Source: Muribaculaceae bacterium
Lineage (GTDB): Bacteria; Bacteroidota; Bacteroidia; Bacteroidales; Muribaculaceae
NCBI GenBank assembly: GCA_017557425.1
Contig: JAFYYU010000012.1
Location: 1-64,000, forward strand
Reading direction: 5' to 3'
Length of the DNA stretch: 64,000 nt
Within the stretch, counting starts at the first letter, position 1; each line of letters begins with the position of its first letter. Positions 1 through 64,000 of the stretch are shown one piece after another. The notes beneath the pieces were generated by a model. The model saw only the letters and a program-made list of their open reading frames with translations, was not told the DNA's origin and did no database searches. The position numbers and the translations under genes were made by a program.

Positions 1-544
1 GAACTACGTGCTCGAGGATGGCGACATCGTGTCCTGTGACTGCGGTGCCGTCACCCCCGAGGGGTTCAACGGCGACAGCACCTACACCTTCTGTGTCGGC
101 AACGTCGCCGAGGAGACCCTGCAGCTGCTGCGCACCACCAAGGAGTCGCTCTACGTCGGCATCGAGCACGCCGTGCCCGGTAACCGCATCGGCGACATCG
201 CCAACGCCATCCAGCAATATTGCGAGCGCCGCAACTACAGTGTCGTGCGCGAGATGTGCGGACATGGCGTGGGACGCAAGCTGCACGAGGACCCCGAGGT
301 ACCCAACTACGGTCGGCGTGGAACCGGTCCGCTGCTGCGCAACGGTATGACCATTGCCATCGAACCCATGATCAACATGGGCGGCAAGAACATCATTACC
401 GAGCGTGACGGCTGGACAACCCGCACTCGTGACCGCAAGCCCAGTGCGCACTTTGAGCACTCCATCGCCATCCATCATGGCAAGCCCGACATCCTCTCCT
501 CCTTTGAGGGTATCAAGGAGGTCCTGGGTGACAGGTTCATTTGA
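1..544 (+). CDS. map: Methionine aminopeptidase type I (5' end cut by window edge)
   Basis: Removes the initiator methionine from nascent proteins in the cytoplasm. The gene enters from the left edge, with its frame beginning at base 2, so the N-terminal part is missing. The visible part carries the pita-bread fold metal ligands in order: Asp in DGDIVSCDCG, Asp in NGDSTYTF, His in CGHGVGRKLHEDP, Glu in AIEPM and Glu in FEHS. The GHGVG motif and the ligand set are diagnostic of type I MetAP. It lies directly before infA and rpmJ, the usual place of map after secY in the spc operon, so co-transcription with the ribosomal genes is expected. A GTG at position 8 could be mistaken for a start but lies inside the conserved domain. 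Confidence 0.95.
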   Translation, partial: NYVLEDGDIVSCDCGAVTPEGFNGDSTYTFCVGNVAEETLQLLRTTKESLYVGIEHAVPGNRIGDIANAIQQYCERRNYSVVREMCGHGVGRKLHEDPEVPNYGRRGTGPLLRNGMTIAIEPMINMGGKNIITERDGWTTRTRDRKPSAHFEHSIAIHHGKPDILSSFEGIKEVLGDRFI

Positions 545-599
545 TTGAGACATTTTTATTGAGTTGAATAAACGATAACGATTTTTGTAGATTATATTT

Positions 600-818
600 A
601 TGGCAAAACAGACAGCAATAGAATTAGACGGTACAATCGTCGAGGCCCTGTCCAACGCAATGTTCCGCGTTGAACTCGAGAACGGCCACCAGATCACCGC
701 ACACATCAGCGGCAAGATGAGGATGCATTACATCAAAATCCTGCCCGGTGACAAGGTGAGGGTGGAAATGTCCCCCTACGATTTGACCAAAGGAAGAATC
801 TCATTCAGATACAAATAA
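600..818 (+). CDS. infA: Translation initiation factor IF-1
   Basis: Small OB-fold factor that occupies the ribosomal A site during initiation together with IF-2 and IF-3. The 72 residues are the usual IF-1 length. The sequence has the family landmarks: an N-terminal [13 protein letters not shown] strand, [23 protein letters not shown] in two parts around the RNA-binding loop, and a C-terminal [13 protein letters not shown]. It sits between map and rpmJ, the conserved order in Bacteroidota. The 55-nt gap after map is AT-rich and could hold a weak internal promoter, but no clear TAnnTTTG box was found there. Confidence 0.97.
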
Positions 819-836
819 CAAAACCACAATACAATT

Positions 837-953
837 ATGAAAGTTAGAGCATCTATCAAGAAGCGCAACGAGGACTGCAAGATTGTACGTCGCAAAGGGC
901 GCCTGTATGTGATAAACAAAAAAAATCCCAAGTTCAAACAGCGTCAGGGATAA
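837..953 (+). CDS. rpmJ: 50S ribosomal protein L36
   Basis: A 38-codon gene, too short for most ORF cut-offs. It begins [20 protein letters not shown] and ends in PKFKQRQG, which is L36 of the Bacteroidota type. It keeps only one cysteine (in EDCKIV), so it is the zinc-free form rather than the CxxC...H form. It starts 18 nt after infA and lies before rpsM, the standard gene order. L36 binds 23S rRNA late in large-subunit assembly. Confidence 0.96.
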
Positions 954-962
954 AAAAAGTAT

Positions 963-971
963 TAACTTTGC
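963..971 (+). promoter_or_regulatory. Internal promoter -7 box before rpsM
   Basis: TAACTTTGC matches the Bacteroidota TAnnTTTG -7 element. It lies 21 nt before the rpsM start in the short rpmJ-rpsM gap, so it could give the alpha-operon genes an extra transcript. This is a motif match only. Confidence 0.5.
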
Positions 972-992
972 AAAAATTTTTGAATTAGATAT

Positions 993-1373
993 ATGGCAGT
1001 AAGAATTGTCGGGGTTGATATTCCCCAAAACAAGCGCGGCGTCATCGCCTTGACCTACATCTTTGGTATCGGGCGCAGTTCAGCCGCTACAATCCTCAAG
1101 AAGGCCGGTGTCGACGAGAACACCCGCGTTAAGGATTGGACCGATGCCGAGGCAGCAGCTGTGCGTGAGGTGATCGGTAACGAATACAAGGTAGAAGGTG
1201 ACCTGCGTAGCGAGGTGCAGATGAACATCAAGCGATTGATGGACATCGGCTGCTACCGTGGCATCCGTCACCGCAATGGTCTCCCCGTGCGCGGTCAGAG
1301 CACCAAGAACAATGCCCGCACCCGCAAGGGCCGCAAGAAAACTGTTGCTAACAAGAAGAAAGCTACTAAATAA
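993..1373 (+). CDS. rpsM: 30S ribosomal protein S13
   Basis: Head protein of the small subunit that contacts the P-site tRNA and the large subunit. The 126 residues start [20 protein letters not shown] and carry the helix-turn-helix-like [14 protein letters not shown], the [18 protein letters not shown] core, and a lysine-rich tail ending in NKKKATK that reaches toward tRNA. All are typical of S13. It is followed after 15 nt by rpsK, as in nearly all bacteria. Confidence 0.97.
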
Positions 1374-1388
1374 CATTATTGAATTATT

Positions 1389-1778
1389 ATGGCTAAAAAG
1401 ACAGTCGCAGCTAAGAAGAGAGTCGTTCGTGTTGACGGTATTGGTCAACTGCACGTGCATTCTTCATTCAACAACATCATTGTGTGCCTCGCCAACGGTG
1501 AGGGACAGGTAATTTCGTGGTCATCGGCTGGCAAGATGGGGTTCCGCGGTTCCAAGAAGAACACCCCCTACGCTGCCCAGATGGCTGCCGAAGACTGTGC
1601 AAAGGTCGCTTATGACCTCGGCTTGCGCAAGGTGAAAGCCTACGTCAAGGGTCCGGGTAATGGCCGCGAATCGGCTATCCGCACCATCCATGGCGCCGGC
1701 ATCGCCGTTACCGAGATCATCGACGTCACGCCGCTGCCCCACAACGGCTGCCGTCCTCCCAAGCGCAGAAGGGTCTAA
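1389..1778 (+). CDS. rpsK: 30S ribosomal protein S11
   Basis: Platform protein of the small subunit next to the 3' end of 16S rRNA. The 129 residues have a basic N-terminus ([19 protein letters not shown]), the family core [20 protein letters not shown] and the C-terminal signature [18 protein letters not shown]. The length and order (S13-S11-S4-alpha subunit) fit the family. The gene ends before a 175-nt gap that is unusually long for this operon and looks structured. Confidence 0.97.
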
Positions 1779-1953
1779 GAGAGTTAGGCGCTTCATGCGG
1801 ACAAACTACTGTTTTAACAGGTTTTATTAACAAACTTTTTTTCGCGAATCTCTATCAGTGAATGGATTGCATTTTTTAACGACCTCTCTGCAATCGCGGC
1901 TGCACTGAAGCGATTCCAATTCACAATGTTAATCATCATTTAAGAAAAAGACT
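1779..1953 (+). promoter_or_regulatory. Structured leader before rpsD (candidate S4 autoregulatory RNA)
   Basis: The only long gap in the ribosomal cluster. Visible pairings nest: GTGAATGGA (1858-1866) with TCCAATTCAC (1915-1924, one bulge), TTGCA (1867-1871) with TGCAA (1889-1893), and TCGC (1894-1897) with GCGA (1910-1913), giving a three-stem junction. A separate small hairpin CTGTT-TT-AACAG sits near 1809-1820. S4 is a known autoregulatory ribosomal protein and S4 leader families are described for several phyla including Bacteroidia. Assignment to that class here is inference from position and fold. Confidence 0.55.
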
Positions 1954-2562
1954 ATGGCTAGATACACCGGTCCAAAATCTAAAATTGCACGTAAACTGGG
2001 TGAGCCCATCTTCGGCGAGGACAAGTACTTTGCCAAGAAGAATTATCCCCCGGGCCAGCATGGTGCCAACCGTCGCAGGAAAATGTCCGAGTACGGCACA
2101 CAGCTTCGCGAAAAACAGAAAGCAAAGTACACCTATGGTGTGCTTGAGCGTCAGTTCCGCAACCTCTTCAACAAGGCCTCTCGCATGAAGGGCGTTACTG
2201 GTGAGGTGCTCCTGCAGCTGCTCGAGGCTCGTCTCGACAACGTCGTTTATCGTCTGGGTATTGCTCCCACCCGTGCTGCTGCACGTCAGCTCGTTCTGCA
2301 CCGTCACATCACTGTCGATGGCAAGGTGGTAAACATTCCTTCCTACTCGGTCAGCGAGGGTCAGATTGTTGCCGTGCGTGAGAAGTCCAAATCGCTCGAG
2401 GTCATCCAGGATGCCCTGGCAGGCTTCAACCACAGCAAGTACCCCTGGATCGAATGGGACGAGAACATCAAGGGCGGCAAGCTCCTGCACCATCCCGTTC
2501 GTGAAGACATCCCCGAGAACATCAGGGAGCAGTTGATCGTCGAGTTGTATTCTAAACAGTAA
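1954..2562 (+). CDS. rpsD: 30S ribosomal protein S4
   Basis: Primary binding protein that nucleates 16S rRNA folding. The 202 residues begin [20 protein letters not shown] and contain the S4 RNA-binding domain ([20 protein letters not shown], then [16 protein letters not shown]) in the middle. The zinc-finger cysteines found in some S4 proteins are absent, as is common. It sits between S11 and rpoA with an 11-nt gap to rpoA. The upstream leader suggests that S4 represses this part of the operon. Confidence 0.97.
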
Positions 2563-2573
2563 AATTTTTATCC

Positions 2574-3566
2574 ATGGCTATTTTAGCATTTCAGAAACCC
2601 GACAAAGTCTTAATGTTGGAAGCCGACAACTCGTTCGGCAAGTTCGAGTTCCGTCCCTTGGAGCCCGGTTACGGCGTTACCATCGGCAACGCACTGCGCC
2701 GCATCCTCCTTTCAGGACTCGAAGGCTTTGCGATTTGCAGCATCCGCATCGATGGCGTGCAGCATGAGTTCGCAACCATCCCCGGGGTGAAGGAAGATGT
2801 CACCAATATCATCCTCAACCTCAAGAAGGTGCGCCTCAAACGCATTGTCGAGGATACCGACACCGAGAAGGCCGTTGTCAAGGTTTCAGGTCAAAGCGTC
2901 TTCAAGGCAGGCGACATTGGCAAGGTGCTCAGCGCATTCGAGGTGCTCAACCCCGATCTTGAGATCTGCCACATCGATCCCGCCAACGGTTTCCAGATTG
3001 AGCTGTCAATCAACAAGGGCAGGGGTTACCTTCCCGCTGAGGAGAACCGCAACGCCAATGACCCCATCGACGTGATCGCTATCGACTCGATCTACACGCC
3101 CATCCTGAACGTGAAGACCGCCGTCGAGAACTTCCGTGTCGAGCAGAAGACCGACTACGAGAAGCTCGTCATCGAGATCACCACCGATGGCTCCATTCAC
3201 CCCAAGGACGCTCTTAAGGGCGCTGCCGAAATCCTGATTCAGCACTTCCAGCTCTTCACCGACCGCGAGATCGTTCTCGACAACACCGAGAACAACGCCA
3301 ACGAAGAGTTTGACGAGGAAGTACTCAAGATGCGTCAGCTGCTCAAGACCAAACTTGTTGACATGGACCTCTCTGTACGCGCCCTCAACTGCCTCAAGTC
3401 GGCAGAAGTCGAGACGCTTGGAGAACTCGTGGTCTTCAACAAGACAGACCTGCTCAAGTTCCGCAACTTCGGTAAGAAGTCGCTCAGCGAGCTTGAGGAA
3501 CTGTTGGCCACCCTCAATCTGCACTTTGGCATGGATATCACTAAATACAAATTAGAAAAAGAGTAA
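2574..3566 (+). CDS. rpoA: DNA-directed RNA polymerase alpha subunit
   Basis: Alpha subunit that dimerises to start core RNA polymerase assembly and whose C-terminal domain contacts DNA and activators. The 330 residues show the N-terminal assembly domain ([20 protein letters not shown] near residues 30-50) and the C-terminal helix-hairpin-helix domain ([19 protein letters not shown], then [14 protein letters not shown]). The length is normal for Bacteroidota. It lies between rpsD and rplQ with short gaps, so all three are surely co-transcribed. Confidence 0.98.
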
Positions 3567-3572
3567 AAAACA

Positions 3573-4070
3573 ATGAGACACAATAAGAAATTCAACCACC
3601 TGAGCCGCAAGAGTGCACATCGTGAAGCCATGTTGGCCAACATGACCATCTCGCTGATCATGCACAAGCGCATCGTTACGACCCTTGCTAAGGCTAAAGC
3701 TCTGCGCATCTACGCCGAGCCCATCATCAACAGGGCTAAGGACGATACCACCGCATCGCGCCGCATTGTCTTCAAGCATCTCCAGAACAAGGAGGCCGTT
3801 AAGGAATTATACTCGACGGTAGCTGCCAAGATCGCTGACCGTCCCGGTGGTTACACCCGCATCCTCAAGTTGGGCAACCGTCTTGGTGACAATGCCAAGA
3901 CCTGCTTCATCGAGCTCGTAGACTTCAACGAGGCTATGCTCGAAGCCAAGAGCCAGGAGAAGGCCGCTGCTAAGAAGACAACCCGTCGCAGCCGCAAGAA
4001 AGCCGCCGCTCCCGTAGCCGAGGCTCCCGCAGCTCCCGCTACCGAGGAAGCTCCCAAGACCGAAGAGTAA
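3573..4070 (+). CDS. rplQ: 50S ribosomal protein L17
   Basis: Large-subunit protein near the exit tunnel. The first 115 residues are the standard L17 domain ([31 protein letters not shown]-like segment; [20 protein letters not shown]). The last 50 residues form a low-complexity Lys/Ala/Pro/Glu tail ending in APKTEE. Such tails are frequent on L17 of Bacteroidota, so the 165-residue length is not abnormal. It is the last gene of the ribosomal operon and is followed by a strong terminator. Confidence 0.97.
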
Positions 4071-4101
4071 ACACTGCCGCTTCAATATAAGCGATAATTG
4101 T

Positions 4102-4137
4102 AACGAACCCCGCAGCCCTTACGGCGCGGGGTTCGTT
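4102..4137 (+). terminator. Terminator of the ribosomal operon
   Basis: Perfect 12-bp stem AACGAACCCCGC (4102-4113) with GCGGGGTTCGTT (4126-4137) around a 12-nt loop, followed by a short T-containing tail. It lies 31 nt after rplQ and before the convergent lipoprotein gene. Confidence 0.85.
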
Positions 4138-4176
4138 GTTTCATGCCTTGGCTCCCTGGGAGGGAGAACCCGCATC

Positions 4177-4551
4177 TCATTTGGCGGGCTGTTTCTCATC
4201 CAGGGGCTTCAAGGGAATCTTCTTGGGGACCACCTTGGTGTCTTCAGGTTTGGCTGTTTGCTGGACCACAGCCTCCATCAGGGCCTTATTGGTGTTGAGG
4301 GTGTCACCTTCAGGCGATATCATGTAGATGGCCTGGGCAGGGGTGTCTTGAGGTTGGGAAAACATCTTTACCATCTTGTCAAGGAATAACTTGGCAGCGG
4401 CCGTGTCGTTCTCAGCCTCGATTTTCTCGACAACCTCCTTGCCGTCAGGCATCACTTTCACAAAGCGATAACTCCTGGGCTTCTCGTTACACGATACCAG
4501 ACATCCGCAGCACACGGCCGCAACGATGACTGCGCAGAATAACTTTCTCAT
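4177..4551 (-). CDS. Hypothetical lipoprotein
   Basis: A 124-residue protein of unknown function. The N-terminus is a clear lipoprotein signal: basic MRK, hydrophobic stretch, then lipobox LVSC with Cys about residue 21. The mature part is hydrophilic, with a short repeated sense of PDG/PEGD turns (VMPDGKEVVEK, ISPEGDTLN), and ends in a Pro/Lys-rich tail (KKIPLKPLDEKQ). No family was recognised. It lies 8 nt downstream of the ROK kinase gene on the same strand, so it is probably read on the same transcript. Envelope location is inferred from the signal alone. Confidence 0.75.
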   Translation of the reverse strand: MRKLFCAVIVAAVCCGCLVSCNEKPRSYRFVKVMPDGKEVVEKIEAENDTAAAKLFLDKMVKMFSQPQDTPAQAIYMISPEGDTLNTNKALMEAVVQQTAKPEDTKVVPKKIPLKPLDEKQPAK

Positions 4552-4559
4552 GGCCGCTT

Positions 4560-5522
4560 TTACTCCTTGATTTCCCAGCCCAGTGCGCTGGCACCCAGCA
4601 CGGCGGCGTCGCTCTCCTTGAGTTCGCTGATGAGGATCTTTACCTTACCCTTGTAGATGCCCAGAACGTTGCGCTCAAACGCCTCCTTCACGGGGTTCAT
4701 GATCAGGTCGCCGCTCTTGGTCAAGCCGCCGAACAGCACAAATGCCTCAGGGCTTGAGAAGTTGGTGAAGTCTGCCAGGGCCTCGCCCAGGATAGTACCC
4801 GTGTAGTTGAAGATTTCCTTGGCCAACTGGTCGCCGGCAATAGCGCAGTCATACACATCCTTGCTCGTGATGGCCGAGATGTCATAATCGCGCAGTTTCG
4901 ACGGCTCGTTGCGCAGTTCCAGGAACTCGCGTGCCGTGCGTGCCACACCCGTTGCCGAGCAGTAAGCCTCCAGACAGCCCGTGCGACCGCAGCCGCACAC
5001 GCGGCCGTTGGTGCGCTTCACGATCACGTGGCCCAGCTCGCCGGCAAAGCCGTCGTGGCCGTAAACCATCTGACCGTTAACCACGATACCGCTGCCCACA
5101 CCGGTGCCCAGCGTGATCATGATGAAGTCCTTCATGCCGCGGGCCACGCCGTAGGTCATCTCGCCGATAGCGGCAGCGTTCGCGTCGTTGGTGATCAGGC
5201 AGGGAATGCCGAATTTCTGGGTCACCATCTCAGCCAGGGGGATGGGAGTGGGCCAGGGCAGGTTCGGAGCCTGGTCGATAAGGCCGGTGTAGTAGTTGCC
5301 GTTGGGAGCGCCGATGCCGATGCCGTTGATTTTGCCCTCAGCGTCATTCTCCTTGATCAGACGCGTCAGCTCGCCGTGCAACTCATCGATGTAGTCATTA
5401 AAATCGCTGTGCTTGGCGGTTTTGATCGAACTGCTGGCGATAACAGTGCCGCGAGCGTCCACAATGCCAAAGACGGTGTTCGTGCCGCCCATGTCAATAC
5501 CGATTACATAAGGTTTTGCCAT
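4560..5522 (-). CDS. ROK-family sugar kinase, probable glucokinase
   Basis: Phosphorylates a hexose, most likely glucose, with ATP in the cytoplasm. The 320 residues show the N-terminal phosphate loop GIDMGGTNTVFGIV, the substrate segment ITNDANAAAIGE with the catalytic Asp, LGTGVGSGIVVNG, and the ROK signature GELGHV followed by the zinc-binding cluster CGCGRTGCLEAYCS. These are the full set for an active ROK kinase rather than a ROK repressor, since no N-terminal helix-turn-helix is present. Exact sugar specificity is not decided by sequence. A TATCTTTGC box (5575-5583, minus) lies about 55 nt upstream. Confidence 0.9.
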   Translation of the reverse strand: MAKPYVIGIDMGGTNTVFGIVDARGTVIASSSIKTAKHSDFNDYIDELHGELTRLIKENDAEGKINGIGIGAPNGNYYTGLIDQAPNLPWPTPIPLAEMVTQKFGIPCLITNDANAAAIGEMTYGVARGMKDFIMITLGTGVGSGIVVNGQMVYGHDGFAGELGHVIVKRTNGRVCGCGRTGCLEAYCSATGVARTAREFLELRNEPSKLRDYDISAITSKDVYDCAIAGDQLAKEIFNYTGTILGEALADFTNFSSPEAFVLFGGLTKSGDLIMNPVKEAFERNVLGIYKGKVKILISELKESDAAVLGASALGWEIKE

Positions 5523-5574
5523 AATCTTTAGGTTCTGTTTATTGGTTGATAATATAATTATATACAGTTAATGG

Positions 5575-5583
5575 GCAAAGATA
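5575..5583 (-). promoter_or_regulatory. Promoter -7 box for the ROK kinase
   Basis: Read on the minus strand this is TATCTTTGC, a full match to TAnnTTTG, placed 53 nt before the kinase start. Confidence 0.6.
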
Positions 5584-5646
5584 ATAAAAAGTTGTCATTT
5601 CTACGTTTTTTTAAATGAATATTATCTAAGCACATCAAAAAATTGC

Positions 5647-5655
5647 TATCTTTGC
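5647..5655 (+). promoter_or_regulatory. Promoter -7 box for the candidate non-coding RNA
   Basis: TATCTTTGC on the plus strand, divergent from the kinase promoter. The next open reading frame on this strand starts nearly 400 nt downstream, and the intervening DNA folds strongly, so the box most likely drives the structured RNA described next. Confidence 0.6.
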
Positions 5656-5661
5656 ACCAAC

Positions 5662-5985
5662 TCATTGACGGTTTCAGGTCGCAGCGGTGGCCACTATAAC
5701 TCCGTCAATGAACACATATTAGATACAGGCGTTTTCTGTAACGCTTTGGTTTTGACACCTCAAGAATCTCGCAAATTCTAAACGAAAAGTCAAAAACAAA
5801 GCAGCGGGAACGCCCCTATTGATGTACTATATCCATTTCACGGGTCATCGCAAGGTGGCTTACGAGATATGATATACGCATCATAGTGGGGCTTTGTCGC
5901 TGCTCGTTCTGACTTTTCGGGCATGCGAGAGCCTTTGAGGTGTGGAACTGAGCAGCAGACTTGGCTCCACGCTTTGTTTTTAATA
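5662..5985 (+). ncRNA. Candidate structured non-coding RNA, 6S-like rod
   Basis: The stretch has no good ORF but strong pairing. A first hairpin joins CATTGACGG and CCGTCAATG (about 5662-5709), and a second small one GCGTT/AACGC (5730-5744). Then a near-200-nt rod (about 5752-5945) pairs in matched segments separated by small internal loops: ACACCTCAA with TTGAGGTGT, TCTCGCA with TGCGAGA, CGAAAAGTCA with TGACTTTTCG, GCAGCG with CGCTGC, GCCCC with GGGGC, GATG with CATC. A short hairpin and a T-run (5971-5981) could end it. Rod shape and length resemble 6S RNA, and a Bacteroidales RNA of this sort has been described. A decaying inverted-repeat element is the alternative. Confidence 0.55.
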
Positions 5986-6045
5986 GGTATTACCTCTAAT
6001 TATCAACCTCTGGTTGCCGAGAGCCACAACCATAAATAATGAATT

Positions 6046-8175
6046 ATGGCTTTATCTAATAATCTTCAACTTTTTTGTCCTGTTAGAGGACTATTAACTG
6101 TGAACAAAAAGAGTAAAGATGGGTTGACAGCTACTGAAGAATCATATCGTGTTGAAGCTATAAGATATTTAATATCAAAGGGTTACCCAAAGGAAAACTT
6201 TTGGATTGAGCCCATAATTAAGAAATTTGGAAATGGCGGCAGAAACTGTTTCAGAAGTGATTTCGCCGTTTTGGATATACCTGCCTGTGAGGTGGGGTCT
6301 AATACACCCGATGAGATTTTGAACCATTCTTTGCTAATCTGTGAAGTAAAAAGAGATAACTCAAAGAGTGATTATGTCAAAATTACCCAAGTAAAACCCA
6401 TGTTAGATTTTGCTATAAATCAAAATACCATCGGGTTATACTGGGATAATATTGAAAGAAGGGTCTTTTGGATTGAAATAAACAACAATAAAAAGGAGAT
6501 TAAAGAAGGCCCTATTTCTTTTATACCATCATTTGGCCTATCTGTTAAAACGAAACCTTTGACTTTTAAGACAATTGAACCAGCAGAAAACTTATTAGAT
6601 ACATTTGCAAGAATTGAAGATGTATTGCATCAAGCGGCTTTTGACCCCGAAAAAAGATATGAGATTATACTTCAACTACTCCTCGCAAAGATTTTTGATG
6701 AACATCAATTTGAAACTCGTGAAGATAAACCGTTGGAAATTCAAGATTTTCAAGCTATTGGTACAACACCAGAAATGGCATTGAAAAAAATGGAAAGTGT
6801 CGTAAAAAGAGCGGTTTCATTTTATAGCAAGCATCTACCTAATAAGATCTCTGATGAGTTATTGTTAAATGGCGATCAACTATTACAAGTTCTTCAAATT
6901 CTTGCGCCGATTAAAATAACTCATTCAAAAAGAGATGTTGTGCAAACATTCTACATGAAGTTCGCTAAGGACTTGTATAAATGGGATTTAGCTCAATACT
7001 TTACACCCACAACAGTAACGGATTTCCTTGTAGAGATTGTTAATCCTCAATTTGGTGAACATGTTGCAGACCCTGCATGTGGTAGTGCTGATTTTCTTGT
7101 CGCGGCATTTAGAAAATTAAGGCAATACAATCCTGGCTATGCCGATTGTGTTTGGGGTATAGATAATTCTCCTAATGCGGTTCAAGTTGCTGTTTTGAAT
7201 ATGCTATTGAATGGCGATGGGAAAACAAATATTAATAGAGATGACTCTCTGGCAAATGTGAGTGATTATCTTGAGCGTTTTGATGTGATCACTTGTAATC
7301 CGCCTTTTGGTAGTAAGATTGTTGAGAAAAGAAAAGCTGTTCTTAAACAATATGATTTAGGTTTTGAGTGGGAACTTGGAAAAGATTATTACTATAATAA
7401 AACTGATAAATTGCTTTCAAGTCAAGAGACAGGCATTCTTTTTATTGAAACATGTATAAAAGAATGTAAACCAGGTGGTCGGATTGCTATAATATTGCCA
7501 AATGGATATCTTGGTAATCGTTCACCAAAGTATAGGATAGTTAGGGAATGGATCCTAAAACACACTAAAATTGCAGCAATTATCTCCTTGCCTAGATTCA
7601 CTTTTAAATCAAGTGGAGCTGATGTTAGCGCTTCTGTTCTTTATTTAGAAAAACGCCATACAACTATCAAATTATTTAATGAAGACCATATTTATCGTTT
7701 TGCAGTTGAACTTATTGAAAAGGTCGGTTGGGATGCTGGAAATAAGAAAGCACAACCAATCTATAAACGTAACAAAGATGATGGTAGCCTTATTATAGAT
7801 AAAGATGGAGACCCTATTTTAGATTGCGATTTCATGCCTGCTGTAGATAGAATTGTCAATAGTGATGCTGCAAATTGTTTTGAATGGTTAAATAAAAATC
7901 GTCAATCTCACTATAATCCAGAAAGTTGGTCGATTGGTATTGACCTTGTTTATGCAGACCCCGACTTAACACTAGACCCCAAAAGATATGGTAGAAAGGT
8001 CATGCAATTAAGAGAAAAATTATCTAAGAATCCACATGTTCTTCTTGGTAATATTGTCGATTTCATACCAGAGTGTCAAACAAGTGATGGCTTAAAGATT
8101 AGAATAAATAAATCGGCAATATATAACTATTGTATCGTCCTAAAAAAAGTTGACTTGGGAAGTGTTAATAATTAG
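6046..8175 (+). pseudogene. Single-chain restriction-modification enzyme, 5' part (disrupted by IS)
   Basis: Fused nuclease and N6-adenine methyltransferase, as in type IIG/type I-like systems. Residues 30-130 resemble the HsdR N-terminal nuclease fold, with Asp72 in RSDFAVLD and Glu100-x-Lys102 in ICEVKRD. A helical HsdM-like region follows, then methylase motif I DPACGSADFL (from residue 342) and motif IV NPPF (residue 418). The target-recognition part starts near residue 660 and is broken after Tyr695 (base 8130) by an IS3-family element. The last 14 codons to the stop at 8175 are IS sequence. The truncated protein keeps nuclease and methylase motifs but loses most of its recognition domain, so it is probably inactive. 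AT-rich relative to its neighbours. Rest of gene at 9691-10194. Confidence 0.88.
8131..8154 (+). repeat. IS left terminal inverted repeat
   Basis: 24-nt end of the IS, lying inside the residual reading frame of the restriction gene. It pairs with 9664-9687 with five mismatches; the cores GTCCTAAAA and GTTGAC are shared. Confidence 0.88.
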
Positions 8176-8229
8176 TTAACTCAATAATGAGGATTACGGG
8201 TAATTGGCTCCGAGTCCTTGTTGTTTGCA

Positions 8230-8265
8230 TAAAATGGTGTGGGGCTCGATGCCCCACCCATTTTA
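8230..8265 (-). terminator. Hairpin terminator after the transposase gene
   Basis: TAAAATGG-(T)-GTGGGGC (8230-8245) pairs with GCCCCAC-CCATTTTA (8251-8265) around loop TCGAT, a 15-bp stem with one bulged base. It overlaps the end of orfB and lies inside the IS, so it could end transposase transcripts and also block read-through from the host gene. Confidence 0.65.
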
Positions 8266-9210
8266 AGGTGGACTACGGTCCAAATGGTCGTCGTCCCTGT
8301 TGTTTGCATCGGCAAAGGTATTATTTTTCTGTGACATATCATTGCTTTTGTAATAATATGGTTTCCACACTCTGATTAGCTCGCCGTTCATATGGTGGGC
8401 TTCTTCAGGTGTAAAATAGCCCAGACTGAGATGAGGCCGCTTCGAGTTATAGATGTTGATAATGTCTTTCAGCTTTGCCTCTGCATTGTCCTCTGTCAGA
8501 TCCGCCAACTCAATGAACTCTTTCTTCAAAATGCCGTTAACACGTTCAGCTATGGCATTCTGGCGCGGGTCTCCATTCTCTGTCATGCTTGGCATGATTC
8601 CGTGTTTCTTAAGCAGCGCTATGTATTTACTCGCACAGTACTGTGTGCCTCTATCGCTGTGATGGATGAGCCCTCTCGTGCTTTCACACTGCCTAATCGC
8701 CATCTTCAGTGCTTCGACCGCATTGATCGTGAACAGAGTGTCGGAAAACTTCCAGCCAACAATTTTCTTTGAGTAAGCATCGGTGATCAAGTATAGGTAA
8801 TAGAATTTATCTCCCATCAGTATATAGGTGATATCACTTACCCATATCTCGTTTGGACGGCTTGGCACGACATCAATAATGGCGTTCGGATAAATGTGGA
8901 AATGATGCTTCGAGAATGTTGTCCGGGTTCTGTTCCTGCGAGGCTTAGCCAGCATTCCTGCCATCCGAAGGATGTCAAATAGCCTGTCCCTGCCAATCTC
9001 AAGACCGTAATTCTTTGCCAACATGTACTGCAGCTTGCGCACACCGATGCGAGGCATCATTGCGCGGATTTCCTTAACTGTCTCCAGCACCATGTCCTCC
9101 TGGACGGACGACAGGTGTTTGCGGTTAAGGCTTTGGTAATAAGCTTGTGTGCTATAGCCAAACAATTCACACAGATAATCCACCCTCAACCAAGGGAAAT
9201 CTGTGCGCAA
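8263..9210 (-). CDS. IS3-family transposase OrfB (DDE integrase core)
   Basis: Catalytic half of the transposase. The 315 residues include an N-terminal HTH_21-like region (MMPRIGVRKLQYMLAK) and the rve integrase core. The DDE triad can be read: Asp in WVSDITYI, Asp in HHSDRGTQY, and Glu in NAIAERVNG, with the usual conserved Lys/Arg nearby. The listed start is a TTG. In this family OrfB is normally made as an OrfAB fusion, and the frame is indeed open upstream to a slippery A-AAA-AAA at 9234-9240. The last 35 residues (after VWKPYYYK) are polar and end within the IS left arm. Confidence 0.92.
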   Translation of the reverse strand: MRTDFPWLRVDYLCELFGYSTQAYYQSLNRKHLSSVQEDMVLETVKEIRAMMPRIGVRKLQYMLAKNYGLEIGRDRLFDILRMAGMLAKPRRNRTRTTFSKHHFHIYPNAIIDVVPSRPNEIWVSDITYILMGDKFYYLYLITDAYSKKIVGWKFSDTLFTINAVEALKMAIRQCESTRGLIHHSDRGTQYCASKYIALLKKHGIMPSMTENGDPRQNAIAERVNGILKKEFIELADLTEDNAEAKLKDIINIYNSKRPHLSLGYFTPEEAHHMNGELIRVWKPYYYKSNDMSQKNNTFADANNRDDDHLDRSPP

Positions 9211-9215
9211 GCTCT

Positions 9216-9641
9216 CTATTGTTTGGCTCCAGATTTTTTTCTTATAGGTACCTCGTATGTGCGTTCCGCAATGTCGATCATACGGTTCAGCGCAAGCGTC
9301 ATCGTTCGCTCACGCTCCAACTCGGTGCGCAGGCGATTGATCTCCTGGTCCTTGGCAATCTCAGCCTCTGTAGGACGGACTACCGCTGGTTTGGGCTCGG
9401 CCTTTTTCACTCTTTGACGTTTCTCTTCTTTCATCAGACGCTCATAAGCTTCTTCTGGTGTCTCCGGGATGATTTGCTTTCCATCAGAATACTTTCTAAT
9501 CCATTTGAGCAATGTGCAATGACCTCGAACACCGTACTTGTCCATGATGCGTTGCTTGCACCGCCCACCGATGTTTAAGTACTCTTGGACAATCATTCGC
9601 TTCTCATCGTCCGAAAATCGCTTTCCTTGTTGACGTATCAT
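9216..9641 (-). CDS. IS3-family transposase OrfA (HTH and leucine zipper)
   Basis: DNA-binding half of the transposase, 141 residues. The N-terminal segment (FSDDEKRMIVQEYL to CTLLKWIRKY) is the helix-turn-helix that recognises the IS ends. The C-terminal third (AEIAKDQEINRLRTELERER and on) is a coiled-coil zipper used for multimerisation. The stop lies at 9216-9218, 16 codon-equivalents after the slippery site, which is the arrangement needed for a -1 shift into OrfB. OrfA alone usually represses transposition in this family. Confidence 0.9.
   Translation of the reverse strand: MIRQQGKRFSDDEKRMIVQEYLNIGGRCKQRIMDKYGVRGHCTLLKWIRKYSDGKQIIPETPEEAYERLMKEEKRQRVKKAEPKPAVVRPTEAEIAKDQEINRLRTELERERTMTLALNRMIDIAERTYEVPIRKKSGAKQ
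9234..9240 (-). promoter_or_regulatory. Programmed -1 frameshift site
   Basis: On the minus strand seven A residues in the phase A-AAA-AAA occur at the end of orfA. Slipping back one base gives IWSQTIESLRTDFPW, which runs straight into orfB without a stop. This is the standard way of making the OrfAB transposase. Confidence 0.8.
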
Positions 9642-9663
9642 TCTAAAAAAAGTTTAATTTTTC

Positions 9664-9687
9664 GTCAACATATTTTAGGACTAGACA
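9664..9687 (-). repeat. IS right terminal inverted repeat
   Basis: Partner of the repeat at 8131-8154, located 22 nt upstream of orfA. It directly abuts the second TAT target copy at 9688-9690. Confidence 0.88.
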
Positions 9688-9690
9688 TAT

Positions 9691-10194
9691 ATTGAAATAC
9701 AGGATATTACTCAAGGAGATTTTAATAGTAAGGAGTTAAGGGGTTGGGAACTTCCAAGTAGAGCAAAGCATTTTGCAGAACCTAATGACATTTATTTTGG
9801 TTCAATATGGGGTAGTGCTGTTAAATGGTGCTATATACCTGATAATGCAAATAATATAGTTGTTACAAATGGTTGTTTCAGGTGCCGAATAAAAGACAAA
9901 ATGAAACACCTCCTACCTGATTTGTTGTCATACTTGAATAGTGAGGGATGGGCTGTTCAAATGCGCTCCTTATCTAGAGGCTCTGATGGCTTGGCTGAAA
10001 TATGTATTGAAGATGCCTCAAGTATTATCATCCCATTGTTAAGTGATGCAGTGAGGAGTGAAATCATGCCTACAATTAATGCTCTACAAACAGGAACAAC
10101 AACATTGAATTCAATCATAAAGGGCCATATTAAATCAAATACAGTCAATTATAATGATCCTCCGAAACGTCCAAGTCATATTGTGCTTGTGTAA
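9691..10194 (+). pseudogene. Restriction-modification enzyme, 3' part (recognition domain)
   Basis: Downstream fragment of the gene begun at 6046. Translation from 9691 is open for 167 codons and starts IEIQDITQGDFNSKELRGWE, which continues directly from ...KSAIYNY at base 8130 once the IS and one TAT copy are removed. The content fits an HsdS-like target-recognition domain: GWELPSRAKHF, an IYFGSIWGSAVKW strand pair, a VVTNGCFRC motif and a coiled segment near the C-terminus. The fragment has no start of its own; the ATG at 9901 is internal. The restored protein would be about 862 residues. Confidence 0.85.
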
Positions 10195-10381
10195 TGACGA
10201 TTAAATGTGATAAGCAAACCTTTATTATCTGTTTTTTTGAAAGTAGCGATTATTACTGTTTTGTCGGTTTGAAGATGTCTGTAAGGCTGACGTTGATTAT
10301 GTGTTAGGTAAAGGAAAACGAGATGCTGGAAAGCATGCGGATGCCAATTCGTTAAATTCGCGCAATTCGTAGTTTAAAAAG
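10195..10381. other. Intergenic stretch, nothing assigned
   Basis: 187 nt between the restriction gene remnant and the TonB receptor, which converge here. No gene, RNA or clean terminator was found. The text near 10345-10370 contains a short ATTCGTTAAATTCG motif similar to one at 56718-56735. Confidence 0.4.
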
Positions 10382-12763
10382 TTAGAAGCTGGCCGAGAGG
10401 CGGACGTTGAGCTGGCGGCGGGTGAGGTAATTGGGCACGGCGTACTGGATGTCGTTGACATCGGTAACCCAGTAGTAGCTGCTCACGTTGGAAATGTCCA
10501 TCAGGTTGAAGCAGTCTAGACCCAGCCAGATCTCCTTGAAGTGGCTGAACAGGCCGCTGTAGGGACGGTTGTCCTTGCCGACGAGTTCGTAGCTCAGTCC
10601 GACGTCAACACGCTTGTAGGCAGGCTGGCGCACGTAGGAGTCGGCGCGTGTCAAGTGGGGCGCCGTGGTGGGCAGACCGTCGCTCAGGATGCCCTTGAGG
10701 CTGAACTTGAGGCGCGGGATGTTGGGGAAGTAGTCGGTGAAGAACAGGGCGAAACTGTAGCGTTGGTCGGTGGGGCGGGGAACTTTCACGCCGTTCAGGT
10801 CTTCCTGCGTCTTCATCAGCGAGAAACTGAGCCAGGAGTCAGTGCCCTCGACAAACTGTCCGAAAAGCTTCATATCCACGCCGGCGATGTAGCCCTTAGA
10901 TGAATTCACGCCGCTATAAACGAGCTTCAGGTTATCAATCTCGTAGGGAATCAGGTTCGACAGGTTCTTGTAATAGGCCTCGGCGGTGAACTTGAACGGG
11001 CGGTCCATGGCACGGAAGGTGTAATCACTGCCCAAAATCATCTGAATGCTGCGCTGCGACTTGATGTCCTCGTTCAGCAGGATATTGCGGTTGCCTAACT
11101 CGTCCATGACCTGCTGGCGGTATTCCTTATAGAAGGGAGCCTGGTAATAGACGCCGCCAGCCAGCCTTAACGACAGGTTGCCATTGCGCTCAGGCACGAA
11201 GCCCAGGCTCGCGCGCGGTGACACGAGCGTCTCGCCGTTGAAGTTCCAGTGCGACAACCTCACACCGGCATTCAGCGACCAGTAACCTGCGCCTGTAGTA
11301 AAGCGCCAAGTGTCCATGAGCCAGCCGGCGAGGCGTGTGGTGTTCAGGTCGTTGCTCGAGGTCTCGGTGAAGATGACGTTGACTTGGTCGGGGATGTGGG
11401 GCAGCGAATAGCCCGCACTGTCGCGCCATTGCCACTGGCGGGAACGGTCGTAGATGTCCTCCTTGCGCATCGAGATGCCATAGGAGATGCTGTTGTGGTT
11501 CACGCCGATGTTGCCACGCAGGGTGAGGTCCATCACGTTCATTTTCAGTCGTGTGCGCTCATGCTCATGGTACTTGCCCACGCCGAGCTCCTGTCCGGCC
11601 TGATCGAGCCAATATTCGCCGTGTATGTCATAGGCCACCAGCTCGTCGGTGCGGTAGCCCGAGGCTTGGAGCGTCAGGTCGGTGCCTTTGTTGTTGAACA
11701 TATAGGTGATGGCACCGGCGCCGAAGTAGGTCTGGAACTTGTCTTTCTCATAGCCGTCGAAATAGACGGTGAACGATTTCACGTCCTCGCTGGTACCGAA
11801 GCTGGTCTCGCGGTTCACGGGGGTGAAACGGTAGTCGTTGATGCTCACGTTGCCCAGCAACGCAATGCGCAGTTTCTCGGTAGGTTTGAATACCAGACTT
11901 GTCTGATAGTCGAAGTATTGCGGGTCATACTCGCCCTTGCTCTCCAGCGATCCCATGAGCGAGGAGTTGCGCTTGTAGCGCGCGCCGTGCATCTGTGAGT
12001 AATGGCTCGTGCTGTGACCCAGCATCAGGCTGCCACCTTGCAGGCTCGCGGCAAAGGCTCCCTCAAAAGCCTCAGGCTCGCGGTAGGAGATATCCAGTAC
12101 CGACGACATGCGGTCACCGTAGGCCGCGCTGAAACCGCCCGTCGAGAAGTCCACCTTGCGCACCATGTCAGGATTGATGATACTCATGCCCTCCTGTTGG
12201 CCCGAACTGATGAGCTGCGGGCGATAAACCTCGATGCCGTTGATATAGACGCTGTTTTCATCGTAGGAGCCGCCGCGCACCATGTACTGCGAACTCATCT
12301 CGTTCTTGGAACTCACGCCGGCCATCGTGGTCAATACGGCCTCGACGCTGCCTCCCGAGGCATCGGGCGTACGGCGCAGCATGTCCACATCGATGCCCTG
12401 CATCGTGGTGGTCTGCTTCTTGTATTCGGTGATTTCCACCTCGCCCAGTTCAAGCGTTTTCTCGTACAGTTTGGGGTTCAGTGTCACAGTGCCTTCGGGC
12501 TTGATGAGCTGGCGCGTCACCGTGGAGTAACCCAGGCAGGAGAACTCCACCATGATGGTGTCAGCCTTGGGTACCGTCATTTCATACAGGCCCTTGGTGT
12601 CGGTATTGGTGCCCACGGCAGTGCCAAGCAGGCGTACCGTGGCAAATTCGATGGGCTCACCGGCGGCATCGACGACCTTGCCGGTGATTTTCACTTGTGA
12701 AAACGCTGCTATGGCAAATAACAGGCATGCCAGCAACGACAATATGCGGTGTTGAAATATCAT
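10382..12763 (-). CDS. TonB-dependent outer-membrane receptor
   Basis: A 793-residue outer-membrane transporter. A signal peptide (MIFQHRILSLLACLLFAIAAFSQ in two halves) is followed by a carboxypeptidase-like regulatory domain (VKITGKVVDAAGEPIEFATV, residues 25-110). The plug comes next (VEAVLTTMAGVSSKNEMSSQ, YMVRGGSYDENSVYINGIEV), and then the 22-strand barrel ending in NVRLSASF with the usual terminal Phe. There is no neighbouring susD, so it is not a classical polysaccharide-utilisation pair and the substrate is unknown. It lies 76 nt after the DUF4292 gene on the same strand and may belong to that operon. A 19-bp dyad (12774-12792) sits just before the start. Confidence 0.92.
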   Translation of the reverse strand: MIFQHRILSLLACLLFAIAAFSQVKITGKVVDAAGEPIEFATVRLLGTAVGTNTDTKGLYEMTVPKADTIMVEFSCLGYSTVTRQLIKPEGTVTLNPKLYEKTLELGEVEITEYKKQTTTMQGIDVDMLRRTPDASGGSVEAVLTTMAGVSSKNEMSSQYMVRGGSYDENSVYINGIEVYRPQLISSGQQEGMSIINPDMVRKVDFSTGGFSAAYGDRMSSVLDISYREPEAFEGAFAASLQGGSLMLGHSTSHYSQMHGARYKRNSSLMGSLESKGEYDPQYFDYQTSLVFKPTEKLRIALLGNVSINDYRFTPVNRETSFGTSEDVKSFTVYFDGYEKDKFQTYFGAGAITYMFNNKGTDLTLQASGYRTDELVAYDIHGEYWLDQAGQELGVGKYHEHERTRLKMNVMDLTLRGNIGVNHNSISYGISMRKEDIYDRSRQWQWRDSAGYSLPHIPDQVNVIFTETSSNDLNTTRLAGWLMDTWRFTTGAGYWSLNAGVRLSHWNFNGETLVSPRASLGFVPERNGNLSLRLAGGVYYQAPFYKEYRQQVMDELGNRNILLNEDIKSQRSIQMILGSDYTFRAMDRPFKFTAEAYYKNLSNLIPYEIDNLKLVYSGVNSSKGYIAGVDMKLFGQFVEGTDSWLSFSLMKTQEDLNGVKVPRPTDQRYSFALFFTDYFPNIPRLKFSLKGILSDGLPTTAPHLTRADSYVRQPAYKRVDVGLSYELVGKDNRPYSGLFSHFKEIWLGLDCFNLMDISNVSSYYWVTDVNDIQYAVPNYLTRRQLNVRLSASF

Positions 12764-12773
12764 TGACTGTTTT

Positions 12774-12792
12774 TTATGTTATAATAACATAA
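12774..12792. promoter_or_regulatory. 19-bp dyad before the TonB receptor
   Basis: TTATGTTA-TAA-TAACATAA is a perfect inverted repeat with 8-bp arms, 10 nt before the receptor start codon. Its size and position suit a regulator-binding site or a small hairpin over the ribosome-binding region. Function not known. Confidence 0.45.
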
Positions 12793-12839
12793 CGTAGAAA
12801 ACAGCGTTTTATTGCAGGTTATGGACCTGGCGGTCTCTG

Positions 12840-13664
12840 TCAGTTGGAGAACAGCGAGAACAGGTCGCGGGCGCTCATGCGGGAGTAGCCGCCGGGGATG
12901 GAACGGTCGATTTTGACGTTCTCGTTCCAGTCGATGTTCTTGTAGGTGAGCGAGAGAGCCATCTTCTTGTTATCGACGGTGGCATTGGCATTGATGCCGT
13001 GGGCGATATTGCCTGCTGCCGTACTTTTCACGTCGCTGTACTTCACCTGATAGGCTGCAGTGGTACTGCCTGACGGCACGATGTCGAGCGACGTGATGAG
13101 ATTGCTCTTGTTAAAGGTGAAAGTGTATCCGTAGCCCTTGTAGTTCTCTCGAGGGACAAGGGTCACGCAATTATTATCGTAGTTGGCTGCCATTTCAGAC
13201 TTGTTGGCCTCGCTCAGCGTCCCCTTGCCGATAATGAAAGGCCGTCCAAGGAAAATGTCCTGTACGTCGCTCACGGTAACGGGAATGCCCGAGGTGAGCA
13301 GAGAGACCTTCTCGGCAATGTATCGCTTGTGCACCTTGTCCACGGCATACAGGCTGTCGGCCGTGATGAGCAGGCGTCCCACTTCTATGCCCAGCATGGG
13401 ACGCAGCGAGATGAAAATGGCCTGGTCGCGCACCATGCGCACTTGGATGGACGACGAGAAGCTGCTGCCGGCGCTCAACTTGATGTTGCCGCCCGTCTGC
13501 ATCGTCTGCCAGTCGCCCAGGGTGGCCATGACAGTAGCCAGGGGGTCGGTGTAGGCCTCAGGTGTCGTCGGTGTCGTTGTGTCTGGGTTGGTGGCTTTCT
13601 TGAATGTGCCGCAGGCGGTCATCATGGCCGCAAGCATGATCAGTATGGCTATTTTATTCTTCAT
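12840..13664 (-). CDS. DUF4292 family lipoprotein
   Basis: A 274-residue lipoprotein (lipobox MTAC at residues 15-18, after MKNKIAILIMLAAM). The mature part matches the DUF4292 pattern: GNIKLSAGSSFSSSIQVRM, then RPMLGIEVGRLLITADSLY, DVQDIFLGRPF and a C-terminal VKIDRSIPGGYSRMSARDLF. The fold is expected to be LolA/LolB-like, which would suit a role in outer-membrane lipoprotein handling, but that is inference. The gene overlaps the TPR gene upstream by 11 bp, so the two are translationally coupled. This TPR-DUF4292 pair next to dut is recurrent in Bacteroidota. Confidence 0.85.
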   Translation of the reverse strand: MKNKIAILIMLAAMMTACGTFKKATNPDTTTPTTPEAYTDPLATVMATLGDWQTMQTGGNIKLSAGSSFSSSIQVRMVRDQAIFISLRPMLGIEVGRLLITADSLYAVDKVHKRYIAEKVSLLTSGIPVTVSDVQDIFLGRPFIIGKGTLSEANKSEMAANYDNNCVTLVPRENYKGYGYTFTFNKSNLITSLDIVPSGSTTAAYQVKYSDVKSTAAGNIAHGINANATVDNKKMALSLTYKNIDWNENVKIDRSIPGGYSRMSARDLFSLFSN

Positions 13665-15384
13665 AATAGGTCTTGTCTTTTACCTTGCGTTGCAATAATT
13701 CATTATCCGGGTCCATGTCCAGCGCCTTGGACCATTGTTCGACGGCGGCCTCCTTCTCGTCGTTGAACCACAAGATGTCGCCGTAGTGCTCCAGGAAGTG
13801 TTCATCTTCTCCCTTCTCGACGGCGCTCTTGATGTAAAGCAGCGCCTTATCGTAATCCTTCATGGCGAAATATACCCAGGCATAGGTGTCGATGAAGTTG
13901 GCGTTTTCGGGTTCATATTTCACGGCTAGGGCTGCCATGCGTTCGGCGCGTTCCAGATCTTGGGCACGCTGGGCCAGATAGTAGGCGTAATTGTTGAGTG
14001 CACTCGAATTATTGGGGTCGATTTCGAGCGCCAGCTCATAGCATTCAACGGTTTTGGCCGTGTCACCGAGTTCGCTGTAGGTGTCGCCCATGCCGGTGAT
14101 GATCTCCGAGCGTTCCTGCAGATCGGTCGAGTCGGTCAATTCCAGTAGTTTCCTGTAGGTGGAGATGGCTTTGGAGTAGGACTTCATCTGGTGGTAACAA
14201 CCGGCGACATACCGGTATAGGTCCAGGTTGTCGGGATTATACTCCAGGGCTTTCTCCGAGGCCTTGATGGCGTCGGCATAATTGTCGTCCATTATGTTGA
14301 GGATGACCATGTTGCGCCAGCTGTCGGCATCGGTGGGGTTGACGTCCAAGCAATAACCCAGCTGTTCGATGGCCCCCTTCATGTCTTTCTTGGCATACAG
14401 GTATTCGCTGTATAACTGGTGGATCTTGCCCTCGTGAGGATGTTGCTCGATGAGCACCGTAAAGAGGTTGTCGATGCGCTGTGTGGTGTCCTCTTGGGCT
14501 AACTGCTGGCGGATGTAACCCAGCAGGACGTCCAGCTTGGTGTCCACGTCAAGTTGCTCGGCAGTGAGGGCACTGTAGATTTGCTGTTCATAGGCTACGC
14601 TGTCGCCGGTGGAGTTATAGTACTGGGCGCGGGCGAGATAGATGTAGCCGTTGTCGGGTTCGTATAACTGGGCACGGTCCAGATAGTAGAGTGCGCTGTC
14701 GTTCATGCCGTAATGCTGGAACAGGCCGCTCATAGCGATGTTATAGGTTGCGTTTTGCGGGGCCGTAGAGAGCAGGCCGTGCATCTCATGCAAGGCTCCG
14801 GCACTATCGTTCATCGCGATGTAATTTTCGATTTTGCTTGACGTGATCTGGATGGCGTTGCCAAAGATGGCGGCGATGCTGTCATAGGTGGCATTGCTGT
14901 GGATATAATCACCAGATTGGGAATAGGCCTCGGCCAGACGCACCTGCAGTTCCAGGCGGTTGGGGTTGTATTCGTTAAGTACCTTCAAGGCTCGTAGTGC
15001 CTCTTCGGGATGGCCCAGTTGCATGTTGGCGTCGCTGTAGAAAGTTGTCTCGTACAGGTCCTCGGGCTGCGCATCAAAGTGCGTCTTCATCAGCGCCAGA
15101 CCTTGGTCGCACCTTTCCTTGGTCGTGTTGTTCATCCTTAACAGGCACATGCCCATATAGAATGAGATAGCGGTGTTGTCCGGGTCAATCTCATGGGCAT
15201 AGGCCAGCAAGTCATAGAACGCGTCAAAGTTGTCATTGAGCTTCTGCTTTTGGGCTTCCACAAAGATGTATTCCGCCTTGCGCTGGTCGGTTAGAGACAC
15301 CGATTTCTTGTCGGCCTCTTTCTTTCCTGCGATGGCGGTCAGCGCCAACAATGCTATGGCTATTATCGCTATATGTCGTTTCAT
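13654..15384 (-). CDS. Secreted tetratricopeptide-repeat protein
   Basis: A 576-residue protein with a signal peptide (MKRHIAIIAIALLALTAIAG) and TPR units through its length. Examples are LDLYRYVAGCYHQMKSYSKA, EIITGMGDTYSELGDTAKTV and NFIDTYAWVYFAMKDYDKAL. It is likely periplasmic or outer-membrane anchored and scaffolds a protein complex. The ATG at 15384 is preferred over the TTG one codon upstream. It follows dut by about 20 nt and overlaps the DUF4292 gene, giving a dut-TPR-DUF4292 unit. Confidence 0.88.
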   Translation of the reverse strand: MKRHIAIIAIALLALTAIAGKKEADKKSVSLTDQRKAEYIFVEAQKQKLNDNFDAFYDLLAYAHEIDPDNTAISFYMGMCLLRMNNTTKERCDQGLALMKTHFDAQPEDLYETTFYSDANMQLGHPEEALRALKVLNEYNPNRLELQVRLAEAYSQSGDYIHSNATYDSIAAIFGNAIQITSSKIENYIAMNDSAGALHEMHGLLSTAPQNATYNIAMSGLFQHYGMNDSALYYLDRAQLYEPDNGYIYLARAQYYNSTGDSVAYEQQIYSALTAEQLDVDTKLDVLLGYIRQQLAQEDTTQRIDNLFTVLIEQHPHEGKIHQLYSEYLYAKKDMKGAIEQLGYCLDVNPTDADSWRNMVILNIMDDNYADAIKASEKALEYNPDNLDLYRYVAGCYHQMKSYSKAISTYRKLLELTDSTDLQERSEIITGMGDTYSELGDTAKTVECYELALEIDPNNSSALNNYAYYLAQRAQDLERAERMAALAVKYEPENANFIDTYAWVYFAMKDYDKALLYIKSAVEKGEDEHFLEHYGDILWFNDEKEAAVEQWSKALDMDPDNELLQRKVKDKTYYEE

Positions 15385-15404
15385 CAACTGTAAACTATTA
15401 TTGT

Positions 15405-15848
15405 CTATTTCGTCCCCGTGTGCCCGAAGCCGCCTGCACCGCGCTCGGTCTCGTCAAGTTCCTCGACGATGTTCCACTCGACTGTGCTGTGGCGGGCGAC
15501 AACCATCTGGCAGATGCGTTCCCCGTTCTCGATGGTTTGAGGTTCGTTGCTCAGGTTTACGAGGATCACACCTACCTCACCCCGGTAATCTGCGTCGATG
15601 GTGCCCGGGGTATTGAGTACCGTCAATCCGCGTTTTAGGGCCAGTCCGCTGCGGGGCCTGATTTGACACTCATAGCCCTCGGGCAGGGCGATATAGATGC
15701 CCGTGTGCACCAATGCACGTTGCAATGGCTGTAGCGTCAGCGGCTCTTCGAGCCATGCCCTCAAGTCCATGCCCGCGCTCAGTGCAGTCCCGTATTGCGG
15801 CACCTCATGCGGCCCACGGTTCACTATCTTCACCTCAATCTTCTCCAT
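15405..15848 (-). CDS. dut: dUTP pyrophosphatase
   Basis: Hydrolyses dUTP to dUMP, keeping uracil out of DNA and supplying thymidylate synthesis. The start at 15848 gives [20 protein letters not shown] and 147 residues, the usual trimeric Dut length. The frame is open much further upstream but that part is not homologous. Motifs in order: [38 protein letters not shown], and the glycine-rich C-terminal arm [10 protein letters not shown] that closes over the substrate. It is divergent from dgt, another dNTP-pool enzyme. Confidence 0.96.
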
Positions 15849-15867
15849 GTTGCATTTATTAAAACGA

Positions 15868-15875
15868 CAAAAATA
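15868..15875 (-). promoter_or_regulatory. Promoter -7 box for dut operon
   Basis: Minus strand TATTTTTG, 20 nt before the dut start, supporting the short form of the gene. Confidence 0.45.
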
Positions 15876-15898
15876 CATTAAAATTGGCAAGAAAGGAG

Positions 15899-15906
15899 TA
15901 ACTTTG
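15899..15906 (+). promoter_or_regulatory. Promoter -7 box for dgt
   Basis: Plus strand TAACTTTG, 18 nt before the dgt start and divergent from the dut box. Confidence 0.5.
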
Positions 15907-15923
15907 TAAAAAATTTCAGCATT

Positions 15924-17264
15924 ATGGCTAATCAACGAATGAATTGGGACCGATTGATTTCGGATAAACGGTTGGGACTGGAACATTACCACGATGACAA
16001 GGGTGGGGGAGTGAGGAGCGACTTTGAGCGCGACTATGACCGCCTGGTGTTTTCGTCGCCTTTCCGCCGCTTGCAGAACAAGACGCAGGTGTTTCCCTTG
16101 CCTGACAGCATCTTTGTGCACAACCGACTGACCCACAGCCTGGAAGTGTCGAGCGTAGGCAAATCGATGGCGCGCGAGGTGGTCATCCGCCTCATGCCGC
16201 GCTATAAAAATGAGTTATGGGCTGACAAACTGCGCGACATCGGCGAAATCGTTGCTGCTGCATGTTTGGCGCACGATTTAGGGAACCCGCCGTTCGGCCA
16301 TTCGGGCGAGAAGACTATCGGGGCCTACTTCAGCGAGGGTAAAGGGCTGGAATTCAAGGATAAGTTCACCGAGGAACAGTGGAACGACCTCATCCATTTC
16401 GAGGGTAACGCCAACTCGTTCCGCACGTTGGTGCATCAGTTCAAGGGCCGTCGCCCCGGCGGTTTTGCAATGACCTACTCGACGCTGGCCAGCATCGTCA
16501 AGTATCCTTATTCATCGATGCATGCCGGCAAGAAGGGCAAGTTCGGCTTCTTCACGACCGAGAAGGACATCTTCGGGCGCATTGCCGACGAATTGGGCCT
16601 CATCAAGCAGGATGAGGACCGCTACTGCCGCCATCCGCTGGTCTATATCGTTGAAGCTGCTGATGACATCTGCTATCAGATTATGGACATTGAGGATGGC
16701 CATAAACTCAGGATTATAGGCACTGATGAGACTATTGACCTCCTGCTGGGCTTCTTTACCGATGAGCGTCAGACTCACCTGCGCCAGCACATGGGTCGTG
16801 TTGCCGACCCCAACGAGAAGATTGCCTATCTGCGCTCTTGCATCGTGGGCCTTCTGGTCGAGCAATGTGCTGCCGCTTTTGCCGACCATGAGGACGAAAT
16901 CATGGAAGGACGCTTCGAAGGCAGCCTGATTGACTGCATTGACCCATTGCCGGCCCAAGCCTATCAGGCTTGCAGTGAATTGGCCATGGAACGTCTCTAC
17001 CGTGCCGGTTATGTCGTTGATGTGGACCTGGCGGGTAACCGCATCATCAACCTGCTGCTTGAGAAACTCATCGAGGCGGTCATGCATCCTGAACGCAACT
17101 ATTCACAGCTGCTGATGAACAAGTTCCCGGAACAGTATGACGTGCACGCCCCGACTCTCTTTGAGCAGGTGCAGGCGGTGCTTGACCACATCAGTGCGAT
17201 GACCGACGTGTATGCCCTCAATCTTTACCGCCAACTTGACGGCATCTCACTCCCCACTGTATAA
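15924..17264 (+). CDS. dgt: Deoxyguanosinetriphosphate triphosphohydrolase-like protein
   Basis: HD-domain enzyme that splits dNTPs to deoxynucleoside and triphosphate. The 446 residues include the N-terminal [15 protein letters not shown] segment and His71 in RLTHSLEVS. The metal-binding His117-Asp118 is in [16 protein letters not shown], and a later Asp lies in [17 protein letters not shown]. Length and motifs match the Dgt family, although substrate preference among dNTPs is not predictable. The neighbouring divergent dut suggests a shared theme of nucleotide-pool control. Confidence 0.93.
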
Positions 17265-17284
17265 GAATTAAGGACTACAAAGGT

Positions 17285-19513
17285 CTAGGGGCGCTTCTCA
17301 CTCATGACAAATTCCAGCGTTCCACCCGCCATGATGTCTTGATGCTTGAGTTTGAACCCCTGTAGCCGCTTGCCGTTGAGGCGGATTTCCTTGACGTATA
17401 TACCCTTGTTGCCCTTGCGGATGATGGTAAACTCTTTGTCGCCAGCCAAGTGCAGCGTGGCACGCTGGAACAGTGGCGTGCCAGTGACATATTCGGCAGC
17501 GCCCGCATTGAAGGGATAGAAGCCTAACGCCGAGAAAATGTACCACGCCGACATCTGTCCGCAGTCATCGTTGCCGGCATAGCCTGCTGGAGTGGCATTA
17601 TAGAATTCGGCGCGCACTTGGTTGACTAGTTCTTGAGTGCGCCAAGGACGGTCGGCGAAGTTGTAGAAATAGACGGTGTGGTGGCTGGGTTCGTTGCCGT
17701 GGGCATACTGGCCGATAAACGCCGAGGCATTGCCGTTAGTCTCACGGTTGGCGGTAGTGAGGCTGAAATTCTCATTTAATTTTTTCAGAAATGCTTTCTT
17801 GCCACCCATAAGCTCGATGAATTGCTCGGGTGCATGAGGTACAAACCACAGGTATTGCCAGGCGTTCCCCTCAATAAAGCTGTCGTCCTCATAGCTCAGT
17901 GGATCAAAAGGCTCTGCCCATTGTCCGTTGTCGTCACGTGCTCTGAAGAACCCCGTTTTTTCATCATACAGGTTTTTATAGTAATTCGCCCTCTGGGCAA
18001 AGTGCTGATAGTCGTCTTTGTGCCCCAAACGCGCGGCAACTGCAGCGACGCACCAGTCGTCAAATGCCTGCTCCAGTGTGATGGAAACCGAAGATCTTTG
18101 CGTGTTGCAGGGCATGTAGCCCAGTTTTTCCCACAGGTCAAACGGCGAGTTGGTGTGCGGCCTTGTGCTACTCTCGACCATCGCCCGATAGGCTTTCTCA
18201 ACATCGATGCCGGGCAGGTCGGCGAGAATGGCATCGGCGATGACCGGGATGGCATGGTTGCCTATCATGCAGTAGTTCTCTTGTCCCCACAGATCCCAGA
18301 TGGGCAGGTAGCCATAGGTGTCGTGATGGCGCACCATGTCGTTCACAAACTGTGCCGCCAGGTCGGGTTTGAGCAAGAGGTAAAGCGGATGCGCGGCGCG
18401 GAAGGTGTCCCACAGCGAGAATGTGGAATGGTAATTCTGACCCTTGGGCATCTGGCGAACCTCGTAGTTGGTGTCCATGTATCGGCCATCGACATCGCTC
18501 ATGGTGTTAGGCTGCAACAACACGTGGTAGAGTCCGGTGTAAAAGATCTGCTTTTGCTCATCTGTGCCGTCAATATCGATGCATGACAGTTGGCGCTGCC
18601 ACTCGTCATGGGCTTGACGGACATATAGGTCAAAATCCCAGCCTGGAGCTTCGGCGGCAAGGTTTCGACGTGCTCCGTCGATATCGACCGCCGAGAGGGC
18701 GACCTTGACCGTCAACTGGCTATCACCTACAGTGTCAAACGACAGGGCGCAGCGCAGCGTCCGCCCGTTGATTACTGTAGCGTTACCCACTGTGCGCGTG
18801 CCGTCCATGAGCAGGTGCCCGGTGATGGGACGGGAAAATTCGGCGCGGAAATAGATTTTGCGCAGCTTGGCCCAGCCGGTGATGACGCGGTAGCCTTCCA
18901 CTGTGTGGTCATCGACAAGGCGGATCTGGGCTTGGATGATGTCATAACTGCGGCGCCCGCTATAATAGGCCTGGCCGCGAAAGGTGGAGTGGTCGAGGTC
19001 AAGAATCACCTGTTGCGGCTTCCCTTGGGGGAAAATATAGCGGTGGATGCCGGTACGGGTAGTAGCGCTGAGCTCGGCTTTTACTCCGCTTTCCTGAAGT
19101 ACAACCCAATAGTATCCTGGACAAGCCGCTTCTTGCTCGTGTGAAAAAGTCTGCCCGAAGTTGCCTGTCGCCAGATACTCTGGAGTCACATTCCAGGTCA
19201 CTGGCATGAGCGAGATGTCAAACAGGTCAGTGCAACCCGTGCCGCTCAAGTGGGTATGGGAGATGGCGTAGATGCTGTCACGGTTGTAGTCATAGCCAGA
19301 GCAGGGATCCCAGGTCACCATCTGTTCGGTGTCGGGACTCACCTGCACCATTCCCTGCGGCATTGTGGCTCCGGGGAACGTGCTGCCGCTCAAAGCGCCG
19401 GTGGAATCGGTCTGAGTGCCTATAAACGGATTGACATATTGGGTGTAATCGGTTGTGGTGGCTTGGAGCTGCAATGTGCTCCATAGGGCTAAAAGTAAGA
19501 TAGTCTGTTTCAT
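17285..19513 (-). CDS. GH92 family alpha-mannosidase, secreted
   Basis: Exo-acting, calcium-dependent alpha-mannosidase of the kind used to trim host or yeast mannans. The start at 19513 gives a signal peptide (MKQTILLLALWSTLQLQA) and 742 residues, the family norm. The longer open frame to 19852 is not homologous. GH92 landmarks: YVNPFIGTQTDS near the N-terminus, STFPGATMPQGMVQVSPDT, FSLWDTFRAAHPLY, YGYLPIWDLWGQENYCMIG, GNEPSHHTVYFYNF and GNDDCGQMSAWYIFSALGFY, which includes the acidic catalytic residues. No sus genes are adjacent. Its 5' leader carries the repeated element at 19546-19620. Confidence 0.93.
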   Translation of the reverse strand: MKQTILLLALWSTLQLQATTTDYTQYVNPFIGTQTDSTGALSGSTFPGATMPQGMVQVSPDTEQMVTWDPCSGYDYNRDSIYAISHTHLSGTGCTDLFDISLMPVTWNVTPEYLATGNFGQTFSHEQEAACPGYYWVVLQESGVKAELSATTRTGIHRYIFPQGKPQQVILDLDHSTFRGQAYYSGRRSYDIIQAQIRLVDDHTVEGYRVITGWAKLRKIYFRAEFSRPITGHLLMDGTRTVGNATVINGRTLRCALSFDTVGDSQLTVKVALSAVDIDGARRNLAAEAPGWDFDLYVRQAHDEWQRQLSCIDIDGTDEQKQIFYTGLYHVLLQPNTMSDVDGRYMDTNYEVRQMPKGQNYHSTFSLWDTFRAAHPLYLLLKPDLAAQFVNDMVRHHDTYGYLPIWDLWGQENYCMIGNHAIPVIADAILADLPGIDVEKAYRAMVESSTRPHTNSPFDLWEKLGYMPCNTQRSSVSITLEQAFDDWCVAAVAARLGHKDDYQHFAQRANYYKNLYDEKTGFFRARDDNGQWAEPFDPLSYEDDSFIEGNAWQYLWFVPHAPEQFIELMGGKKAFLKKLNENFSLTTANRETNGNASAFIGQYAHGNEPSHHTVYFYNFADRPWRTQELVNQVRAEFYNATPAGYAGNDDCGQMSAWYIFSALGFYPFNAGAAEYVTGTPLFQRATLHLAGDKEFTIIRKGNKGIYVKEIRLNGKRLQGFKLKHQDIMAGGTLEFVMSEKRP

Positions 19514-19545
19514 ATTACGATAGCGTAGCAGTTGGTTTCTAACAT

Positions 19546-19620
19546 TTGGATAAATTTGGCTGCGCCTCAGCGATTGAGAGTGCACTCTCATTGCGTTCGG
19601 TTTGCACAAATTTTGTGGTG
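19546..19620 (-). repeat. Dispersed 75-nt leader element, copy 1
   Basis: Lies between the GH92 start and its putative minus promoter (TAATTTTG, 19622-19629). It shares both flanks with 33722-33797: on the plus strand TTGGATAAATTTGGC followed by CCTCAGC, then TTCGGTTTGC near the other end. The middle of this copy is a perfect palindrome GAGAGTGCACTCTC, unlike the middle of copy 2. Confidence 0.65.
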
Positions 19621-19621
19621 A

Positions 19622-19629
19622 CAAAATTA
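19622..19629 (-). promoter_or_regulatory. Promoter -7 box for the GH92 gene
   Basis: Minus strand TAATTTTG, about 109 nt before the start, which would place the repeated element in the mRNA leader. Confidence 0.45.
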
Positions 19630-19651
19630 AAAAAAAACCGCAGCTTTTTAG

Positions 19652-19660
19652 TAATTTTGC
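19652..19660 (+). promoter_or_regulatory. Promoter -7 box for hflX
   Basis: TAATTTTGC, 25 nt before the ATG at 19686. It lies inside the longer open frame that begins at 19602, and so supports the shorter protein. Confidence 0.6.
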
Positions 19661-19685
19661 ACCAAATAATAAAAAATGTGACTCT

Positions 19686-20927
19686 ATGGGACTGATTGAC
19701 GATAGTAAACGCATCAACGATATTGACATAAAAGAAGAGCGCGCTATCCTAGTGGGCTTGATCACGCCCCAGCAAGGCGAAGCCAAGACAAAGGAATATC
19801 TCGATGAGCTGGAATTCCTTGCCGAGACGGCGGGCGCTACAACTGTGCACACTTTTCTTCAGCGTTGTGACGGCCCCAACAGCACGTCTTACGTGGGCAA
19901 GGGAAAACTGGAGGAAATCGTGGCTTATGTCGAGGAGAACGATATCAGCCTCGTCATTTTTGACGATGACCTCACTCCAAAACAGATCGCTTTCATCGAG
20001 AAGGCTGTGAAAGTAAAGACACTCGACCGCACGAGTCTCATTCTCGACATCTTTGCCAAGCGGGCACAGACAGCCAGTGCCAAGATGCAGGTGGAACTCG
20101 CGCAGTACCAGTATCTGCTGCCCCGTTTGACGGGTATGTGGACCCACTTGGAACGCCAGCGAGGCGGTATCGGTATGCGTGGTCCCGGTGAGACGCAGAT
20201 TGAGACCGACCGCCGTATTGTCAAGACCAAGATTGCCTTGCTCAAGGAGAAACTGGCACTTCTCGACAAGCAGAAAGTTACTCAGCGCAAGAATCGCGGC
20301 AAACTCACCCGTATCGCCCTCGTGGGCTATACCAACGTGGGTAAATCCACGCTGATGAACGTGCTGAGCAAGAGCGAGGTGTTTGCCGAGAATAAGCTCT
20401 TCGCGACCCTTGACACTACAGTCCGTAAGGTGGTGATTGCCAATTTGCCCTTCCTGTTGACCGACACCGTCGGCTTTATCCGCAAGTTGCCCACTCATCT
20501 GGTGGAATCCTTCAAAAGCACGCTCGATGAGGTGCGCGACAGTGATATCCTTGTTCATGTTGTGGACATTTCACATCCCCAGTTTGAGGAACAGATTGAG
20601 GTGGTGAACCGCACTTTGCAGGAAGTGTGTGATGCCGGCGACAAGGAAATGATCATGGTCTTCAATAAGATAGACCAGTTTTCCTATACGCCCAAGGATG
20701 AGGATGATCTCACACCCCGTCAGCGCGAGAACATCCCCCTGGAAGAACTGCAGGAAAGCTGGATGGCACGCATGGGCGAGAATTGCGTCTTCATCAGCGC
20801 CAAGAAACAGGAAAACATCGACGCCCTCAGGAAACTGTTATATAATAAGGCCAAGGCAGTCCACACCGCCCGCTTCCCCTATAACGACTTCCTTTACCAG
20901 ACCTACGACGACCTGGGCAACGAGTGA
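19686..20927 (+). CDS. hflX: GTPase HflX
   Basis: Ribosome-associated GTPase that splits stalled or heat-damaged ribosomes. The start at 19686 (MGLIDDSKRINDID) gives 413 residues. The N-terminal HflX domain contains TSYVGKGKLEEIVAYV and FDDDLTPKQIAFIEK. The linker has the family hallmark RGGIGMRGPGETQIETDRR. The G domain shows ALVGYTNVGKSTLMN (G1), LDTTVRK, LTDTVGFIRKLPTHLVESF (G3) and MVFNKIDQF (G4). A TAATTTTGC promoter box just upstream favours this start over the earlier one at 19602. Probably monocistronic. Confidence 0.95.
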   Translation: MGLIDDSKRINDIDIKEERAILVGLITPQQGEAKTKEYLDELEFLAETAGATTVHTFLQRCDGPNSTSYVGKGKLEEIVAYVEENDISLVIFDDDLTPKQIAFIEKAVKVKTLDRTSLILDIFAKRAQTASAKMQVELAQYQYLLPRLTGMWTHLERQRGGIGMRGPGETQIETDRRIVKTKIALLKEKLALLDKQKVTQRKNRGKLTRIALVGYTNVGKSTLMNVLSKSEVFAENKLFATLDTTVRKVVIANLPFLLTDTVGFIRKLPTHLVESFKSTLDEVRDSDILVHVVDISHPQFEEQIEVVNRTLQEVCDAGDKEMIMVFNKIDQFSYTPKDEDDLTPRQRENIPLEELQESWMARMGENCVFISAKKQENIDALRKLLYNKAKAVHTARFPYNDFLYQTYDDLGNE

Positions 20928-20984
20928 GAGTCATCCTAATGAAAAGGCTTTTTTATTGATATTGTAACAACTTCAAAGGCTGAG

Positions 20985-22031
20985 TTGAAAATGGCGAACA
21001 ATAGAATCATTTCATTTGATGTTCTTAGGGTTATTGCTGCATTCGCTGTCGTGATGTTGCACGTTACAAGTCAAAGATTGGACACTTCTTTTCTATCAAA
21101 TGAATGGGAAATCAGGAATGTGTACGACTCTTTTGTGCGATGGTGTGTACCCGTTTTTTTTATGATTTCGGGAGCATTATTTTTGGACCATGGAAGAAAA
21201 ATCAATGTAGGTAGATTATACAAAAAGAATATTCTCCATCTAATTTTCATTTTTTTTGCTTGGTCATTCATTTATGCGCTTTATTCGGCAACTGTTCGTT
21301 GTGATTATAATGTTAGTCATATAATACTAAGGATATTGGAAGGGCCTGTTCATTTCTGGTTTTTGAAGATATTGATTGGCTTATATGTTGCGGTTCCAAT
21401 TTTAAGGATGATTTCTCAGAATAAACAAGCAGAGGAATACTTTTTAATTGTTGCAATAATTACAGCTTTCGTTCTCCCAACGATTTTTACTTTTATCGGG
21501 TTGTTTAACGAGTCTCTTAAATCATTTGTTCTATATCATTATAATGCATATGGAATTAGAATTGCATCGGGTTATGTAGGGTACTTTGTTCTTGGGCATT
21601 ACCTCTTTTCTAATCGATTGTCAAGCGTTGTGAAGAAATTTATTTATTTAATGGGTTTGTTCAGTGTGTTGTCTGTCATATTTCTCACACATTGGTATTG
21701 TCACCGCATTAACGCGTCAAGTGAGGTATTTTATGACAATCTGAATGTTTTCACATTGATTGAGTCCGTTTGTGTTTATTTGGCAATTAATGACTTAAAA
21801 ATATCCACGAAGTATCATTCTTTAGTGTTGAGGCTATCAAATCTCAGTCTTGGTGTCTATCTTTCACATGTGCTTGTTTTTGTGCTGCTTTATGAGTTGT
21901 TTGGGATAGATTCCGGTTCATTTAATCCATTGTTTTTTATTCCCTGTTTTAGTTTAATCGTTTTTGTGTTATCATGTTTGATAGTCGCATTAATTAAGAA
22001 AATACCAATATTGAACAAGTTGGTTGTGTAA
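20985..22031 (+). CDS. Membrane acyltransferase (acyltransferase 3 family)
   Basis: Integral-membrane O-acyltransferase, 348 residues with about ten hydrophobic segments. The N-terminal signature is ISFDVLRVIAAFAVVMLHVT, where the Arg and His are the conserved catalytic-site residues, followed by RWCVPVFFMISGALFLDHGR. Such enzymes acetylate or succinylate cell-surface glycans. It stands alone, away from the capsule genes. Its base composition is far more AT-rich than hflX and the next gene, suggesting transfer. Substrate unknown. Confidence 0.87.
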   Translation: MKMANNRIISFDVLRVIAAFAVVMLHVTSQRLDTSFLSNEWEIRNVYDSFVRWCVPVFFMISGALFLDHGRKINVGRLYKKNILHLIFIFFAWSFIYALYSATVRCDYNVSHIILRILEGPVHFWFLKILIGLYVAVPILRMISQNKQAEEYFLIVAIITAFVLPTIFTFIGLFNESLKSFVLYHYNAYGIRIASGYVGYFVLGHYLFSNRLSSVVKKFIYLMGLFSVLSVIFLTHWYCHRINASSEVFYDNLNVFTLIESVCVYLAINDLKISTKYHSLVLRLSNLSLGVYLSHVLVFVLLYELFGIDSGSFNPLFFIPCFSLIVFVLSCLIVALIKKIPILNKLVV

Positions 22032-22088
22032 CCGAGATTATTAATTTGAAAAGTTACCCTTGAGGATCCCTGAATAAGCATCATTGAT

Positions 22089-22625
22089 ATGGCAAACCCT
22101 ACGAAGAAACAAGAATTATTGGTATCAATGGCTGATGGATACGCCAAACTGTGCGAGCAGATAGCCAAGATGAGTGAAGAGGAGGCTGCTGCGTCGTTTG
22201 ATTTCTCAGCCGATCCGAAGAAATGCGGCGTGCGGTGGCAGTATGACCACTGCTTGCGGGATCTGCTGATTCACCTCTACGAGTGGCAGGTGCTGATGCG
22301 AGTATTCGTTCAAAACATTCGTGACGGGCGCCCCAAGGACTATCTGCCAGATGAATATCGCCGCAACTACCACGAAATGGACAAAATGCTGGTGGAAAAG
22401 CACCAAGGCACCTCATTGGAGGAAGCCTCAGGTCTCCTGCAGCAGACACAGGAAGAAATGCAAAGTCTAGTTGAGGGCTTTTCGGAAGATGAACTCTTCA
22501 AAAAAGGTTATTACAAGAATACCTACACCACAAACATGGCGGCCTATTTCTTGAGCGTCACCACAAGCCCATACGGTCAGGCGGTAAAACTGCTCAAGAC
22601 GCACCAAAAGAACTGTAGAAAATAG
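22089..22625 (+). CDS. ClbS/DfsB-like four-helix-bundle protein
   Basis: A 178-residue cytoplasmic protein similar to the DfsB/ClbS (DUF1706) family: NPTKKQELLVSMADGYAKLC at the N-terminus, a VRWQYDHCLRDLLIHLYEW helix, LPDEYRRNYHEM, and the C-terminal FLSVTTSPYGQAVKLLK. The family belongs to the DinB-like helical bundles and includes the ClbS hydrolase that protects colibactin producers. Most members have no known role. There is no colibactin cluster here. An RBS-like purine stretch is not obvious before the ATG. Confidence 0.8.
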   Translation: MANPTKKQELLVSMADGYAKLCEQIAKMSEEEAAASFDFSADPKKCGVRWQYDHCLRDLLIHLYEWQVLMRVFVQNIRDGRPKDYLPDEYRRNYHEMDKMLVEKHQGTSLEEASGLLQQTQEEMQSLVEGFSEDELFKKGYYKNTYTTNMAAYFLSVTTSPYGQAVKLLKTHQKNCRK

Positions 22626-22631
22626 CCTCAA

Positions 22632-22919
22632 TCAGGGATTGTAGTAATCCTTGTGGTAGTAGGCTAGGAGTTCCTGAAGGTGGCGGTAGGCTTCGGCAGC
22701 CGGACCGTCGGGATCAAGTTCCATGGCTTCGAGATAACTGTTGAGCGCCATGCGCACGTTGCCGTTCTGACGGTAAGCATTGCCGCGCAGGTAGTAGGCG
22801 TTGGCAAGCGTTTCCCTGGAGACATTTTTGCTCTCAACGATTTCATTGGCGGCAGTGAGGGCTTCATCCCCCTCGCTGCGGGAGAGCATATCTTTTATTT
22901 CTTGAATCGTTTTCATCAT
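22632..22919 (-). CDS. Small tetratricopeptide-repeat protein
   Basis: A 95-residue protein (MMKTIQEIKDMLSRSEGDEA) with two TPR-like units, ALTAANEIVESKNVSRETLA and LANAYYLRGNAYRQNGNVRM followed by ALNSYLEAMELDPDGPAAEA. No signal peptide, so it is likely a cytoplasmic adaptor. It converges with the ClbS-like gene (only 6 nt apart) and is divergent from the TerB-like gene. A minus-strand TAATTTTGC (22936-22944) lies 17 nt before the start. Confidence 0.75.
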   Translation of the reverse strand: MMKTIQEIKDMLSRSEGDEALTAANEIVESKNVSRETLANAYYLRGNAYRQNGNVRMALNSYLEAMELDPDGPAAEAYRHLQELLAYYHKDYYNP

Positions 22920-22935
22920 TATTTCTTTTATAGGG

Positions 22936-22944
22936 GCAAAATTA
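22936..22944 (-). promoter_or_regulatory. Promoter -7 box for the small TPR gene
   Basis: Minus strand TAATTTTGC, 17 nt before the start, divergent from the box at 22967-22975. Confidence 0.5.
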
Positions 22945-22966
22945 CACTAACTTCATGAAAAAACAT

Positions 22967-22975
22967 TACCTTTGC
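22967..22975 (+). promoter_or_regulatory. Promoter -7 box for the TerB-like gene
   Basis: Plus strand TACCTTTGC, 20 nt before the ATG at 22995. Confidence 0.55.
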
Positions 22976-22994
22976 GAACAAATATTTAGTTACA

Positions 22995-23390
22995 ATGGAA
23001 ATGAAGAATGACAATATGAAGGACCAGCAGCGCCTGGGACAACTCAAAAACCTTGTGATGCTCGCTTCGGCCGATGAAAGAATTACCGATTCAGAAATGG
23101 CAGTGTTGCTAGCTGTAGCCTCGCGCGAGAACATCACTCCCGAAGAATTCAATAAGGTCATCGATGACCCTGACAGTGTCAACATCAGTTTGCCCGAGGA
23201 TGAGGAGACCAAACTTGCTTATCTGCGTGACATGGTTGCCATGATGATGATTGACGGCGAACTGGATGAGCATGAGTTGGCTATCTGCAAGCTCTATGCC
23301 ATGGCCCTGGGCTATCGAGGCAGTATCGTTGACGGCATGATAGCCGGTGTCATTGACAGCCTTGACTCTCAGACTCTTCCAGATGAATAA
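22995..23390 (+). CDS. TerB-like helical protein
   Basis: A 131-residue cytoplasmic protein with the all-helical TerB-type acidic repeat: LVMLASADERITDSEMAVLL, followed by MVAMMMIDGELDEHELAICK. The paired D-x-x-I/L-x-x-x-E motifs resemble the metal-binding sites of the TerB superfamily. Function is not known beyond the fold. A second in-frame ATG two codons later is possible. It overlaps the next gene by 8 bp (ATGAATAA), so the two are coupled. Confidence 0.72.
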   Translation: MEMKNDNMKDQQRLGQLKNLVMLASADERITDSEMAVLLAVASRENITPEEFNKVIDDPDSVNISLPEDEETKLAYLRDMVAMMMIDGELDEHELAICKLYAMALGYRGSIVDGMIAGVIDSLDSQTLPDE

Positions 23391-23811
23391 GCTTAAAATC
23401 CTTGTACTGCTTGCTGCTTTATTGTGTCCCGTTATTGGGTTTGCCCAGGACGAAGAAACGATTGATTTTGGGACCATTGTCGAGCAGATGAGTGCCCAAT
23501 GCCCTTACTCTGAAGGCAGGGATTGGGCTATAACGTCGATCGCTATGGCCGGAGATACCATCGCCGTCGAGATTGAAACACCTGCTTCTATAAGCGGTTT
23601 TCTCTCGGCATTCGTTGGCAATAGCATAAATGTCAAGAGACTGTGGGTGGATCACCTCTTGAGCTATGGGGACGACTGGAAGCATCTTTTTGAACTCATG
23701 ACAGAGGAAGGGATGTCGCTCCTATTGACAATCAGGCCCAAGAAAAGCGAGGACAGTCCAAGCATCTATATCACTGGCCGGGAGATTGGCACAATTCTTG
23801 CAACAGATTAA
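23383..23811 (+). CDS. Hypothetical secreted protein
   Basis: A 142-residue protein with a signal peptide (MNKLKILVLLAALLCPVIGFAQ). The start at 23383 overlaps the stop of the TerB-like gene; an earlier in-frame start at 23347 would put unrelated residues before the signal. The mature part is acidic (DEETIDFGTIVEQMSAQ) and includes WVDHLLSYGDDWKHLFELM and LLLTIRPKKSEDSPSIYI. No family was recognised. Periplasmic or outer-membrane location is inferred. Confidence 0.68.
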   Translation: MNKLKILVLLAALLCPVIGFAQDEETIDFGTIVEQMSAQCPYSEGRDWAITSIAMAGDTIAVEIETPASISGFLSAFVGNSINVKRLWVDHLLSYGDDWKHLFELMTEEGMSLLLTIRPKKSEDSPSIYITGREIGTILATD

Positions 23812-23865
23812 TTAAGCGGCGTTTATGATCCGTAAAAATGTATAACCAGTAATTAGATAGAAAAG

Positions 23866-24519
23866 ATGAACAAGAAAACGGTTTTTGCGGGATTAATGGT
23901 GTCAGCTCTGATGTTGTCGAGTTGCCAGTCCATGCATCAGTTTTATGGTGCAACGACGGGAGCATCGATTGGTGGCATGTTCGGCTCAGCAATTGGAGGC
24001 ATAGCCGACGGTCCCCGTGGTAGCGACATGGGCACTGTGGTCGGCATGGCCATCGGAGGAATCATCGGCGCTGCTGCGACTGCGCCTAAGACCGATGACG
24101 GCAATTACCGCTCGTCGGATTACTACTATGAGTATGGCCGTGATGATTATCGTCAGAACAACGCTTATAGCCCGTATGCTAGTATTGAAATTGAGGAACT
24201 GCGCTTTGTGGATGAGAACAATAACCGCACCCTTGATGCCAACGAGCACGCCAAGCTGGTGTTCATCATGCGCAATACCGGCCGCGACTACGTTTATGAC
24301 ATCGCCCCTGTCATCACCGTGAGTGGAACAAGGGAAATCTACCTGTCGCCCACGGCCATCGTTAAGGAATTGGGGCCTGGAAAGGCAGTGCGTTATCAGA
24401 GTGAGATCATCGCGACCAAGAAACTCAAGAACGGCACAGTGTCTTTCTCCATAGGCCTGTCGGACGGTGATAAACTCTACACGATGCGCTCCTTTGAATT
24501 GCGCACCAACAGACGATGA
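23866..24519 (+). CDS. Glycine-zipper lipoprotein
   Basis: A 217-residue lipoprotein (lipobox LSSC, Cys about residue 20). Right after the lipid anchor come two glycine-zipper segments, GATTGASIGGMFGSAIGGIA and GTVVGMAIGGIIGAAATA, which insert into or pack at a membrane. A Tyr/Asp-rich linker (SSDYYYEYGRDDYR) leads to a C-terminal beta-sandwich-like domain (IEIEELRFVDENNNRTLDAN with a possible calcium loop, then HAKLVFIMRNTGRDYVYDIA). It resembles stress-related envelope proteins but has no clear name. It is 54 nt after the secreted protein and ends before a bidirectional terminator. Confidence 0.72.
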   Translation: MNKKTVFAGLMVSALMLSSCQSMHQFYGATTGASIGGMFGSAIGGIADGPRGSDMGTVVGMAIGGIIGAAATAPKTDDGNYRSSDYYYEYGRDDYRQNNAYSPYASIEIEELRFVDENNNRTLDANEHAKLVFIMRNTGRDYVYDIAPVITVSGTREIYLSPTAIVKELGPGKAVRYQSEIIATKKLKNGTVSFSIGLSDGDKLYTMRSFELRTNRR

Positions 24520-24545
24520 CAAGAGACTCGTTAAGGAATATCTAT

Positions 24546-24564
24546 GCCGTGGTTTTGCCACGGC
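24546..24564. terminator. Bidirectional terminator
   Basis: GCCGTGG (24546-24552) pairs with CCACGGC (24558-24564), followed by a T-run on the plus strand. It lies between the convergent lipoprotein and murI genes. Confidence 0.75.
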
Positions 24565-24583
24565 TTTTTGTTTGTTATTGGGG

Positions 24584-25432
24584 TTACAGGATGATGCGTT
24601 GGGCATCGACAGGCTCGTTGACGAACACGCTGGCCAGCGGTGAGAAATGATCGGGATCCTCGGTAGTAAAGTACTGGCAGGTGCTGCCACGGCTGCAGTG
24701 CTGCTCGATTTCGGGGTGGCGCAGCAGGTAGTCGGCCAGGCTGTCGGCAACGATAGGCCCCTGTTGTATCACGTTCAGCCCTTGTGGCTTGTAAAGGTTG
24801 ATTTTGTCGATGAGCAGGGGATAGTGGGTGCATCCCAGAATGACCGTGTCGATGTCGGGACACTCGTTCATGAGTTGTTCAATGTCTTTCTTGACAAAGT
24901 AGTCGGCGCCGTCGCCATTGCTCTCGCGGTTCTCGACCAGAGGCACCCACATGGGGCAGGCATGGCCGTGTACCTTGAAATTGGGGTACATCCCCTCAAT
25001 CTCTATGTTATAGCTGCGACTGGCAATAGTGCCTGGTGTGCCGAACACGCCGATGTGGCCAGTGTGTGTTTGTGAGCCGATGAATTCTACAGTGGGACGT
25101 ACGACACCCAGCACGCGGCGCTCGGGCGCCAGTATAGGGAGATCTTGCTGCTGGATCGTGCGCAGAGCCTCGGCCGAGGCCGTATTGCACGCCAGGATAA
25201 CCAGATGACAGCCTTGAGCGAACAAGTGCTTGACGGCCTGCAAAGTGAACTCATAGACCAGTTCGCGTGAGCGTGTGCCATAAGGTGCACGCGCGTTATC
25301 GCCGACGAACAGGTAGTCATATTGCGGCAGCACACGTCTGATGTCACGCAGGATCGTCAGTCCTCCAAATCCCGAGTCAAAAACCCCGATTGGCGCCTGT
25401 TTCAAGCCATTGTCTTCTGTAGTCGTTTTCAT
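24584..25432 (-). CDS. murI: Glutamate racemase
   Basis: Makes D-glutamate for peptidoglycan. The 282 residues contain the N-terminal IGVFDSGFGGLTILRDI, the substrate motif FVGDNARAPYGTRS and the two catalytic cysteines in LVILACNTASAEA and ILGCTHYPLL. It carries a short N-terminal extension (MKTTTEDNGLKQAP) before the domain. A minus-strand TACCTTTGC (25451-25459) is 19 nt upstream, giving a very short leader. Probably a single-gene unit, ending at the hairpin near 24555. Confidence 0.95.
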   Translation of the reverse strand: MKTTTEDNGLKQAPIGVFDSGFGGLTILRDIRRVLPQYDYLFVGDNARAPYGTRSRELVYEFTLQAVKHLFAQGCHLVILACNTASAEALRTIQQQDLPILAPERRVLGVVRPTVEFIGSQTHTGHIGVFGTPGTIASRSYNIEIEGMYPNFKVHGHACPMWVPLVENRESNGDGADYFVKKDIEQLMNECPDIDTVILGCTHYPLLIDKINLYKPQGLNVIQQGPIVADSLADYLLRHPEIEQHCSRGSTCQYFTTEDPDHFSPLASVFVNEPVDAQRIIL

Positions 25433-25450
25433 CTATATCTATTCTTTAGC

Positions 25451-25459
25451 GCAAAGGTA
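25451..25459 (-). promoter_or_regulatory. Promoter -7 box for murI
   Basis: Minus strand TACCTTTGC, full match to the consensus. Confidence 0.55.
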
Positions 25460-25482
25460 ACCCTTTTTTCGGAATTTATTTG

Positions 25483-25491
25483 TAATTTTGC
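25483..25491 (+). promoter_or_regulatory. Promoter -7 box for folP-cdaA
   Basis: Plus strand TAATTTTGC. The predicted transcript start (about 25497) leaves almost no leader for the GTG at 25501 but a short one for the ATG at 25513. Confidence 0.55.
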
Positions 25492-25512
25492 GGGCTAAAT
25501 GTGAGTAAAGCA

Positions 25513-26379
25513 ATGTTGCAGCCATTTAAACCATATAGCCTGAACCTAAGAGGGCGACTGGTGACCATCGACCGTCCGTGGGTGATGGGCATCGTCAACA
25601 TCACGCCCGACTCGTTCTACAGTGGCAGCCGTGTCACTGATGAGCAGACGCTCGTTGAACGGGTACAGGCCATGATGGCCGAGGGCGCTGATGTGATTGA
25701 TGTTGGTGCCTGCTCGACGCGGCCAGGTAGCGAATCGGTAGACGCAAGGGGCGAAAAAGAACGCCTAAAATGGGCGCTTGCCGTAATCCGGCGTGTGGCG
25801 CCTGACATGATTCTGTCGGTGGACACTTACCGTGCTGATGTGGCACTCCAATGTGTTGAACAATGGGGCGTTGACATCATCAATGACATCTCGGGCGGTA
25901 CGCTCGACGAGAAGATGTTCCAGACGGTGGCCGATCTGAATGTTCCCTATATTCTGATGCACATGCGCGGGACACCTGAGACTATGTCAGGGCTGACCGA
26001 TTACGACAATGTCGCTGCCGATGTGCTGGAATGGATGGCGCGCCGCATCGACGAACTGAGGCAAATGGGCGTTTCGGATATCATTGCTGACCCGGGTTTT
26101 GGCTTTGCCAAGACTGTGGAACAGAATTATGAACTGCTGTCGCGGCTGGAAGCGTTTCATGCACTCGAAGCACCGTTGCTGGTGGGCGTGTCACGAAAAC
26201 GCATGATATATACGCCACTGGATTGTGACGCTGACCACGCCTTGAACGGCACAACCGTGGTCAACACCATAGCCCTGATGCAAGGTGCCCACATCCTGCG
26301 CGTTCATGACGTGCGTGCCGCTGCCGAGGCGGTTAAACTCACGGCCCTGTTACGCCAAGGCATTACCCAAACGAATTAA
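25513..26379 (+). CDS. folP: Dihydropteroate synthase
   Basis: Joins p-aminobenzoate to dihydropterin pyrophosphate in folate synthesis; the target of sulfonamides. The frame opens at a GTG (25501), but the ATG at 25513 is preferred because of the promoter position. Family motifs: WVMGIVNITPDSFYSGSR, DVIDVGACSTRPGSE, LSVDTYRADVALQ, INDISGGTLDEKMF, YILMHMRGTPETM, DIIADPGFGFAKT and LVGVSRKRMI. Length of 288 residues is normal. It is followed after 13 nt by cdaA, a pairing widespread in Bacteroidota. Confidence 0.95.
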   Translation: MLQPFKPYSLNLRGRLVTIDRPWVMGIVNITPDSFYSGSRVTDEQTLVERVQAMMAEGADVIDVGACSTRPGSESVDARGEKERLKWALAVIRRVAPDMILSVDTYRADVALQCVEQWGVDIINDISGGTLDEKMFQTVADLNVPYILMHMRGTPETMSGLTDYDNVAADVLEWMARRIDELRQMGVSDIIADPGFGFAKTVEQNYELLSRLEAFHALEAPLLVGVSRKRMIYTPLDCDADHALNGTTVVNTIALMQGAHILRVHDVRAAAEAVKLTALLRQGITQTN

Positions 26380-26392
26380 TGACTACACAATA

Positions 26393-27178
26393 ATGGCATC
26401 ATCGATTTTCACACTTTTCAGCATCAAGGACCTGATCGACATCCTGCTGGTAGCGACACTGTTGTACTACCTGTACCGCACGATGAAGAGTTCGGGCTCT
26501 CTCGACATCTTCGTGGGCGTGCTCGCATTTGTCGTTGCATGGGTGGTGATGTATAAGATCCTGGACATGCGCCTCATCGGCACGTTTATGGACAAATTCA
26601 TCGACATCGGCCTGTTTATTCTTGTTATCCTGTTCCAGGACGAAATCAAACGATTCCTCACTGAGCTGGGTTCACGCCGGGGTCTAAAGGTCTTTGAAAA
26701 ACTGTTCAAGAGCAAGGCTGAGGTTGAAGACGAGAAAAAATGGATTATGCCGGTCGTTTATGCCTGTATGAACATGGCCAAGACTAAGACAGGTGCCCTC
26801 ATTGTCGTTCAGCAGACAATGCCGCTGACCGATTATGAACGCACGGGTGACATAATCAATGCTGACATCAATTCGCGCCTGATCGAGAATATTTTCTTTA
26901 AAAACAGCCCCTTGCACGATGGTGCCCTCATCATTGCCGGCAGCAAGATCATGAGTGCCGGTTGCATCCTGCCCGTGTCCCATGATACCAACATCCCCCG
27001 TTATTTGGGTTTGCGTCATCGTTCGGCCAAAGGCATCGCCCAGGCGACTGATGCCATTGCCATTGTTGTCAGTGAGGAAACGGGGCGTATCTCTTATGCC
27101 CACAAGGGTGAGTTGCACCTGAACCTGTCCAGTACCGATCTCGAGCATGCTCTGTCGGCTCTAGTCGAAAATGAATAA
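26393..27178 (+). CDS. cdaA: Diadenylate cyclase CdaA
   Basis: Membrane enzyme that makes the second messenger c-di-AMP from two ATP. The start at 26393 (MASSIFTLFSIKDLIDILLV) gives 261 residues; the longer frame from 26285 runs through the end of folP. Three N-terminal membrane segments (residues about 10-95) are followed by the DAC domain with NIFFKNSPLHDGALII (DGA motif) and YLGLRHRSAKGIA (RHR motif). In Bacillota cdaA is linked to cdaR and glmM; here it follows folP, the usual Bacteroidota arrangement. Confidence 0.94.
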   Translation: MASSIFTLFSIKDLIDILLVATLLYYLYRTMKSSGSLDIFVGVLAFVVAWVVMYKILDMRLIGTFMDKFIDIGLFILVILFQDEIKRFLTELGSRRGLKVFEKLFKSKAEVEDEKKWIMPVVYACMNMAKTKTGALIVVQQTMPLTDYERTGDIINADINSRLIENIFFKNSPLHDGALIIAGSKIMSAGCILPVSHDTNIPRYLGLRHRSAKGIAQATDAIAIVVSEETGRISYAHKGELHLNLSSTDLEHALSALVENE

Positions 27179-27194
27179 TTGATTCATCTGAAGA

Positions 27195-27776
27195 ATGTTT
27201 GATATCGACGGGACGTTAGTGAGCTTGGACCTGGTAGAGCGCTTCTTCTGCTGCGACCTGGATACGTGCTTGGGTGGTTGCTGCATCGAAGGTGATTCAG
27301 GAGCTCCGTTGACCGAGCAGGAATACCAGCAGCTCAAAGCTGTCCTACCCGAGATTTGGGAAGACCTGCTGCCCCAAGCCCAGGAAAAGATCAAAGAGCA
27401 CGGAGTGGCCTATGTGGACATCGAGGGGGAACTGGTCACTCAACTCGTGGGTGGCGCCAATTGTGTGTTTACCACATACGAACGCGGAGGAATGTGCCTA
27501 TGCGCCATCGAGAAGGCATACCGCGAGGGACGCATTACCTGGCGCAAACCCATGTCTTGCTACCTTTATCCCGTCCGCATCAAGCGTTATCCCGGTTATG
27601 AGGCGGTGAACTTTGACCGCTGGAAAATCTGCAAGTGTGCAGAGGTACTAGGTCGACGCAAAGGCATCCGTCTTTATCAGTTCTTGAGTGAACCGCTCAT
27701 TGAACGTTATGGACAACAATGGTATGATCAACTTGTCGCTTCGTGCGAATTGTATATAAAAGAATATTTGGAATGA
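27195..27776 (+). CDS. DUF3109 family protein
   Basis: A 193-residue cytoplasmic protein with many cysteines in the DUF3109 pattern: LVERFFCCDLDTCLGGCCIE near the N-terminus, CVFTTYERGGMCLCAIE in the middle, KPMSCYLYPVRI and WKICKCAEV later. The spacing is like YkgJ-type CxxxCxxCC metal-binding proteins, so an iron-sulfur or zinc site is plausible, though the role is unknown. It starts 16 nt after cdaA, in the same orientation, and may be on the same transcript. Confidence 0.82.
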   Translation: MFDIDGTLVSLDLVERFFCCDLDTCLGGCCIEGDSGAPLTEQEYQQLKAVLPEIWEDLLPQAQEKIKEHGVAYVDIEGELVTQLVGGANCVFTTYERGGMCLCAIEKAYREGRITWRKPMSCYLYPVRIKRYPGYEAVNFDRWKICKCAEVLGRRKGIRLYQFLSEPLIERYGQQWYDQLVASCELYIKEYLE

Positions 27777-27799
27777 TATTAAATAATAGAAATAGTGAT

Positions 27800-29545
27800 A
27801 TGAAACATCTAGCTGTGGCATTTGTGGCTTTTTTCTTGTGTTTTGCCACATCATTTGCGCAAGTGTCCATCGATGGTAAACGTCTGGCGTATGACAAACG
27901 GACGAATTCCTATTTATTGACTGTTCCCCGTTCGGCATACGGCGGTTCTCTCACGCTGCCGGTCGAAATCGACGACACGGTGTCGTGGATGATTATAGGC
28001 AATAAGCAGGTGACGACAAGTGTGGAATTTCCTCTTGTTGACGGTGAAACAAGTTATCGGTTCTATTTCGCTCATCCTAATGTTGAAATGGCTATCCTTC
28101 GCTTCACCTTTCATCCTATCGTGTGCATGACGGGTGACTTTAATGATGAGTATTCGGTAGGACAGGTTCAAATCACTGAGCCGGACAGCAGCCGGACGCT
28201 CAATCTGAGTGCCCGCATCAAGTGGGCCGGTGGCACGACGCTTTATGACTGGATTGAGAAGCACAACTACCACATCAAGTTTATTGATGAGTACGGCGAG
28301 AAACTGGATATGTCATTCTTTGGCTTGCGTAATGACAACCATTGGAGGCTGGATGCCGGAATAGTGGATATGTTGCGCTTCCGCAACAAAGTGGCACACG
28401 GCATTTGGGCTGATTTTGACTCAAAACCCTACTATGCCGAGTCGCAGCCTAATGCCCGTAACTATTCACGTGGTGAACATGTTGAAATGTTTCTCAATGG
28501 AGAGTACATGGGCTTCTTTGACATGGCGGAGTTTCTGGACCGCAAGCAGATGAAGTTAAAGAAGTATGACGAAGCAGACAGCACATTCCGTGGCTTGATG
28601 TGGAAAGGCAAGGAGGTGACCCGCCAGACCTTGTTCCGCAAGGATTCGGTTGTTGTCGATACCGTCGAGAGGTGGTGTGGATTTGATATCATGTACCCTG
28701 ACTTTGATGATGTGAATCCCACTAATTATTCAGTATTGAGTCAAGCCATCAATTTTGTGGAAAAGAGTGACGATTCATCGTTTGCCGAGCATGTGGGCGA
28801 GTATTTCGACCTGCCGGTACTGGCTGACTACTATGTGTTTATCCAGATGCTGTATGCCATCGACAACTCTAGCAAGAACATCATTTGGGGATGCTATAAC
28901 AGTGCTGTTGACCCAAAGTTGACGCTGTCGGTGTGGGACCTGGAGGCTACCGTTGGGCAGCACTGGTATGATGGAAAAGGCTATTATCATGCCCAGGAGA
29001 TACAGCCTGAGAATGAATTGGAGAAATGCCGGTTCACGGCATTGAGCCGCAGCCGTCTGTTCATGCGGCTGAAGAAGGTGCCCCTCTTCTGGCAGCGGGT
29101 AATGGACCGGTATTGGGAATTGCGTAACACAGTGCTTGATCCCGATAGTCTGATAGCCCGTTACCAGAACACCTACGATGTGTTGAATATGAGTGGGGCG
29201 TTGGAGCGTGAGCGGGCCCGATGGACGGGCTCGCCCGACCTGGCCAATCGTGAGTTGGATTTCCAAGGCGAATTGGATTACTTGTGCGACTGGATCAGGA
29301 GGCGTGTGAATTATCTGGATCGTCACACCTTTGCCATCGCCTTTCCAGGAGATGCTGATTGCGATGGCTCGGTGACAATCAGCGATGTCACTCTCATTAT
29401 CGATTATCTGCTGTCGGGTGACGACTCGGCTATAAACCTGGCAAATGCCGACCTTAACGGAGACGATTGCGTCAATATCTTGGATGTAACCCAATTGATT
29501 GACTTGCTGCTTGGCATCTCCACCCCCGATGAGGACCAGATTTGA
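27800..29545 (+). CDS. Secreted CotH-kinase-family protein with dockerin-like repeats
   Basis: A 581-residue secreted protein. The start at 27800 gives a signal peptide (MKHLAVAFVAFFLCFATSFA). The central region is CotH-like: LDMSFFGLRNDNHWRLDAGI, VDMLRFRNKVAHGIWADF, VEMFLNGEYMGFFDMAEFLD, and later WDLEATVGQHW, where the Asp and His set of this atypical protein kinase family is expected. The C-terminus has two dockerin type I-like calcium repeats (GDADCDGSVTISDVTLIIDY and NADLNGDDCVNILDVTQLID). Two other proteins in this window carry the same tail. Substrate unknown. Confidence 0.82.
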   Translation: MKHLAVAFVAFFLCFATSFAQVSIDGKRLAYDKRTNSYLLTVPRSAYGGSLTLPVEIDDTVSWMIIGNKQVTTSVEFPLVDGETSYRFYFAHPNVEMAILRFTFHPIVCMTGDFNDEYSVGQVQITEPDSSRTLNLSARIKWAGGTTLYDWIEKHNYHIKFIDEYGEKLDMSFFGLRNDNHWRLDAGIVDMLRFRNKVAHGIWADFDSKPYYAESQPNARNYSRGEHVEMFLNGEYMGFFDMAEFLDRKQMKLKKYDEADSTFRGLMWKGKEVTRQTLFRKDSVVVDTVERWCGFDIMYPDFDDVNPTNYSVLSQAINFVEKSDDSSFAEHVGEYFDLPVLADYYVFIQMLYAIDNSSKNIIWGCYNSAVDPKLTLSVWDLEATVGQHWYDGKGYYHAQEIQPENELEKCRFTALSRSRLFMRLKKVPLFWQRVMDRYWELRNTVLDPDSLIARYQNTYDVLNMSGALERERARWTGSPDLANRELDFQGELDYLCDWIRRRVNYLDRHTFAIAFPGDADCDGSVTISDVTLIIDYLLSGDDSAINLANADLNGDDCVNILDVTQLIDLLLGISTPDEDQI

Positions 29546-29597
29546 GAAAATCGGTAAAAAAGTTGAATTTAGCGCTTGCTGTTTCAGGAATTTGTAC

Positions 29598-29606
29598 TAC
29601 CTTTGC
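29598..29606 (+). promoter_or_regulatory. Promoter -7 box for rplS
   Basis: TACCTTTGC, about 85 nt before the rplS ATG, leaving a leader long enough for regulation. Confidence 0.6.
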
Positions 29607-29690
29607 ACCGCTTTTCGTAATCTCTGACAAGAAAAAGAGTGGCTTGTGAATATTACGAAGTGATTATTAACGCATTAAAGACATATAACA

Positions 29691-30056
29691 ATGGACTTGA
29701 TTAAAGTTGCAGAACAAGCATTTGCTACAAACAAGCAGCACCCGCAGTTTTTCCCGGGTGACACAATCACGGTAGCATACCGCATCAAGGAAGGTAACAA
29801 GGAGCGTATCCAGCAGTACCGTGGTGTGGTGATTAAGATCACTGGCGAGGGTGAGAAGAAGCGTTTCACCGTGCGCAAGATTAGTGACAACATCGGCGTT
29901 GAGCGTATTTTCCCGCTCGAGTCTCCGTTTATCGACAGCATCGTTATCAACAAGCATGGTAAGGTGCGTCGTGCTAAGCTGTATTACCTGCGTGGTCTCA
30001 CCGGTAAGAAGGCTCGCATCAAGGAGCGCCGTATCATCAAGAAGGAAGAGGCATAA
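29691..30056 (+). CDS. rplS: 50S ribosomal protein L19
   Basis: Interface protein of the large subunit. The 121 residues contain the family core: [55 protein letters not shown] and [20 protein letters not shown]. It is the only gene in its unit, with its own TACCTTTGC promoter and a strong terminator 25 nt after the stop, which differs from the trmD-linked arrangement in Proteobacteria. Confidence 0.97.
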
Positions 30057-30081
30057 GAAGCCGTTTACCTTTGAGATACAT

Positions 30082-30119
30082 AAAACCAAGGCCGAGGCAT
30101 ATGCCCCGGCCTTGGTTTT
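30082..30119. terminator. Bidirectional terminator after rplS
   Basis: Perfect 13-bp stem AAAACCAAGGCCG (30082-30094) with CGGCCTTGGTTTT (30107-30119) around a loop that itself contains the palindrome GGCATATGCC. It serves rplS and the convergent P-type ATPase gene. Confidence 0.85.
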
Positions 30120-30120
30120 G

Positions 30121-32082
30121 TTATGCCTTTCCCGCCGATGGAGCCCTCATCAGGCGTAGGGCGTTGAGCACACATAGCAGGGCCACGCCGACATCGGCAA
30201 AGACGGCCTCCCACAGGTTGGCTACACCAAAGATGCCCAGTATCATCACCAGCACCTTGATGGCGATGGCGGCTATGATGTTCTGTTTCACGATTCGGCG
30301 GGTGTGGCGTCCCAGCATCACGGCATCGCAGACACGCGACGGTTGGTCGGTCTGAATCACGATATCGGCGGTCTCGATTGCCATGTCACTGCCTAAGGCT
30401 CCCATCGCTATTCCCACATCACTGAGCGCCAGCACAGGGGCATCGTTGACGCCATCTCCCACGAATGCTACAGTCTGATTGCCGTTATTTTGAATCTGCT
30501 TGATGTGTTCTACCTTATCCTGCGGTAGAAGGTCACCATGAGCTTCATCTACGCCCAGGCGCTCAGCCACGTCGCTGACGATGGTCTGTTTATCGCCCGA
30601 GAGCATTACCGTCTTGATGTCCAGCCGGTGCAGTTCGGCTATAGCCACTGCGGCATCATCCTTTGGCTGGTCGTTGAGCAGGATATGCCCGGTATATACT
30701 CCGTCGATGGCCACAGCAACTATGGTTCCACATGTATCATGCAAGGTGGCGGGGTAATCGATTCCTTCGCGTTCCAATAGGCGTGTTGTACCCACTGTCC
30801 AAATCTTACCCTCGATAGAGGCACTCATACCGTATCCAGCAATGTCTTTCAAGCCAGTGACCATGACATCAGCGGGTTGACGGTAATTGATAATTGCTTG
30901 ACCGATGGGATGGGTGCTGTTCTGCTCGATAGCAGCGACCATGGCCATCTGTGACTCGGATAAACCGCTGACGGCGGTTACGGCAAATTGTCCAGTGGTC
31001 AAAGTGCCTGTTTTGTCCAGTACGACAGTTTCTATACTCGCGATGACATCCAGGTAATTGCTGCCCTTGAACAATATGCCGCGGCGAGAAGCGGCTCCAA
31101 TGCCTGCGAAATAACTCAGCGGGATGCTGATGACCAATGCGCATGGGCATGAAATAACCAGGAAAATAAGCGCGCGGTGTAACCATTCGGTGATGCCGTA
31201 ATTGAATGTGGGTACGACAAGTGAATAGAGCCATGGCAACAATACGACCATGGCGGCTAAACCTACCACCACAGGTGTGTAAACCCTGGCAAAACGTCGT
31301 ATAAACAACTCTGACGGAGCCTTGCGCTCGGTGGCTTCTTCGACCAGATGCAAGATGCGTGACACAGCACTCTCGCTGGCTGGCCGAATGGCTTGAATGC
31401 GTACAGTGCTCTCGCTGGCAATCATGCCGGCGAGCACCTCGCCGCCACGCTCTATGATGCGGGGCACGCTTTCTCCTGTCAGGGCGGCAGTGTCGAATGC
31501 AGCGGCTTCACTTGTTAGCCTGCCATCAATGGGCACTCGTTCGCCTGGCCTGACCTCCACGGTGTCGCCAATGTTGACCAGGGCAGGAGAAATCGTTTCA
31601 CGTTCTCCATCGCGGATAACGATGGCCTGGTCAGGGCGAAATGCAATCAGGGCCTCGATATTGTCTCTCGCACGATCTACAGCGAGGTCTTGTAAGGCTT
31701 CGCCAATACAATAGAGGGCCATTACCGCCACAGCCTCGGGATACTCGCCGATGGCAAAGGCGCCTATGCTGGCTACCGTCATCAGCAGGAACTCGCTGAA
31801 CAATTCACCCTCACGGGTTTCCTCGATGGCTTCAATGAGCACACCCAGTCCCGTCGGGAGCCATGCCGCGGCATACCACGCGATCCTTATCCAGTCGTTT
31901 TGGAACCACTGCACTCCTGTTTTGCTAAAGATGATGCCTGCGAGAAGCATTGCCATTGACAAGGCAGGTTTCCACCAGTTCACCCCTTCATTGTCATGAT
32001 GGTGTTCATGACTGTGCTGCTCATGCTGGTGGCAGCAGTCGCTGCCCTGGCAAGTATTTTTGTTATTATGTGACATACTCAT
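30121..32082 (-). CDS. Heavy-metal P1B-type ATPase, zinc/cadmium class
   Basis: Inner-membrane pump that exports divalent metal ions, most likely Zn2+/Cd2+. The start at 32082 gives MSMSHNNKNTCQGSDCCHQH and a very His-rich N-terminus (HEQHSHEHHHDNEG) in place of a classical HMA domain. Motifs in order: transport-site CPC in SCPCALVISIPLSYF, phosphorylation DKTGTLTTGQF, HP in STHPIGQ, and GDGVNDAPVLALSD. The C-terminal membrane region has IKVLVMILGIFG and FADVGVALL, whose Lys and Asp fit the ZntA (P1B-2) class. A promoter and a 17-bp dyad lie just upstream. Confidence 0.92.
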   Translation of the reverse strand: MSMSHNNKNTCQGSDCCHQHEQHSHEHHHDNEGVNWWKPALSMAMLLAGIIFSKTGVQWFQNDWIRIAWYAAAWLPTGLGVLIEAIEETREGELFSEFLLMTVASIGAFAIGEYPEAVAVMALYCIGEALQDLAVDRARDNIEALIAFRPDQAIVIRDGERETISPALVNIGDTVEVRPGERVPIDGRLTSEAAAFDTAALTGESVPRIIERGGEVLAGMIASESTVRIQAIRPASESAVSRILHLVEEATERKAPSELFIRRFARVYTPVVVGLAAMVVLLPWLYSLVVPTFNYGITEWLHRALIFLVISCPCALVISIPLSYFAGIGAASRRGILFKGSNYLDVIASIETVVLDKTGTLTTGQFAVTAVSGLSESQMAMVAAIEQNSTHPIGQAIINYRQPADVMVTGLKDIAGYGMSASIEGKIWTVGTTRLLEREGIDYPATLHDTCGTIVAVAIDGVYTGHILLNDQPKDDAAVAIAELHRLDIKTVMLSGDKQTIVSDVAERLGVDEAHGDLLPQDKVEHIKQIQNNGNQTVAFVGDGVNDAPVLALSDVGIAMGALGSDMAIETADIVIQTDQPSRVCDAVMLGRHTRRIVKQNIIAAIAIKVLVMILGIFGVANLWEAVFADVGVALLCVLNALRLMRAPSAGKA

Positions 32083-32110
32083 TGTCTCGTGTTTTTTTGT
32101 TGTTCTGACG

Positions 32111-32119
32111 GCAAAGGTA
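32111..32119 (-). promoter_or_regulatory. Promoter -7 box for the metal ATPase
   Basis: Minus strand TACCTTTGC, 29 nt before the start at 32082; it lies inside the longer open frame and supports the shorter start. Confidence 0.6.
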
Positions 32120-32130
32120 GTATCAATTCC

Positions 32131-32147
32131 TTGCAACCGGGTTGCAA
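32131..32147. promoter_or_regulatory. 17-bp operator-like dyad at the metal ATPase promoter
   Basis: TTGCAACCGGGTTGCAA consists of perfect 8-bp arms TTGCAACC and GGTTGCAA around one base. It covers roughly -20 to -40 of the ATPase promoter, where a metal-responsive regulator would be expected. No regulator gene is adjacent. Confidence 0.6.
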
Positions 32148-32352
32148 AGTGTGGTCATGGGGCCGATTTTGACTGGACAATTGGTCTGCAAGAAATGAGG
32201 ATTAATCGTCGAAAACTGTGCTCATGTCGATACTTGCCCGGAATGCTTTTAACTTTTGCTGCAAGGCCAGGTCTAAGAGACAGAATGATTTAAGAAGCAT
32301 TGTTTCACCAGTCAGGGCCACTGAGGTGACCTTGACACAAAACAGAAAGATT

Positions 32353-32646
32353 ATGAAAACTAAAGCATTACTGACTGCAATCGCGACTATCGCATTACTC
32401 ATGCCCAGCACTGCTATGGCTAGTAATCACAAGATTCGTCATGAGGTGAAACCCAAGCACCGCATCGAGCACAGGATGCACGTCGCACATCGTCCGGCTA
32501 TCGGAACCCGCTTCTCACATCGTCCCGTCAATGGCAAGTTCATCATCGTCAACCGTGAACGTCTGTGGACAGCCGACGGAGTACTGTACCGAATGATTGC
32601 AACCCGAACTGGAACAACGTTTGTAGTGATTGGCTATCTGAGATAA
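32353..32646 (+). CDS. Small secreted basic protein
   Basis: A 97-residue protein; the start at 32353 gives a signal peptide (MKTKALLTAIATIALLMPSTAMA). The mature part is rich in His and Arg (HKIRHEVKPKHRIEHRMHVAHR) and ends with a beta-rich segment (GKFIIVNRERLWTADGVLYR, TTFVVIGYLR). The His content next to a zinc-type exporter raises the idea of periplasmic metal binding, but that is only inference. Divergent from the ATPase gene. A well-formed terminator follows. Confidence 0.7.
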   Translation: MKTKALLTAIATIALLMPSTAMASNHKIRHEVKPKHRIEHRMHVAHRPAIGTRFSHRPVNGKFIIVNRERLWTADGVLYRMIATRTGTTFVVIGYLR

Positions 32647-32666
32647 GCGCCAATTCAATAGTAAAA

Positions 32667-32700
32667 AACAAAGGCTTACTGTAAAAGGTAAGCCTTTGTT
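32667..32700. terminator. Bidirectional terminator
   Basis: AACAAAGGCTTAC (32667-32679) pairs perfectly with GTAAGCCTTTGTT (32688-32700); 8-nt loop. It separates the small secreted protein from the convergent glycosyltransferase. Confidence 0.8.
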
Positions 32701-32723
32701 GTGTCTAATAAAGTGTAAAAACT

Positions 32724-33704
32724 CTAGTACAATAGTCGGGCAATGCGGGCCGAGCCACGCTTGCCGGCGGCAATGCGGGCAAACAGACGTCGTGTCACGG
32801 GAGCGACAATCCGGCGCCAGTAGCGGTTGTTGCCGTAGGTATCACGCAGGGCCGAGTAGGCTTGTTGGCACAACGGCTTGGCCAGCTCCTGGCAACCCTC
32901 GCGTTGATACTGGGCCGCCAGCACCATGCGGCGGTATTCAAGCAGACGTTCAAAACGCTTTTTATACTTGGCTTTGAGCTGAGAGCAACGCACTTCGTTT
33001 TTCATGATATCGATGACGTATTCCCACTCGCCATGACGGCTGTGGAACTCGGTGCCGGTGATGGAGTCGGCGCCGTTGTGGTTGATGGTGACGCGTGACT
33101 TGCCGCCCATGTAGGCAACATGCGGGTTAGCGAGCAACAATCTCAATCCCAATTCCCAGTCGTTCCAGCGCGGCAGGTCGATGTTCCAACCGTCGGTCGA
33201 TGCGAAGAATTCCCGTCGGACGGCATATCGCTGTGTCGCCAGTTGACCGTGCAGAATGTGGTTGGCAAACAGATCACCGCAGTGGAAAGGGGCTTGACGA
33301 GAGCTTCCGTCAGGAAAGACCAGTGTTGACCGTGCGCTGATCAGGTCCAGTGCCTTGCCTTTGCGCTGGGCACGTTCAATCAGTTTGACATAGGAAGCCA
33401 CTAATCCTTCTTCCATCTGGTCGTCGCTGTCAAAGAAAAGCACCCATTCGCCAGTCGCCTGCTCGAAGCCGCGGTTGCGTGCCGCTCCAGCAGTGTGATG
33501 CTCCTCGCGCACAATTTCCACGTTGAAACCGTCGCCGGGGTGCTCTTTCTTGAAAGTCTCAAGCACTTGCAGCGTATTATCGGTGCTATAGTTGTCCACC
33601 AGGACCACTTGCAGGGGACGGTGGGTCTGTGCCACCACGCTGTCGAGCGTGGCACCGACAATGTCGGCACGGTTATAGACGGGTATGATGATGGAGATTT
33701 CCAT
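32724..33704 (-). CDS. Glycosyltransferase family 2
   Basis: GT-A fold transferase, 326 residues. The N-terminal domain shows ISIIIPVYNRADIVGATLDS, VVLVDNYSTDNTLQVLETF, TAGAARNRGFEQATGEWVLF and the metal-binding FDSDDQ near residue 95. The acceptor side has IDLPRWNDWELGLRLLLANP, where ED/DW residues usually act as base. No membrane segments, so it works at the cytoplasmic face on a glycan intermediate. It is divergent from another glycosyltransferase, and its leader contains the repeated element at 33722-33797. Confidence 0.9.
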   Translation of the reverse strand: MEISIIIPVYNRADIVGATLDSVVAQTHRPLQVVLVDNYSTDNTLQVLETFKKEHPGDGFNVEIVREEHHTAGAARNRGFEQATGEWVLFFDSDDQMEEGLVASYVKLIERAQRKGKALDLISARSTLVFPDGSSRQAPFHCGDLFANHILHGQLATQRYAVRREFFASTDGWNIDLPRWNDWELGLRLLLANPHVAYMGGKSRVTINHNGADSITGTEFHSRHGEWEYVIDIMKNEVRCSQLKAKYKKRFERLLEYRRMVLAAQYQREGCQELAKPLCQQAYSALRDTYGNNRYWRRIVAPVTRRLFARIAAGKRGSARIARLLY

Positions 33705-33721
33705 GAATGATGCTCGTTAAT

Positions 33722-33797
33722 TTGGATAGATTTGGCGGCACCTCAGCAAAACCTAAATGAATTTGGTTCTGCATTCGGCTTGCTCAATTTTTGGTGT
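33722..33797 (-). repeat. Dispersed 75-nt leader element, copy 2
   Basis: Same flanks as 19546-19620: on the plus strand TTGGATAGATTTGGC, CCTCAGC, then TTCGGCTTGC. The middle is a different inverted repeat (ACCTAAAT-GA-ATTTGGT). It lies 18 nt before the GT2 start, in the same orientation relative to the downstream gene as copy 1. Confidence 0.65.
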
Positions 33798-33836
33798 AAA
33801 GGTACAGCTTTTTTTGATTAACTCCAATAATTGTCC

Positions 33837-33844
33837 TACTTTTG
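33837..33844 (+). promoter_or_regulatory. Promoter -7 box with almost no leader
   Basis: TACTTTTG with TTTG 20 nt upstream (33813-33816), a good match to the Bacteroidota two-box promoter. The start codon is at 33852, only 7 nt after the box, so the mRNA would be leaderless or nearly so. Confidence 0.5.
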
Positions 33845-33851
33845 TGGTCTC

Positions 33852-34970
33852 ATGAAGATATTATTCGCTGGTGATGCCAGCAATATGCATAACTGTCTGG
33901 CCCAGGAGCTGCGGCGCATGGGCCACGAGGCGACGGTGGCATCCGACGGTTCGCGCTGGATGGACACCCATCGCGACATTAACCTGCAGCGTCGTCCCGG
34001 CATGCTGGGAACGTTGCGTTATCTCATGGATATCAAGCGCGCTCTGCCCTCGATGACGGGTTATGACATTGTTCAGATCGCATCTCCCATTTTTCTGCGC
34101 CTAAAGCCTCACCGCATCGCAAAGGTGTTTGACTACCTTAAGGCCCACAACTCCCACATGGTCTTGTCAGCATTGGCTACCGATATGGTTTACTATGATG
34201 CCTGCCATGATGGTCACACATTTCGCTATAGCGATTATATGCTGGGCGATGAGCCATCACCCTATGTCAATTCGTCGGAATACATGGCGCAACAGCAGGA
34301 CAACTGGCGTCAGCCATTCATGCGTCAACACAGTGATCACATCCTGGGCGGCATCGATGGCGTGGTGGCTTGCTTGTACGAGTACTATGTGGCATATAAG
34401 CCGCTGATGGGCGACCGTGTGGCTTATGCCGGCCTACCCATAGATACCGAGTCTCTCACGTTCCGTCCGCTGGAAAAAGTGCCTGATAAAGTGCGCCTGT
34501 TCATCGGCATCCAGCGCGACCGGCACGTGGTCAAGGGCACTGACCGCCTGCTTGCTGCCATGAAGCGAATCCATGACCGTTATCCAGGCATCACCGAGCT
34601 GGAGGTCGTTGAAAACCTGCCCTATAACGAGTACATACGCCGTATGCGTGACTCCCATGTGATTCTCGACCAGCTTTATAGTTACACTCCCGCAACCAAC
34701 GCGCTCATTGCCATGGCTCAGGGCTTGGTTGCCGTGTCGGGCGCTGAACCCGAGTATTACGACTTGATTGGTGAAAAGGCCAACAAGCCCATCATCAACG
34801 TCTCGCCTCTTGTCGAAGGAGATATCGATCAAAAACTCTCTTGGTTGGTCGAGCACCGTGACCAGTTGCCGCAGATGGCTCGCGCCAGCCGCGCCTTTGT
34901 CGAAAAACACAACGCTGCACCCATTGTGGCACAGCGCTATCTCGACTACTGGAACAGTATTATATTGTAA
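33852..34970 (+). CDS. GT-B-type glycosyltransferase
   Basis: A 372-residue glycosyltransferase with an N-terminal MKILFAGDASNMHNCLAQEL Rossmann start and a C-terminal nucleotide-sugar half (VRLFIGIQRDRHVVKGTDRL, ELEVVENLPYNEYIRRMRDS, HVILDQLYSYTPATNALIAM). The family level (GT4-like) is not certain. The start at 33852 is the first ATG matching the fold; the frame opens 21 nt earlier. Its gene is divergent from the GT2 gene, making a small glycosylation pair outside the main capsule locus. Confidence 0.83.
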   Translation: MKILFAGDASNMHNCLAQELRRMGHEATVASDGSRWMDTHRDINLQRRPGMLGTLRYLMDIKRALPSMTGYDIVQIASPIFLRLKPHRIAKVFDYLKAHNSHMVLSALATDMVYYDACHDGHTFRYSDYMLGDEPSPYVNSSEYMAQQQDNWRQPFMRQHSDHILGGIDGVVACLYEYYVAYKPLMGDRVAYAGLPIDTESLTFRPLEKVPDKVRLFIGIQRDRHVVKGTDRLLAAMKRIHDRYPGITELEVVENLPYNEYIRRMRDSHVILDQLYSYTPATNALIAMAQGLVAVSGAEPEYYDLIGEKANKPIINVSPLVEGDIDQKLSWLVEHRDQLPQMARASRAFVEKHNAAPIVAQRYLDYWNSIIL

Positions 34971-34979
34971 AAGAAAAAT

Positions 34980-35005
34980 AGGGATTAAGAAAACTCTTAA
35001 TCCCT
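34980..35005. terminator. Bidirectional terminator
   Basis: AGGGATTAAGA (34980-34990) pairs with TCTTAATCCCT (34995-35005), loop AAAC. The minus-strand side is followed by a T-rich tract. It sits between convergent genes. Confidence 0.75.
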
Positions 35006-35017
35006 TATTCCTGATTT

Positions 35018-36100
35018 TTAGAAGTATTTGCCGACAGCGGCTTTGAGCCTTGAGGCGTCCTCGACGCGCTCGACAATATCTCCGTTTTTGATGATGAACG
35101 TGGTGGGGATGCCGTTAACGTTATAGGTACCGACGTTATGGGAATTGATGCTCATGGGGTCAAAGACAGTGATCCATGGCAGATTCTGTGCTGCTTGTCG
35201 CCAGGCCACGTTGTCTTGATCCACGCTCACTTGGTAGATCTGCAAGCCGCGATTGTGATATTGCTGGTAGATGTCGTTGAGCAGTTTGTTGAGCTGCGGC
35301 GAGATCTCGGTGGTATAGGCTGTGAAATCGAGCAGAACGATGCGGTTGTCAGCAGCAACAGCGGCTAATGACTGCTCCTTGCCGTTATTGTCTTGCAGTT
35401 TTATGTCGATAAGAGATGTGACATCGGCATATACGGTGTCGTTAGCCGCATTCATGGCGCGACGACGGCGTTGACCGTCCAGCAGCACGTTGACCAGATA
35501 TTCGGTTCTTGGGTCGTCGGGGCGGAATGAATTGAAAGAGTTGGCCACGGCACCAATGATGCGCAGGTCGTTGTCGTTCAGCGGGTCGAACAGCGGTTTC
35601 CCGTCAATGTATTTGTTGATGGCATAGTAGGCCACAATGCCGCTCGGGTCAGCAGCGATTTGGCGTGCCAGCTCGTCTTTCCAGGCTTGAAGTTCAGCGG
35701 CTGTGCCTTTGCCGCCGGCAAACTGCATCGCCTCTTTGTCAATCTTCATCACATGCTCGGCATGCTCGCTTCCGCTAATGGTGTAGTCGCTGGCGATGTT
35801 AGGCAACTTGGCCGTAACTGTGAGGTGGTCCAGACTGTCGATAGGGAAACAGATGGATTGGTTACCCAGTCGCAATTGGTAAATATTAGGAACTTCGGGG
35901 GCGGGTACGCTGATGCTGAACTTGCCGTTCTTGCCCACCTTGATGCTGTCAATGATGAGCCATTCGCCATTACTCGACTGCTCCAGTACAAGGGTTGTGG
36001 TGTCGCCGGCGCCCTCAATGGTGCCGTCGATATGGAACTTGTTGCCGTCACATGCGGTAAGCGCCGCGATGACAGTCATCATCAATATAATCTTCTTCAT
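35018..36100 (-). CDS. DUF4369/thioredoxin-fold lipoprotein without active-site cysteines
   Basis: A 360-residue lipoprotein (lipobox LTAC, Cys about residue 17). The N-terminal half is a DUF4369-like beta domain (FHIDGTIEGAGDTTTLVLEQ; GKFSISVPAPEVPNIYQLRL). The C-terminal 140 residues have the TlpA/AhpC-type thioredoxin fold (ADNRIVLLDFTAYTTEISPQ, IYQVSVDQDNVAWRQAAQ, NVNGIPTTFIIKNGDIVERV) with the cis-Pro in GIPTT. At the place of WCxxC it reads AYTTE, so the redox cysteines are absent. Anchored thioredoxin-like proteins of this kind are common in Bacteroidota; a non-redox binding role is inferred. Confidence 0.85.
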   Translation of the reverse strand: MKKIILMMTVIAALTACDGNKFHIDGTIEGAGDTTTLVLEQSSNGEWLIIDSIKVGKNGKFSISVPAPEVPNIYQLRLGNQSICFPIDSLDHLTVTAKLPNIASDYTISGSEHAEHVMKIDKEAMQFAGGKGTAAELQAWKDELARQIAADPSGIVAYYAINKYIDGKPLFDPLNDNDLRIIGAVANSFNSFRPDDPRTEYLVNVLLDGQRRRRAMNAANDTVYADVTSLIDIKLQDNNGKEQSLAAVAADNRIVLLDFTAYTTEISPQLNKLLNDIYQQYHNRGLQIYQVSVDQDNVAWRQAAQNLPWITVFDPMSINSHNVGTYNVNGIPTTFIIKNGDIVERVEDASRLKAAVGKYF

Positions 36101-36411
36101 ATCATCATGAGTTTTTAAAAACGGTGCGAAATTACACTTTTTTCCCCGCTTGACAAAATCTGGTCTTTAGTTTCTGTTTTTTGGATTCTAGTTTTCGCTC
36201 CTGGGGTGGTGCTCAGCGGGATATTAGTGAGGGAAGATAGTGGTCGGAGACCACGGCAAGGCCAGCGGCCTTGATTTGGATTAACCCCGCGGCGCAAGGG
36301 CCGAAGGTCCTTGTGGCGTGGGGAAAGGCGTCACTATGAAAAGGGCCTCGAAGAGGGCCAATTGAGGGTGACAGAAACAAATGAGCCTGAATCTGATGTC
36401 GCAGAAACCGA
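36101..36411. other. Gap with REP-like hairpins left of the RAYT gene
   Basis: Downstream side of the RAYT gene. Besides the start region of the thioredoxin-fold gene it holds at least four compact hairpins: GTGGTC-gga-GACCAC (36240-36254), CAAGGCC-agc-GGCCTTG (36257-36273), CAAGGGCC-gaa-GGTCCTTG (36295-36313, inside a longer CCCC/GGGG stem) and GGGCCTC-gaa-GAGGGCC (36343-36359). No gene. Confidence 0.7.
36240..36359. repeat. REP-like hairpin cluster, left
   Basis: Four short stems with 3-nt loops in 120 nt, built on a GGCC-rich core. The last, GGGCCTCGAAGAGGGCCA at 36343-36360, recurs as an exact reverse complement at 36914-36931 on the other side of the transposase. Confidence 0.7.
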
Positions 36412-36858
36412 TTAAGTCAGTCGATATTCATTCCATTCCAATCCCGCATGTTCCAGATGTTTTCGGTACTCATCTTCGAAGGTCTCCCTTTGGTGGTGCA
36501 CCCGCTGGTTGCGGATGTAGTTTGCCACCATCTCCTTGTCGCGCAATGCGTAGGTGAAAGCCCCGTACTCCTTGCCCCAACCTGCGAACTGCGGGAACAT
36601 ATTTGGATTCTGCTTTATCCATTGGCTTGTGGATAACTTGATGTCGCGGACAAGATCGGACAAGCATACTGAAGGATGCAGGTGAATCAGAAGATGAATG
36701 TGGTTTTCGATGCCGTTCACAGCGTAAAGAATAGAATCGTGGTTTTGTACCACCCGTGCAATATAGCGGTACAATTGGTCGCTTGAAGTCAAAGGGAGGG
36801 TCATCTCGCGGTGACGCGTATTGATGACGATGTGATAAATAGCTGTGACTGCACTCAT
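36412..36858 (-). CDS. REP-associated tyrosine transposase (Y1 HUH family)
   Basis: A 148-residue single-strand-specific Y1 transposase of the IS200/RAYT type. The HUH metal site is in ENHIHLLIHLHP, and the catalytic Tyr is in MVANYIRNQRVHHQ. The start MSAVTAIYHIVINTRHREMT is typical (the Y/WHIVxxTxxR motif). There are no IS200 ends with a tnpB partner; instead hairpin clusters flank it, as with RAYT genes that mobilise or maintain REP palindromes. A minus-strand TAATTTTGC (36877-36885) is 18 nt upstream. The reading frame looks intact. Confidence 0.88.
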   Translation of the reverse strand: MSAVTAIYHIVINTRHREMTLPLTSSDQLYRYIARVVQNHDSILYAVNGIENHIHLLIHLHPSVCLSDLVRDIKLSTSQWIKQNPNMFPQFAGWGKEYGAFTYALRDKEMVANYIRNQRVHHQRETFEDEYRKHLEHAGLEWNEYRLT

Positions 36859-36876
36859 AATAGATCGTTTTAGGTT

Positions 36877-36885
36877 GCAAAATTA
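36877..36885 (-). promoter_or_regulatory. Promoter -7 box for the RAYT gene
   Basis: Minus strand TAATTTTGC, full consensus match, 18 nt before the start. Confidence 0.5.
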
Positions 36886-36913
36886 CAGAAAATCAACCAT
36901 ATCAACAAGCAAG

Positions 36914-37035
36914 TGGCCCTCTTCGAGGCCCAATCAGCGAGCATTCCTGTCACCACGCCACACAGACCTCCGGCCTGTGCGCCGTGGTGTTGCCTCAAGT
37001 CAAGGCCGTTGGCCTTGTGCAGACCTTCGGCCTGC
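36914..37035. repeat. REP-like hairpin cluster, right
   Basis: Hairpins in order: GGCCCTC-ttc-GAGGCCC (36915-36931), CACAGaCC-tcc-GGcCTGTG (36961-36979) enclosed by CACCACG/CGTGGTG, CAAGGCC-gtt-GGCCTTG (37001-37017), GCAGaCC-ttc-GGcCTGC (37019-37035). The first is the reverse complement of the one at 36343; the third shares its arms with the one at 36257. Confidence 0.72.
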
Positions 37036-37103
37036 CTTTGCCACACCAATTATCCGCCGAGCCATGGGGTGTCAGGGCAGTGGCTCGCAGGGGTCAAATG
37101 AAA

Positions 37104-37130
37104 AAAGACTCGCCATCACGGCGAGTCTTT
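37104..37130. terminator. Terminator hairpin
   Basis: AAAGACTCGCC (37104-37114) pairs with GGCGAGTCTTT (37120-37130), loop ATCAC. A-run before and T-run after, so it can act in both directions. Confidence 0.7.
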
Positions 37131-37183
37131 ATTTCCAAAAAGCTTTACCTTATGAAAAAAATTATTACCTTCAAATTGTCGGT

Positions 37184-37192
37184 GCAAAATTA
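37184..37192 (-). promoter_or_regulatory. Orphan -7 box facing the terminator
   Basis: Minus strand TAATTTTGC. A transcript from here would meet the 37104-37130 hairpin after about 75 nt. Confidence 0.35.
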
Positions 37193-37237
37193 CTGCCAAA
37201 AATATGCATGGCACCTATTTTTTGCATTAAAAAAGGT

Positions 37238-37246
37238 TAAATTTGC
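37238..37246 (+). promoter_or_regulatory. Orphan -7 box antisense to the amylase 3' end
   Basis: Plus strand TAAATTTGC, pointing into the 3' end of the minus-strand amylase gene. Confidence 0.3.
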
Positions 37247-37271
37247 GTCTTTTGGCCTAAAAGTCACCTGT

Positions 37272-40200
37272 TTATCGCAGTATGATGTCGATGATGGTGG
37301 TCACATCGCCAATGTTCACCTCACCGTCTCCATTCACGTCGGCACGTGCAAGCGTTGCTTCATTGACTTGTCCGCCCAGAATGATGTCAATCACCGCAGT
37401 GACATCGCCGATGTTCACTTCGCCGTCACCGTTCACGTCACCAATAGGATAACTGAATTGGTCAGTAATGTCTGCAACAGAGTATTTGTTTGTGGTCGAG
37501 GTGATTTCCAGGAAGATGTCCTTGCTGATTCCGGTCACGTCAACGCTCTGGTGCCCGCTGTCTCCCTGGCTGAGCACAACATTGAACGTGTAGTCCTCAC
37601 TGCCGATCTCGAAGGTGCGGTAATAGAACCGCTGGCCCATGACCGTCTTGGTGCTGGTGACACTCACGCCAGGCCAGCTGTCGTGGATGTCGCCGGTTGA
37701 GTCCCAAGCGTAGATATAGACGCTGCTCCAGTTGTTGGGCGCTTCGGTCGGATCTTTGAGATAAACTGTTGCGGTATAGGGCACAAAGCCGTGGAAAATG
37801 TATTCCCGTTGCACGACATTGCGTACCTTGCCTTCGAAGAGCACGCCTGCGGTAAGAACGGTGTTGTCGGTAAAGGTGAGTTTCACATGACCGACAGCCT
37901 GCTGGCTGGTGGCCGTGGGCATGCTGCCGTCGGTGGTATAGACGATAACCGCGTCTTCCTCGCTGGCGGTGAGTGTCACCGTGATGCTGCCGTCATACCA
38001 GCCGCTCTCCTTGTCAATCGAGAGGGTGGGGGCAGGTGAGGTATAGTTGGTCACCTCATGGTCCCACGTGGAGTCGATGTAGTAGCCGTGGTTACGGAAC
38101 GTCAGGTCACTGGTCTGCTGCCCGTCGGTGACAAAGATGATGCCCGTGGGAGATGTGGTGTTTGTCCCTTCATAAGTCCATTTCCAGATCTTGCGGGTCC
38201 CGTCACTGGTGGAGCCCATCAGCGTCATCACTTGGCCTGGCCAGCTGCCCCCGGTGAAGTTGCTGCTGCTGTTCCACACCCAGGTTGTCACGTTGCTCAC
38301 GCCAGTGCTAGTTTCCAGGAAGACGCTCATGTCGTCCTCTTCACAACTGGGTTCGTAGGGCTCGAGGGGTGTGGGCGGGTTGATGCCGCCTCCCTCGCCG
38401 TCATTGCTTGACAACTCCTCTTCAGTACCGTCATAGCTCAAGATCGTGCCGGCATTGGCGCTGTTGGTAAAAAGATAAGGTCCATCATCGCCAATCTTGC
38501 CAGGAGCAGGAGTGAGGTTTGTTGACAGCACATAAATGCGCATGTTGCCCTTGCCGCTGCATGAGGTAGAGGTCAGGGTACCGTTGGTCACGGTCTTGAC
38601 GTCTCCCGTGACGCAGTCGGTATAGGTGCCGTTAAGTACACCAGTGAACGTGGCTGGTCCGTTGATGGTTACCAGGGCATAGCTATCGGTTGTGCCATCG
38701 GTGTAGCGCCGCTTGAAGGCGTAACCGCCTGATGATGAGCATCCGCTGGTGCTGTACTGGCCCTTGCGCAGGGCTGGAACAGCCTGACGGATTCGGTTCA
38801 GCCGTTGCAGGTGCTTGACCAACGGCTTAGAGAGTGTGGCAGCAAGGTTACCGCTGGCTCCGCTGGCAAGACCAAAGTCGCTTGCCGTCACATCGCCCTT
38901 GATGTAACCGCCGTAATAGGCGCGTCCGCTGTCCCTGAGCGATCCGTTGCCGCCAGGATCGATGGTCTTGCCGGCTTTGAACTCGATCTCGCTGCCATAG
39001 TACAGGCATGGAATACCGCGGAAAGTGAACATCAGCGACAGATTCTCGGCCCACTGAGCGGTTCCCTCGTTAAAACGTATGTTATCGTTGGGACCTGGGC
39101 TATAGTCGTGGCTATCGACATACACGACATTATAGGTCGCGTCATTATAGTATTTGTCTCCATTGATGGCCAGGCTCCACACACTGGAAATGTTATGGAA
39201 TGAGTAGTGTACAGGAAAGTCGATGACATTCAGTCCCGAGGATCTGCTCAGGTCGGGTGCGTGATAGTCATTGCCATTGAGTACGGCATTATTGGAGGTG
39301 GGCATGGCGCTACTCGTCTCCTTGTTGTTGTCGGCATACATCTGCTGGCATGAGCTGATGTTGTCCAGCGTATTAAGGTCAGTGCTCTCATAGACGGCGA
39401 CACCGTCCCAGTAACTGGGGTCGTCGTTCCAACTGTAGTCCTTACTCTCGGCCCACGTGTAGAAATAGGGCGATAGGGCAGGCTGATTGCGGTAAGTGAC
39501 GCTACCCTGGTAGCGGGCACATACCTCGGTGCACAGGTAGAAATCGGCTTGGTTCAGGCGTTTGCTTTTGTATTGCTCGCCCAGTGCCTGAAAAGCGGGA
39601 ATGTAGATTTTGTTGAATGTCAGGCGGGAGATGTGCCCACCCGTGTCGATGCGGAAACCGTCCACACCCATCTTGATGAATGTGCCGTAGCAGTCTATCA
39701 AGTATTGGGCAACAGCGGGATTCTCGGTATTCAGGTCAACGCAGTCTCCGGCAATCTGAGCCCACCAACGGGTGTTGTCGTCCCAATTGAATTGCCCGAA
39801 ATGATGCCAGTAATTATGGGTGTCGTGGTTCTGGTTGTCGGTGTTTTTCATCTGTTTCAGGCGGTTGTCATATTGCTGGCCTGAGGGCAGGCTGGCGTAG
39901 TTTGTCGGCAATACACCGCCAACTGAGTCGGTAGTGTAGGGGAGCATGCACTCGTTGATCTTGAACTGGTTAGCGTTCCAGTCGCGGGTGAACAGTTTGC
40001 ACAGGTGCTCTTCGCCAAAGTTGCCCGTGTGATTGAGTACTACATCCAGCAGCACTTTCATGCCACGTGCATGGGCCTCGTCGATGAGCGTCTGGAAAGT
40101 CGTGTCTCCGCTCTCATAACGGTGATCAACGCGCGAAAAGTTTCGGGCGTGATAACCATGGTAGTCCAATCCCGAAGCGTTCTCGACGATGGGGGTGACC

Positions 40201-40481
40201 CACACTGCTGTGAAACCTAGTGCCTTGATATAATCAAGTTTATCGATCAATCCCTTGAAATCGCCTCGCCAGCAGGGATCGCCATGATTGGCCGTTGCGC
40301 CATCCCAGCATTGGGCATTGTTGGAGGGGTCACCGTCATAGAAACGGGTGGTAATAACAAAGTAGATGCTCTCGTCGCGGAAGTCGTTGCGAGGCCCGAT
40401 AAAAGCTGCCAAGGACTGACCGGCAACAGCCACCATCGATAACGTTAAGATATATTTGAATAATAAATGTTTTGGTCTCAT
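37272..40481 (-). CDS. Secreted GH13 alpha-amylase with starch-binding and dockerin-like modules
   Basis: A 1069-residue secreted enzyme that hydrolyses alpha-1,4-glucans. After a signal peptide (to about residue 26) comes the GH13 barrel: DVVLNH (146-151), GFRIDT with nucleophile Asp279, Glu319 in LCTEVC, and DSHD in VVYVDSHDYSPG. Further on are a CBM26-like starch module (MSVFLETSTGVSNVTTWVWN), a chitobiase-C-terminal-like Ig domain (ESGWYDGSITVTLTAS), a second starch-like module (SSVYIYAWDSTGDIHDSWPG), and two dockerin-like repeats (GDVNGDGEVNIGDVTAVIDI and DVNGDGEVNIGDVTTIIDII). Promoter TATCTTTGC at 40534-40542 on the minus strand. No susCD neighbours. Confidence 0.93.
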   Translation of the reverse strand: MRPKHLLFKYILTLSMVAVAGQSLAAFIGPRNDFRDESIYFVITTRFYDGDPSNNAQCWDGATANHGDPCWRGDFKGLIDKLDYIKALGFTAVWVTPIVENASGLDYHGYHARNFSRVDHRYESGDTTFQTLIDEAHARGMKVLLDVVLNHTGNFGEEHLCKLFTRDWNANQFKINECMLPYTTDSVGGVLPTNYASLPSGQQYDNRLKQMKNTDNQNHDTHNYWHHFGQFNWDDNTRWWAQIAGDCVDLNTENPAVAQYLIDCYGTFIKMGVDGFRIDTGGHISRLTFNKIYIPAFQALGEQYKSKRLNQADFYLCTEVCARYQGSVTYRNQPALSPYFYTWAESKDYSWNDDPSYWDGVAVYESTDLNTLDNISSCQQMYADNNKETSSAMPTSNNAVLNGNDYHAPDLSRSSGLNVIDFPVHYSFHNISSVWSLAINGDKYYNDATYNVVYVDSHDYSPGPNDNIRFNEGTAQWAENLSLMFTFRGIPCLYYGSEIEFKAGKTIDPGGNGSLRDSGRAYYGGYIKGDVTASDFGLASGASGNLAATLSKPLVKHLQRLNRIRQAVPALRKGQYSTSGCSSSGGYAFKRRYTDGTTDSYALVTINGPATFTGVLNGTYTDCVTGDVKTVTNGTLTSTSCSGKGNMRIYVLSTNLTPAPGKIGDDGPYLFTNSANAGTILSYDGTEEELSSNDGEGGGINPPTPLEPYEPSCEEDDMSVFLETSTGVSNVTTWVWNSSSNFTGGSWPGQVMTLMGSTSDGTRKIWKWTYEGTNTTSPTGIIFVTDGQQTSDLTFRNHGYYIDSTWDHEVTNYTSPAPTLSIDKESGWYDGSITVTLTASEEDAVIVYTTDGSMPTATSQQAVGHVKLTFTDNTVLTAGVLFEGKVRNVVQREYIFHGFVPYTATVYLKDPTEAPNNWSSVYIYAWDSTGDIHDSWPGVSVTSTKTVMGQRFYYRTFEIGSEDYTFNVVLSQGDSGHQSVDVTGISKDIFLEITSTTNKYSVADITDQFSYPIGDVNGDGEVNIGDVTAVIDIILGGQVNEATLARADVNGDGEVNIGDVTTIIDIILR

Positions 40482-40533
40482 TATTGATCAGGAATACCGG
40501 TTAAACAATACGGGTAATAATCGCTTGATGTTG

Positions 40534-40542
40534 GCAAAGATA
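40534..40542 (-). promoter_or_regulatory. Promoter -7 box for the amylase
   Basis: Minus strand TATCTTTGC, 53 nt before the start. Confidence 0.6.
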
Positions 40543-40628
40543 GTACTTATTTATCAAAGATTCAACGACATGAGCCTCCTTTTTGTTGAAAACATGGGCA
40601 TAAAAGAAGGGTGTACAGAGCTTTTTTG

Positions 40629-40637
40629 TATATTTGC
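40629..40637 (+). promoter_or_regulatory. Promoter -7 box for the secreted endonuclease
   Basis: Plus strand TATATTTGC, 48 nt before the start and divergent from the amylase promoter. Confidence 0.55.
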
Positions 40638-40684
40638 AATCTGATTCAGTTTGTATATTAATAATCCATCATACCTAAAACAAG

Positions 40685-43291
40685 ATGAAAAAGAATCCTC
40701 GTTACCTTTTGCTCCTGTTGCTTGCTGCAGTGGTGGGCTTGACAGCTAGTGCAGCAGCCCCGAGCACCTATTACAACAATGCTAAAAACAAGAGCGACCA
40801 GGCATTGATGACAGCGTTGCACAACATCATCAAGGGGCACACCAAACGCTCTTATGATCAATTGTGGACTGATTTCAAGACCACCGACTGCAATGGGACC
40901 ACGATTATTGACCGATATTCTGATTCTCAATTCACATGGAGTACCGACCAGTGCGGCACCTATAGTGGAGTAGGTGACTGTTACAACCGTGAGCATTCGG
41001 TGCCTAACAGTTGGTGGGGCAAAGTTGAAACCGATACCGCCTATACCGATCTTCATCACTTGATTCCTACCGATGGCTGGGTGAACAGTAAGCGTGGCAA
41101 TTACCCGTTGGGCGACTGTGCTAATGGTACTGTATATGGTACTGGAAAGCTTGGTGCTTGCACTTTCAGTGGTTATTCTGCCACGGTGTTTGAGGTAGCT
41201 GATGAGTACAAGGGCGACTTCGCCCGCATGTATTTTTACTTTGCTGTGCGTTACATGCCACGCATTAGCTCGTTTACCAGTGGTTTGGGTAGTGCTGTGT
41301 TTACTGCCAATTCCTACAAGTGCTTGACGACATGGGCCATCAATCAGTTGCTGGAGTGGCACCGCAACGATCCCGTCAGTACGCTTGAAACTAAACGTAA
41401 CGACGCGGTGTATGGCATTCAGCATAACCGCAACCCCTTCGTCGATAATCCGGAATTGGTAGAATACATCTGGGGTAACAAGCAGGGTAGCACCTGGCCT
41501 AGTGGAGGCACTTCCACACCTACGCTAACTAGTCCAACCAACGGCTCAACCGTAAATGTGGGCACCAATACTGGCAGTGGAGTGAGCAAAACCATTACTG
41601 TCAAGGGCAGCAACTTGACCAAGGCGCTGACAGTATCGGTTTCAGGATCCGGCTTCTCGGTGACTCCGACAAGCATCACTGCTGCCAATGCCAATAATGG
41701 CACAACTGTCACCGTGACCTATAATGGCACATCGAGTAGTGCTACAGGCACGTTAACCATTACCAGCAGTGAGGTAAGCGCCACAGTCAACCTCACTGCC
41801 ACCTACAACAGCGGCGGCGGTGATCCTGGTGAAGATGTTATCGAGACATGGGAAGGCTGCAGCGGATATGATAACTACACCAACAAGACGGTACAGGGCA
41901 AGGCATTTACGTGGTATTTCTCTAATGCGGGCATCTGGGCCGACACCAACAAGAATGACGCTTTGAGTTGTCGCTTCGGCAAGGATGCCAATTCCTGCAT
42001 TGAAATGACTGAGGATGTTTCTGATGGTGCAAGCAAAGTGTCGTTTTATGCTGCCAATTGGGGAAGTGATGCCACGCCCACCTTGCAACTGCAATACAGC
42101 ACTAATGGTGGGAACACGTGGACCACAGTGGGTTCATGCTCTCCCAATCAGACATGGAAACAGTACACGTTCGATATGAATGTAACGGGTAACGTGCGTT
42201 TCAAGATTCAACAGACTGCTGGTTCACGTCTTAACATCGATGACATCGCAATCAGTAGTAACAGTGGTCCTGTAACCAATCCTCAAATCACCGCGCCCGC
42301 CAACGGCTCGACGGTGAACGTTGGCACGATTGCCGCCACGGGTACGTCGGTAAGCAAGACGATTACCGTGAAGGGCAGTGACCTGACCAAGGCGCTCAAC
42401 GTCAGCGTGAGCGGTACGGGCTTCAGTGTAAGTCCTACTGTTATTGGCGCGTCGAGTGTCAACGCTGGCACTACCGTCACGTTAACCTATACTTCTTCAT
42501 CGGCTGGAAGTGCAACTGGCATGCTGTCTATCAGCAGCAGCGAGGCTAGTGTAGTCGTAAACCTTATAGCCAACAAAATTCCGATGCCATCGATTTCCAT
42601 TACGCCAATTCCCGATATGGTAGCGGAGTTTGAAGGCGAATCTTCAGTTGTGACGGCAACAGTGAGTGCCGATGATAATACCGAGAGTATTTCACTGAGT
42701 GTTGAAGGCAACTTTGAACTGAGTCTGAACCGCCGCAACTGGGGCAAGTCGTTGATACTGGATGCGACAGGCGAGGTGTTCTATGTGCGCTTGGCCAATA
42801 CCGGAACGGCAGGCGAATACTATGGTACGATTTCAGCTAGTACTAGTATCGCGAGTGCCTACGCAGATGTTCATGGTACAGTCAACGCTAAGCCGGTCAT
42901 CATTGGTGACGTGAATATGGATGGCGCTGTCAATATAGCTGATGTTACTACTCTTATTGATTATTTGCTGGGTAGTAATGTCTCGCAGTTTGATGCGGTG
43001 GCCGCCGATGTGAATAACGATAGCGTCATTAACATCGCTGATGTGACAGCTCTTATCGACAAGCTCTTGTCGTCGTCTTCAAATTTTGCTGTGCGACAAG
43101 ACTGGGATGCTTATCCTGCCATTGGGGGGATGGATGTAGAGAACTACAGTGAAGAGTCATTGGAAGTCTATGACTTGGAGGGCAACTGTTGTGCAGTGAT
43201 GATGACACAGGGAGAAAACTTCATAGCGTTACCTGCAGGCATTTATGTTGTAGCAAGCGATAACCGCTCACGTAAAGTGGTCGTGAAGTAA
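40685..43291 (+). CDS. Secreted endonuclease I with Ig-like, dockerin-like and sorting domains
   Basis: An 868-residue extracellular nuclease. Signal peptide MKKNPRYLLLLLLAAVVGLT. Residues 30-260 are endonuclease I (EndA-like) with CYNREHSVPNSWWG and DLHHLIPTDGWVNSKRGNYP, the His/Asn metal site. Two related Ig-like repeats follow (SPTNGSTVNVGTNTGSGVSK and APANGSTVNVGTIAATGTSV), separated by a jelly-roll-like module (VIETWEGCSGYDNYTNKTVQ). Then come two dockerin-like repeats (GDVNMDGAVNIADVTTLIDY; DVNNDSVINIADVTALIDKL). The end, ENFIALPAGIYVVASDNRSR-KVVVK, resembles a type IX secretion sorting tail. DNA degradation for nutrient or biofilm use is inferred. Confidence 0.88.
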   Translation: MKKNPRYLLLLLLAAVVGLTASAAAPSTYYNNAKNKSDQALMTALHNIIKGHTKRSYDQLWTDFKTTDCNGTTIIDRYSDSQFTWSTDQCGTYSGVGDCYNREHSVPNSWWGKVETDTAYTDLHHLIPTDGWVNSKRGNYPLGDCANGTVYGTGKLGACTFSGYSATVFEVADEYKGDFARMYFYFAVRYMPRISSFTSGLGSAVFTANSYKCLTTWAINQLLEWHRNDPVSTLETKRNDAVYGIQHNRNPFVDNPELVEYIWGNKQGSTWPSGGTSTPTLTSPTNGSTVNVGTNTGSGVSKTITVKGSNLTKALTVSVSGSGFSVTPTSITAANANNGTTVTVTYNGTSSSATGTLTITSSEVSATVNLTATYNSGGGDPGEDVIETWEGCSGYDNYTNKTVQGKAFTWYFSNAGIWADTNKNDALSCRFGKDANSCIEMTEDVSDGASKVSFYAANWGSDATPTLQLQYSTNGGNTWTTVGSCSPNQTWKQYTFDMNVTGNVRFKIQQTAGSRLNIDDIAISSNSGPVTNPQITAPANGSTVNVGTIAATGTSVSKTITVKGSDLTKALNVSVSGTGFSVSPTVIGASSVNAGTTVTLTYTSSSAGSATGMLSISSSEASVVVNLIANKIPMPSISITPIPDMVAEFEGESSVVTATVSADDNTESISLSVEGNFELSLNRRNWGKSLILDATGEVFYVRLANTGTAGEYYGTISASTSIASAYADVHGTVNAKPVIIGDVNMDGAVNIADVTTLIDYLLGSNVSQFDAVAADVNNDSVINIADVTALIDKLLSSSSNFAVRQDWDAYPAIGGMDVENYSEESLEVYDLEGNCCAVMMTQGENFIALPAGIYVVASDNRSRKVVVK

Positions 43292-43320
43292 CACGACATC
43301 AATAGTTAATCAGACAACAA

Positions 43321-43351
43321 TTGCAGCAAGGCCAGTAGGGCCTTGCTGCAA
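43321..43351. terminator. Bidirectional terminator
   Basis: TTGCAGCAAGGCC (43321-43333) pairs perfectly with GGCCTTGCTGCAA (43339-43351), 5-nt loop, T-rich tail. It lies between convergent genes. Confidence 0.85.
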
Positions 43352-43369
43352 TTTATTATAGGTGTTTGT

Positions 43370-44686
43370 TTATCTGCCGATGCAGTGGTATTCAAAGCCA
43401 GCCTGGCGCAGTTCCTCGGCATCTAGAATGTTGCGGCCATCCAGCACAAGGCGGCCCTTCATCTGTAATAACTTCTCTATGTTGGTCATACGGAATTCTT
43501 TCCACTCGGTAACCAGCATCAGAGCGTCAGCGCCATCAGTCGCGTCATACATGTCATGGGCATAGGTCACAGCGTCCCCGAGACGGCGTCGGCACTCGTT
43601 CATTGCGACTGGATCATAAACCTTAACAGTAGCGCCCGCCTTGAGTAAGAGGTCAATGAGTATCAGTGACGGAGCTTCGCGCATGTCGTCGGTCTCGGGT
43701 TTGAAAGCCAGTCCCCAAAGTGCGATTGTCTTGCCCTTAAGTTTGTCTTCTCCCCCATAGTATTTCACTATTTTGTGGTATAGCACTAGTTTCTGGTCGG
43801 CATTGACTTCCTCAACGGCTTGCAGCACACGCATGGGATAGCCCACGTCGGATGCCGTCTTGATGAGAGCCTTGACATCCTTTGGGAAACAAGAACCGCC
43901 ATAACCGCAACCGGCATATAGGAACTTCTTGCCAATGCGTGTATCGCTGCCGATGCCCTTACGTACCATATTCACGTCAGCTCCCACCAGTTCACACAAG
44001 TTGGCGATGTCATTCATGAAGCTGATGCGGGTGGCCAGCATAGAGTTAGCGGCATATTTGATCATCTCGGCCGAGGGAATGTCGGTGAAGATAAGTCGGT
44101 CGCTCACAATCATGAAAGGTTTGTATAGACGTGCCATGAGTTTATGGGCTCGCTCACTTTCCACGCCAACGACAACACGGTCAGGGCTCATAAAGTCTTT
44201 TATTGCATTGCCCTCCTTGAGGAATTCGGGATTGCTGGCCACATCAAACTCGACCTTCACGCTTCGCTTTTCAAGTTCTTCCTCAATGACTGCCTTGATT
44301 TTCTTTGCAGTGCCTACAGGCACTGTGCTCTTAGTAGCAACAACAACATAGTGATTCAAATGACGGCCAATGGTGCGGGCCACTTCAAGGACATACCTCA
44401 AATCGGCGCTGCCATCCTCGTCAGGAGGGGTACCCACGGCGCAGAATACAATATCCACAACGTTGATGGTGTCTTCAAGACGTGTGGTGAATTGAAGTCT
44501 ACCAGACTTCATGTTTTTACGCACCAGCATCTCTAGCCCTGGCTCATAAATGGGGATGTCGCCTTGATTGAGTGCCTTAATCTTTTGCTCATCGACATCA
44601 ACACATGTCACGTGAACTCCCATTTCACTGAAACAGGTGCCAGTAACCAGCCCGACGTATCCAGTGCCAACTATTGCAACATTCAT
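43370..44686 (-). CDS. ugd: UDP-glucose 6-dehydrogenase
   Basis: Oxidises UDP-glucose to UDP-glucuronate for capsule and other surface glycans. The 438 residues start with the NAD-binding MNVAIVGTGYVGLVTGTCFS. They include the VGTPPDEDGSADLRYV segment, KSTVPVGTAKKI, the substrate motif NPEFLKEGNAIKDFMSPDRV and the catalytic cysteine in CGYGGSCFPKDVKAL. It ends with the C-terminal UDP-binding domain (LWGLAFKPETDDMREAPS). It lies downstream of the tyrosine kinase gene (76-nt gap), consistent with a capsule export/synthesis unit; Wzc-type kinases are known to phosphorylate Ugd in several bacteria. Confidence 0.95.
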   Translation of the reverse strand: MNVAIVGTGYVGLVTGTCFSEMGVHVTCVDVDEQKIKALNQGDIPIYEPGLEMLVRKNMKSGRLQFTTRLEDTINVVDIVFCAVGTPPDEDGSADLRYVLEVARTIGRHLNHYVVVATKSTVPVGTAKKIKAVIEEELEKRSVKVEFDVASNPEFLKEGNAIKDFMSPDRVVVGVESERAHKLMARLYKPFMIVSDRLIFTDIPSAEMIKYAANSMLATRISFMNDIANLCELVGADVNMVRKGIGSDTRIGKKFLYAGCGYGGSCFPKDVKALIKTASDVGYPMRVLQAVEEVNADQKLVLYHKIVKYYGGEDKLKGKTIALWGLAFKPETDDMREAPSLILIDLLLKAGATVKVYDPVAMNECRRRLGDAVTYAHDMYDATDGADALMLVTEWKEFRMTNIEKLLQMKGRLVLDGRNILDAEELRQAGFEYHCIGR

Positions 44687-44762
44687 TATCTATTCGTATG
44701 ATGGTAATTATTTCGGGTTCCACGCATAATGGTGAAACCCGAAAAATGATTGCTGTTCTATT

Positions 44763-47210
44763 TTAGCTGTTAATAGGCTTTGCACGGTCCTTGGGGGTGT
44801 CATCAACGTAGTAACCGCCGCTATCACCACCGTAACCGTAGCCATATCCGTAACCGTAACCATAGCCATAACCCTTACCGTAACCGTAAGCATAGGAGTA
44901 GTTATAGCGGGTCTTGCTCACCTTGATGTCGTTGACGAGGATAGTCAAGTTCTTGATCTTGCCTTGTTCGGCCATGTGCTCTAGCTCATACATGAAGGTC
45001 TGCTCAACCCTGCCGTCGCGGATAACGTAAATGGTCAGATCCACAAATCGGTTCACAACAGCGGCGTCTGCGATCAAGTTATAAGGCACGGTATCGAGGA
45101 TCACATAATCGTAACGCTTCTTGAGTTCTTCAATCATCTTGGACATGTTCTCACTCAGCAGAAGCGAAGTGGGGTTGGGAGGGATGGCACCCACACTGAT
45201 GATGTCGAAACCTTCATGGAGCGCTCCACGATGGATGACGTTGTCCAGGTTGGTCTCTTTGCCTGACAGGTATGCCGAGGCACCCTTACCATCCTGCACG
45301 CCGACATACTCTGAGAACTTACCCTTACGGAGGTCAAGGTCGACAACAATAACCTTCTTGTTGACGTATGTGTAGGACAGCGCCAGGTTCACCGCAACGA
45401 AACTCTTGCCTTCACCCGACATGGTTGAAGTGAACTGGATGACAGTCGCCTCACCGTTAGGTTTGTCATTGCTGGTGACAAAGTCAAGGTTGCTGCGGAC
45501 GATGCGGAATGCCTCATTCATGCGGTCATTTGAGGTTTCATTAACGACAATCTCGCCCGTAACGTTGCTCTTTTTGGCAGGCAACTCGCCGAGGATGGGA
45601 ATGTCACAAACCTCTTCAACCTCGCGACGCGTATGGATAGTCTTGTCAAGCGAGAAGTACCAGAATACACCGTAAAGGATAAATGCGGGGATCAGCAAAC
45701 CAAGAACTAAGCCAGTGAGCACAATACGTGTGAGCGGTGCCGTAATCGGGGAGTAATTGGGGATAGCAGGTTCCATTACCTTGGCATTGGGCTCGGTAAT
45801 AGCCATCTGCAATGCATTTTCCTCACGTTTATTAAGCAGATAGAGATAAAGCTGCTCTTTAATCTTCTGCTGTCGGGTCACCTCGGTGATGGCTTTCTCG
45901 TGCGAGGGGTTGGCCGTCATGCTGCTCTGTGCTTGATTCTGCAAGCGTTGAGCTTGTCCCTGGCGCGTGCGCAGGGTGCTCATGTAGTTGTCAAGACTTG
46001 CGATAAGGTTTTTCTTTTGTGATGCGAGTGAATTGGATAGTTCCTTCATCACAGGGTTCTCGGCACTGGAAGTGGCAGAAATCTTTTGGTATTCCTGCAT
46101 GGCTTCGTTGTATTGATTGATTTGGCCATTGATGCCGACGTTGTTCATGCCTGAATTGGCGGGAATCAGTTCGCCTGGGCCCATGTTTGCAATATGGCGA
46201 CGGATTTGTGAAGCCAGGTTGATCTCAAGGGTTACATCCTCGGTTTGGTTAATCTGGTTCATTGTGTTGCCTTCAGAACCCCACATGCGGGAGTTGGCAG
46301 AGCCGGCTGTGAGGATAGCTACCTCGTTGTCGACACCACTCAGGTCTTTAGACAGATCGGATACACGTTCGGCAATAAATGCTTCGGTGTTTCGAGCCAC
46401 CTGGTTCATGTCGTTGATACCCTCTTGGTTATATGCAACCACCAGAGCGTTGAGGATGTCGGCACACATCTCGGGGTTTTCTCCTCTAATGGCGAGGTTG
46501 AGCACATCACTATGTGCATCGGCATTCTCGACATGCATTAAACCTGCAAAAGCTCTTGCTGTACTAGTCGGATTAGAGATTTTGACAATAACCGTATAGT
46601 CGATGTGCTGATTTGTGAATGACTTTGTCTTAGTGATGGCTACAGGACCGAAATCGGTATTGATTTTATTGCCGAAGTGCGCTTTCTTCCATTCGCCGCC
46701 GTTTACCCGAAATTCATACTCTTCAGAGCTCTTGGGGACAATGGTGATGGAGAAGCCGCGGGTCACCTCCTTGAGTGGGGTTACTTGCACGGGGGTGTCC
46801 TTGTAGATATTGACATCACGCAAGAACATGTGACCGTAGTATTGCACATTTAGTCCCAGTGAGTTAACTACAATCTCCATCACTCTCGATGACCTGAGTT
46901 TGTGCGGCTCATTGGGTATATAGTTGACAGTGTTTAATCCCAGATCTCGGAATGTCATTGACGGAGTGCCTTGGGCACTGTCCTTGGAACGGATCATGAT
47001 TGACGATCTCGCCATATAAAACTGAGGCTTTGTTTTAGCGTAGAGGTAAGAAATGCTGGCACATACAATCATGGACAGGACAAACCAGTACCAGTTGTAG
47101 GCACATGCCATGAACAAGCGGTCCCACTTAATACCAGTGCGCGCGCGTTTTTTCTTTTTCTCTTCAGCGGCCGCTTTTGCGACCAGGTCTTCTTGAATGA
47201 TTTGTTGCAT
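44763..47210 (-). CDS. Wzc-like polysaccharide co-polymerase and tyrosine autokinase
   Basis: An 815-residue inner-membrane protein that controls capsule chain length and export. The first membrane segment (LFMACAYNWYWFVLSMIVCA) and second (RIVLTGLVLGLLIPAFILYG) enclose a large periplasmic Wzz domain with coiled coil. The cytoplasmic BY-kinase domain has Walker A STMSGEGKSFVAVNLALS (near residue 600), Walker A' VIVVDLDLRKG and Walker B YVILDTVPYN. The tail after residue 765 holds 14 tyrosines, mostly in a Tyr-Gly run, the autophosphorylation cluster. A minus-strand TAAATTTGC (47291-47299) is about 80 nt upstream. Confidence 0.93.
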   Translation of the reverse strand: MQQIIQEDLVAKAAAEEKKKKRARTGIKWDRLFMACAYNWYWFVLSMIVCASISYLYAKTKPQFYMARSSIMIRSKDSAQGTPSMTFRDLGLNTVNYIPNEPHKLRSSRVMEIVVNSLGLNVQYYGHMFLRDVNIYKDTPVQVTPLKEVTRGFSITIVPKSSEEYEFRVNGGEWKKAHFGNKINTDFGPVAITKTKSFTNQHIDYTVIVKISNPTSTARAFAGLMHVENADAHSDVLNLAIRGENPEMCADILNALVVAYNQEGINDMNQVARNTEAFIAERVSDLSKDLSGVDNEVAILTAGSANSRMWGSEGNTMNQINQTEDVTLEINLASQIRRHIANMGPGELIPANSGMNNVGINGQINQYNEAMQEYQKISATSSAENPVMKELSNSLASQKKNLIASLDNYMSTLRTRQGQAQRLQNQAQSSMTANPSHEKAITEVTRQQKIKEQLYLYLLNKREENALQMAITEPNAKVMEPAIPNYSPITAPLTRIVLTGLVLGLLIPAFILYGVFWYFSLDKTIHTRREVEEVCDIPILGELPAKKSNVTGEIVVNETSNDRMNEAFRIVRSNLDFVTSNDKPNGEATVIQFTSTMSGEGKSFVAVNLALSYTYVNKKVIVVDLDLRKGKFSEYVGVQDGKGASAYLSGKETNLDNVIHRGALHEGFDIISVGAIPPNPTSLLLSENMSKMIEELKKRYDYVILDTVPYNLIADAAVVNRFVDLTIYVIRDGRVEQTFMYELEHMAEQGKIKNLTILVNDIKVSKTRYNYSYAYGYGKGYGYGYGYGYGYGYGGDSGGYYVDDTPKDRAKPINS
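44811..44910 (-). repeat. 6-bp tandem repeat coding the Tyr-Gly tail
   Basis: On the minus strand the codon pair TAC/TAT-GGN is repeated with changing third bases, giving YGYGKGYGYGYG and onward. Such a tract can lengthen or shorten in 6-bp steps without a frame change. Confidence 0.7.
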
Positions 47211-47290
47211 ATCTAGTTAATTATATTCCACAAGTGTTGAATAATGTTGCCTTTAGGCGGGCTTCAGCTCGTATTTGGGCATATTCTGGT

Positions 47291-47299
47291 GCAAATTTA
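47291..47299 (-). promoter_or_regulatory. Promoter -7 box for the Wzc-like gene
   Basis: Minus strand TAAATTTGC; leader of roughly 75 nt. Confidence 0.5.
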
Positions 47300-47391
47300 C
47301 TGTAATTAGTTTAAACGACAATGTGATAGAACAATAAAAAAATATTAAAATACTATTGTATCAAAACTAATTGTTAACTAATATGACAAAA

Positions 47392-47426
47392 AATGGAGTG
47401 GAACCGTTGTTGGTTTCCACTCCATT
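47392..47426 (-). terminator. Terminator after ino1
   Basis: AATGGAGTGGAA (47392-47403) pairs perfectly with TTCCACTCCATT (47415-47426); the minus strand continues with a run of T. It separates ino1 from the kinase unit. Confidence 0.8.
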
Positions 47427-47453
47427 GTGGGCTTTATTCCTGAATAAATGGGA

Positions 47454-48761
47454 TTAGTCCATCTCCTCGTCAGCGGGATAGCCGCCCATCTCGCGGATGG
47501 CGTTCTTCAGCATCACATACTGTTGGAAGAGGTGATTTACGGGAATCTCATTCTGAGTGTAGTCATGCATCGGGCTCTTGAGGAAGAAGCTCAAGAAGCG
47601 CTGCGTGCCCCAGCGGCCGGCACGGTGTGCCAAGTCGATAAGCAGACACAGGTCGAGGCACAACGGGGCGGCGAGGATAGAGTCGCGGCACAGGAAATTG
47701 ATCTTGATCTGCATGGGATAGCCCATCCAACCAAAAATGTCGATATTGTCCCACCCTTCCTTATTGTCGTTGCGGGGAGGATAGTAGTTTATACGAACCT
47801 TGTGGCAGTAGTTGCTGTACAGGTCGGGCTGGTCGTCAGCAACAAGAATGGACTCAAGGGTTGAAAGCTTGCTGACCTCCTTGGTGCGGAAGTTGGCTGG
47901 CTCGTCAAGCACGAGACCGTCACGGTTGCCAAGGATGTTAGTTGAGAACCATCCGTTCAAGCCTAACATGCGGGTGCCGATAATGGGGGCAAAACCGCTC
48001 TTTACCAATGTCTGGCCCGTCTTGAAATCCTTGCCGGCAATGGGCAACTGCTTCTTCTCGGCGAGTTCCCACATGGCGGGGATATCAACGGTGGTATTGG
48101 GTGCACCCATTACAAAGGGGGCATCCTCCATCAAAGCGGCATAAGCATAGCACATCGAGGGGGCAATCTTATCCACCACGTTGTCCTTCATGGCCTGCTC
48201 CAGATCGGCAAGAGTGCCGTGGTACTTCATGTCAGGCTCGACGTAGATCTCGGTCGAAGCGGCCCAAAGAACTACGACACGGTCAACGCCGGTATTCTTC
48301 TTGAAGTCGCGGATGTCCTGACGAACCTGCTCGGCCATATCCCAACGATCTTTGCACTGCTTCACGTTGTCACCATCAAGGCGCTTGGCGTAGTTTACGT
48401 CGAATGCAGCCTTTAAAGGCTTGATCTTCAGCAGTTCGTCCTTCACGGGATTGATGTCCTTCTCCTTGAGAACCTCGGCCTTGATTGCGCTCTCATAGGC
48501 GTTTTCGGGGAAAACATCCCAAGCAGCAAACTCGATATCGTCGAGTGAGGGCATCGATACGATTTCATTATAGTGTAAATACTTCTTGTCGGCTCCTTTT
48601 CCGATGCGAATTTTGTCATACTGGGTCATGCTGCCAACGGGCTTAGCGAGACCTTTGCGGATCATCATTACGCCAGTCATGAAGGTGGTGCTCACGGCAC
48701 CCAATCCAACTACCATAATACCTAATTTGCCGGTAGCGGGCTTTGCGATTTCTTTTGCCAT
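47454..48761 (-). CDS. ino1: Myo-inositol-1-phosphate synthase
   Basis: Converts glucose 6-phosphate to inositol 1-phosphate with NAD as catalytic cofactor. The 435 residues have the NAD motif IMVVGLGAVSTTFMTGVMMI, a VVLWAASTEIYVEPD segment, GAPNTTVDIPAMWELAEKKQ, the family core GKDFKTGQTLVKSGFAPII, RMLGLNGWFSTNILGNRDG and DNIDIFGWMGYPMQIKINFL. It is of the Ino1 type found in Bacteroidota that make inositol lipids. It has its own terminator and is separated from the upstream genes by a terminator too, so it is a single-gene unit. The leader promoter is weak (TAATTTAG near 48869-48876). Confidence 0.94.
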   Translation of the reverse strand: MAKEIAKPATGKLGIMVVGLGAVSTTFMTGVMMIRKGLAKPVGSMTQYDKIRIGKGADKKYLHYNEIVSMPSLDDIEFAAWDVFPENAYESAIKAEVLKEKDINPVKDELLKIKPLKAAFDVNYAKRLDGDNVKQCKDRWDMAEQVRQDIRDFKKNTGVDRVVVLWAASTEIYVEPDMKYHGTLADLEQAMKDNVVDKIAPSMCYAYAALMEDAPFVMGAPNTTVDIPAMWELAEKKQLPIAGKDFKTGQTLVKSGFAPIIGTRMLGLNGWFSTNILGNRDGLVLDEPANFRTKEVSKLSTLESILVADDQPDLYSNYCHKVRINYYPPRNDNKEGWDNIDIFGWMGYPMQIKINFLCRDSILAAPLCLDLCLLIDLAHRAGRWGTQRFLSFFLKSPMHDYTQNEIPVNHLFQQYVMLKNAIREMGGYPADEEMD

Positions 48762-49129
48762 AATTTTATAACAGTTAATGTTTAAGTTATTGTCAAATGT
48801 TTAATAGAATATGTACTCCATACCAGGATTACGTCTCTTGCCGTAGTTTGCTCTCGCAAAAAACGGCGCTAAATTACACCCTTTTTTAGAATTGGAAAAC
48901 TAAATAATTAGTAAATTATATTTAAAATAATTAAAAATCAGATAAAATATATAAAAAAAGCTAAATCAATATGATTTTAGCACTCAATTGTTAATTATAA
49001 TTAATGCTAGATTAGCTCTGTCTTGGTCAAAAAAGGCTTTTTATTGGCTATTTGTTGCCTTGGTGAGCTGTGATAACATTTTTTTAGAAATGAGATATGG
49101 GCTTGGCTCTTTGTCTTTAAAAGGAGATA
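48762..49129. other. AT-rich gap with ino1 leader and a terminator
   Basis: 368 nt without a gene. The part next to ino1 is its probable leader, with a weak TAATTTAG box on the minus strand. Around 48953-48981 is the terminator of the upstream operon. The rest (48900-48950) is plain AT-rich DNA. Confidence 0.55.
48953..48981 (-). terminator. Terminator of the pdxA-HAD-nucleotidyltransferase unit
   Basis: On the minus strand GCTAAAATC-atatt-GATTTAGC (one bulge) is followed by seven T residues, a classic intrinsic terminator. Confidence 0.7.
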
Positions 49130-49828
49130 TTATTCCTGCAGAAAAGCTTCGGCCGTTTCGATGTCTCCGGCGTGATCCACGTCTACGATCTTCTCGATGC
49201 TGTAGGCTTGCAGCTCATGTCCAGCCTCGATTAGTGCTCGTTGGAAGTTGCGCATTCTGCTGATGCCCTTTTCGATGCAGTGGTTAAGCACTTCAAATGC
49301 TTTATCGGTCATGGCATAAACGCCTCCTGACACATATTTTGCACCCTTCCAGCCCTTGTCACGAAAGGCGATGATGTTCATCTTCTTGTTGACTTCGACC
49401 CACAATGGCTTCTCGTCATCAACAAAGGGTGTGACAGCCCACATCCCGTCATGTGCCGTATCGGTCTCAAAGGCATCAATATAACCCTTGAAATCCTGTT
49501 CCTTGAAAATTGTGTCTACGGTCGTCAAGCAGAATTTGCCCTCGGGGATCACCTTGCTCAGGTGCCACAAACTGTGCATGGAGCTGGGTGTGGTTTTAAT
49601 AACGAGATTTAGCGGTACGGGCAGATCTAAACTCTCAAGATACTTGCGAACCTCGGTCATGTGTTCATTAATGATGATGCTGATGCTCTCGGCGTTGCAT
49701 CTAAGCATGATGTTAATTAGTCTTCCTATCATGGGCTCACCTTGTAGCTCCACCAAGGGTTTGGGCTTGGCAATGCCTTCCTGGGCCAGTCTCGAGCCTT
49801 CGCCCGCAGCTATGATTGCATAGTTCAT
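49130..49828 (-). CDS. MobA/GlmU-like sugar or polyol phosphate nucleotidyltransferase
   Basis: A 232-residue enzyme of the NTP-transferase fold that activates a phosphorylated sugar or polyol with an NTP. The N-terminal MNYAIIAAGEGSRLAQEGIA carries the nucleotide-binding GxGxR, followed by KPKPLVELQGEPMIGRLI with the conserved Lys. The metal Asp lies in FCLTTVDTIF, and a second Asp in VDHAGDIETA. The substrate is not decided by sequence. It is 35 nt after the HAD gene and one terminator away from ino1, which makes inositol phosphate a possible substrate, by inference only. Confidence 0.85.
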   Translation of the reverse strand: MNYAIIAAGEGSRLAQEGIAKPKPLVELQGEPMIGRLINIMLRCNAESISIIINEHMTEVRKYLESLDLPVPLNLVIKTTPSSMHSLWHLSKVIPEGKFCLTTVDTIFKEQDFKGYIDAFETDTAHDGMWAVTPFVDDEKPLWVEVNKKMNIIAFRDKGWKGAKYVSGGVYAMTDKAFEVLNHCIEKGISRMRNFQRALIEAGHELQAYSIEKIVDVDHAGDIETAEAFLQE

Positions 49829-49863
49829 TATAGTATATGATTATTTGAGCATTAATAACACGG

Positions 49864-50565
49864 CTAGAACCTATCCACCCAGTCCATGACTTGTGTGATG
49901 CTGGTGATGGTGTTAGGATGGGCTTGAAGGTCTTCTTCTTCGGTCCATCCTTTGCCCTTGAGCCACAAGACGTGGCATCCCAGTTGCTCGGCGGGCTCTA
50001 TGTCTTTGTGCAAACTATCGCCTACCACGAGCACTTCGTTAGGTTCGAGTTCAAGAGCGTCAACGCCTAGTTTGAATAAGGTGGGATTGGGCTTACGCAC
50101 TCCCACGACGGCACTCTCGATGATGCCCTTGAACAAATGACGGATGCCGTAAACGCGCAGCACCTCATCGATATTTCCGTAAAAATTGCTGACCAACATC
50201 ATGGGGTAGCGTTCATGCAGGTGTTCGAGCACGGTGCGTGCTTCTTCGACGCACTCGCGAGCGGCATTGTCGCAGTAGGCTGCGATCTCTTTGACCCATC
50301 GGTCTTGGGTTTCGGTGTCGGGCTTGTCGGGCAAATAACTGATCTCCACTTTCACTTTCTTCAGCAATAAGGTGTGAAAATTGTTTTGAGGCATAATGAT
50401 GCGCTCACGCGCCAAGGCTCGCTCGCCCTCGACGTATGCGTTGCGGAAGGTCTCTTTGTCAATAGGCACTCCTGCCTGGCAGTAGCCTCGCCACAACACT
50501 TCGCTCCAGTGTGCACCGCGGCTGTCGAGTGTTCCACCGTAATCAAAGATGATGCCTTTAATCAT
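49864..50565 (-). CDS. HAD-superfamily hydrolase
   Basis: A 233-residue HAD protein with an alpha-helical cap (subfamily IA). Motif I is IIFDYGGTLDSRG, where the nucleophile Asp is present but the usual second Asp two residues on is Gly. Motif II is MLVSNFYGN, the Lys of motif III is in VVGVRKPNPTLF, and motif IV is VLVVGDSLHKDIEPAEQLG. A small-molecule phosphatase is most likely. It is 11 nt after pdxA and 35 nt before the nucleotidyltransferase, so the three form one operon. The substrate is unknown. Confidence 0.85.
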   Translation of the reverse strand: MIKGIIFDYGGTLDSRGAHWSEVLWRGYCQAGVPIDKETFRNAYVEGERALARERIIMPQNNFHTLLLKKVKVEISYLPDKPDTETQDRWVKEIAAYCDNAARECVEEARTVLEHLHERYPMMLVSNFYGNIDEVLRVYGIRHLFKGIIESAVVGVRKPNPTLFKLGVDALELEPNEVLVVGDSLHKDIEPAEQLGCHVLWLKGKGWTEEEDLQAHPNTITSITQVMDWVDRF

Positions 50566-50576
50566 GAGTGAGATGG

Positions 50577-51680
50577 TTATTCCCCTTTGGTCAGGTCAAG
50601 TTTCACGTTGTCGCGTCCGCGGTCTTGGAAGAGCTTGGGCAATGGATTCTGCTTGGCCTCATCATAGCGGATACGGTTGCGGTAAATGTCGATAGCCGTG
50701 TAAATAGCATGGCGCATCGATGTTTCATTGGCTATGCCCTGGCCGGCGATGTCATAGCCAGTGCCGTGGTCGGGACTGGTGCGCACGATGGGTAGTCCTG
50801 CGGTGAAGTTCACGCCTTCGTCCATGGCGATGGTTTTGAAGGGTGCCAGGCCTTGGTCGTGGTACATGGCAAGCGCGCCGTCAAATCGGCGGTAATGTCG
50901 GGCTCCAAAAAAACCGTCTGAGGCATATGGGCCAAAGCTCTGAATGCCTTCTTCATCAAGTGACTGCTGGATTGCCGGCATGATGATGTCGCGTTCTTCT
51001 GTCCCAAGTATCCCGTTCTCGCCTGCATGGGGGTTGAGTGAGAGCACGGCGATGCGGGGCCCGTCAATGTTGAAGTCTCGCTTCAGCGACGCGTTGAACA
51101 AGCGCAGCTTCTCACGAATGGCCTCGATGCTAAGGGCTTCCGAAACCTGTGACAAGGGCATATGGGTCGTAACGAGCGCCACGCGCAGGCAGCTGGTGCA
51201 CAGAATCATTAAAGCCTTGTTTCCCTCACCTGCTGCACTCTCTAGATATTCGGTCTGTCCCGGGAAATGGAATTGCTCGCTCTGAATGTTGTCTTTGCTG
51301 ATCGGGGCGGTGACGAGAACGTCGATGCGCCCTGCTTTCAGGTCCCGAACGGCTGCTTCTAGTGCGGTAAATGATGCTAGGCCAGCTTGTTTGCTGGGGT
51401 GTCCTAATTCCACCTTGATTTCCTGGTCGATGCATTCCACAAGATTGGGCATGTTGTCCCTGATGTGCTCGGCGCTCTTGCTGTGATTTATCTGGAAACC
51501 AGGCAAACTGCACGCATTACGGTGATAACTCACCACTTTGCTTGAGCCGTAGATTACGGGGATACACATTTCCATCATTTCGGGGACGGAAATGGCTTTA
51601 AGGGCTACTTCAATGCCGATTCCGTTGGTGTCGCCGATGGTGATGCCGACTTTCAGCCGTTTGTTATTGTTGTCACTCAT
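50577..51680 (-). CDS. pdxA: 4-hydroxythreonine-4-phosphate dehydrogenase
   Basis: Pyridoxal phosphate synthesis enzyme of the DXP-dependent route. The start at 51680 (MSDNNNKRLKVGITIGDTNG) gives 367 residues; the frame is open 60 nt further, but that part lies over the promoter. Motifs: GITIGDTNGIGIEVALKA, VTAPISKDNIQ, FPGQTEYLE, THMPLSQVSEAL, LNPHAGENGILGTEE and the metal-binding YHDQGLAPFK with RTSPDHGTGYDIAG. A minus-strand TACCTTTGC lies at 51726-51734. Confidence 0.95.
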   Translation of the reverse strand: MSDNNNKRLKVGITIGDTNGIGIEVALKAISVPEMMEMCIPVIYGSSKVVSYHRNACSLPGFQINHSKSAEHIRDNMPNLVECIDQEIKVELGHPSKQAGLASFTALEAAVRDLKAGRIDVLVTAPISKDNIQSEQFHFPGQTEYLESAAGEGNKALMILCTSCLRVALVTTHMPLSQVSEALSIEAIREKLRLFNASLKRDFNIDGPRIAVLSLNPHAGENGILGTEERDIIMPAIQQSLDEEGIQSFGPYASDGFFGARHYRRFDGALAMYHDQGLAPFKTIAMDEGVNFTAGLPIVRTSPDHGTGYDIAGQGIANETSMRHAIYTAIDIYRNRIRYDEAKQNPLPKLFQDRGRDNVKLDLTKGE

Positions 51681-51725
51681 TCGATGTTCTCTAATTTTAT
51701 AATGTTGTTTTGGTCGTTTCGACTT

Positions 51726-51734
51726 GCAAAGGTA
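51726..51734 (-). promoter_or_regulatory. Promoter -7 box for pdxA
   Basis: Minus strand TACCTTTGC, 46 nt before the chosen start. Confidence 0.6.
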
Positions 51735-51825
51735 CATCATTATTCCAAATCTTGCAACCTTGAACTGGCGGATTGTCGTTGACGCCCCTCAAGTATTGTC
51801 AGGTATGCCTTTGATTTGGTTTGTA

Positions 51826-52863
51826 TTATTCGGGTAAGCCTGTGTGTGGCTTTGTGCTTGAAGTTTTTCGGTAAAACAAATGATGTAAAAGACTGAACAC
51901 CATTACTAAGGCTAAATAGATGGCGACCATTGCCGAAACGCTTAAAGTGGTGTTGCCCAGTGCTTGATATAGTGTCATGCGTATAAACGGATGAATAACA
52001 AAAATGCTGGCAGATATCATGCCGACGGCGTTGATAAGTTTAAAGTTCATCAGCATAACCAGGCTGCCAAAAAACAGGATGGTGCACAACTCTGTAAACG
52101 GAATAAATGTTTTAATAGTCATGCATAAATATAACGTTATCAAAGAGGTCGGGAGTAGTGCCCATAGCCATGATTTGGAGGGCTGATACGGGGTCTTTGC
52201 GGCAATCAGTCCCAGCAGGAACGGTGCGCCCCATCCAATGCAATTCTGCCTGAACCACCACATTGTGTCATCTGTAGTGAGATAGAGGAAGGTGTAGTTG
52301 AGCGCGATTGCACCAGCCATCAGCATCAACAACTTGGATGCCCCCCATTTCCTGATAAATAGAAATATTAAATAAAATTGCAAAATTGCGCCAAAAAACC
52401 AATACACTCCCGGTTCAATGACAAATCCGTTATCTCCATAGCTTAGGAAGTTGATTGTAAAGGTCAGCTGGGCGATGATAGACTGCCAGTTATGAGGCTC
52501 GCCGCACCAATAGTGCTGAACCACGACATAGAGTACATAAACAGGAGCAAGCAATACCCACAATTTAACCACATGGCGGTGGATGAAGCTCGTCTTGTCG
52601 ATGCTGCCGTCGCCATATTTACGCATTAGGCCATAACCGCTAACAAACAGGAACAGGGCCACGCCGATCCAGCCGGTAAATGAGAAAAAGTGCCAGATAG
52701 AAGGTTGGGTCGTGACCATGGCGGTGAAGTCGGTGGTCGCCGCTTGGGAATAGGCCATCTCGTTGCAGCCCATGCCCATGATGTGGTCCACGTAGTTATG
52801 GATCACGATCAGCAGGATGGCATAGCCTTTCAGGCCGTTGCATTGTTCGCGTGTCAGTGTCAT
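51826..52863 (-). CDS. Membrane acyltransferase (acyltransferase 3 family)
   Basis: A 345-residue integral-membrane protein with about ten hydrophobic segments. The start at 52863 gives MTLTREQCNGLKGYAILLIV followed by the conserved His in IVIHNYVDHIMGMG and the SFTGWIGVALFLFVSGYGLM segment typical of the family. The frame is open to 53052, but that extension contains the promoter. It likely O-acylates a surface glycan. It is divergent from the capsule operon that begins at 53215. A minus-strand TAATTTTGC lies at 52919-52927. Confidence 0.85.
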   Translation of the reverse strand: MTLTREQCNGLKGYAILLIVIHNYVDHIMGMGCNEMAYSQAATTDFTAMVTTQPSIWHFFSFTGWIGVALFLFVSGYGLMRKYGDGSIDKTSFIHRHVVKLWVLLAPVYVLYVVVQHYWCGEPHNWQSIIAQLTFTINFLSYGDNGFVIEPGVYWFFGAILQFYLIFLFIRKWGASKLLMLMAGAIALNYTFLYLTTDDTMWWFRQNCIGWGAPFLLGLIAAKTPYQPSKSWLWALLPTSLITLYLCMTIKTFIPFTELCTILFFGSLVMLMNFKLINAVGMISASIFVIHPFIRMTLYQALGNTTLSVSAMVAIYLALVMVFSLLHHLFYRKTSSTKPHTGLPE

Positions 52864-52918
52864 ATCTGTTTGAGTGTCAGAGCCACTAATGAAAGTGTTC
52901 TTGTGGCGGCTCCAAAAC

Positions 52919-52927
52919 GCAAAATTA
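52919..52927 (-). promoter_or_regulatory. Promoter -7 box for the acyltransferase
   Basis: Minus strand TAATTTTGC, 56 nt before the start. Confidence 0.55.
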
Positions 52928-53021
52928 CTGCGATTTCTTACACTGGCAATCTTTTGAGTCGTTTTATTTACAGTAACCTCAATTTTTCGACTACAAACTT
53001 GTGTATGTCGGCACAAAAACG

Positions 53022-53030
53022 TAATTTTGC
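53022..53030 (+). promoter_or_regulatory. Promoter -7 box of the capsule operon
   Basis: Plus strand TAATTTTGC, about 185 nt before the first gene of the operon, leaving a long untranslated leader. Confidence 0.55.
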
Positions 53031-53036
53031 AAGTTG

Positions 53037-53214
53037 AAACCATGCACGGCAAGTGCCCTAATCATGGGCATAAAAGCCACTGCATATTGTGACATAAGAG
53101 GTAACTCGCTGATAATGACTACTGCGATAGTGTCGCCAGCATTGCCTGCTCTCCACTGGTACGCCAGGCCACAAGGCCCGGTGACCCCCGTTTTATATCT
53201 AACAGACGACAGCG
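53037..53214 (+). promoter_or_regulatory. Long leader of the capsule operon
   Basis: About 178 nt between promoter and the DegT gene. Small hairpins are visible (TGCCC/GGGCA near 53055-53073; GGCC-acaa-GGCC near 53167-53178). A 62-codon open frame runs through it and ends overlapping the DegT start, but it begins with TTG and has no recognisable protein features. Regulatory function is inferred from length only. Confidence 0.35.
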
Positions 53215-54324
53215 ATGAATAAAGATGTGATAACCGTAACTTCACCCTTGCTTCCCGATTTAGACGAGTTCAACCAGATGCTGCGTGAAATCTGGGACAG
53301 CAAGTGGATAACCAATAATGGCAGTTTCCATCAACGGCTCGAAAAGGCGCTATGTGAATACCTCAAGGTGCCTTATATCAGCCTGTTCACCAACGGCACG
53401 CTGCCGCTCATCACGGCGCTGCAGGCCCTTAACATAAGCGGCGAGGTCATCACTACGCCCTACAGTTTTGTGGCCACGACACACTCGCTGTGGTGGAACG
53501 GCATCAAGCCGGTGTTTGTCGATATCGACCCCGCAACGGGGGGCATTGACCCCGACCGCATCGAGGCTGCCATCACACCGCGCACAACGGCCATCATGCC
53601 GGTTCACGTCTATGGCAAGCCGTGCCGCACGAGCGAAATTCAAGCCATTGCTGACAAGTACGGCCTGCGTGTCATCTATGACGCCGCCCATGCCTTCGGC
53701 ATCGAGGTGGACGGCAAGAGCATCCTCACCGAGGGCGACATGTCAACGCTGAGTTTCCATGCCACCAAGGTCTATAACACCATCGAGGGCGGCGCTTTGG
53801 TCATGCATGACGAAAAGATGAAGCAGCGCATCGACTATCTCAAGAACTTCGGCTTTGCCAGCGAGACCGAGGTAGTCGCCCCGGGCATCAACGGCAAGAT
53901 GGATGAGATGCGCTCGGCCTATGGCCTATTGAACCTGCGCCAGGTGGATGCCTGTATTGAGGCACGCCACCAGGTGGCCATCCGTTATCGTGAGGCGTTG
54001 CGTCCCGTCGAGGGTATCACATTCTGGGACGACATGCCAGGAGTGCGCCACAACTACAGCTACTTTCCTATCTTTGTCGATGCTGAGAAGTACGGCATGA
54101 CGCGCGACGAGCTCTTCAACAAGTTGCGTGGTCAGGGTATTCTTGCCCGCCGCTATTTCTATCCCCTCATCAGCGACTTTTCTACCTACTGGGGCCTGCC
54201 CAGCGCCACCCGCGAGAACCTGCCCAACGCCACACGCATGGCCGACACCGTCATCTGCCTGCCCATGCACCACCAGCTCACCGATGCTGACCTCGATCGC
54301 ATCCTCAACCTCATCATCAAGTAA
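53215..54324 (+). CDS. DegT/DnrJ/EryC1/StrS aminotransferase
   Basis: PLP-dependent sugar aminotransferase that makes an amino sugar nucleotide. The 369 residues include NGTLPLITALQALNISGEVI, TTPYSFVATTHSLWWNGIKP, an IMPVHVYGKPC loop, VIYDAAHAFGIEVDG with the PLP-ring Asp, and the Schiff-base Lys in LSFHATKVYNTIEGG. Near-full set for an active enzyme. It is the first gene after the long leader and is followed after 7 nt by the ATP-grasp gene, so they are co-transcribed. Confidence 0.93.
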   Translation: MNKDVITVTSPLLPDLDEFNQMLREIWDSKWITNNGSFHQRLEKALCEYLKVPYISLFTNGTLPLITALQALNISGEVITTPYSFVATTHSLWWNGIKPVFVDIDPATGGIDPDRIEAAITPRTTAIMPVHVYGKPCRTSEIQAIADKYGLRVIYDAAHAFGIEVDGKSILTEGDMSTLSFHATKVYNTIEGGALVMHDEKMKQRIDYLKNFGFASETEVVAPGINGKMDEMRSAYGLLNLRQVDACIEARHQVAIRYREALRPVEGITFWDDMPGVRHNYSYFPIFVDAEKYGMTRDELFNKLRGQGILARRYFYPLISDFSTYWGLPSATRENLPNATRMADTVICLPMHHQLTDADLDRILNLIIK

Positions 54325-54331
54325 CCCCAAG

Positions 54332-55546
54332 ATGGCTGAACGGAAAAAGAAACTGATGCTTTTGGGTGGCTTGCGCTACCTGTTGCCCGTCATCGAGGCG
54401 GCCCATCGTCATGGTATCCACGTCATCACCGTGGATTATCTGCCTGGTAACATTGCACACCGTTATAGCGATGAGTACCATAACGTGAGCATCATCGACA
54501 AGGAGGCTGTGCTAGCATTAGCCCAAAAACTGCAGATCGACGGCATCATGTCGTTTGCCGTTGACCCGGGCGTCGTTGCTGCTGCATACGTTGCCGAAAA
54601 GATGGGATTGCCTTTCCAATGCAGCTACGAGGCCGCCTGCATCCTGCAGGACAAATCCCGTTTCCGCAAGTTTCTTGCCGATAACGGCTTCAATGTGCCC
54701 AATGCCCGCGGCTTTGACAATGCTGAAGAGGCCTTGAAGGATATAGACTATTTCAACTGGCCTGTCATTGTCAAACCGGTGGACAGCGCCGGTAGCAAGG
54801 GCGTCACCCGTGTTGATGAGCCTGCCAATCTCCCCGCTGCCATTGCCCATGCCCTCGACTCTTCCCCCTCTAAACACTTCATCATCGAGGACTTCTTGGA
54901 GAAAAAGGGTCCGTCGATGGGCGATGAGTGTTTTGTGGTTGACGGAGTACTCAAGTACAATGCCTTCTATGATCAGTTCTTTGACAATGAGGCGATAAAT
55001 CCGTACGCTCCGTCTGGCGAGTTATGGCCGTCAGCCATGGACAAGGCCCACGAGCAGGATTTTAAGGATCAATTGCAGCGTCTTTTTGACCTCTTGCATA
55101 TTTCGACTGGTATCTTCAACGTCGAGTGTCGTGTATGCACCAATGGCAAACCTTATCTTATGGAGGTATCTCCTAGGGCAGGCGGAAATCGTTTGGCCGA
55201 GATATTGAACTATGCAGCCGACGTTGATATCATCGAGGCTGAGGTTTGTGCTTCGGTAGGCTTGCCTCTGCCCGATGTTCATGAGCCTAACTACAATGGC
55301 TACTACGCCATAAATGTCCTTCACAGCGAAAAAAATGGCACTTTCAAGGATATTTGCATTGACGCCAACTTTGATAAAGCGCATGTGATTGAGCATGACT
55401 TGTGGGTCAAGCCAGGTGATGTCGTATCGGGTTTCACTGGTGCCAACCAGTCGTTGGGAACGATCTTCCTGAGATTTGATACTCGAGAGCAACTGGACCA
55501 GTTCGTTCAGGCTCCCAACCGATTCATTTCAATTATTACCGAATGA
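54332..55546 (+). CDS. ATP-grasp ligase
   Basis: A 404-residue ATP-grasp protein that couples ATP hydrolysis to forming an amide or similar bond via an acyl phosphate. The start at 54332 (MAERKKKLMLLGGLRYLLPV) follows the DegT stop by 7 nt. Domain order: preATP-grasp Rossmann part, then ILQDKSRFRKFLADNGFNVP, NWPVIVKPVDSAGSKGVTRV with the ATP-binding Lys, a FIIEDFLEKKGPSMGDEC strand, and metal-binding Glu/Asn near LMEVSPRAGGNRLAEIL. It resembles carbamoyl-phosphate/carnosine-type ligases. In a capsule operon it may attach an amino acid to an amino sugar. Overlaps the next gene by 4 nt. Confidence 0.88.
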   Translation: MAERKKKLMLLGGLRYLLPVIEAAHRHGIHVITVDYLPGNIAHRYSDEYHNVSIIDKEAVLALAQKLQIDGIMSFAVDPGVVAAAYVAEKMGLPFQCSYEAACILQDKSRFRKFLADNGFNVPNARGFDNAEEALKDIDYFNWPVIVKPVDSAGSKGVTRVDEPANLPAAIAHALDSSPSKHFIIEDFLEKKGPSMGDECFVVDGVLKYNAFYDQFFDNEAINPYAPSGELWPSAMDKAHEQDFKDQLQRLFDLLHISTGIFNVECRVCTNGKPYLMEVSPRAGGNRLAEILNYAADVDIIEAEVCASVGLPLPDVHEPNYNGYYAINVLHSEKNGTFKDICIDANFDKAHVIEHDLWVKPGDVVSGFTGANQSLGTIFLRFDTREQLDQFVQAPNRFISIITE

Positions 55547-56484
55547 CTTCCATTGGCGGATACTTCGAACTGGAACTGCTAAGCAACGAGGCTTATCACA
55601 AGGGAGCCTTGGCGCTGAACACCGGGCGCAATTGCCTGGAATATGTTCTGCGTTCCCGTGGCTACAAGAAAGTGTATCTGCCATACTATTCCTGCGAGGT
55701 ACTTCTGGAACCGTTCAACAAGCTGGGTGTGGAATACAGTTTTTACCACCTCAATGGCAGCCTTGAACTTGACCGGTTGGTTTCTCTCCAAGACGGCGAG
55801 GCCTTGCTCTATATCAACTATTTCGGGCTCAAGCAGGACTATGTCACATCGTTGACAGCCACCTATGGCGAACAACTGATTGTGGATAACACCCAGGCAT
55901 TTTATGCAAAGCCCATCGAGGGGATAGACACCTTCTACAGTTGCCGAAAGTTCTTCGGTGTTGCTGATGGTGCATACCTGTATTGTTTACAGCCACTTGA
56001 TATGGAATTAGAGCAAGACCAGTCCTGGGCACGGATGGAGTATCTGCTCAAGAGAATCGACGTTTCTCCTGAAGTGGCTTACGCCGACTTCAGGACTCAG
56101 AGCAAACTTCTCAATAACAACCCGATCAAGAGGATGTCCAGTTTGACCGACCGCATCATGGCGTCAATCGACTATGCTGGTGTGGCCGAGCGCCGCAGGA
56201 TCAATTTCAAGCAACTCGATGAGGCTATTGGACATATCAATGGCATCAAATGGAATTTGACTGATGATGCTGTGCCGATGGTGTATCCGTTCCTTACTGA
56301 AGATGTTGATCTGCGTCAGCGTTTGATCGATAACAAAATCTATGTCGCCCAATACTGGCCCAATGTGCTCCAATGGTGCACCCCAGCTGATTCAGCACAT
56401 AAACTGACACAATGTCTCTTGCCCCTGCCCATCGACCAACGATACGGCGAGCATGAAATGAACAGAATCATTCAAACTATATGA
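55543..56484 (+). CDS. DegT-like PLP-fold protein of capsule operons
   Basis: A 313-residue protein distantly similar to DegT aminotransferases: ALALNTGRNCLEYVLRSRGY, KVYLPYYSCEVLLEPFNKLG, LLYINYFGLKQDYVTSLTAT, LIVDNTQAFYAKPI with the PLP Asp, and TFYSCRKFFGVADGAYLYC, where Lys sits at the Schiff-base place. It is shorter than usual and lacks much of the C-terminal domain pattern, so substrate and activity are open. The ATGA overlap with the preceding gene shows tight coupling. A truncated ORF starts at 56481, again overlapping its stop. Confidence 0.78.
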   Translation: MTSIGGYFELELLSNEAYHKGALALNTGRNCLEYVLRSRGYKKVYLPYYSCEVLLEPFNKLGVEYSFYHLNGSLELDRLVSLQDGEALLYINYFGLKQDYVTSLTATYGEQLIVDNTQAFYAKPIEGIDTFYSCRKFFGVADGAYLYCLQPLDMELEQDQSWARMEYLLKRIDVSPEVAYADFRTQSKLLNNNPIKRMSSLTDRIMASIDYAGVAERRRINFKQLDEAIGHINGIKWNLTDDAVPMVYPFLTEDVDLRQRLIDNKIYVAQYWPNVLQWCTPADSAHKLTQCLLPLPIDQRYGEHEMNRIIQTI

Positions 56485-56670
56485 TAGAAGAAAAAAAGAG
56501 ACTGTTGGTATTAGGAGCGACATCTAGGGAAATATCCATTGTGGAAAGGATACAACAAATGGGTGAAACTGGCCATCGGCATTCTCTTGGGCGCAGTACT
56601 ATATCTAGCCATTGCCAAGGTCTTTAGTATGCCCGAGCTGCAAGAAGCCCCTGACATCATCCACCGGTAA
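56481..56670 (+). pseudogene. Chimeric scar: ATP-grasp start joined to flippase end
   Basis: An ATGA-coupled start at 56481 opens MIEEKKRLLVLGATSREISI, which looks like the N-terminus of an ATP-grasp ligase, but the likeness ends at about 56558. From 56560 to 56670 the DNA instead matches the last 115 nt of the flippase gene (61011-61124) in another frame: VKLAIGILLGAVLYLAIAKV, then PELQEA...DIIHR and a stop. The first frame stops at 56627. Neither part can work. It is a deletion or recombination junction. Confidence 0.8.
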
Positions 56671-56764
56671 TAAAACTACAAATTTCGCAAATTGAACGAT
56701 TGATTTGGTGTCAAGCTAATTCGTTTAATTCGTATAATTAGCAGACAGAAAAAAGATTCGGAAT
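56671..56764. other. Short gap before GT2
   Basis: 94 nt of AT-rich DNA with the motif AATTCGTTTAATTCG (56718-56732), similar to 10345-10360. No gene. Confidence 0.4.
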
Positions 56765-57748
56765 ATGTTGAAAGGTGATCCACTGGTATCAATCCGTTGT
56801 CTAGTCTATAACCATGAGCCGTATTTGAGGCAGTGCTTGGACGGCTTTGTGATGCAGCAGACCACTTTCTCCTTCGAGGCCATTGTTCACGACGACGCTT
56901 CGACAGACGGCTCTGCAGCCATCATCCGTGAGTACGCCGAGAAGTACCCCGATATCATCAAGCCCATCTACGAGACCGAGAACCAGTTCAGCAAACCAGG
57001 TGACACTATAGGCCACATCATGCGTGCCGCCGTGCACCCCAATGCAAAATACGTCGCCATGTGCGAAGGCGACGACTACTGGACCGACCCTCACAAACTG
57101 CAACTCCAAGTCGACTTCCTCGAATCCCACCCCGACTATTACATGACCTGCCATGCCTACCTGTTCTATTATGAGGACACAAAGGCTTTTGAACCACATC
57201 CGTTTCTTGATGAGATGCCGCTCGAGTTGTTCAATGGCAGGGAGTACTGCACGCCGTCGATAGAGGAGTACTTTAATCCCATCTGGTTTACGCAAGCCAC
57301 GACATTGGTCAGAAGAAATCAACCATATGCCACGGATGAAACATTAGATCATTATCCTCTTGTTATCGACCATATTGAGTGCTACTACATGCTCAAGGCT
57401 GGTAAGTGTGCCTTGTTTAAGGATGTGATGGGCGTTTATCGCAAGCATTCGGGCGGCCTCTTTTCGGGGCATGATTTACTCAAGTGGGCTGAGATTGAAT
57501 TAAGAAACAAATTGGTTTTATATCAATTGGAAAAAGAACCTGCGGCGTTGCGTTCGATTGACCAACATTTCGTTGATACGTTCATACCTTACCTGTCCCA
57601 AAAAGACTTTCCAAAAGCCCGGCAAGTCTTATCTGAATATGTCAAAGTTGTCCCCATCAAGAATTTAATGAAAAGCTTGATGCGAATAATAAAGATGGGC
57701 GTTCGGTCTGTTTGCAAAACTTCTTGTGGAACTAATGATATACGTTAA
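56765..57748 (+). CDS. Glycosyltransferase family 2 (paralogue A)
   Basis: A 327-residue GT-A enzyme. It begins MLKGDPLVSIRCLVYNHEPY and has LRQCLDGFVMQQTTFSFEAI, VHDDASTDGSAAIIREYAEK and the CEGDDYWTDPHKLQ metal site. The first 120 residues are close to those of the GT2 at 61218, while the rest differs, so the two genes share a 5' half only. The acceptor part (YCTPSIEEYFNPIWFTQATT) is of the kind seen in capsule transferases of Bacteroides. Located between two recombination scars. Confidence 0.9.
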   Translation: MLKGDPLVSIRCLVYNHEPYLRQCLDGFVMQQTTFSFEAIVHDDASTDGSAAIIREYAEKYPDIIKPIYETENQFSKPGDTIGHIMRAAVHPNAKYVAMCEGDDYWTDPHKLQLQVDFLESHPDYYMTCHAYLFYYEDTKAFEPHPFLDEMPLELFNGREYCTPSIEEYFNPIWFTQATTLVRRNQPYATDETLDHYPLVIDHIECYYMLKAGKCALFKDVMGVYRKHSGGLFSGHDLLKWAEIELRNKLVLYQLEKEPAALRSIDQHFVDTFIPYLSQKDFPKARQVLSEYVKVVPIKNLMKSLMRIIKMGVRSVCKTSCGTNDIR

Positions 57749-57755
57749 GATTTTT

Positions 57756-57964
57756 ATGTCAACGCTTTCGGTAATAGTTCCAGTCTATAGCGCACCGTTA
57801 ATTTCTGGCTCGCGGCACTGAAAGATATGGACCATTTCAATTGGCCAGTCATCGTCAAACCCGTGGACATTACCAGCAGCAAAGACGTTACACGCATTGC
57901 CAAGGGACAACTGGACCACTTTGTGTTGGTTCTCAACCGATTCATTTCAATCATTACCCAATGA
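57756..57964 (+). pseudogene. Chimeric scar: GT2 start joined to ATP-grasp fragments
   Basis: From 57756 the frame reads MSTLSVIVPVYSAPLIS, a GT2 N-terminus. From about 57814 the DNA matches the ATP-grasp gene region near 54732-54815 (ALKDMDHFNWPVIVKPVD, then SSKDVTRI). After an internal deletion it continues with the ATP-grasp C-terminus (GQLDHFVLVLNRFISIITQ, compare 55488-55546) to a TGA at 57962-57964. Three segments from two gene types are joined; no product is expected. Confidence 0.8.
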
Positions 57965-58013
57965 AAGCTAAGTTTGATGCCTTTTTTTGGGGGCTTTCTT
58001 AGAGTAAATATTA

Positions 58014-59129
58014 ATGAAAAAGCTTGCTATTTTAGGTGCCTCAGAACCTCATTTACCTTTATACTTGAAGGCACGAGAAATGGGCTTAGAAACATATTGT
58101 GTAGCATGGTCAAAAGGTGCTTATTGTAAGAATTATGCTGACCATTTTTGTGACATTTCTATTGTCGATTATCAGGCTGTGGCAGAAATGTGTCAACAAG
58201 AAAAGATCGATGGTGCAGTAGCAAACGCCTTGGAATTAGCGGTTCCCACATTGGCGTATCTTCATGAGAAGTGTGGCTTTAATGGTAACTCAATTCAAAC
58301 ATCGATTTGGTCAACGAATAAATCTGAGATGCGTAAACGTGTTCTTGAAACTCGTGCATGTCCGCAGCCCCAGTTTATAATAGTTGGGCCCGATGAATTT
58401 CCACGTATTAATTATTTTCCTGTAATAGTAAAACCAACCGATAGTAGTGCTAGTAGAGGCATAACAGTTGCTAACAGTCCAGATGAGTTGGTACATGCAG
58501 TAAACCGAGCGAGAGAGAATTCTAAGAGCAAGGTGATTATGGTTGAGCAGTTAATTCGGGGAAAAGAGGTTTCTGTAGAGAGTATTTCGTATAAAGGAAA
58601 ACATTATTTACTGACAATAACAGATAAAGAAACGACTGGTGAGCCATTTTTTGTGGAAATAGCACATCATCAACCATCTTCTTTGCCTAATGCTATTCAA
58701 GATAAAATAGCATGGTATAACACAACACTTTTGGATGCATTACAAATAAATAATAGTGCGTCTCACGCTGAATTTAAGATAGATGAATCTGGTGAGGTGT
58801 ATTTTATGGAAGTTGGTGCTCGAGGAGGTGGTGATGGAATTTCTTATAAGCTGGTAGAATTGAGTACTGGATATGATTTTATTAGGGGAATGATACAAGT
58901 GGCATTAGATGAATTCGAAGAGCCTGTTATCCGTTTTAGACAGTATTCAGGAATCTATTTCTTGAGTGAGAAGACTAAGAGTGTTTTAAGTGTTATTCAC
59001 AAGAATAAGGCTGCCCCATGGATGGTAGATTACTTTATAAATGAGGATGAACCATTAAGGGTCTTGAGGAGTTCTTATGATAGGTCGGGATATTTTATAT
59101 ATCAATCTGATAAACAAATTTTGATTTGA
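58014..59129 (+). CDS. ATP-grasp ligase (second)
   Basis: A 371-residue ATP-grasp protein, different from the one at 54332 but of the same general class. N-terminal MKKLAILGASEPHLPLYLKA, then WSTNKSEMRKRVLETRACPQ, YFPVIVKPTDSSASRGITVA with the ATP-binding Lys, VIMVEQLIRGKEVSVESISY, and the metal site SHAEFKIDESGEVYFMEVGA. The gene is much more AT-rich than the first ligase, so it came from another source. The following acetyltransferase overlaps its end, suggesting a two-gene cassette. Confidence 0.87.
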   Translation: MKKLAILGASEPHLPLYLKAREMGLETYCVAWSKGAYCKNYADHFCDISIVDYQAVAEMCQQEKIDGAVANALELAVPTLAYLHEKCGFNGNSIQTSIWSTNKSEMRKRVLETRACPQPQFIIVGPDEFPRINYFPVIVKPTDSSASRGITVANSPDELVHAVNRARENSKSKVIMVEQLIRGKEVSVESISYKGKHYLLTITDKETTGEPFFVEIAHHQPSSLPNAIQDKIAWYNTTLLDALQINNSASHAEFKIDESGEVYFMEVGARGGGDGISYKLVELSTGYDFIRGMIQVALDEFEEPVIRFRQYSGIYFLSEKTKSVLSVIHKNKAAPWMVDYFINEDEPLRVLRSSYDRSGYFIYQSDKQILI

Positions 59130-59131
59130 AT

Positions 59132-59599
59132 ATGTTCACTTTTTTGATTAAGAATTGTACCGTTAATGAAATTGTGAGTTTATTAACGTTATTTGATCCA
59201 TATTCTGATAGACCGTATTCATTTCGAGATGACGAAGATAATAGAAAATGGCCTGAAAAACTTGCAGCAAATGCAAACAGTATTATTTGTTACAATGATA
59301 AAGAGGATGTCATTGGGTGTCTTTTTTTTTATGACAATGAAATAGCTTTAAGGAATCAAGAGGGATATTGTGTCTTTTTTTGTGTCCTTCCAGATTATAG
59401 AAGGAGTGGTATTGCTTCTGAAATGATTTTTAGAGTGAAAAAGCATTTGAATAGTAAAGGTATCCCATTTTTTAAGCTCAAATGCGCAAAGTCTAATAAT
59501 GCGGCATTCAGTTTATATAAAAAAACAGGATTTGACGTTGTAGACGATGATGGCAGAGCCTTTACTATGGTATCTAAAACAAAAGAATTACTATCTTGA
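59132..59599 (+). CDS. GNAT-family N-acetyltransferase
   Basis: A 155-residue acetyltransferase. The acetyl-CoA loop is in FFCVLPDYRRSGIASEMIFR (R/Q-x-x-G-x-G/A), followed by GIPFFKLKCAKSNNAAFSLY and KKTGFDVVDDDGRAFTMVSK, the typical C-terminal half. The ATG at 59132 is chosen; an in-frame TTG two codons earlier overlaps the ligase stop. Likely N-acetylates an amino-sugar or an amino-acid substituent made by the neighbouring genes, which is inference. Confidence 0.83.
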   Translation: MFTFLIKNCTVNEIVSLLTLFDPYSDRPYSFRDDEDNRKWPEKLAANANSIICYNDKEDVIGCLFFYDNEIALRNQEGYCVFFCVLPDYRRSGIASEMIFRVKKHLNSKGIPFFKLKCAKSNNAAFSLYKKTGFDVVDDDGRAFTMVSKTKELLS

Positions 59600-59690
59600 T
59601 TTCTCTAATAGTGGAGGTTTTGAAAAGTTACAACTGATGAATTTTTTATCAAACAAAAACCAGTCAATTAAGTTAGAGATTATTTAATAT

Positions 59691-61124
59691 ATGCCAGAGT
59701 CGCTGAAGAAAAAGACCGTTAAGGGGGTTGCCTGGACCTCGCTGAATCAAGTCCTGAACATTGGACTCGGTTTTGTCATCGGGATCATCCTGGCCCGATT
59801 GCTCAGCCCCAGTGACTACGGTTTGCTTGCGATGATAGGCGTGTTCAACGCTATCGCTTACTCTTTTCTGGACAGTGGCTTCGGAAATGCGTTGGTGCGT
59901 AAGCCAAACCTTACCGAGGATGATAATACCACTGCCTTCTATTTTAATCTCATGGCAGGTGTGATACTATTCGGCGTCCTTTGGCTTGTTGCACCATGGG
60001 TGTCCGTATTTTATGACAAGCCGATATTGACTCCACTGGTGCGTGCCGAGGGCTCTCTGCTTATCGTATCATCGTTCAGAATCGTTCAACAGACCCAACT
60101 GACGCGTGCCCTCAATTTCAAGGCCAAGATGATTATCAGGGTTGTAGCAAGCATCTGTGGCGGTATTACTGGCATTATTGGAGCATATAGTGGTCTTGGC
60201 GTCTGGGCACTGGTGGCCATGCATATAGCGGATGCGCTGATCAGTTTGGTGTTATTGTGGATTATCTCCCCCTGGCGACCGCATGGCAAGTGGAGCAAAG
60301 CCTCGTTCCGTTACCTGTGGGAATATGGATCCAAACTACTGGCATCCAGTTTGTTAGACACTATTTATGGTAATATTTATCCAATCGTTATCGGCAAATT
60401 CTACTCTGCTGCTGATTTGGGGCAGTATACCCGCGCCAGACAATATGCTGGCATGCCATCAGGGACGTTGACCGGTGTGATTCAGCAGGTCACGTTCCCG
60501 GTCTTGAGCCAGATTCAAGAGGAAGACGCGCGCCTAGGCAATAACTACCGCCGGATGCTGCGGTTCACGGTTTTTATTGTATTTCCCGTCATGATGGGAA
60601 TGGCCGCACTGGCCCATCCATTGGTTATAGCCCTAGTGACAGCAAAATGGGAACAGTGCGTGCCTTATCTTCAGGTGATCTGTTTTGCTTCGATGTGGTA
60701 TCCCGTTCACGCCATCAACCTCAACCTGCTTCAGGTCAAGGGTCGAAGTGACCTTTTCCTTCGGTTGGAAATCATCAAGAAAGCGCTCGTCACAGTGGTC
60801 ATTTTTGTATGTGTGCCCTTAGGCATCATGGGCATCTGTTGTGGCGCTGTCTTTACCTCACTGGCTTGCTTGGGTATCAACACCTATTATACAGGCAAAC
60901 TCATCAACGTAGGCTTCCTCCGCCAGATGAGGGACATGACGCCCACCTTGCTGGCATCGCTAGCCATGGGAGCTGTTGTTTATTTCGCCGTAATGCCCTT
61001 CGACAATAATTGGGTGAAACTGGCTATCGGCATCCCCTTGGGCGCGGCATTGTATTTGGCCATCGCCAAGATCTTCCGCATGCCGGAACTGCAAGAAGCC
61101 CTCGACATCATCCACCGCAGATAA
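59691..61124 (+). CDS. Polysaccharide flippase (Wzx-like)
   Basis: A 477-residue inner-membrane flippase of the MOP/oligosaccharide exporter superfamily with about 12-14 membrane segments. The start MPESLKKKTVKGVAWTSLNQ and the early VIGIILARLLSPSDYGLLAM are characteristic of the lipopolysaccharide biosynthesis protein group (WzxC-like). It moves the lipid-linked repeat unit to the periplasm. The last 38 codons also occur as a remnant at 56560-56670. GC-richer than its upstream neighbours, so the operon is a mosaic. Confidence 0.92.
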   Translation: MPESLKKKTVKGVAWTSLNQVLNIGLGFVIGIILARLLSPSDYGLLAMIGVFNAIAYSFLDSGFGNALVRKPNLTEDDNTTAFYFNLMAGVILFGVLWLVAPWVSVFYDKPILTPLVRAEGSLLIVSSFRIVQQTQLTRALNFKAKMIIRVVASICGGITGIIGAYSGLGVWALVAMHIADALISLVLLWIISPWRPHGKWSKASFRYLWEYGSKLLASSLLDTIYGNIYPIVIGKFYSAADLGQYTRARQYAGMPSGTLTGVIQQVTFPVLSQIQEEDARLGNNYRRMLRFTVFIVFPVMMGMAALAHPLVIALVTAKWEQCVPYLQVICFASMWYPVHAINLNLLQVKGRSDLFLRLEIIKKALVTVVIFVCVPLGIMGICCGAVFTSLACLGINTYYTGKLINVGFLRQMRDMTPTLLASLAMGAVVYFAVMPFDNNWVKLAIGIPLGAALYLAIAKIFRMPELQEALDIIHRR

Positions 61125-61127
61125 TAG

Positions 61128-61149
61128 CTAAATAGGCGCGCCTATTTAG
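61128..61149. repeat. 22-bp perfect palindrome after the flippase
   Basis: CTAAATAGGCG followed directly by its reverse complement CGCCTATTTAG, starting 3 nt after the flippase stop. No T-run follows. It could be a hairpin for transcript processing, a protein-binding site or a recombination point. Confidence 0.6.
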
Positions 61150-61217
61150 ATGGTTTTGAGTCTAGGGTTTAGAGATAAGAGCGCGGATGCCAATGAAGGA
61201 CTAAGAAATAACAACTT

Positions 61218-62216
61218 ATGATGGCTGGTGATCCATTAGTATCTATCTGTTGTCTGGTCTATAACCATGAGCCGTATTTGCGTCAATGTCTGGACGGCTT
61301 CGTGATGCAGCAGACGACCTTCCCCTTCGAGGCGATCGTCCACGACGACGCCTCTACCGACGGCTCCGCCGCCATCATCCGTGAGTATGCCGAGCGCTAC
61401 CCCAACACCATCAAGCCTATATACGAAACCGAAAACCAATATAGCAAGCACGGTGGCTCTGATTCTATATTCCGCATAATGGTGGATATCGCCATGCACC
61501 CCAACTCCAAATACATCGCCCTCTGCGAAGGTGACGACTACTGGACCGACCCCAACAAACTACAACTCCAAGTCGATCTAATGAAGACTGATGAGAGTAT
61601 TGGTCTTGTTCATACCAGAGCACGAGTGTATGATCAGGAATCTGGACAATTCAAGGAAAAGCCTTGGGGCCAGCCGATTAATTCATTTGAAGAAGAACTT
61701 ATTGCAAATCGGCCAGTTACTTTGACCACATGCTTTAGAAAGGAATTATTCAATCAATACATGCAATTCAGGAAGATCCAGAAAGGTAAGTCATGGAAAA
61801 TGGGTGATTATCCTTTGTGGCTATATGTATCCTATTATACTAAGTCTGTTTTTATAGATAAGCCCACTGGAGTTTATAGATTGCTGAAGTATTCAGCAAG
61901 CCATCATCCGGATGCCCAAAAATTGGCAGATTTTGAATTATCCGCATATGACATACGGTTTATCTTCGCCAAACATTTTCATTATGAACACATGTTGCCA
62001 CAACTTGCCAGTAACCTTGTCGGCAAACTGCAGGATTTGTCGATAAAGTATGACAAAAGGATTGAGTATGACTTTGCTAAGATTAAAAGGGAGTATGGGC
62101 TAAATAATTCCACGAAACTGCAAGTTTTGGATTTTATCCTGAAGCATGACTTCCTGCGGCATCAGTATGTGAAGTACTTGAAGTTCAGAACGGTTGAAAA
62201 CCGGGATAAGGAGTAA
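61218..62216 (+). CDS. Glycosyltransferase family 2 (paralogue B)
   Basis: A 332-residue GT-A transferase. The first 120 residues (MMAGDPLVSICCLVYNHEPY; LRQCLDGFVMQQTTFPFEAI; LCEGDDYWTDPNKLQLQVDL) are nearly those of the GT2 at 56765. After about base 61575 the gene becomes AT-rich and its protein unrelated to paralogue A (GLVHTRARVYDQESGQFKEK, MGDYPLWLYVSYYTKSVFID). This points to a recombinant gene with a conserved donor-binding half and an exchanged acceptor half. Two ATG codons in a row start it. Confidence 0.9.
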   Translation: MMAGDPLVSICCLVYNHEPYLRQCLDGFVMQQTTFPFEAIVHDDASTDGSAAIIREYAERYPNTIKPIYETENQYSKHGGSDSIFRIMVDIAMHPNSKYIALCEGDDYWTDPNKLQLQVDLMKTDESIGLVHTRARVYDQESGQFKEKPWGQPINSFEEELIANRPVTLTTCFRKELFNQYMQFRKIQKGKSWKMGDYPLWLYVSYYTKSVFIDKPTGVYRLLKYSASHHPDAQKLADFELSAYDIRFIFAKHFHYEHMLPQLASNLVGKLQDLSIKYDKRIEYDFAKIKREYGLNNSTKLQVLDFILKHDFLRHQYVKYLKFRTVENRDKE

Positions 62217-62219
62217 GAG

Positions 62220-63245
62220 ATGGCGTTAAGTGTTTCAATCATTGTCCCAGTCTACAATGTAGAAAACTATATTAAAGACTGCTTTCAATCCATTGTCGAC
62301 CAAACATACACCGGTCCAATAGAATGCCTGTTCATTGATGATTGCGGCACAGATAACAGCATCGTGGTCCTGAAAGCATTAATGTCCAAATATGACGGCC
62401 CCATCAACATGCGATTGCTGCATCATGATAAAAATAAAGGTTTATCAGTAGCTCGCAATACAGGCATTTCATATTCTCAAGGAGAGTATATATTCTTTCT
62501 TGATTCAGATGACCAATTGTATCCTGGTTCGATTTCTTGTCTGGCAAGAGCTGCTATGGATGAAAAATTGCCCGACCTTATCTTGGGCAGTTATCAGGTG
62601 AACATTCCTGATCATGTGATTAATCGTTTCAAGTATAAGTATGAGGTCTTGGATAATCATCTTCAGATAGTTAATGCGTTCTTGAAAGGTAATTTATACT
62701 GTATGGCCCATAACAAACTTATTCGCCACGATTTCATATCGAAGAATCAATTGTATTTTAAAGAGGGCATCATTCATGAGGATAATCTATGGTCATTCCA
62801 GTCATACCATTTGGCGCAGAAAGTTGTCACGATTCCAGAACAGACTTACTATTATTTGATTCGCATGGGTTCAATTATGACTTCAATGAGTCTTGATCGG
62901 CAACTGTCGAGTGCTAAGATTATAAAAGAAGAGATTTTAAAGGATGCCCATGATGGCAGATATGAACTGGTCGGGGATGATTCATTAAATTACGTAGAGA
63001 ATCTGTTGTGGGTGAAGTGTAGTGCAATATTGAATCAAATCTATAAATCTGAGATGATTCGTAAAGAACGGGTATCGAGATTGAGGTCTTTTCCTGATGA
63101 TTTGAAGCCATTGATGCGTAACTATTTGTTTTCGGGTACAGCATTTCTGAGCATGCTTAATTACCTGTTGCGACTACGCCAATACGGTTTATTTGATGCG
63201 ATTATGAAATATTTATATTCAAGAAACCAACAGGTGTTTTCTTAG
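62220..63245 (+). CDS. Glycosyltransferase family 2
   Basis: A 341-residue GT-A transferase, starting 3 nt after the preceding gene and clearly co-transcribed. Motifs: SVSIIVPVYNVENYIKDCFQ, LFIDDCGTDNSIVVLKALMS, GLSVARNTGISYSQGEYIFF and the metal-binding LDSDDQLYPGS; the acceptor side shows KEGIIHEDNLWSFQSYHLAQ with the ED base motif. The AT-rich composition matches the end of the previous gene and the next one. Confidence 0.92.
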   Translation: MALSVSIIVPVYNVENYIKDCFQSIVDQTYTGPIECLFIDDCGTDNSIVVLKALMSKYDGPINMRLLHHDKNKGLSVARNTGISYSQGEYIFFLDSDDQLYPGSISCLARAAMDEKLPDLILGSYQVNIPDHVINRFKYKYEVLDNHLQIVNAFLKGNLYCMAHNKLIRHDFISKNQLYFKEGIIHEDNLWSFQSYHLAQKVVTIPEQTYYYLIRMGSIMTSMSLDRQLSSAKIIKEEILKDAHDGRYELVGDDSLNYVENLLWVKCSAILNQIYKSEMIRKERVSRLRSFPDDLKPLMRNYLFSGTAFLSMLNYLLRLRQYGLFDAIMKYLYSRNQQVFS

Positions 63246-63347
63246 TTGTTGCTAATCAACGATAATTGAAATTCTGATTGTTGGTGAATGATTAAGAAAA
63301 CGGTATTGTGTCATTTGATAAAAGATTATCGTAATACCAGTAATAGG

Positions 63348-64000
63348 ATGCTCAGTATAATTGTTCCAATATTTAAAAGTGAAAGGTATCTTGGGGGTTG
63401 CATCAAGAGTATTCTAGAGCAGGATTACAAAGATATTGAACTCATCCTTGTCAATGACGGCAGCCCTGATAGTTGTGGAAATATTTGTGAAGAGTTCGCA
63501 AAAAAAGATTCTAGAATTATTGTTATTCATAAGAATAATGGAGGACCGAGTTCCGCAAGAAATGCCGGTATTGATATTGCGAGAGGCCAGTACATTACAT
63601 TTGTTGATTCAGATGACACCATAGCAAAAAATACATATTCTCATAATATTGACTTATTGGAATCTATGCCACAAGTTGATATAATACAGTTTCCGTGTAT
63701 AAAAGGATATGGTGGGAATTCTCCTAAACATGTATACAATTGTTGTCAAGAAATAGAAGGATCCGAGTTTTTATATAAAGCATGGTTGAAAGACAGAAAG
63801 ATATCTAATTATGTTTGTAATAAAATTTTTCGCAAGAGTCTTTTTGTGAATAAAAGATTTAAAGAAGGAATCTTTTATGAGGACCGCCATTTTATAAGCG
63901 AGGTGTTGGCGGATATTCAAGGAATATATCTCTCAAATATTGGTTTATATTTCTATTTCGAAAGAGAAGGACAAACAACAAGCAAACCCGATAACGCATT
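63348..64000 (+). CDS. Glycosyltransferase family 2 (3' end cut by window edge)
   Basis: The frame is open from 63288 to the end of the window without a stop. The ATG at 63348 begins the family motif MLSIIVPIFKSERYLGGCIK and is preferred, though the ATG at 63288 is possible. Further motifs: LILVNDGSPDSCGNICEEF, NGGPSSARNAGIDIARGQYI, FVDSDDTIAKN (metal site) and EGIFYEDRHFISEVLADIQG (ED base). Fourth GT2 of this capsule operon, which continues beyond the window. Confidence 0.9.
   Translation, partial: MLSIIVPIFKSERYLGGCIKSILEQDYKDIELILVNDGSPDSCGNICEEFAKKDSRIIVIHKNNGGPSSARNAGIDIARGQYITFVDSDDTIAKNTYSHNIDLLESMPQVDIIQFPCIKGYGGNSPKHVYNCCQEIEGSEFLYKAWLKDRKISNYVCNKIFRKSLFVNKRFKEGIFYEDRHFISEVLADIQGIYLSNIGLYFYFEREGQTTSKPDNA

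Follow-up and report, generated by a model that had tools for sequence, protein, structure and literature searches.

In a contig of a Muribaculaceae genome (JAFYYU010000012.1, assembly GCA_017557425.1; its first 64,000 nt are the window analysed here), a restriction-modification (RM) gene is split by an insertion sequence (IS) and preceded by a long non-coding stretch. What kind of system has been broken here, and what is the element that stands ahead of it? Leader, RM gene and IS together form an extra unit on the forward strand (5601..10381), with a ROK gene on one side and a TonB-type gene on the other. The insertion on its own is routine gene decay. Taking the locus as a whole, we consider it reasonably probable that it is a type IIG-like RM unit, broken by the IS, with an attenuator leader that is shared by exchanged genes.

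A structured leader RNA ahead of the RM gene

The original prediction missed the feature that tells most about the locus, a structured RNA upstream of the gene. The non-coding stretch at about 5647-5990 holds a covarying structured RNA of about 330 nt. On the forward strand, the stretch has a -7 promoter box TATCTTTG (5647..5654), of the form TAnnTTTG, which we take to be the Bacteroidetes-type consensus for this box. It is followed on the same strand by a 5' hairpin (5662..5711), predicted by folding and with similar sequence in the eight closest copies, the window's included; by a core (5713..5987) described by model R1, with 279 positions and 45 pairs; and, at the leader's 3' end, by a terminator-like hairpin GUGGA...UCCAC with a U-rich tail (5942..5985). 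A -7/-33 motif is mentioned in the available text of PMC7366714.

Folding of 5658-6045 gave z = -8.1. Among 21 sequences, compensatory changes were found at 21 of the 45 pairs of R1. Pairing was kept in 96.2% of 3649 cells, with two-sided changes in 32 of the 45 pairs, and 699 cells showed such changes compared with 57-121 in slid controls. The closing helix was paired in 96.8%. The terminator stem is kept in 94.3% of 403 cells, a value to be read beside those of the control slides (88.9% at -2 and 96.0% at +2). An alternative pairing, GUUGCUC-GAGCAAC, reached 97.5% versus 32-56% when slid, with just 7 two-sided-change cells, its sequence being mostly conserved. The terminator-like hairpin overlaps the leader's own closing helix, with which it is predicted to compete; in the window copy, forcing the terminator to form costs 4.4 kcal/mol, the two energies being close in this one copy. 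On sequence grounds, we regard the structure, the placement and the overlapping helices of the leader as established.

The flanking signals recur among the copies. Of 80 copies, 79 have a -7 box no more than 170 nt 5' of the core, compared with 29 of 241 control windows taken upstream of ORFs of at least 250 aa at the same loci, and a run of at least four T closes the leader in 65 of the 80, where 10.5 are expected from windows 200-500 nt upstream; both sets of control windows are rough, as their coding content is unmatched. The window element had no Rfam 15 family at the gathering threshold, its two weak hits (E 1.8 and 2.1) falling far under the cut-offs. At 17 further loci, Rfam 15 returned only two tRNAs, located elsewhere, and two copies searched at E <= 1 gave no family; the T-box, like all Rfam 15 families, was not matched by the leader copies examined. 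No title or abstract opening in the literature searched, those of PMC8040213, PMC7366714 and PMC2864571 included, describes such an RNA. The supplements of PMC8040213, according to its available text, list thousands of candidate RNAs, among which the leader may stand unnamed.

Three features of an attenuator can be read from the sequence: a covarying structure, a co-directional upstream position and a 3' terminator-like hairpin. The leader is most likely a transcription attenuator; its transcription, its regulatory role, the signal and the assignment of off and on states are what we infer. Transcription would start at the TAnnTTTG box, and the leader RNA would fold into a long hairpin. The 3' strand of the closing helix (GUGGAAC) would then either stay in that helix or form the terminator just before the start codon. 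The same leader stands before many other Bacteroidales genes, including defence and surface genes.

Spread of the leader and the genes behind it

Covariance-model searches covered 101 genomes of the genus and 247 of the order, the window's own genome counted. The leader was detected in 70 of the former (E <= 1e-5) and in 31 of the latter, from 26 of 174 genera (E <= 1e-6), with up to 14 copies per genome. No copy was found in plasmids and phages by blastn, or in viral contigs with one exact pattern. We compared 80 contexts, namely the window, 19 copies fetched by BLAST similarity and the next 60 by score from more than 150 model hits listed. They are no random sample: picking the best-scoring entries favours copies like the RM leader, and copies that share a site lack independence. 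The alignments and contexts exclude one truncated copy (L130), and another copy (L137) is in the model alignment and outside the 80 contexts. The first downstream ORF was on the leader's strand in 75 of the 80 contexts (opposite in 3, none in 2), at a median gap of 49 nt, and the first upstream gene was on the same strand in 38, on the opposite strand in 35 and missing in 7. Copies from 12 other genera had a downstream gene on the same strand in 18 of 20 cases.

This placement bears on whether the leader acts on the gene that follows it. A non-coding RNA acting in trans, transcribed independently from a promoter of its own to its own terminator, would account for the promoter box and the 3' T-run. 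We consider this unlikely, given that the next gene is co-directional and near, again so in other genera, and that up to 14 copies in one genome would be redundant. Somewhat less likely still, the leader would help polymerase through long, horizontally acquired genes by processive antitermination or an anti-Rho effect, in place of serving as a signal-driven switch. Antitermination leaders are known elsewhere (EAR, put and JUMPstart), and the element studied here does precede long, varied, exchanged genes; however, short genes also follow it, and a conserved terminator overlapping the closing helix better fits a local choice.

About a quarter of the follower genes look like defence genes, including type IIG, II and III RM and others. 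Most followers are not recognisable as such; of 10 unclear ones selected, 5 matched no PADLOC model at 1e-5. Many of the others encode secreted proteins, with dockerin, Big_2 and leucine-rich proteins being common. At E <= 1e-10, the PADLOC type I, II and IIG methylase models each matched up to 9 of the 73 first downstream genes, mad2 matched 10 of 73 (largely the same proteins as the methylase matches) and the type III models 5 of 73. The type I, II, IIG and III RM and mad2 models matched 0 of 73 first upstream genes. The few PADLOC matches upstream were to PDC-S01, PDC-M16A, AbiD, AriAB and others, with at most 4 genes per model, and dockerins were equally common on both sides (7/73 upstream, 8/73 downstream).

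Between the same neighbours, dissimilar RM genes stand after leaders that are 97% identical in one pair of genomes (G019/G032) and 96% identical in another (G123/G034); the leader identities of a further locus (G133b) were excluded from this comparison. Exchange of the genes behind the leader would best explain these cases. Near-identical leaders with dissimilar genes at one site, and several copies per genome, would also fit an element that is mainly a DNA feature, that is, a repeat that moves or a socket at which cassettes recombine and are exchanged, its RNA fold being incidental. This reading is improbable, since the changes in the element are compensatory, many G-U pairs included, and the promoter box and U-run are strand-specific. 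As to the genes that flank the window's own copy, a TonB-type gene lies inside the fetched flank at 20 of the 28 other ROK loci returned for the same genus, and 17 of the 20 loci with both genes have a spacing of 40-293 nt between aligned ends. The best explanation would be a joint insertion of leader and RM gene between the ROK and TonB-type genes. No leader is found directly upstream of the RM homologue in genome G043 or of five more distant named homologues.

We tentatively propose that this attenuator-type leader, undescribed in the literature searched, is a switch shared by phage-defence systems of many unrelated kinds and by some surface proteins, and that it stays in place while defence genes exchange. 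If true, gut Bacteroidales would share an RNA-based way to keep restriction and kinase systems, which are costly, silent as long as no signal comes, and acquired defence genes would plug into an existing regulated socket, a simple route to shared control. Safe expression of acquired RM genes is an old question, which the leader opens to direct testing. With the covariance model, more members could also be found and, hence, new candidate defence genes.

The broken gene and its insertion sequence

The original prediction described a one-chain RM gene recently split by an IS3-family element of 1557 bp with matching ends and a TAT target duplication, a description that the sequence and the homologues bear out. 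The first part (6046..8130, forward strand) is an open frame of 695 codons, as had been claimed; the frame runs 14 codons past the IS edge, to a stop that ends at 8175. The second part (9691..10194, forward strand) is likewise a single open frame, of 167 codons and a stop. The first part contains an N-terminal region bearing a putative nuclease motif, an N6-adenine methyltransferase (Pfam N6_Mtase, PF02384, residues 305-543, 5.7e-34) and the start of the recognition domain. The second comprises most of that domain, the only one for target recognition, together with the C-terminal end, and has weak matches to specificity subunits (mad5 1.1e-7, Specificity_I 1.3e-4). An NPPF motif is present in all aligned homologues, and the methyltransferase domain is of the gamma class. 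No Pfam match was obtained for the nuclease domain; a D...EVK pattern in the N-terminal region is kept in all aligned homologues, one of which gave a sub-threshold Hjc hit (residues 93-128, E 0.031). Two other approaches were set aside: an hhalign profile comparison with another leader-linked RM system, sought as support for the nuclease, covered residues 164-605 only, and an AlphaFold model of an intact homologue was too poor for use (pLDDT 46).

Uninterrupted homologues exist in relatives and are single chains, not separate genes, so the original prediction passes the refuting check set for it. The intact G043 homologue (L004 = L083, RUG379) has 862 aa and reads across the insertion point with TAT present once; that of G002 (L003 = L077) has 862 aa counted from the equivalent start. 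The two gene parts were compared with homologues separately, never as a joined sequence: the first is 89% identical to these two homologues and the second has 85-90% protein identity to them. At each of the seven named homologue loci, the gene product is one full-length chain (860-863 aa) that includes the C-terminal recognition domain. The locus is probably a single-gene, type IIG-like RM unit whose one chain carries a nuclease, an N6-adenine methylase and one recognition domain. Its host is a Bacteroidales bacterium of the gut or rumen. The RM gene matched 85 records in a phage collection, only one above 60% identity (a partial match, 74%, to an unannotated 4.9-kb fecal contig), and 1105 records in a plasmid collection, all below 60%, one of them spanning at least 80% of the query. 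No relative was confirmed in viral contigs among 68 candidate stretches examined. PMC4420470 and PMC6098607, sought as precedents for IS-broken RM genes, were not useful in the parts available.

The IS3-family element occupies 8131..9687 (1557 bp) on the reverse strand, its transposase antisense to the RM gene, between the two sequence copies of the TAT duplication (8128..8130 and 9688..9690, forward strand). Its ends are TG...CA, and the inverted repeats agree at 20 of 24 bases. On the reverse strand, the orfA frame (9216..9641) overlaps that of orfB (8263..9309; open to 9309, rve 7.3e-22). An A7 run lies in the overlap, near 9234-9240, where a -1 frameshift may join the two. The transposase scores 246.7 bits against NF033516 (IS3 family), for a curated cut-off of 160. 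The IS is single-copy in the assembly (2.58 Mb, 24 contigs searched); its closest near-full-length relative in 101 genomes, in G038, is 76% identical, and its DNA has no match in the plasmid collection.

The IS landed recently after codon 695, and nearly all of the recognition domain was removed. The recent date follows from both parts being open and from the codon changes found only in the window lineage being mostly silent (silent:replacing 58:15 in the first part and 20:4 in the second), a balance resembling that of intact lineages. Because nearly the whole recognition domain is gone, the truncated 709-residue product has most likely lost its function and is inactive; residual activity is possible but unlikely. 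The truncated protein could still function if a specificity subunit were supplied in trans, as in BcgI, whose RM and S subunits are encoded apart (PMC3874165, available text), and in BsaXI, which is likewise split according to an abstract and whose RM chain matches the window gene. We judge this highly improbable, since all seven named loci encode one full-length chain and the sole Methylase_S match in the 85%-complete assembly belongs to a separate type I set; a divergent partner could escape detection, because the Methylase_S model misses the RM gene's own domain too.

The original prediction had gone further, suggesting a reversible on/off state of the gene through precise excision, which the exact 3-bp duplication and the two undamaged gene parts would permit. 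Excision that does not depend on the transposase would be rare. IS3-family transposition is copy-and-paste, according to the available text of PMC3299598, so the transposase leaves the donor site unrestored; reversibility is, thus, without support and very improbable. An assembly artefact is the least credible reading of all: the assembly is a draft (85% complete, 4.5% contamination), but the duplication is exact at both junctions, the IS is intact and single-copy, and the contig has 324,972 bases.

Likeness to known systems

The IS agrees with known IS3-family elements in its transposase, its two overlapping frames, its TG...CA ends and the 3-bp duplication, and differs in no tested feature. 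The RM gene resembles type IIG enzymes (R~gammaM~S in one chain) in its central N6-adenine methylase and single C-terminal specificity-like domain, and no second RM gene stands beside the seven named homologues either, as judged by eye. It departs from them in that its best PADLOC models are type I and II methylases and mad2, not IIG, and in that its N-terminal nuclease is putative, no model confirming it. As for the MADS system, NCBIfam MAD2 spans the methylase part (3e-61) and MAD5 models touch the recognition part; however, the scores are far under the curated cut-offs, at 207.5 of 720 bits for MAD2 and 15.7 of 400 for MAD5. The leader is akin to the antitermination RNAs JUMPstart, EAR and put in preceding long, varied or foreign operons, but it has no Rfam match and carries its own terminator-like hairpin. 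With attenuation leaders and riboswitches, it shares a covarying fold 5' of genes and a terminator overlapping the closing helix; it differs from them in having no Rfam 15 family and in being followed by varied genes rather than those of one pathway.

The interrupted restriction-modification gene

The window is part of the 324,972-base contig C9; the assembly it comes from has 24 contigs totalling 2.58 Mb and is 85% complete. As the original prediction had it, the reading frame of the one-chain restriction-modification (RM) gene is split by an insertion: it runs uninterrupted from 6046 to 8130 on the forward strand, is followed by a 1557-bp insert (8131 to 9687) with TAT on either side, and resumes as an open frame at 9691-10194. 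The ends of the insert start with TGT and match at 20 of 24 bases. Its orfA and orfB lie on the minus strand in frames whose overlap contains an A7 run; the orfB product scores above the curated cut-off as a transposase of the IS3 family. One copy of the element was found in its own assembly; DNA matches to it were found in 6 out of 101 genomes (own genome counted), the closest near-full-length relative among them having 76% identity.

An N6-adenine methylase was found in the first part of the RM gene, and the second part gave weak matches to specificity-subunit models; no model confirmed the putative nuclease domain. The whole protein is encoded in one chain of 860-863 residues at seven named loci, including those of genomes G002 and G043, and no second RM gene was seen adjoining any of them on inspection by eye; the view of an originally uninterrupted gene therefore stands. 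The other five, more distant loci (L078, L079, L080, L081 and L082) are full length and share 65-78% identity with the G043 protein. They are labelled Oscillospiraceae (three), Bacteroidales (one) and uncultured bacterium (one), which suggests transfer across phyla, although these are metagenome-bin labels and can be wrong. At the DNA level, the first part is closer to the G002 homologue (87% at L003 vs 85% at L004) and the second to that of G043 (86% at L004 vs 78% at L003), a hint from sequence comparison of recombination around the recognition domain.

The RM unit lies between ROK and TonB-type genes in both the window and G002, while the window and G043 have only the RM coding sequence in common. 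We examined 30 ROK loci from the 46 genomes with a match, 28 of them same-genus loci once the own genome and G002 were set aside. A TonB-type gene was inside the fetched flank at 20 of these 28, the aligned ends of the two genes being 40-293 nt apart in 17 cases and 757-1233 nt apart in the other three.

Codon changes specific to the window lineage were mostly silent: the silent-to-replacing counts were 58:15 in the first part and 20:4 in the second, compared with 67:23 and 121:22 (first part) and 35:9 and 9:5 (second part) in the intact lineages; these counts omit codons differing in all three lineages (75 and 25, respectively). There is thus no sign of relaxation, and the break is recent, in agreement with the earlier proposal. 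The predicted present product comprises 695 residues plus 14 from the element. Reversal by precise excision, which had also been proposed, was not borne out: passages of PMC3299598 describe copy-and-paste movement for IS3-family elements, and an insertion of that kind is no built-in switch. It is an ordinary recent event, probably inactivating. The only Methylase_S match of the assembly lies on contig C14, within a type I set (HsdM, HsdS and HsdR, named by eye).

A conserved leader RNA

The valuable part of the locus is the leader RNA (5647-5990, forward strand) rather than the insertion. Positions 5600-6045 have sequence matches in 25 out of 101 genomes, including one in G034 with 80% identity over 405 bases, where the RM gene behind it is just 30% identical. 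The fold is much better than that of shuffled sequences (z -8.1). In an alignment of 21 copies that was not fitted to the structure, 21 of the 45 pairs showed two-sided changes. In the 83-match alignment, which was fitted to the structure by a covariance model built from those 21 copies and includes two weak opposite-strand matches, 96.2% of 3649 cells were paired and 699 carried two-sided changes, compared with 57-121 when the partner strand was slid. No Rfam family fitted the leader copies examined. The S4-Bacteroidia ribosomal protein leader RF03139 (1865-1902) was the window's only Rfam match to reach the gathering threshold.

Copies of the leader lie 5' of many genes across Bacteroidales. 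It was detected in 70 of 101 genus genomes (E <= 1e-5), with up to 14 copies per genome, and in 31 of 247 genomes, or 26 of 174 genera, in an evenly drawn sample from the order (E <= 1e-6), the own genome being counted in both. Two further copies in the own genome are at G000:C15:117887-118131, followed by zinc-ribbon and EcsC-like genes (named by eye), and G000:C14:116916-117155. Across 80 contexts, the next downstream ORF (>=100 aa) was co-directional in 75, opposite in 3 and absent at contig ends in 2, with a median gap of 49 nt; the first upstream gene was co-directional in 38, opposite in 35 and absent in 7. For 20 copies representing 12 other genera, the downstream ORF was co-directional in 18 cases and opposite in 2. 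A TAnnTTTG box was present within 170 nt 5' of the leader core in 79 of 80 copies and 17 of 20 from other genera, compared with 29 of 241 rough control windows. The element ended in a T-run in 65 of the 80 copies, where upstream windows would predict 10.5, and in 18 of the 20.

Genes behind the leader

As followers we took 73 genes, each the first one downstream of a leader, on its strand and starting no more than 400 nt away; the control set was 73 first upstream genes lying no more than 900 nt off. Among the matches listed, which cover 25 of 48 Pfam families, followers included N6_Mtase (10), dockerin (8), Big_2 (7), LRR_5 leucine-rich repeats (6), N6_N4_Mtase (5), SNF2 (3), PLD (3), FHA (2) and protein kinase (2), and PADLOC matched methylases of types IIG, I, II and III. 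About 19 of 73, a quarter, are defence-like when the two methylase families are counted together with the PLD/SNF2 genes and a cytosine methylase (L122). Five of ten unclear followers matched PADLOC models at 1e-5, namely TerY (L128), PD-T4-6-like kinases (L127 and L229), HerA-like (L215) and, weakly, RT-protease (L124); the other five had no match at that threshold. No methylase model matched the upstream genes at E <= 1e-10, but other PADLOC models did, in at most four genes each, and dockerins were as common upstream (7 of 73) as downstream. The defence association is therefore real but not exclusive, and the follower set is defence-rich but mixed.

By terminator shape, the leaders fell into groups A (37) and B (38), with 5 unclear; secreted-looking followers, by a crude N-terminal rule, numbered 7 of 35 in A vs 22 of 38 in B. 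Von Willebrand-, PP2C- and kinase-like gene sets, mostly named by eye, follow the leader at L128, L126, L127 and L279. Mutually alike genes of 1134-1158 aa follow it at L193, L200 and L241, the first matching PLD/SNF2 helicase models, with a 659-674 aa gene next in L193 and L241; these loci are candidate defence operons.

One site, flanked by amylase-like and peptidase-like genes (the latter named by eye), has the leader with four unlike kinds of RM gene behind it (G019:C40, G032:C4, G034:C62, G057:C46, G123:C37 and G133:C61; loci L118, L119, L120, L123, L188 and L190); G054 and G108 have one of the two neighbours. Leaders at this hot spot are similar, and near-identical in two pairs. In the G019/G032 pair, leader identity is 97% but the RM genes have in common one 85-residue stretch at 32%; in the G123/G034 pair it is 96% and the RM genes share 362 residues at 27%. 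The leader is absent directly upstream of the RM homologue in G043 and the five more distant loci. Since near-identical leaders precede dissimilar genes and six homologues lack one, the leader seems to go with the place or the host, not with the RM gene.

A possible attenuator switch

The motif GUGGAAC, near the 3' end, would pair either in the closing helix, where 96.8% of cells are paired, or in the terminator stem, where 94.3% are. The latter count is weak alone because two of six slid controls are also high (88.9% at -2 and 96.0% at +2); two-sided changes occur in 21 terminator-stem cells, compared with 0-5 when slid. Likewise, GUUGCUC could exchange helix 5 for GAGCAAC of the terminator (97.5% paired vs 32-56% slid), a pairing made mostly of G-U pairs and of positions whose sequence is conserved, two-sided changes being seen in 7 cells. 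For the copy in the window, the fold with the terminator lies 4.4 kcal/mol above the optimum. The leader is a real conserved RNA for which regulation is predicted from sequence, and its overlapping helices, which may form a switch, have the usual anatomy of an attenuator.
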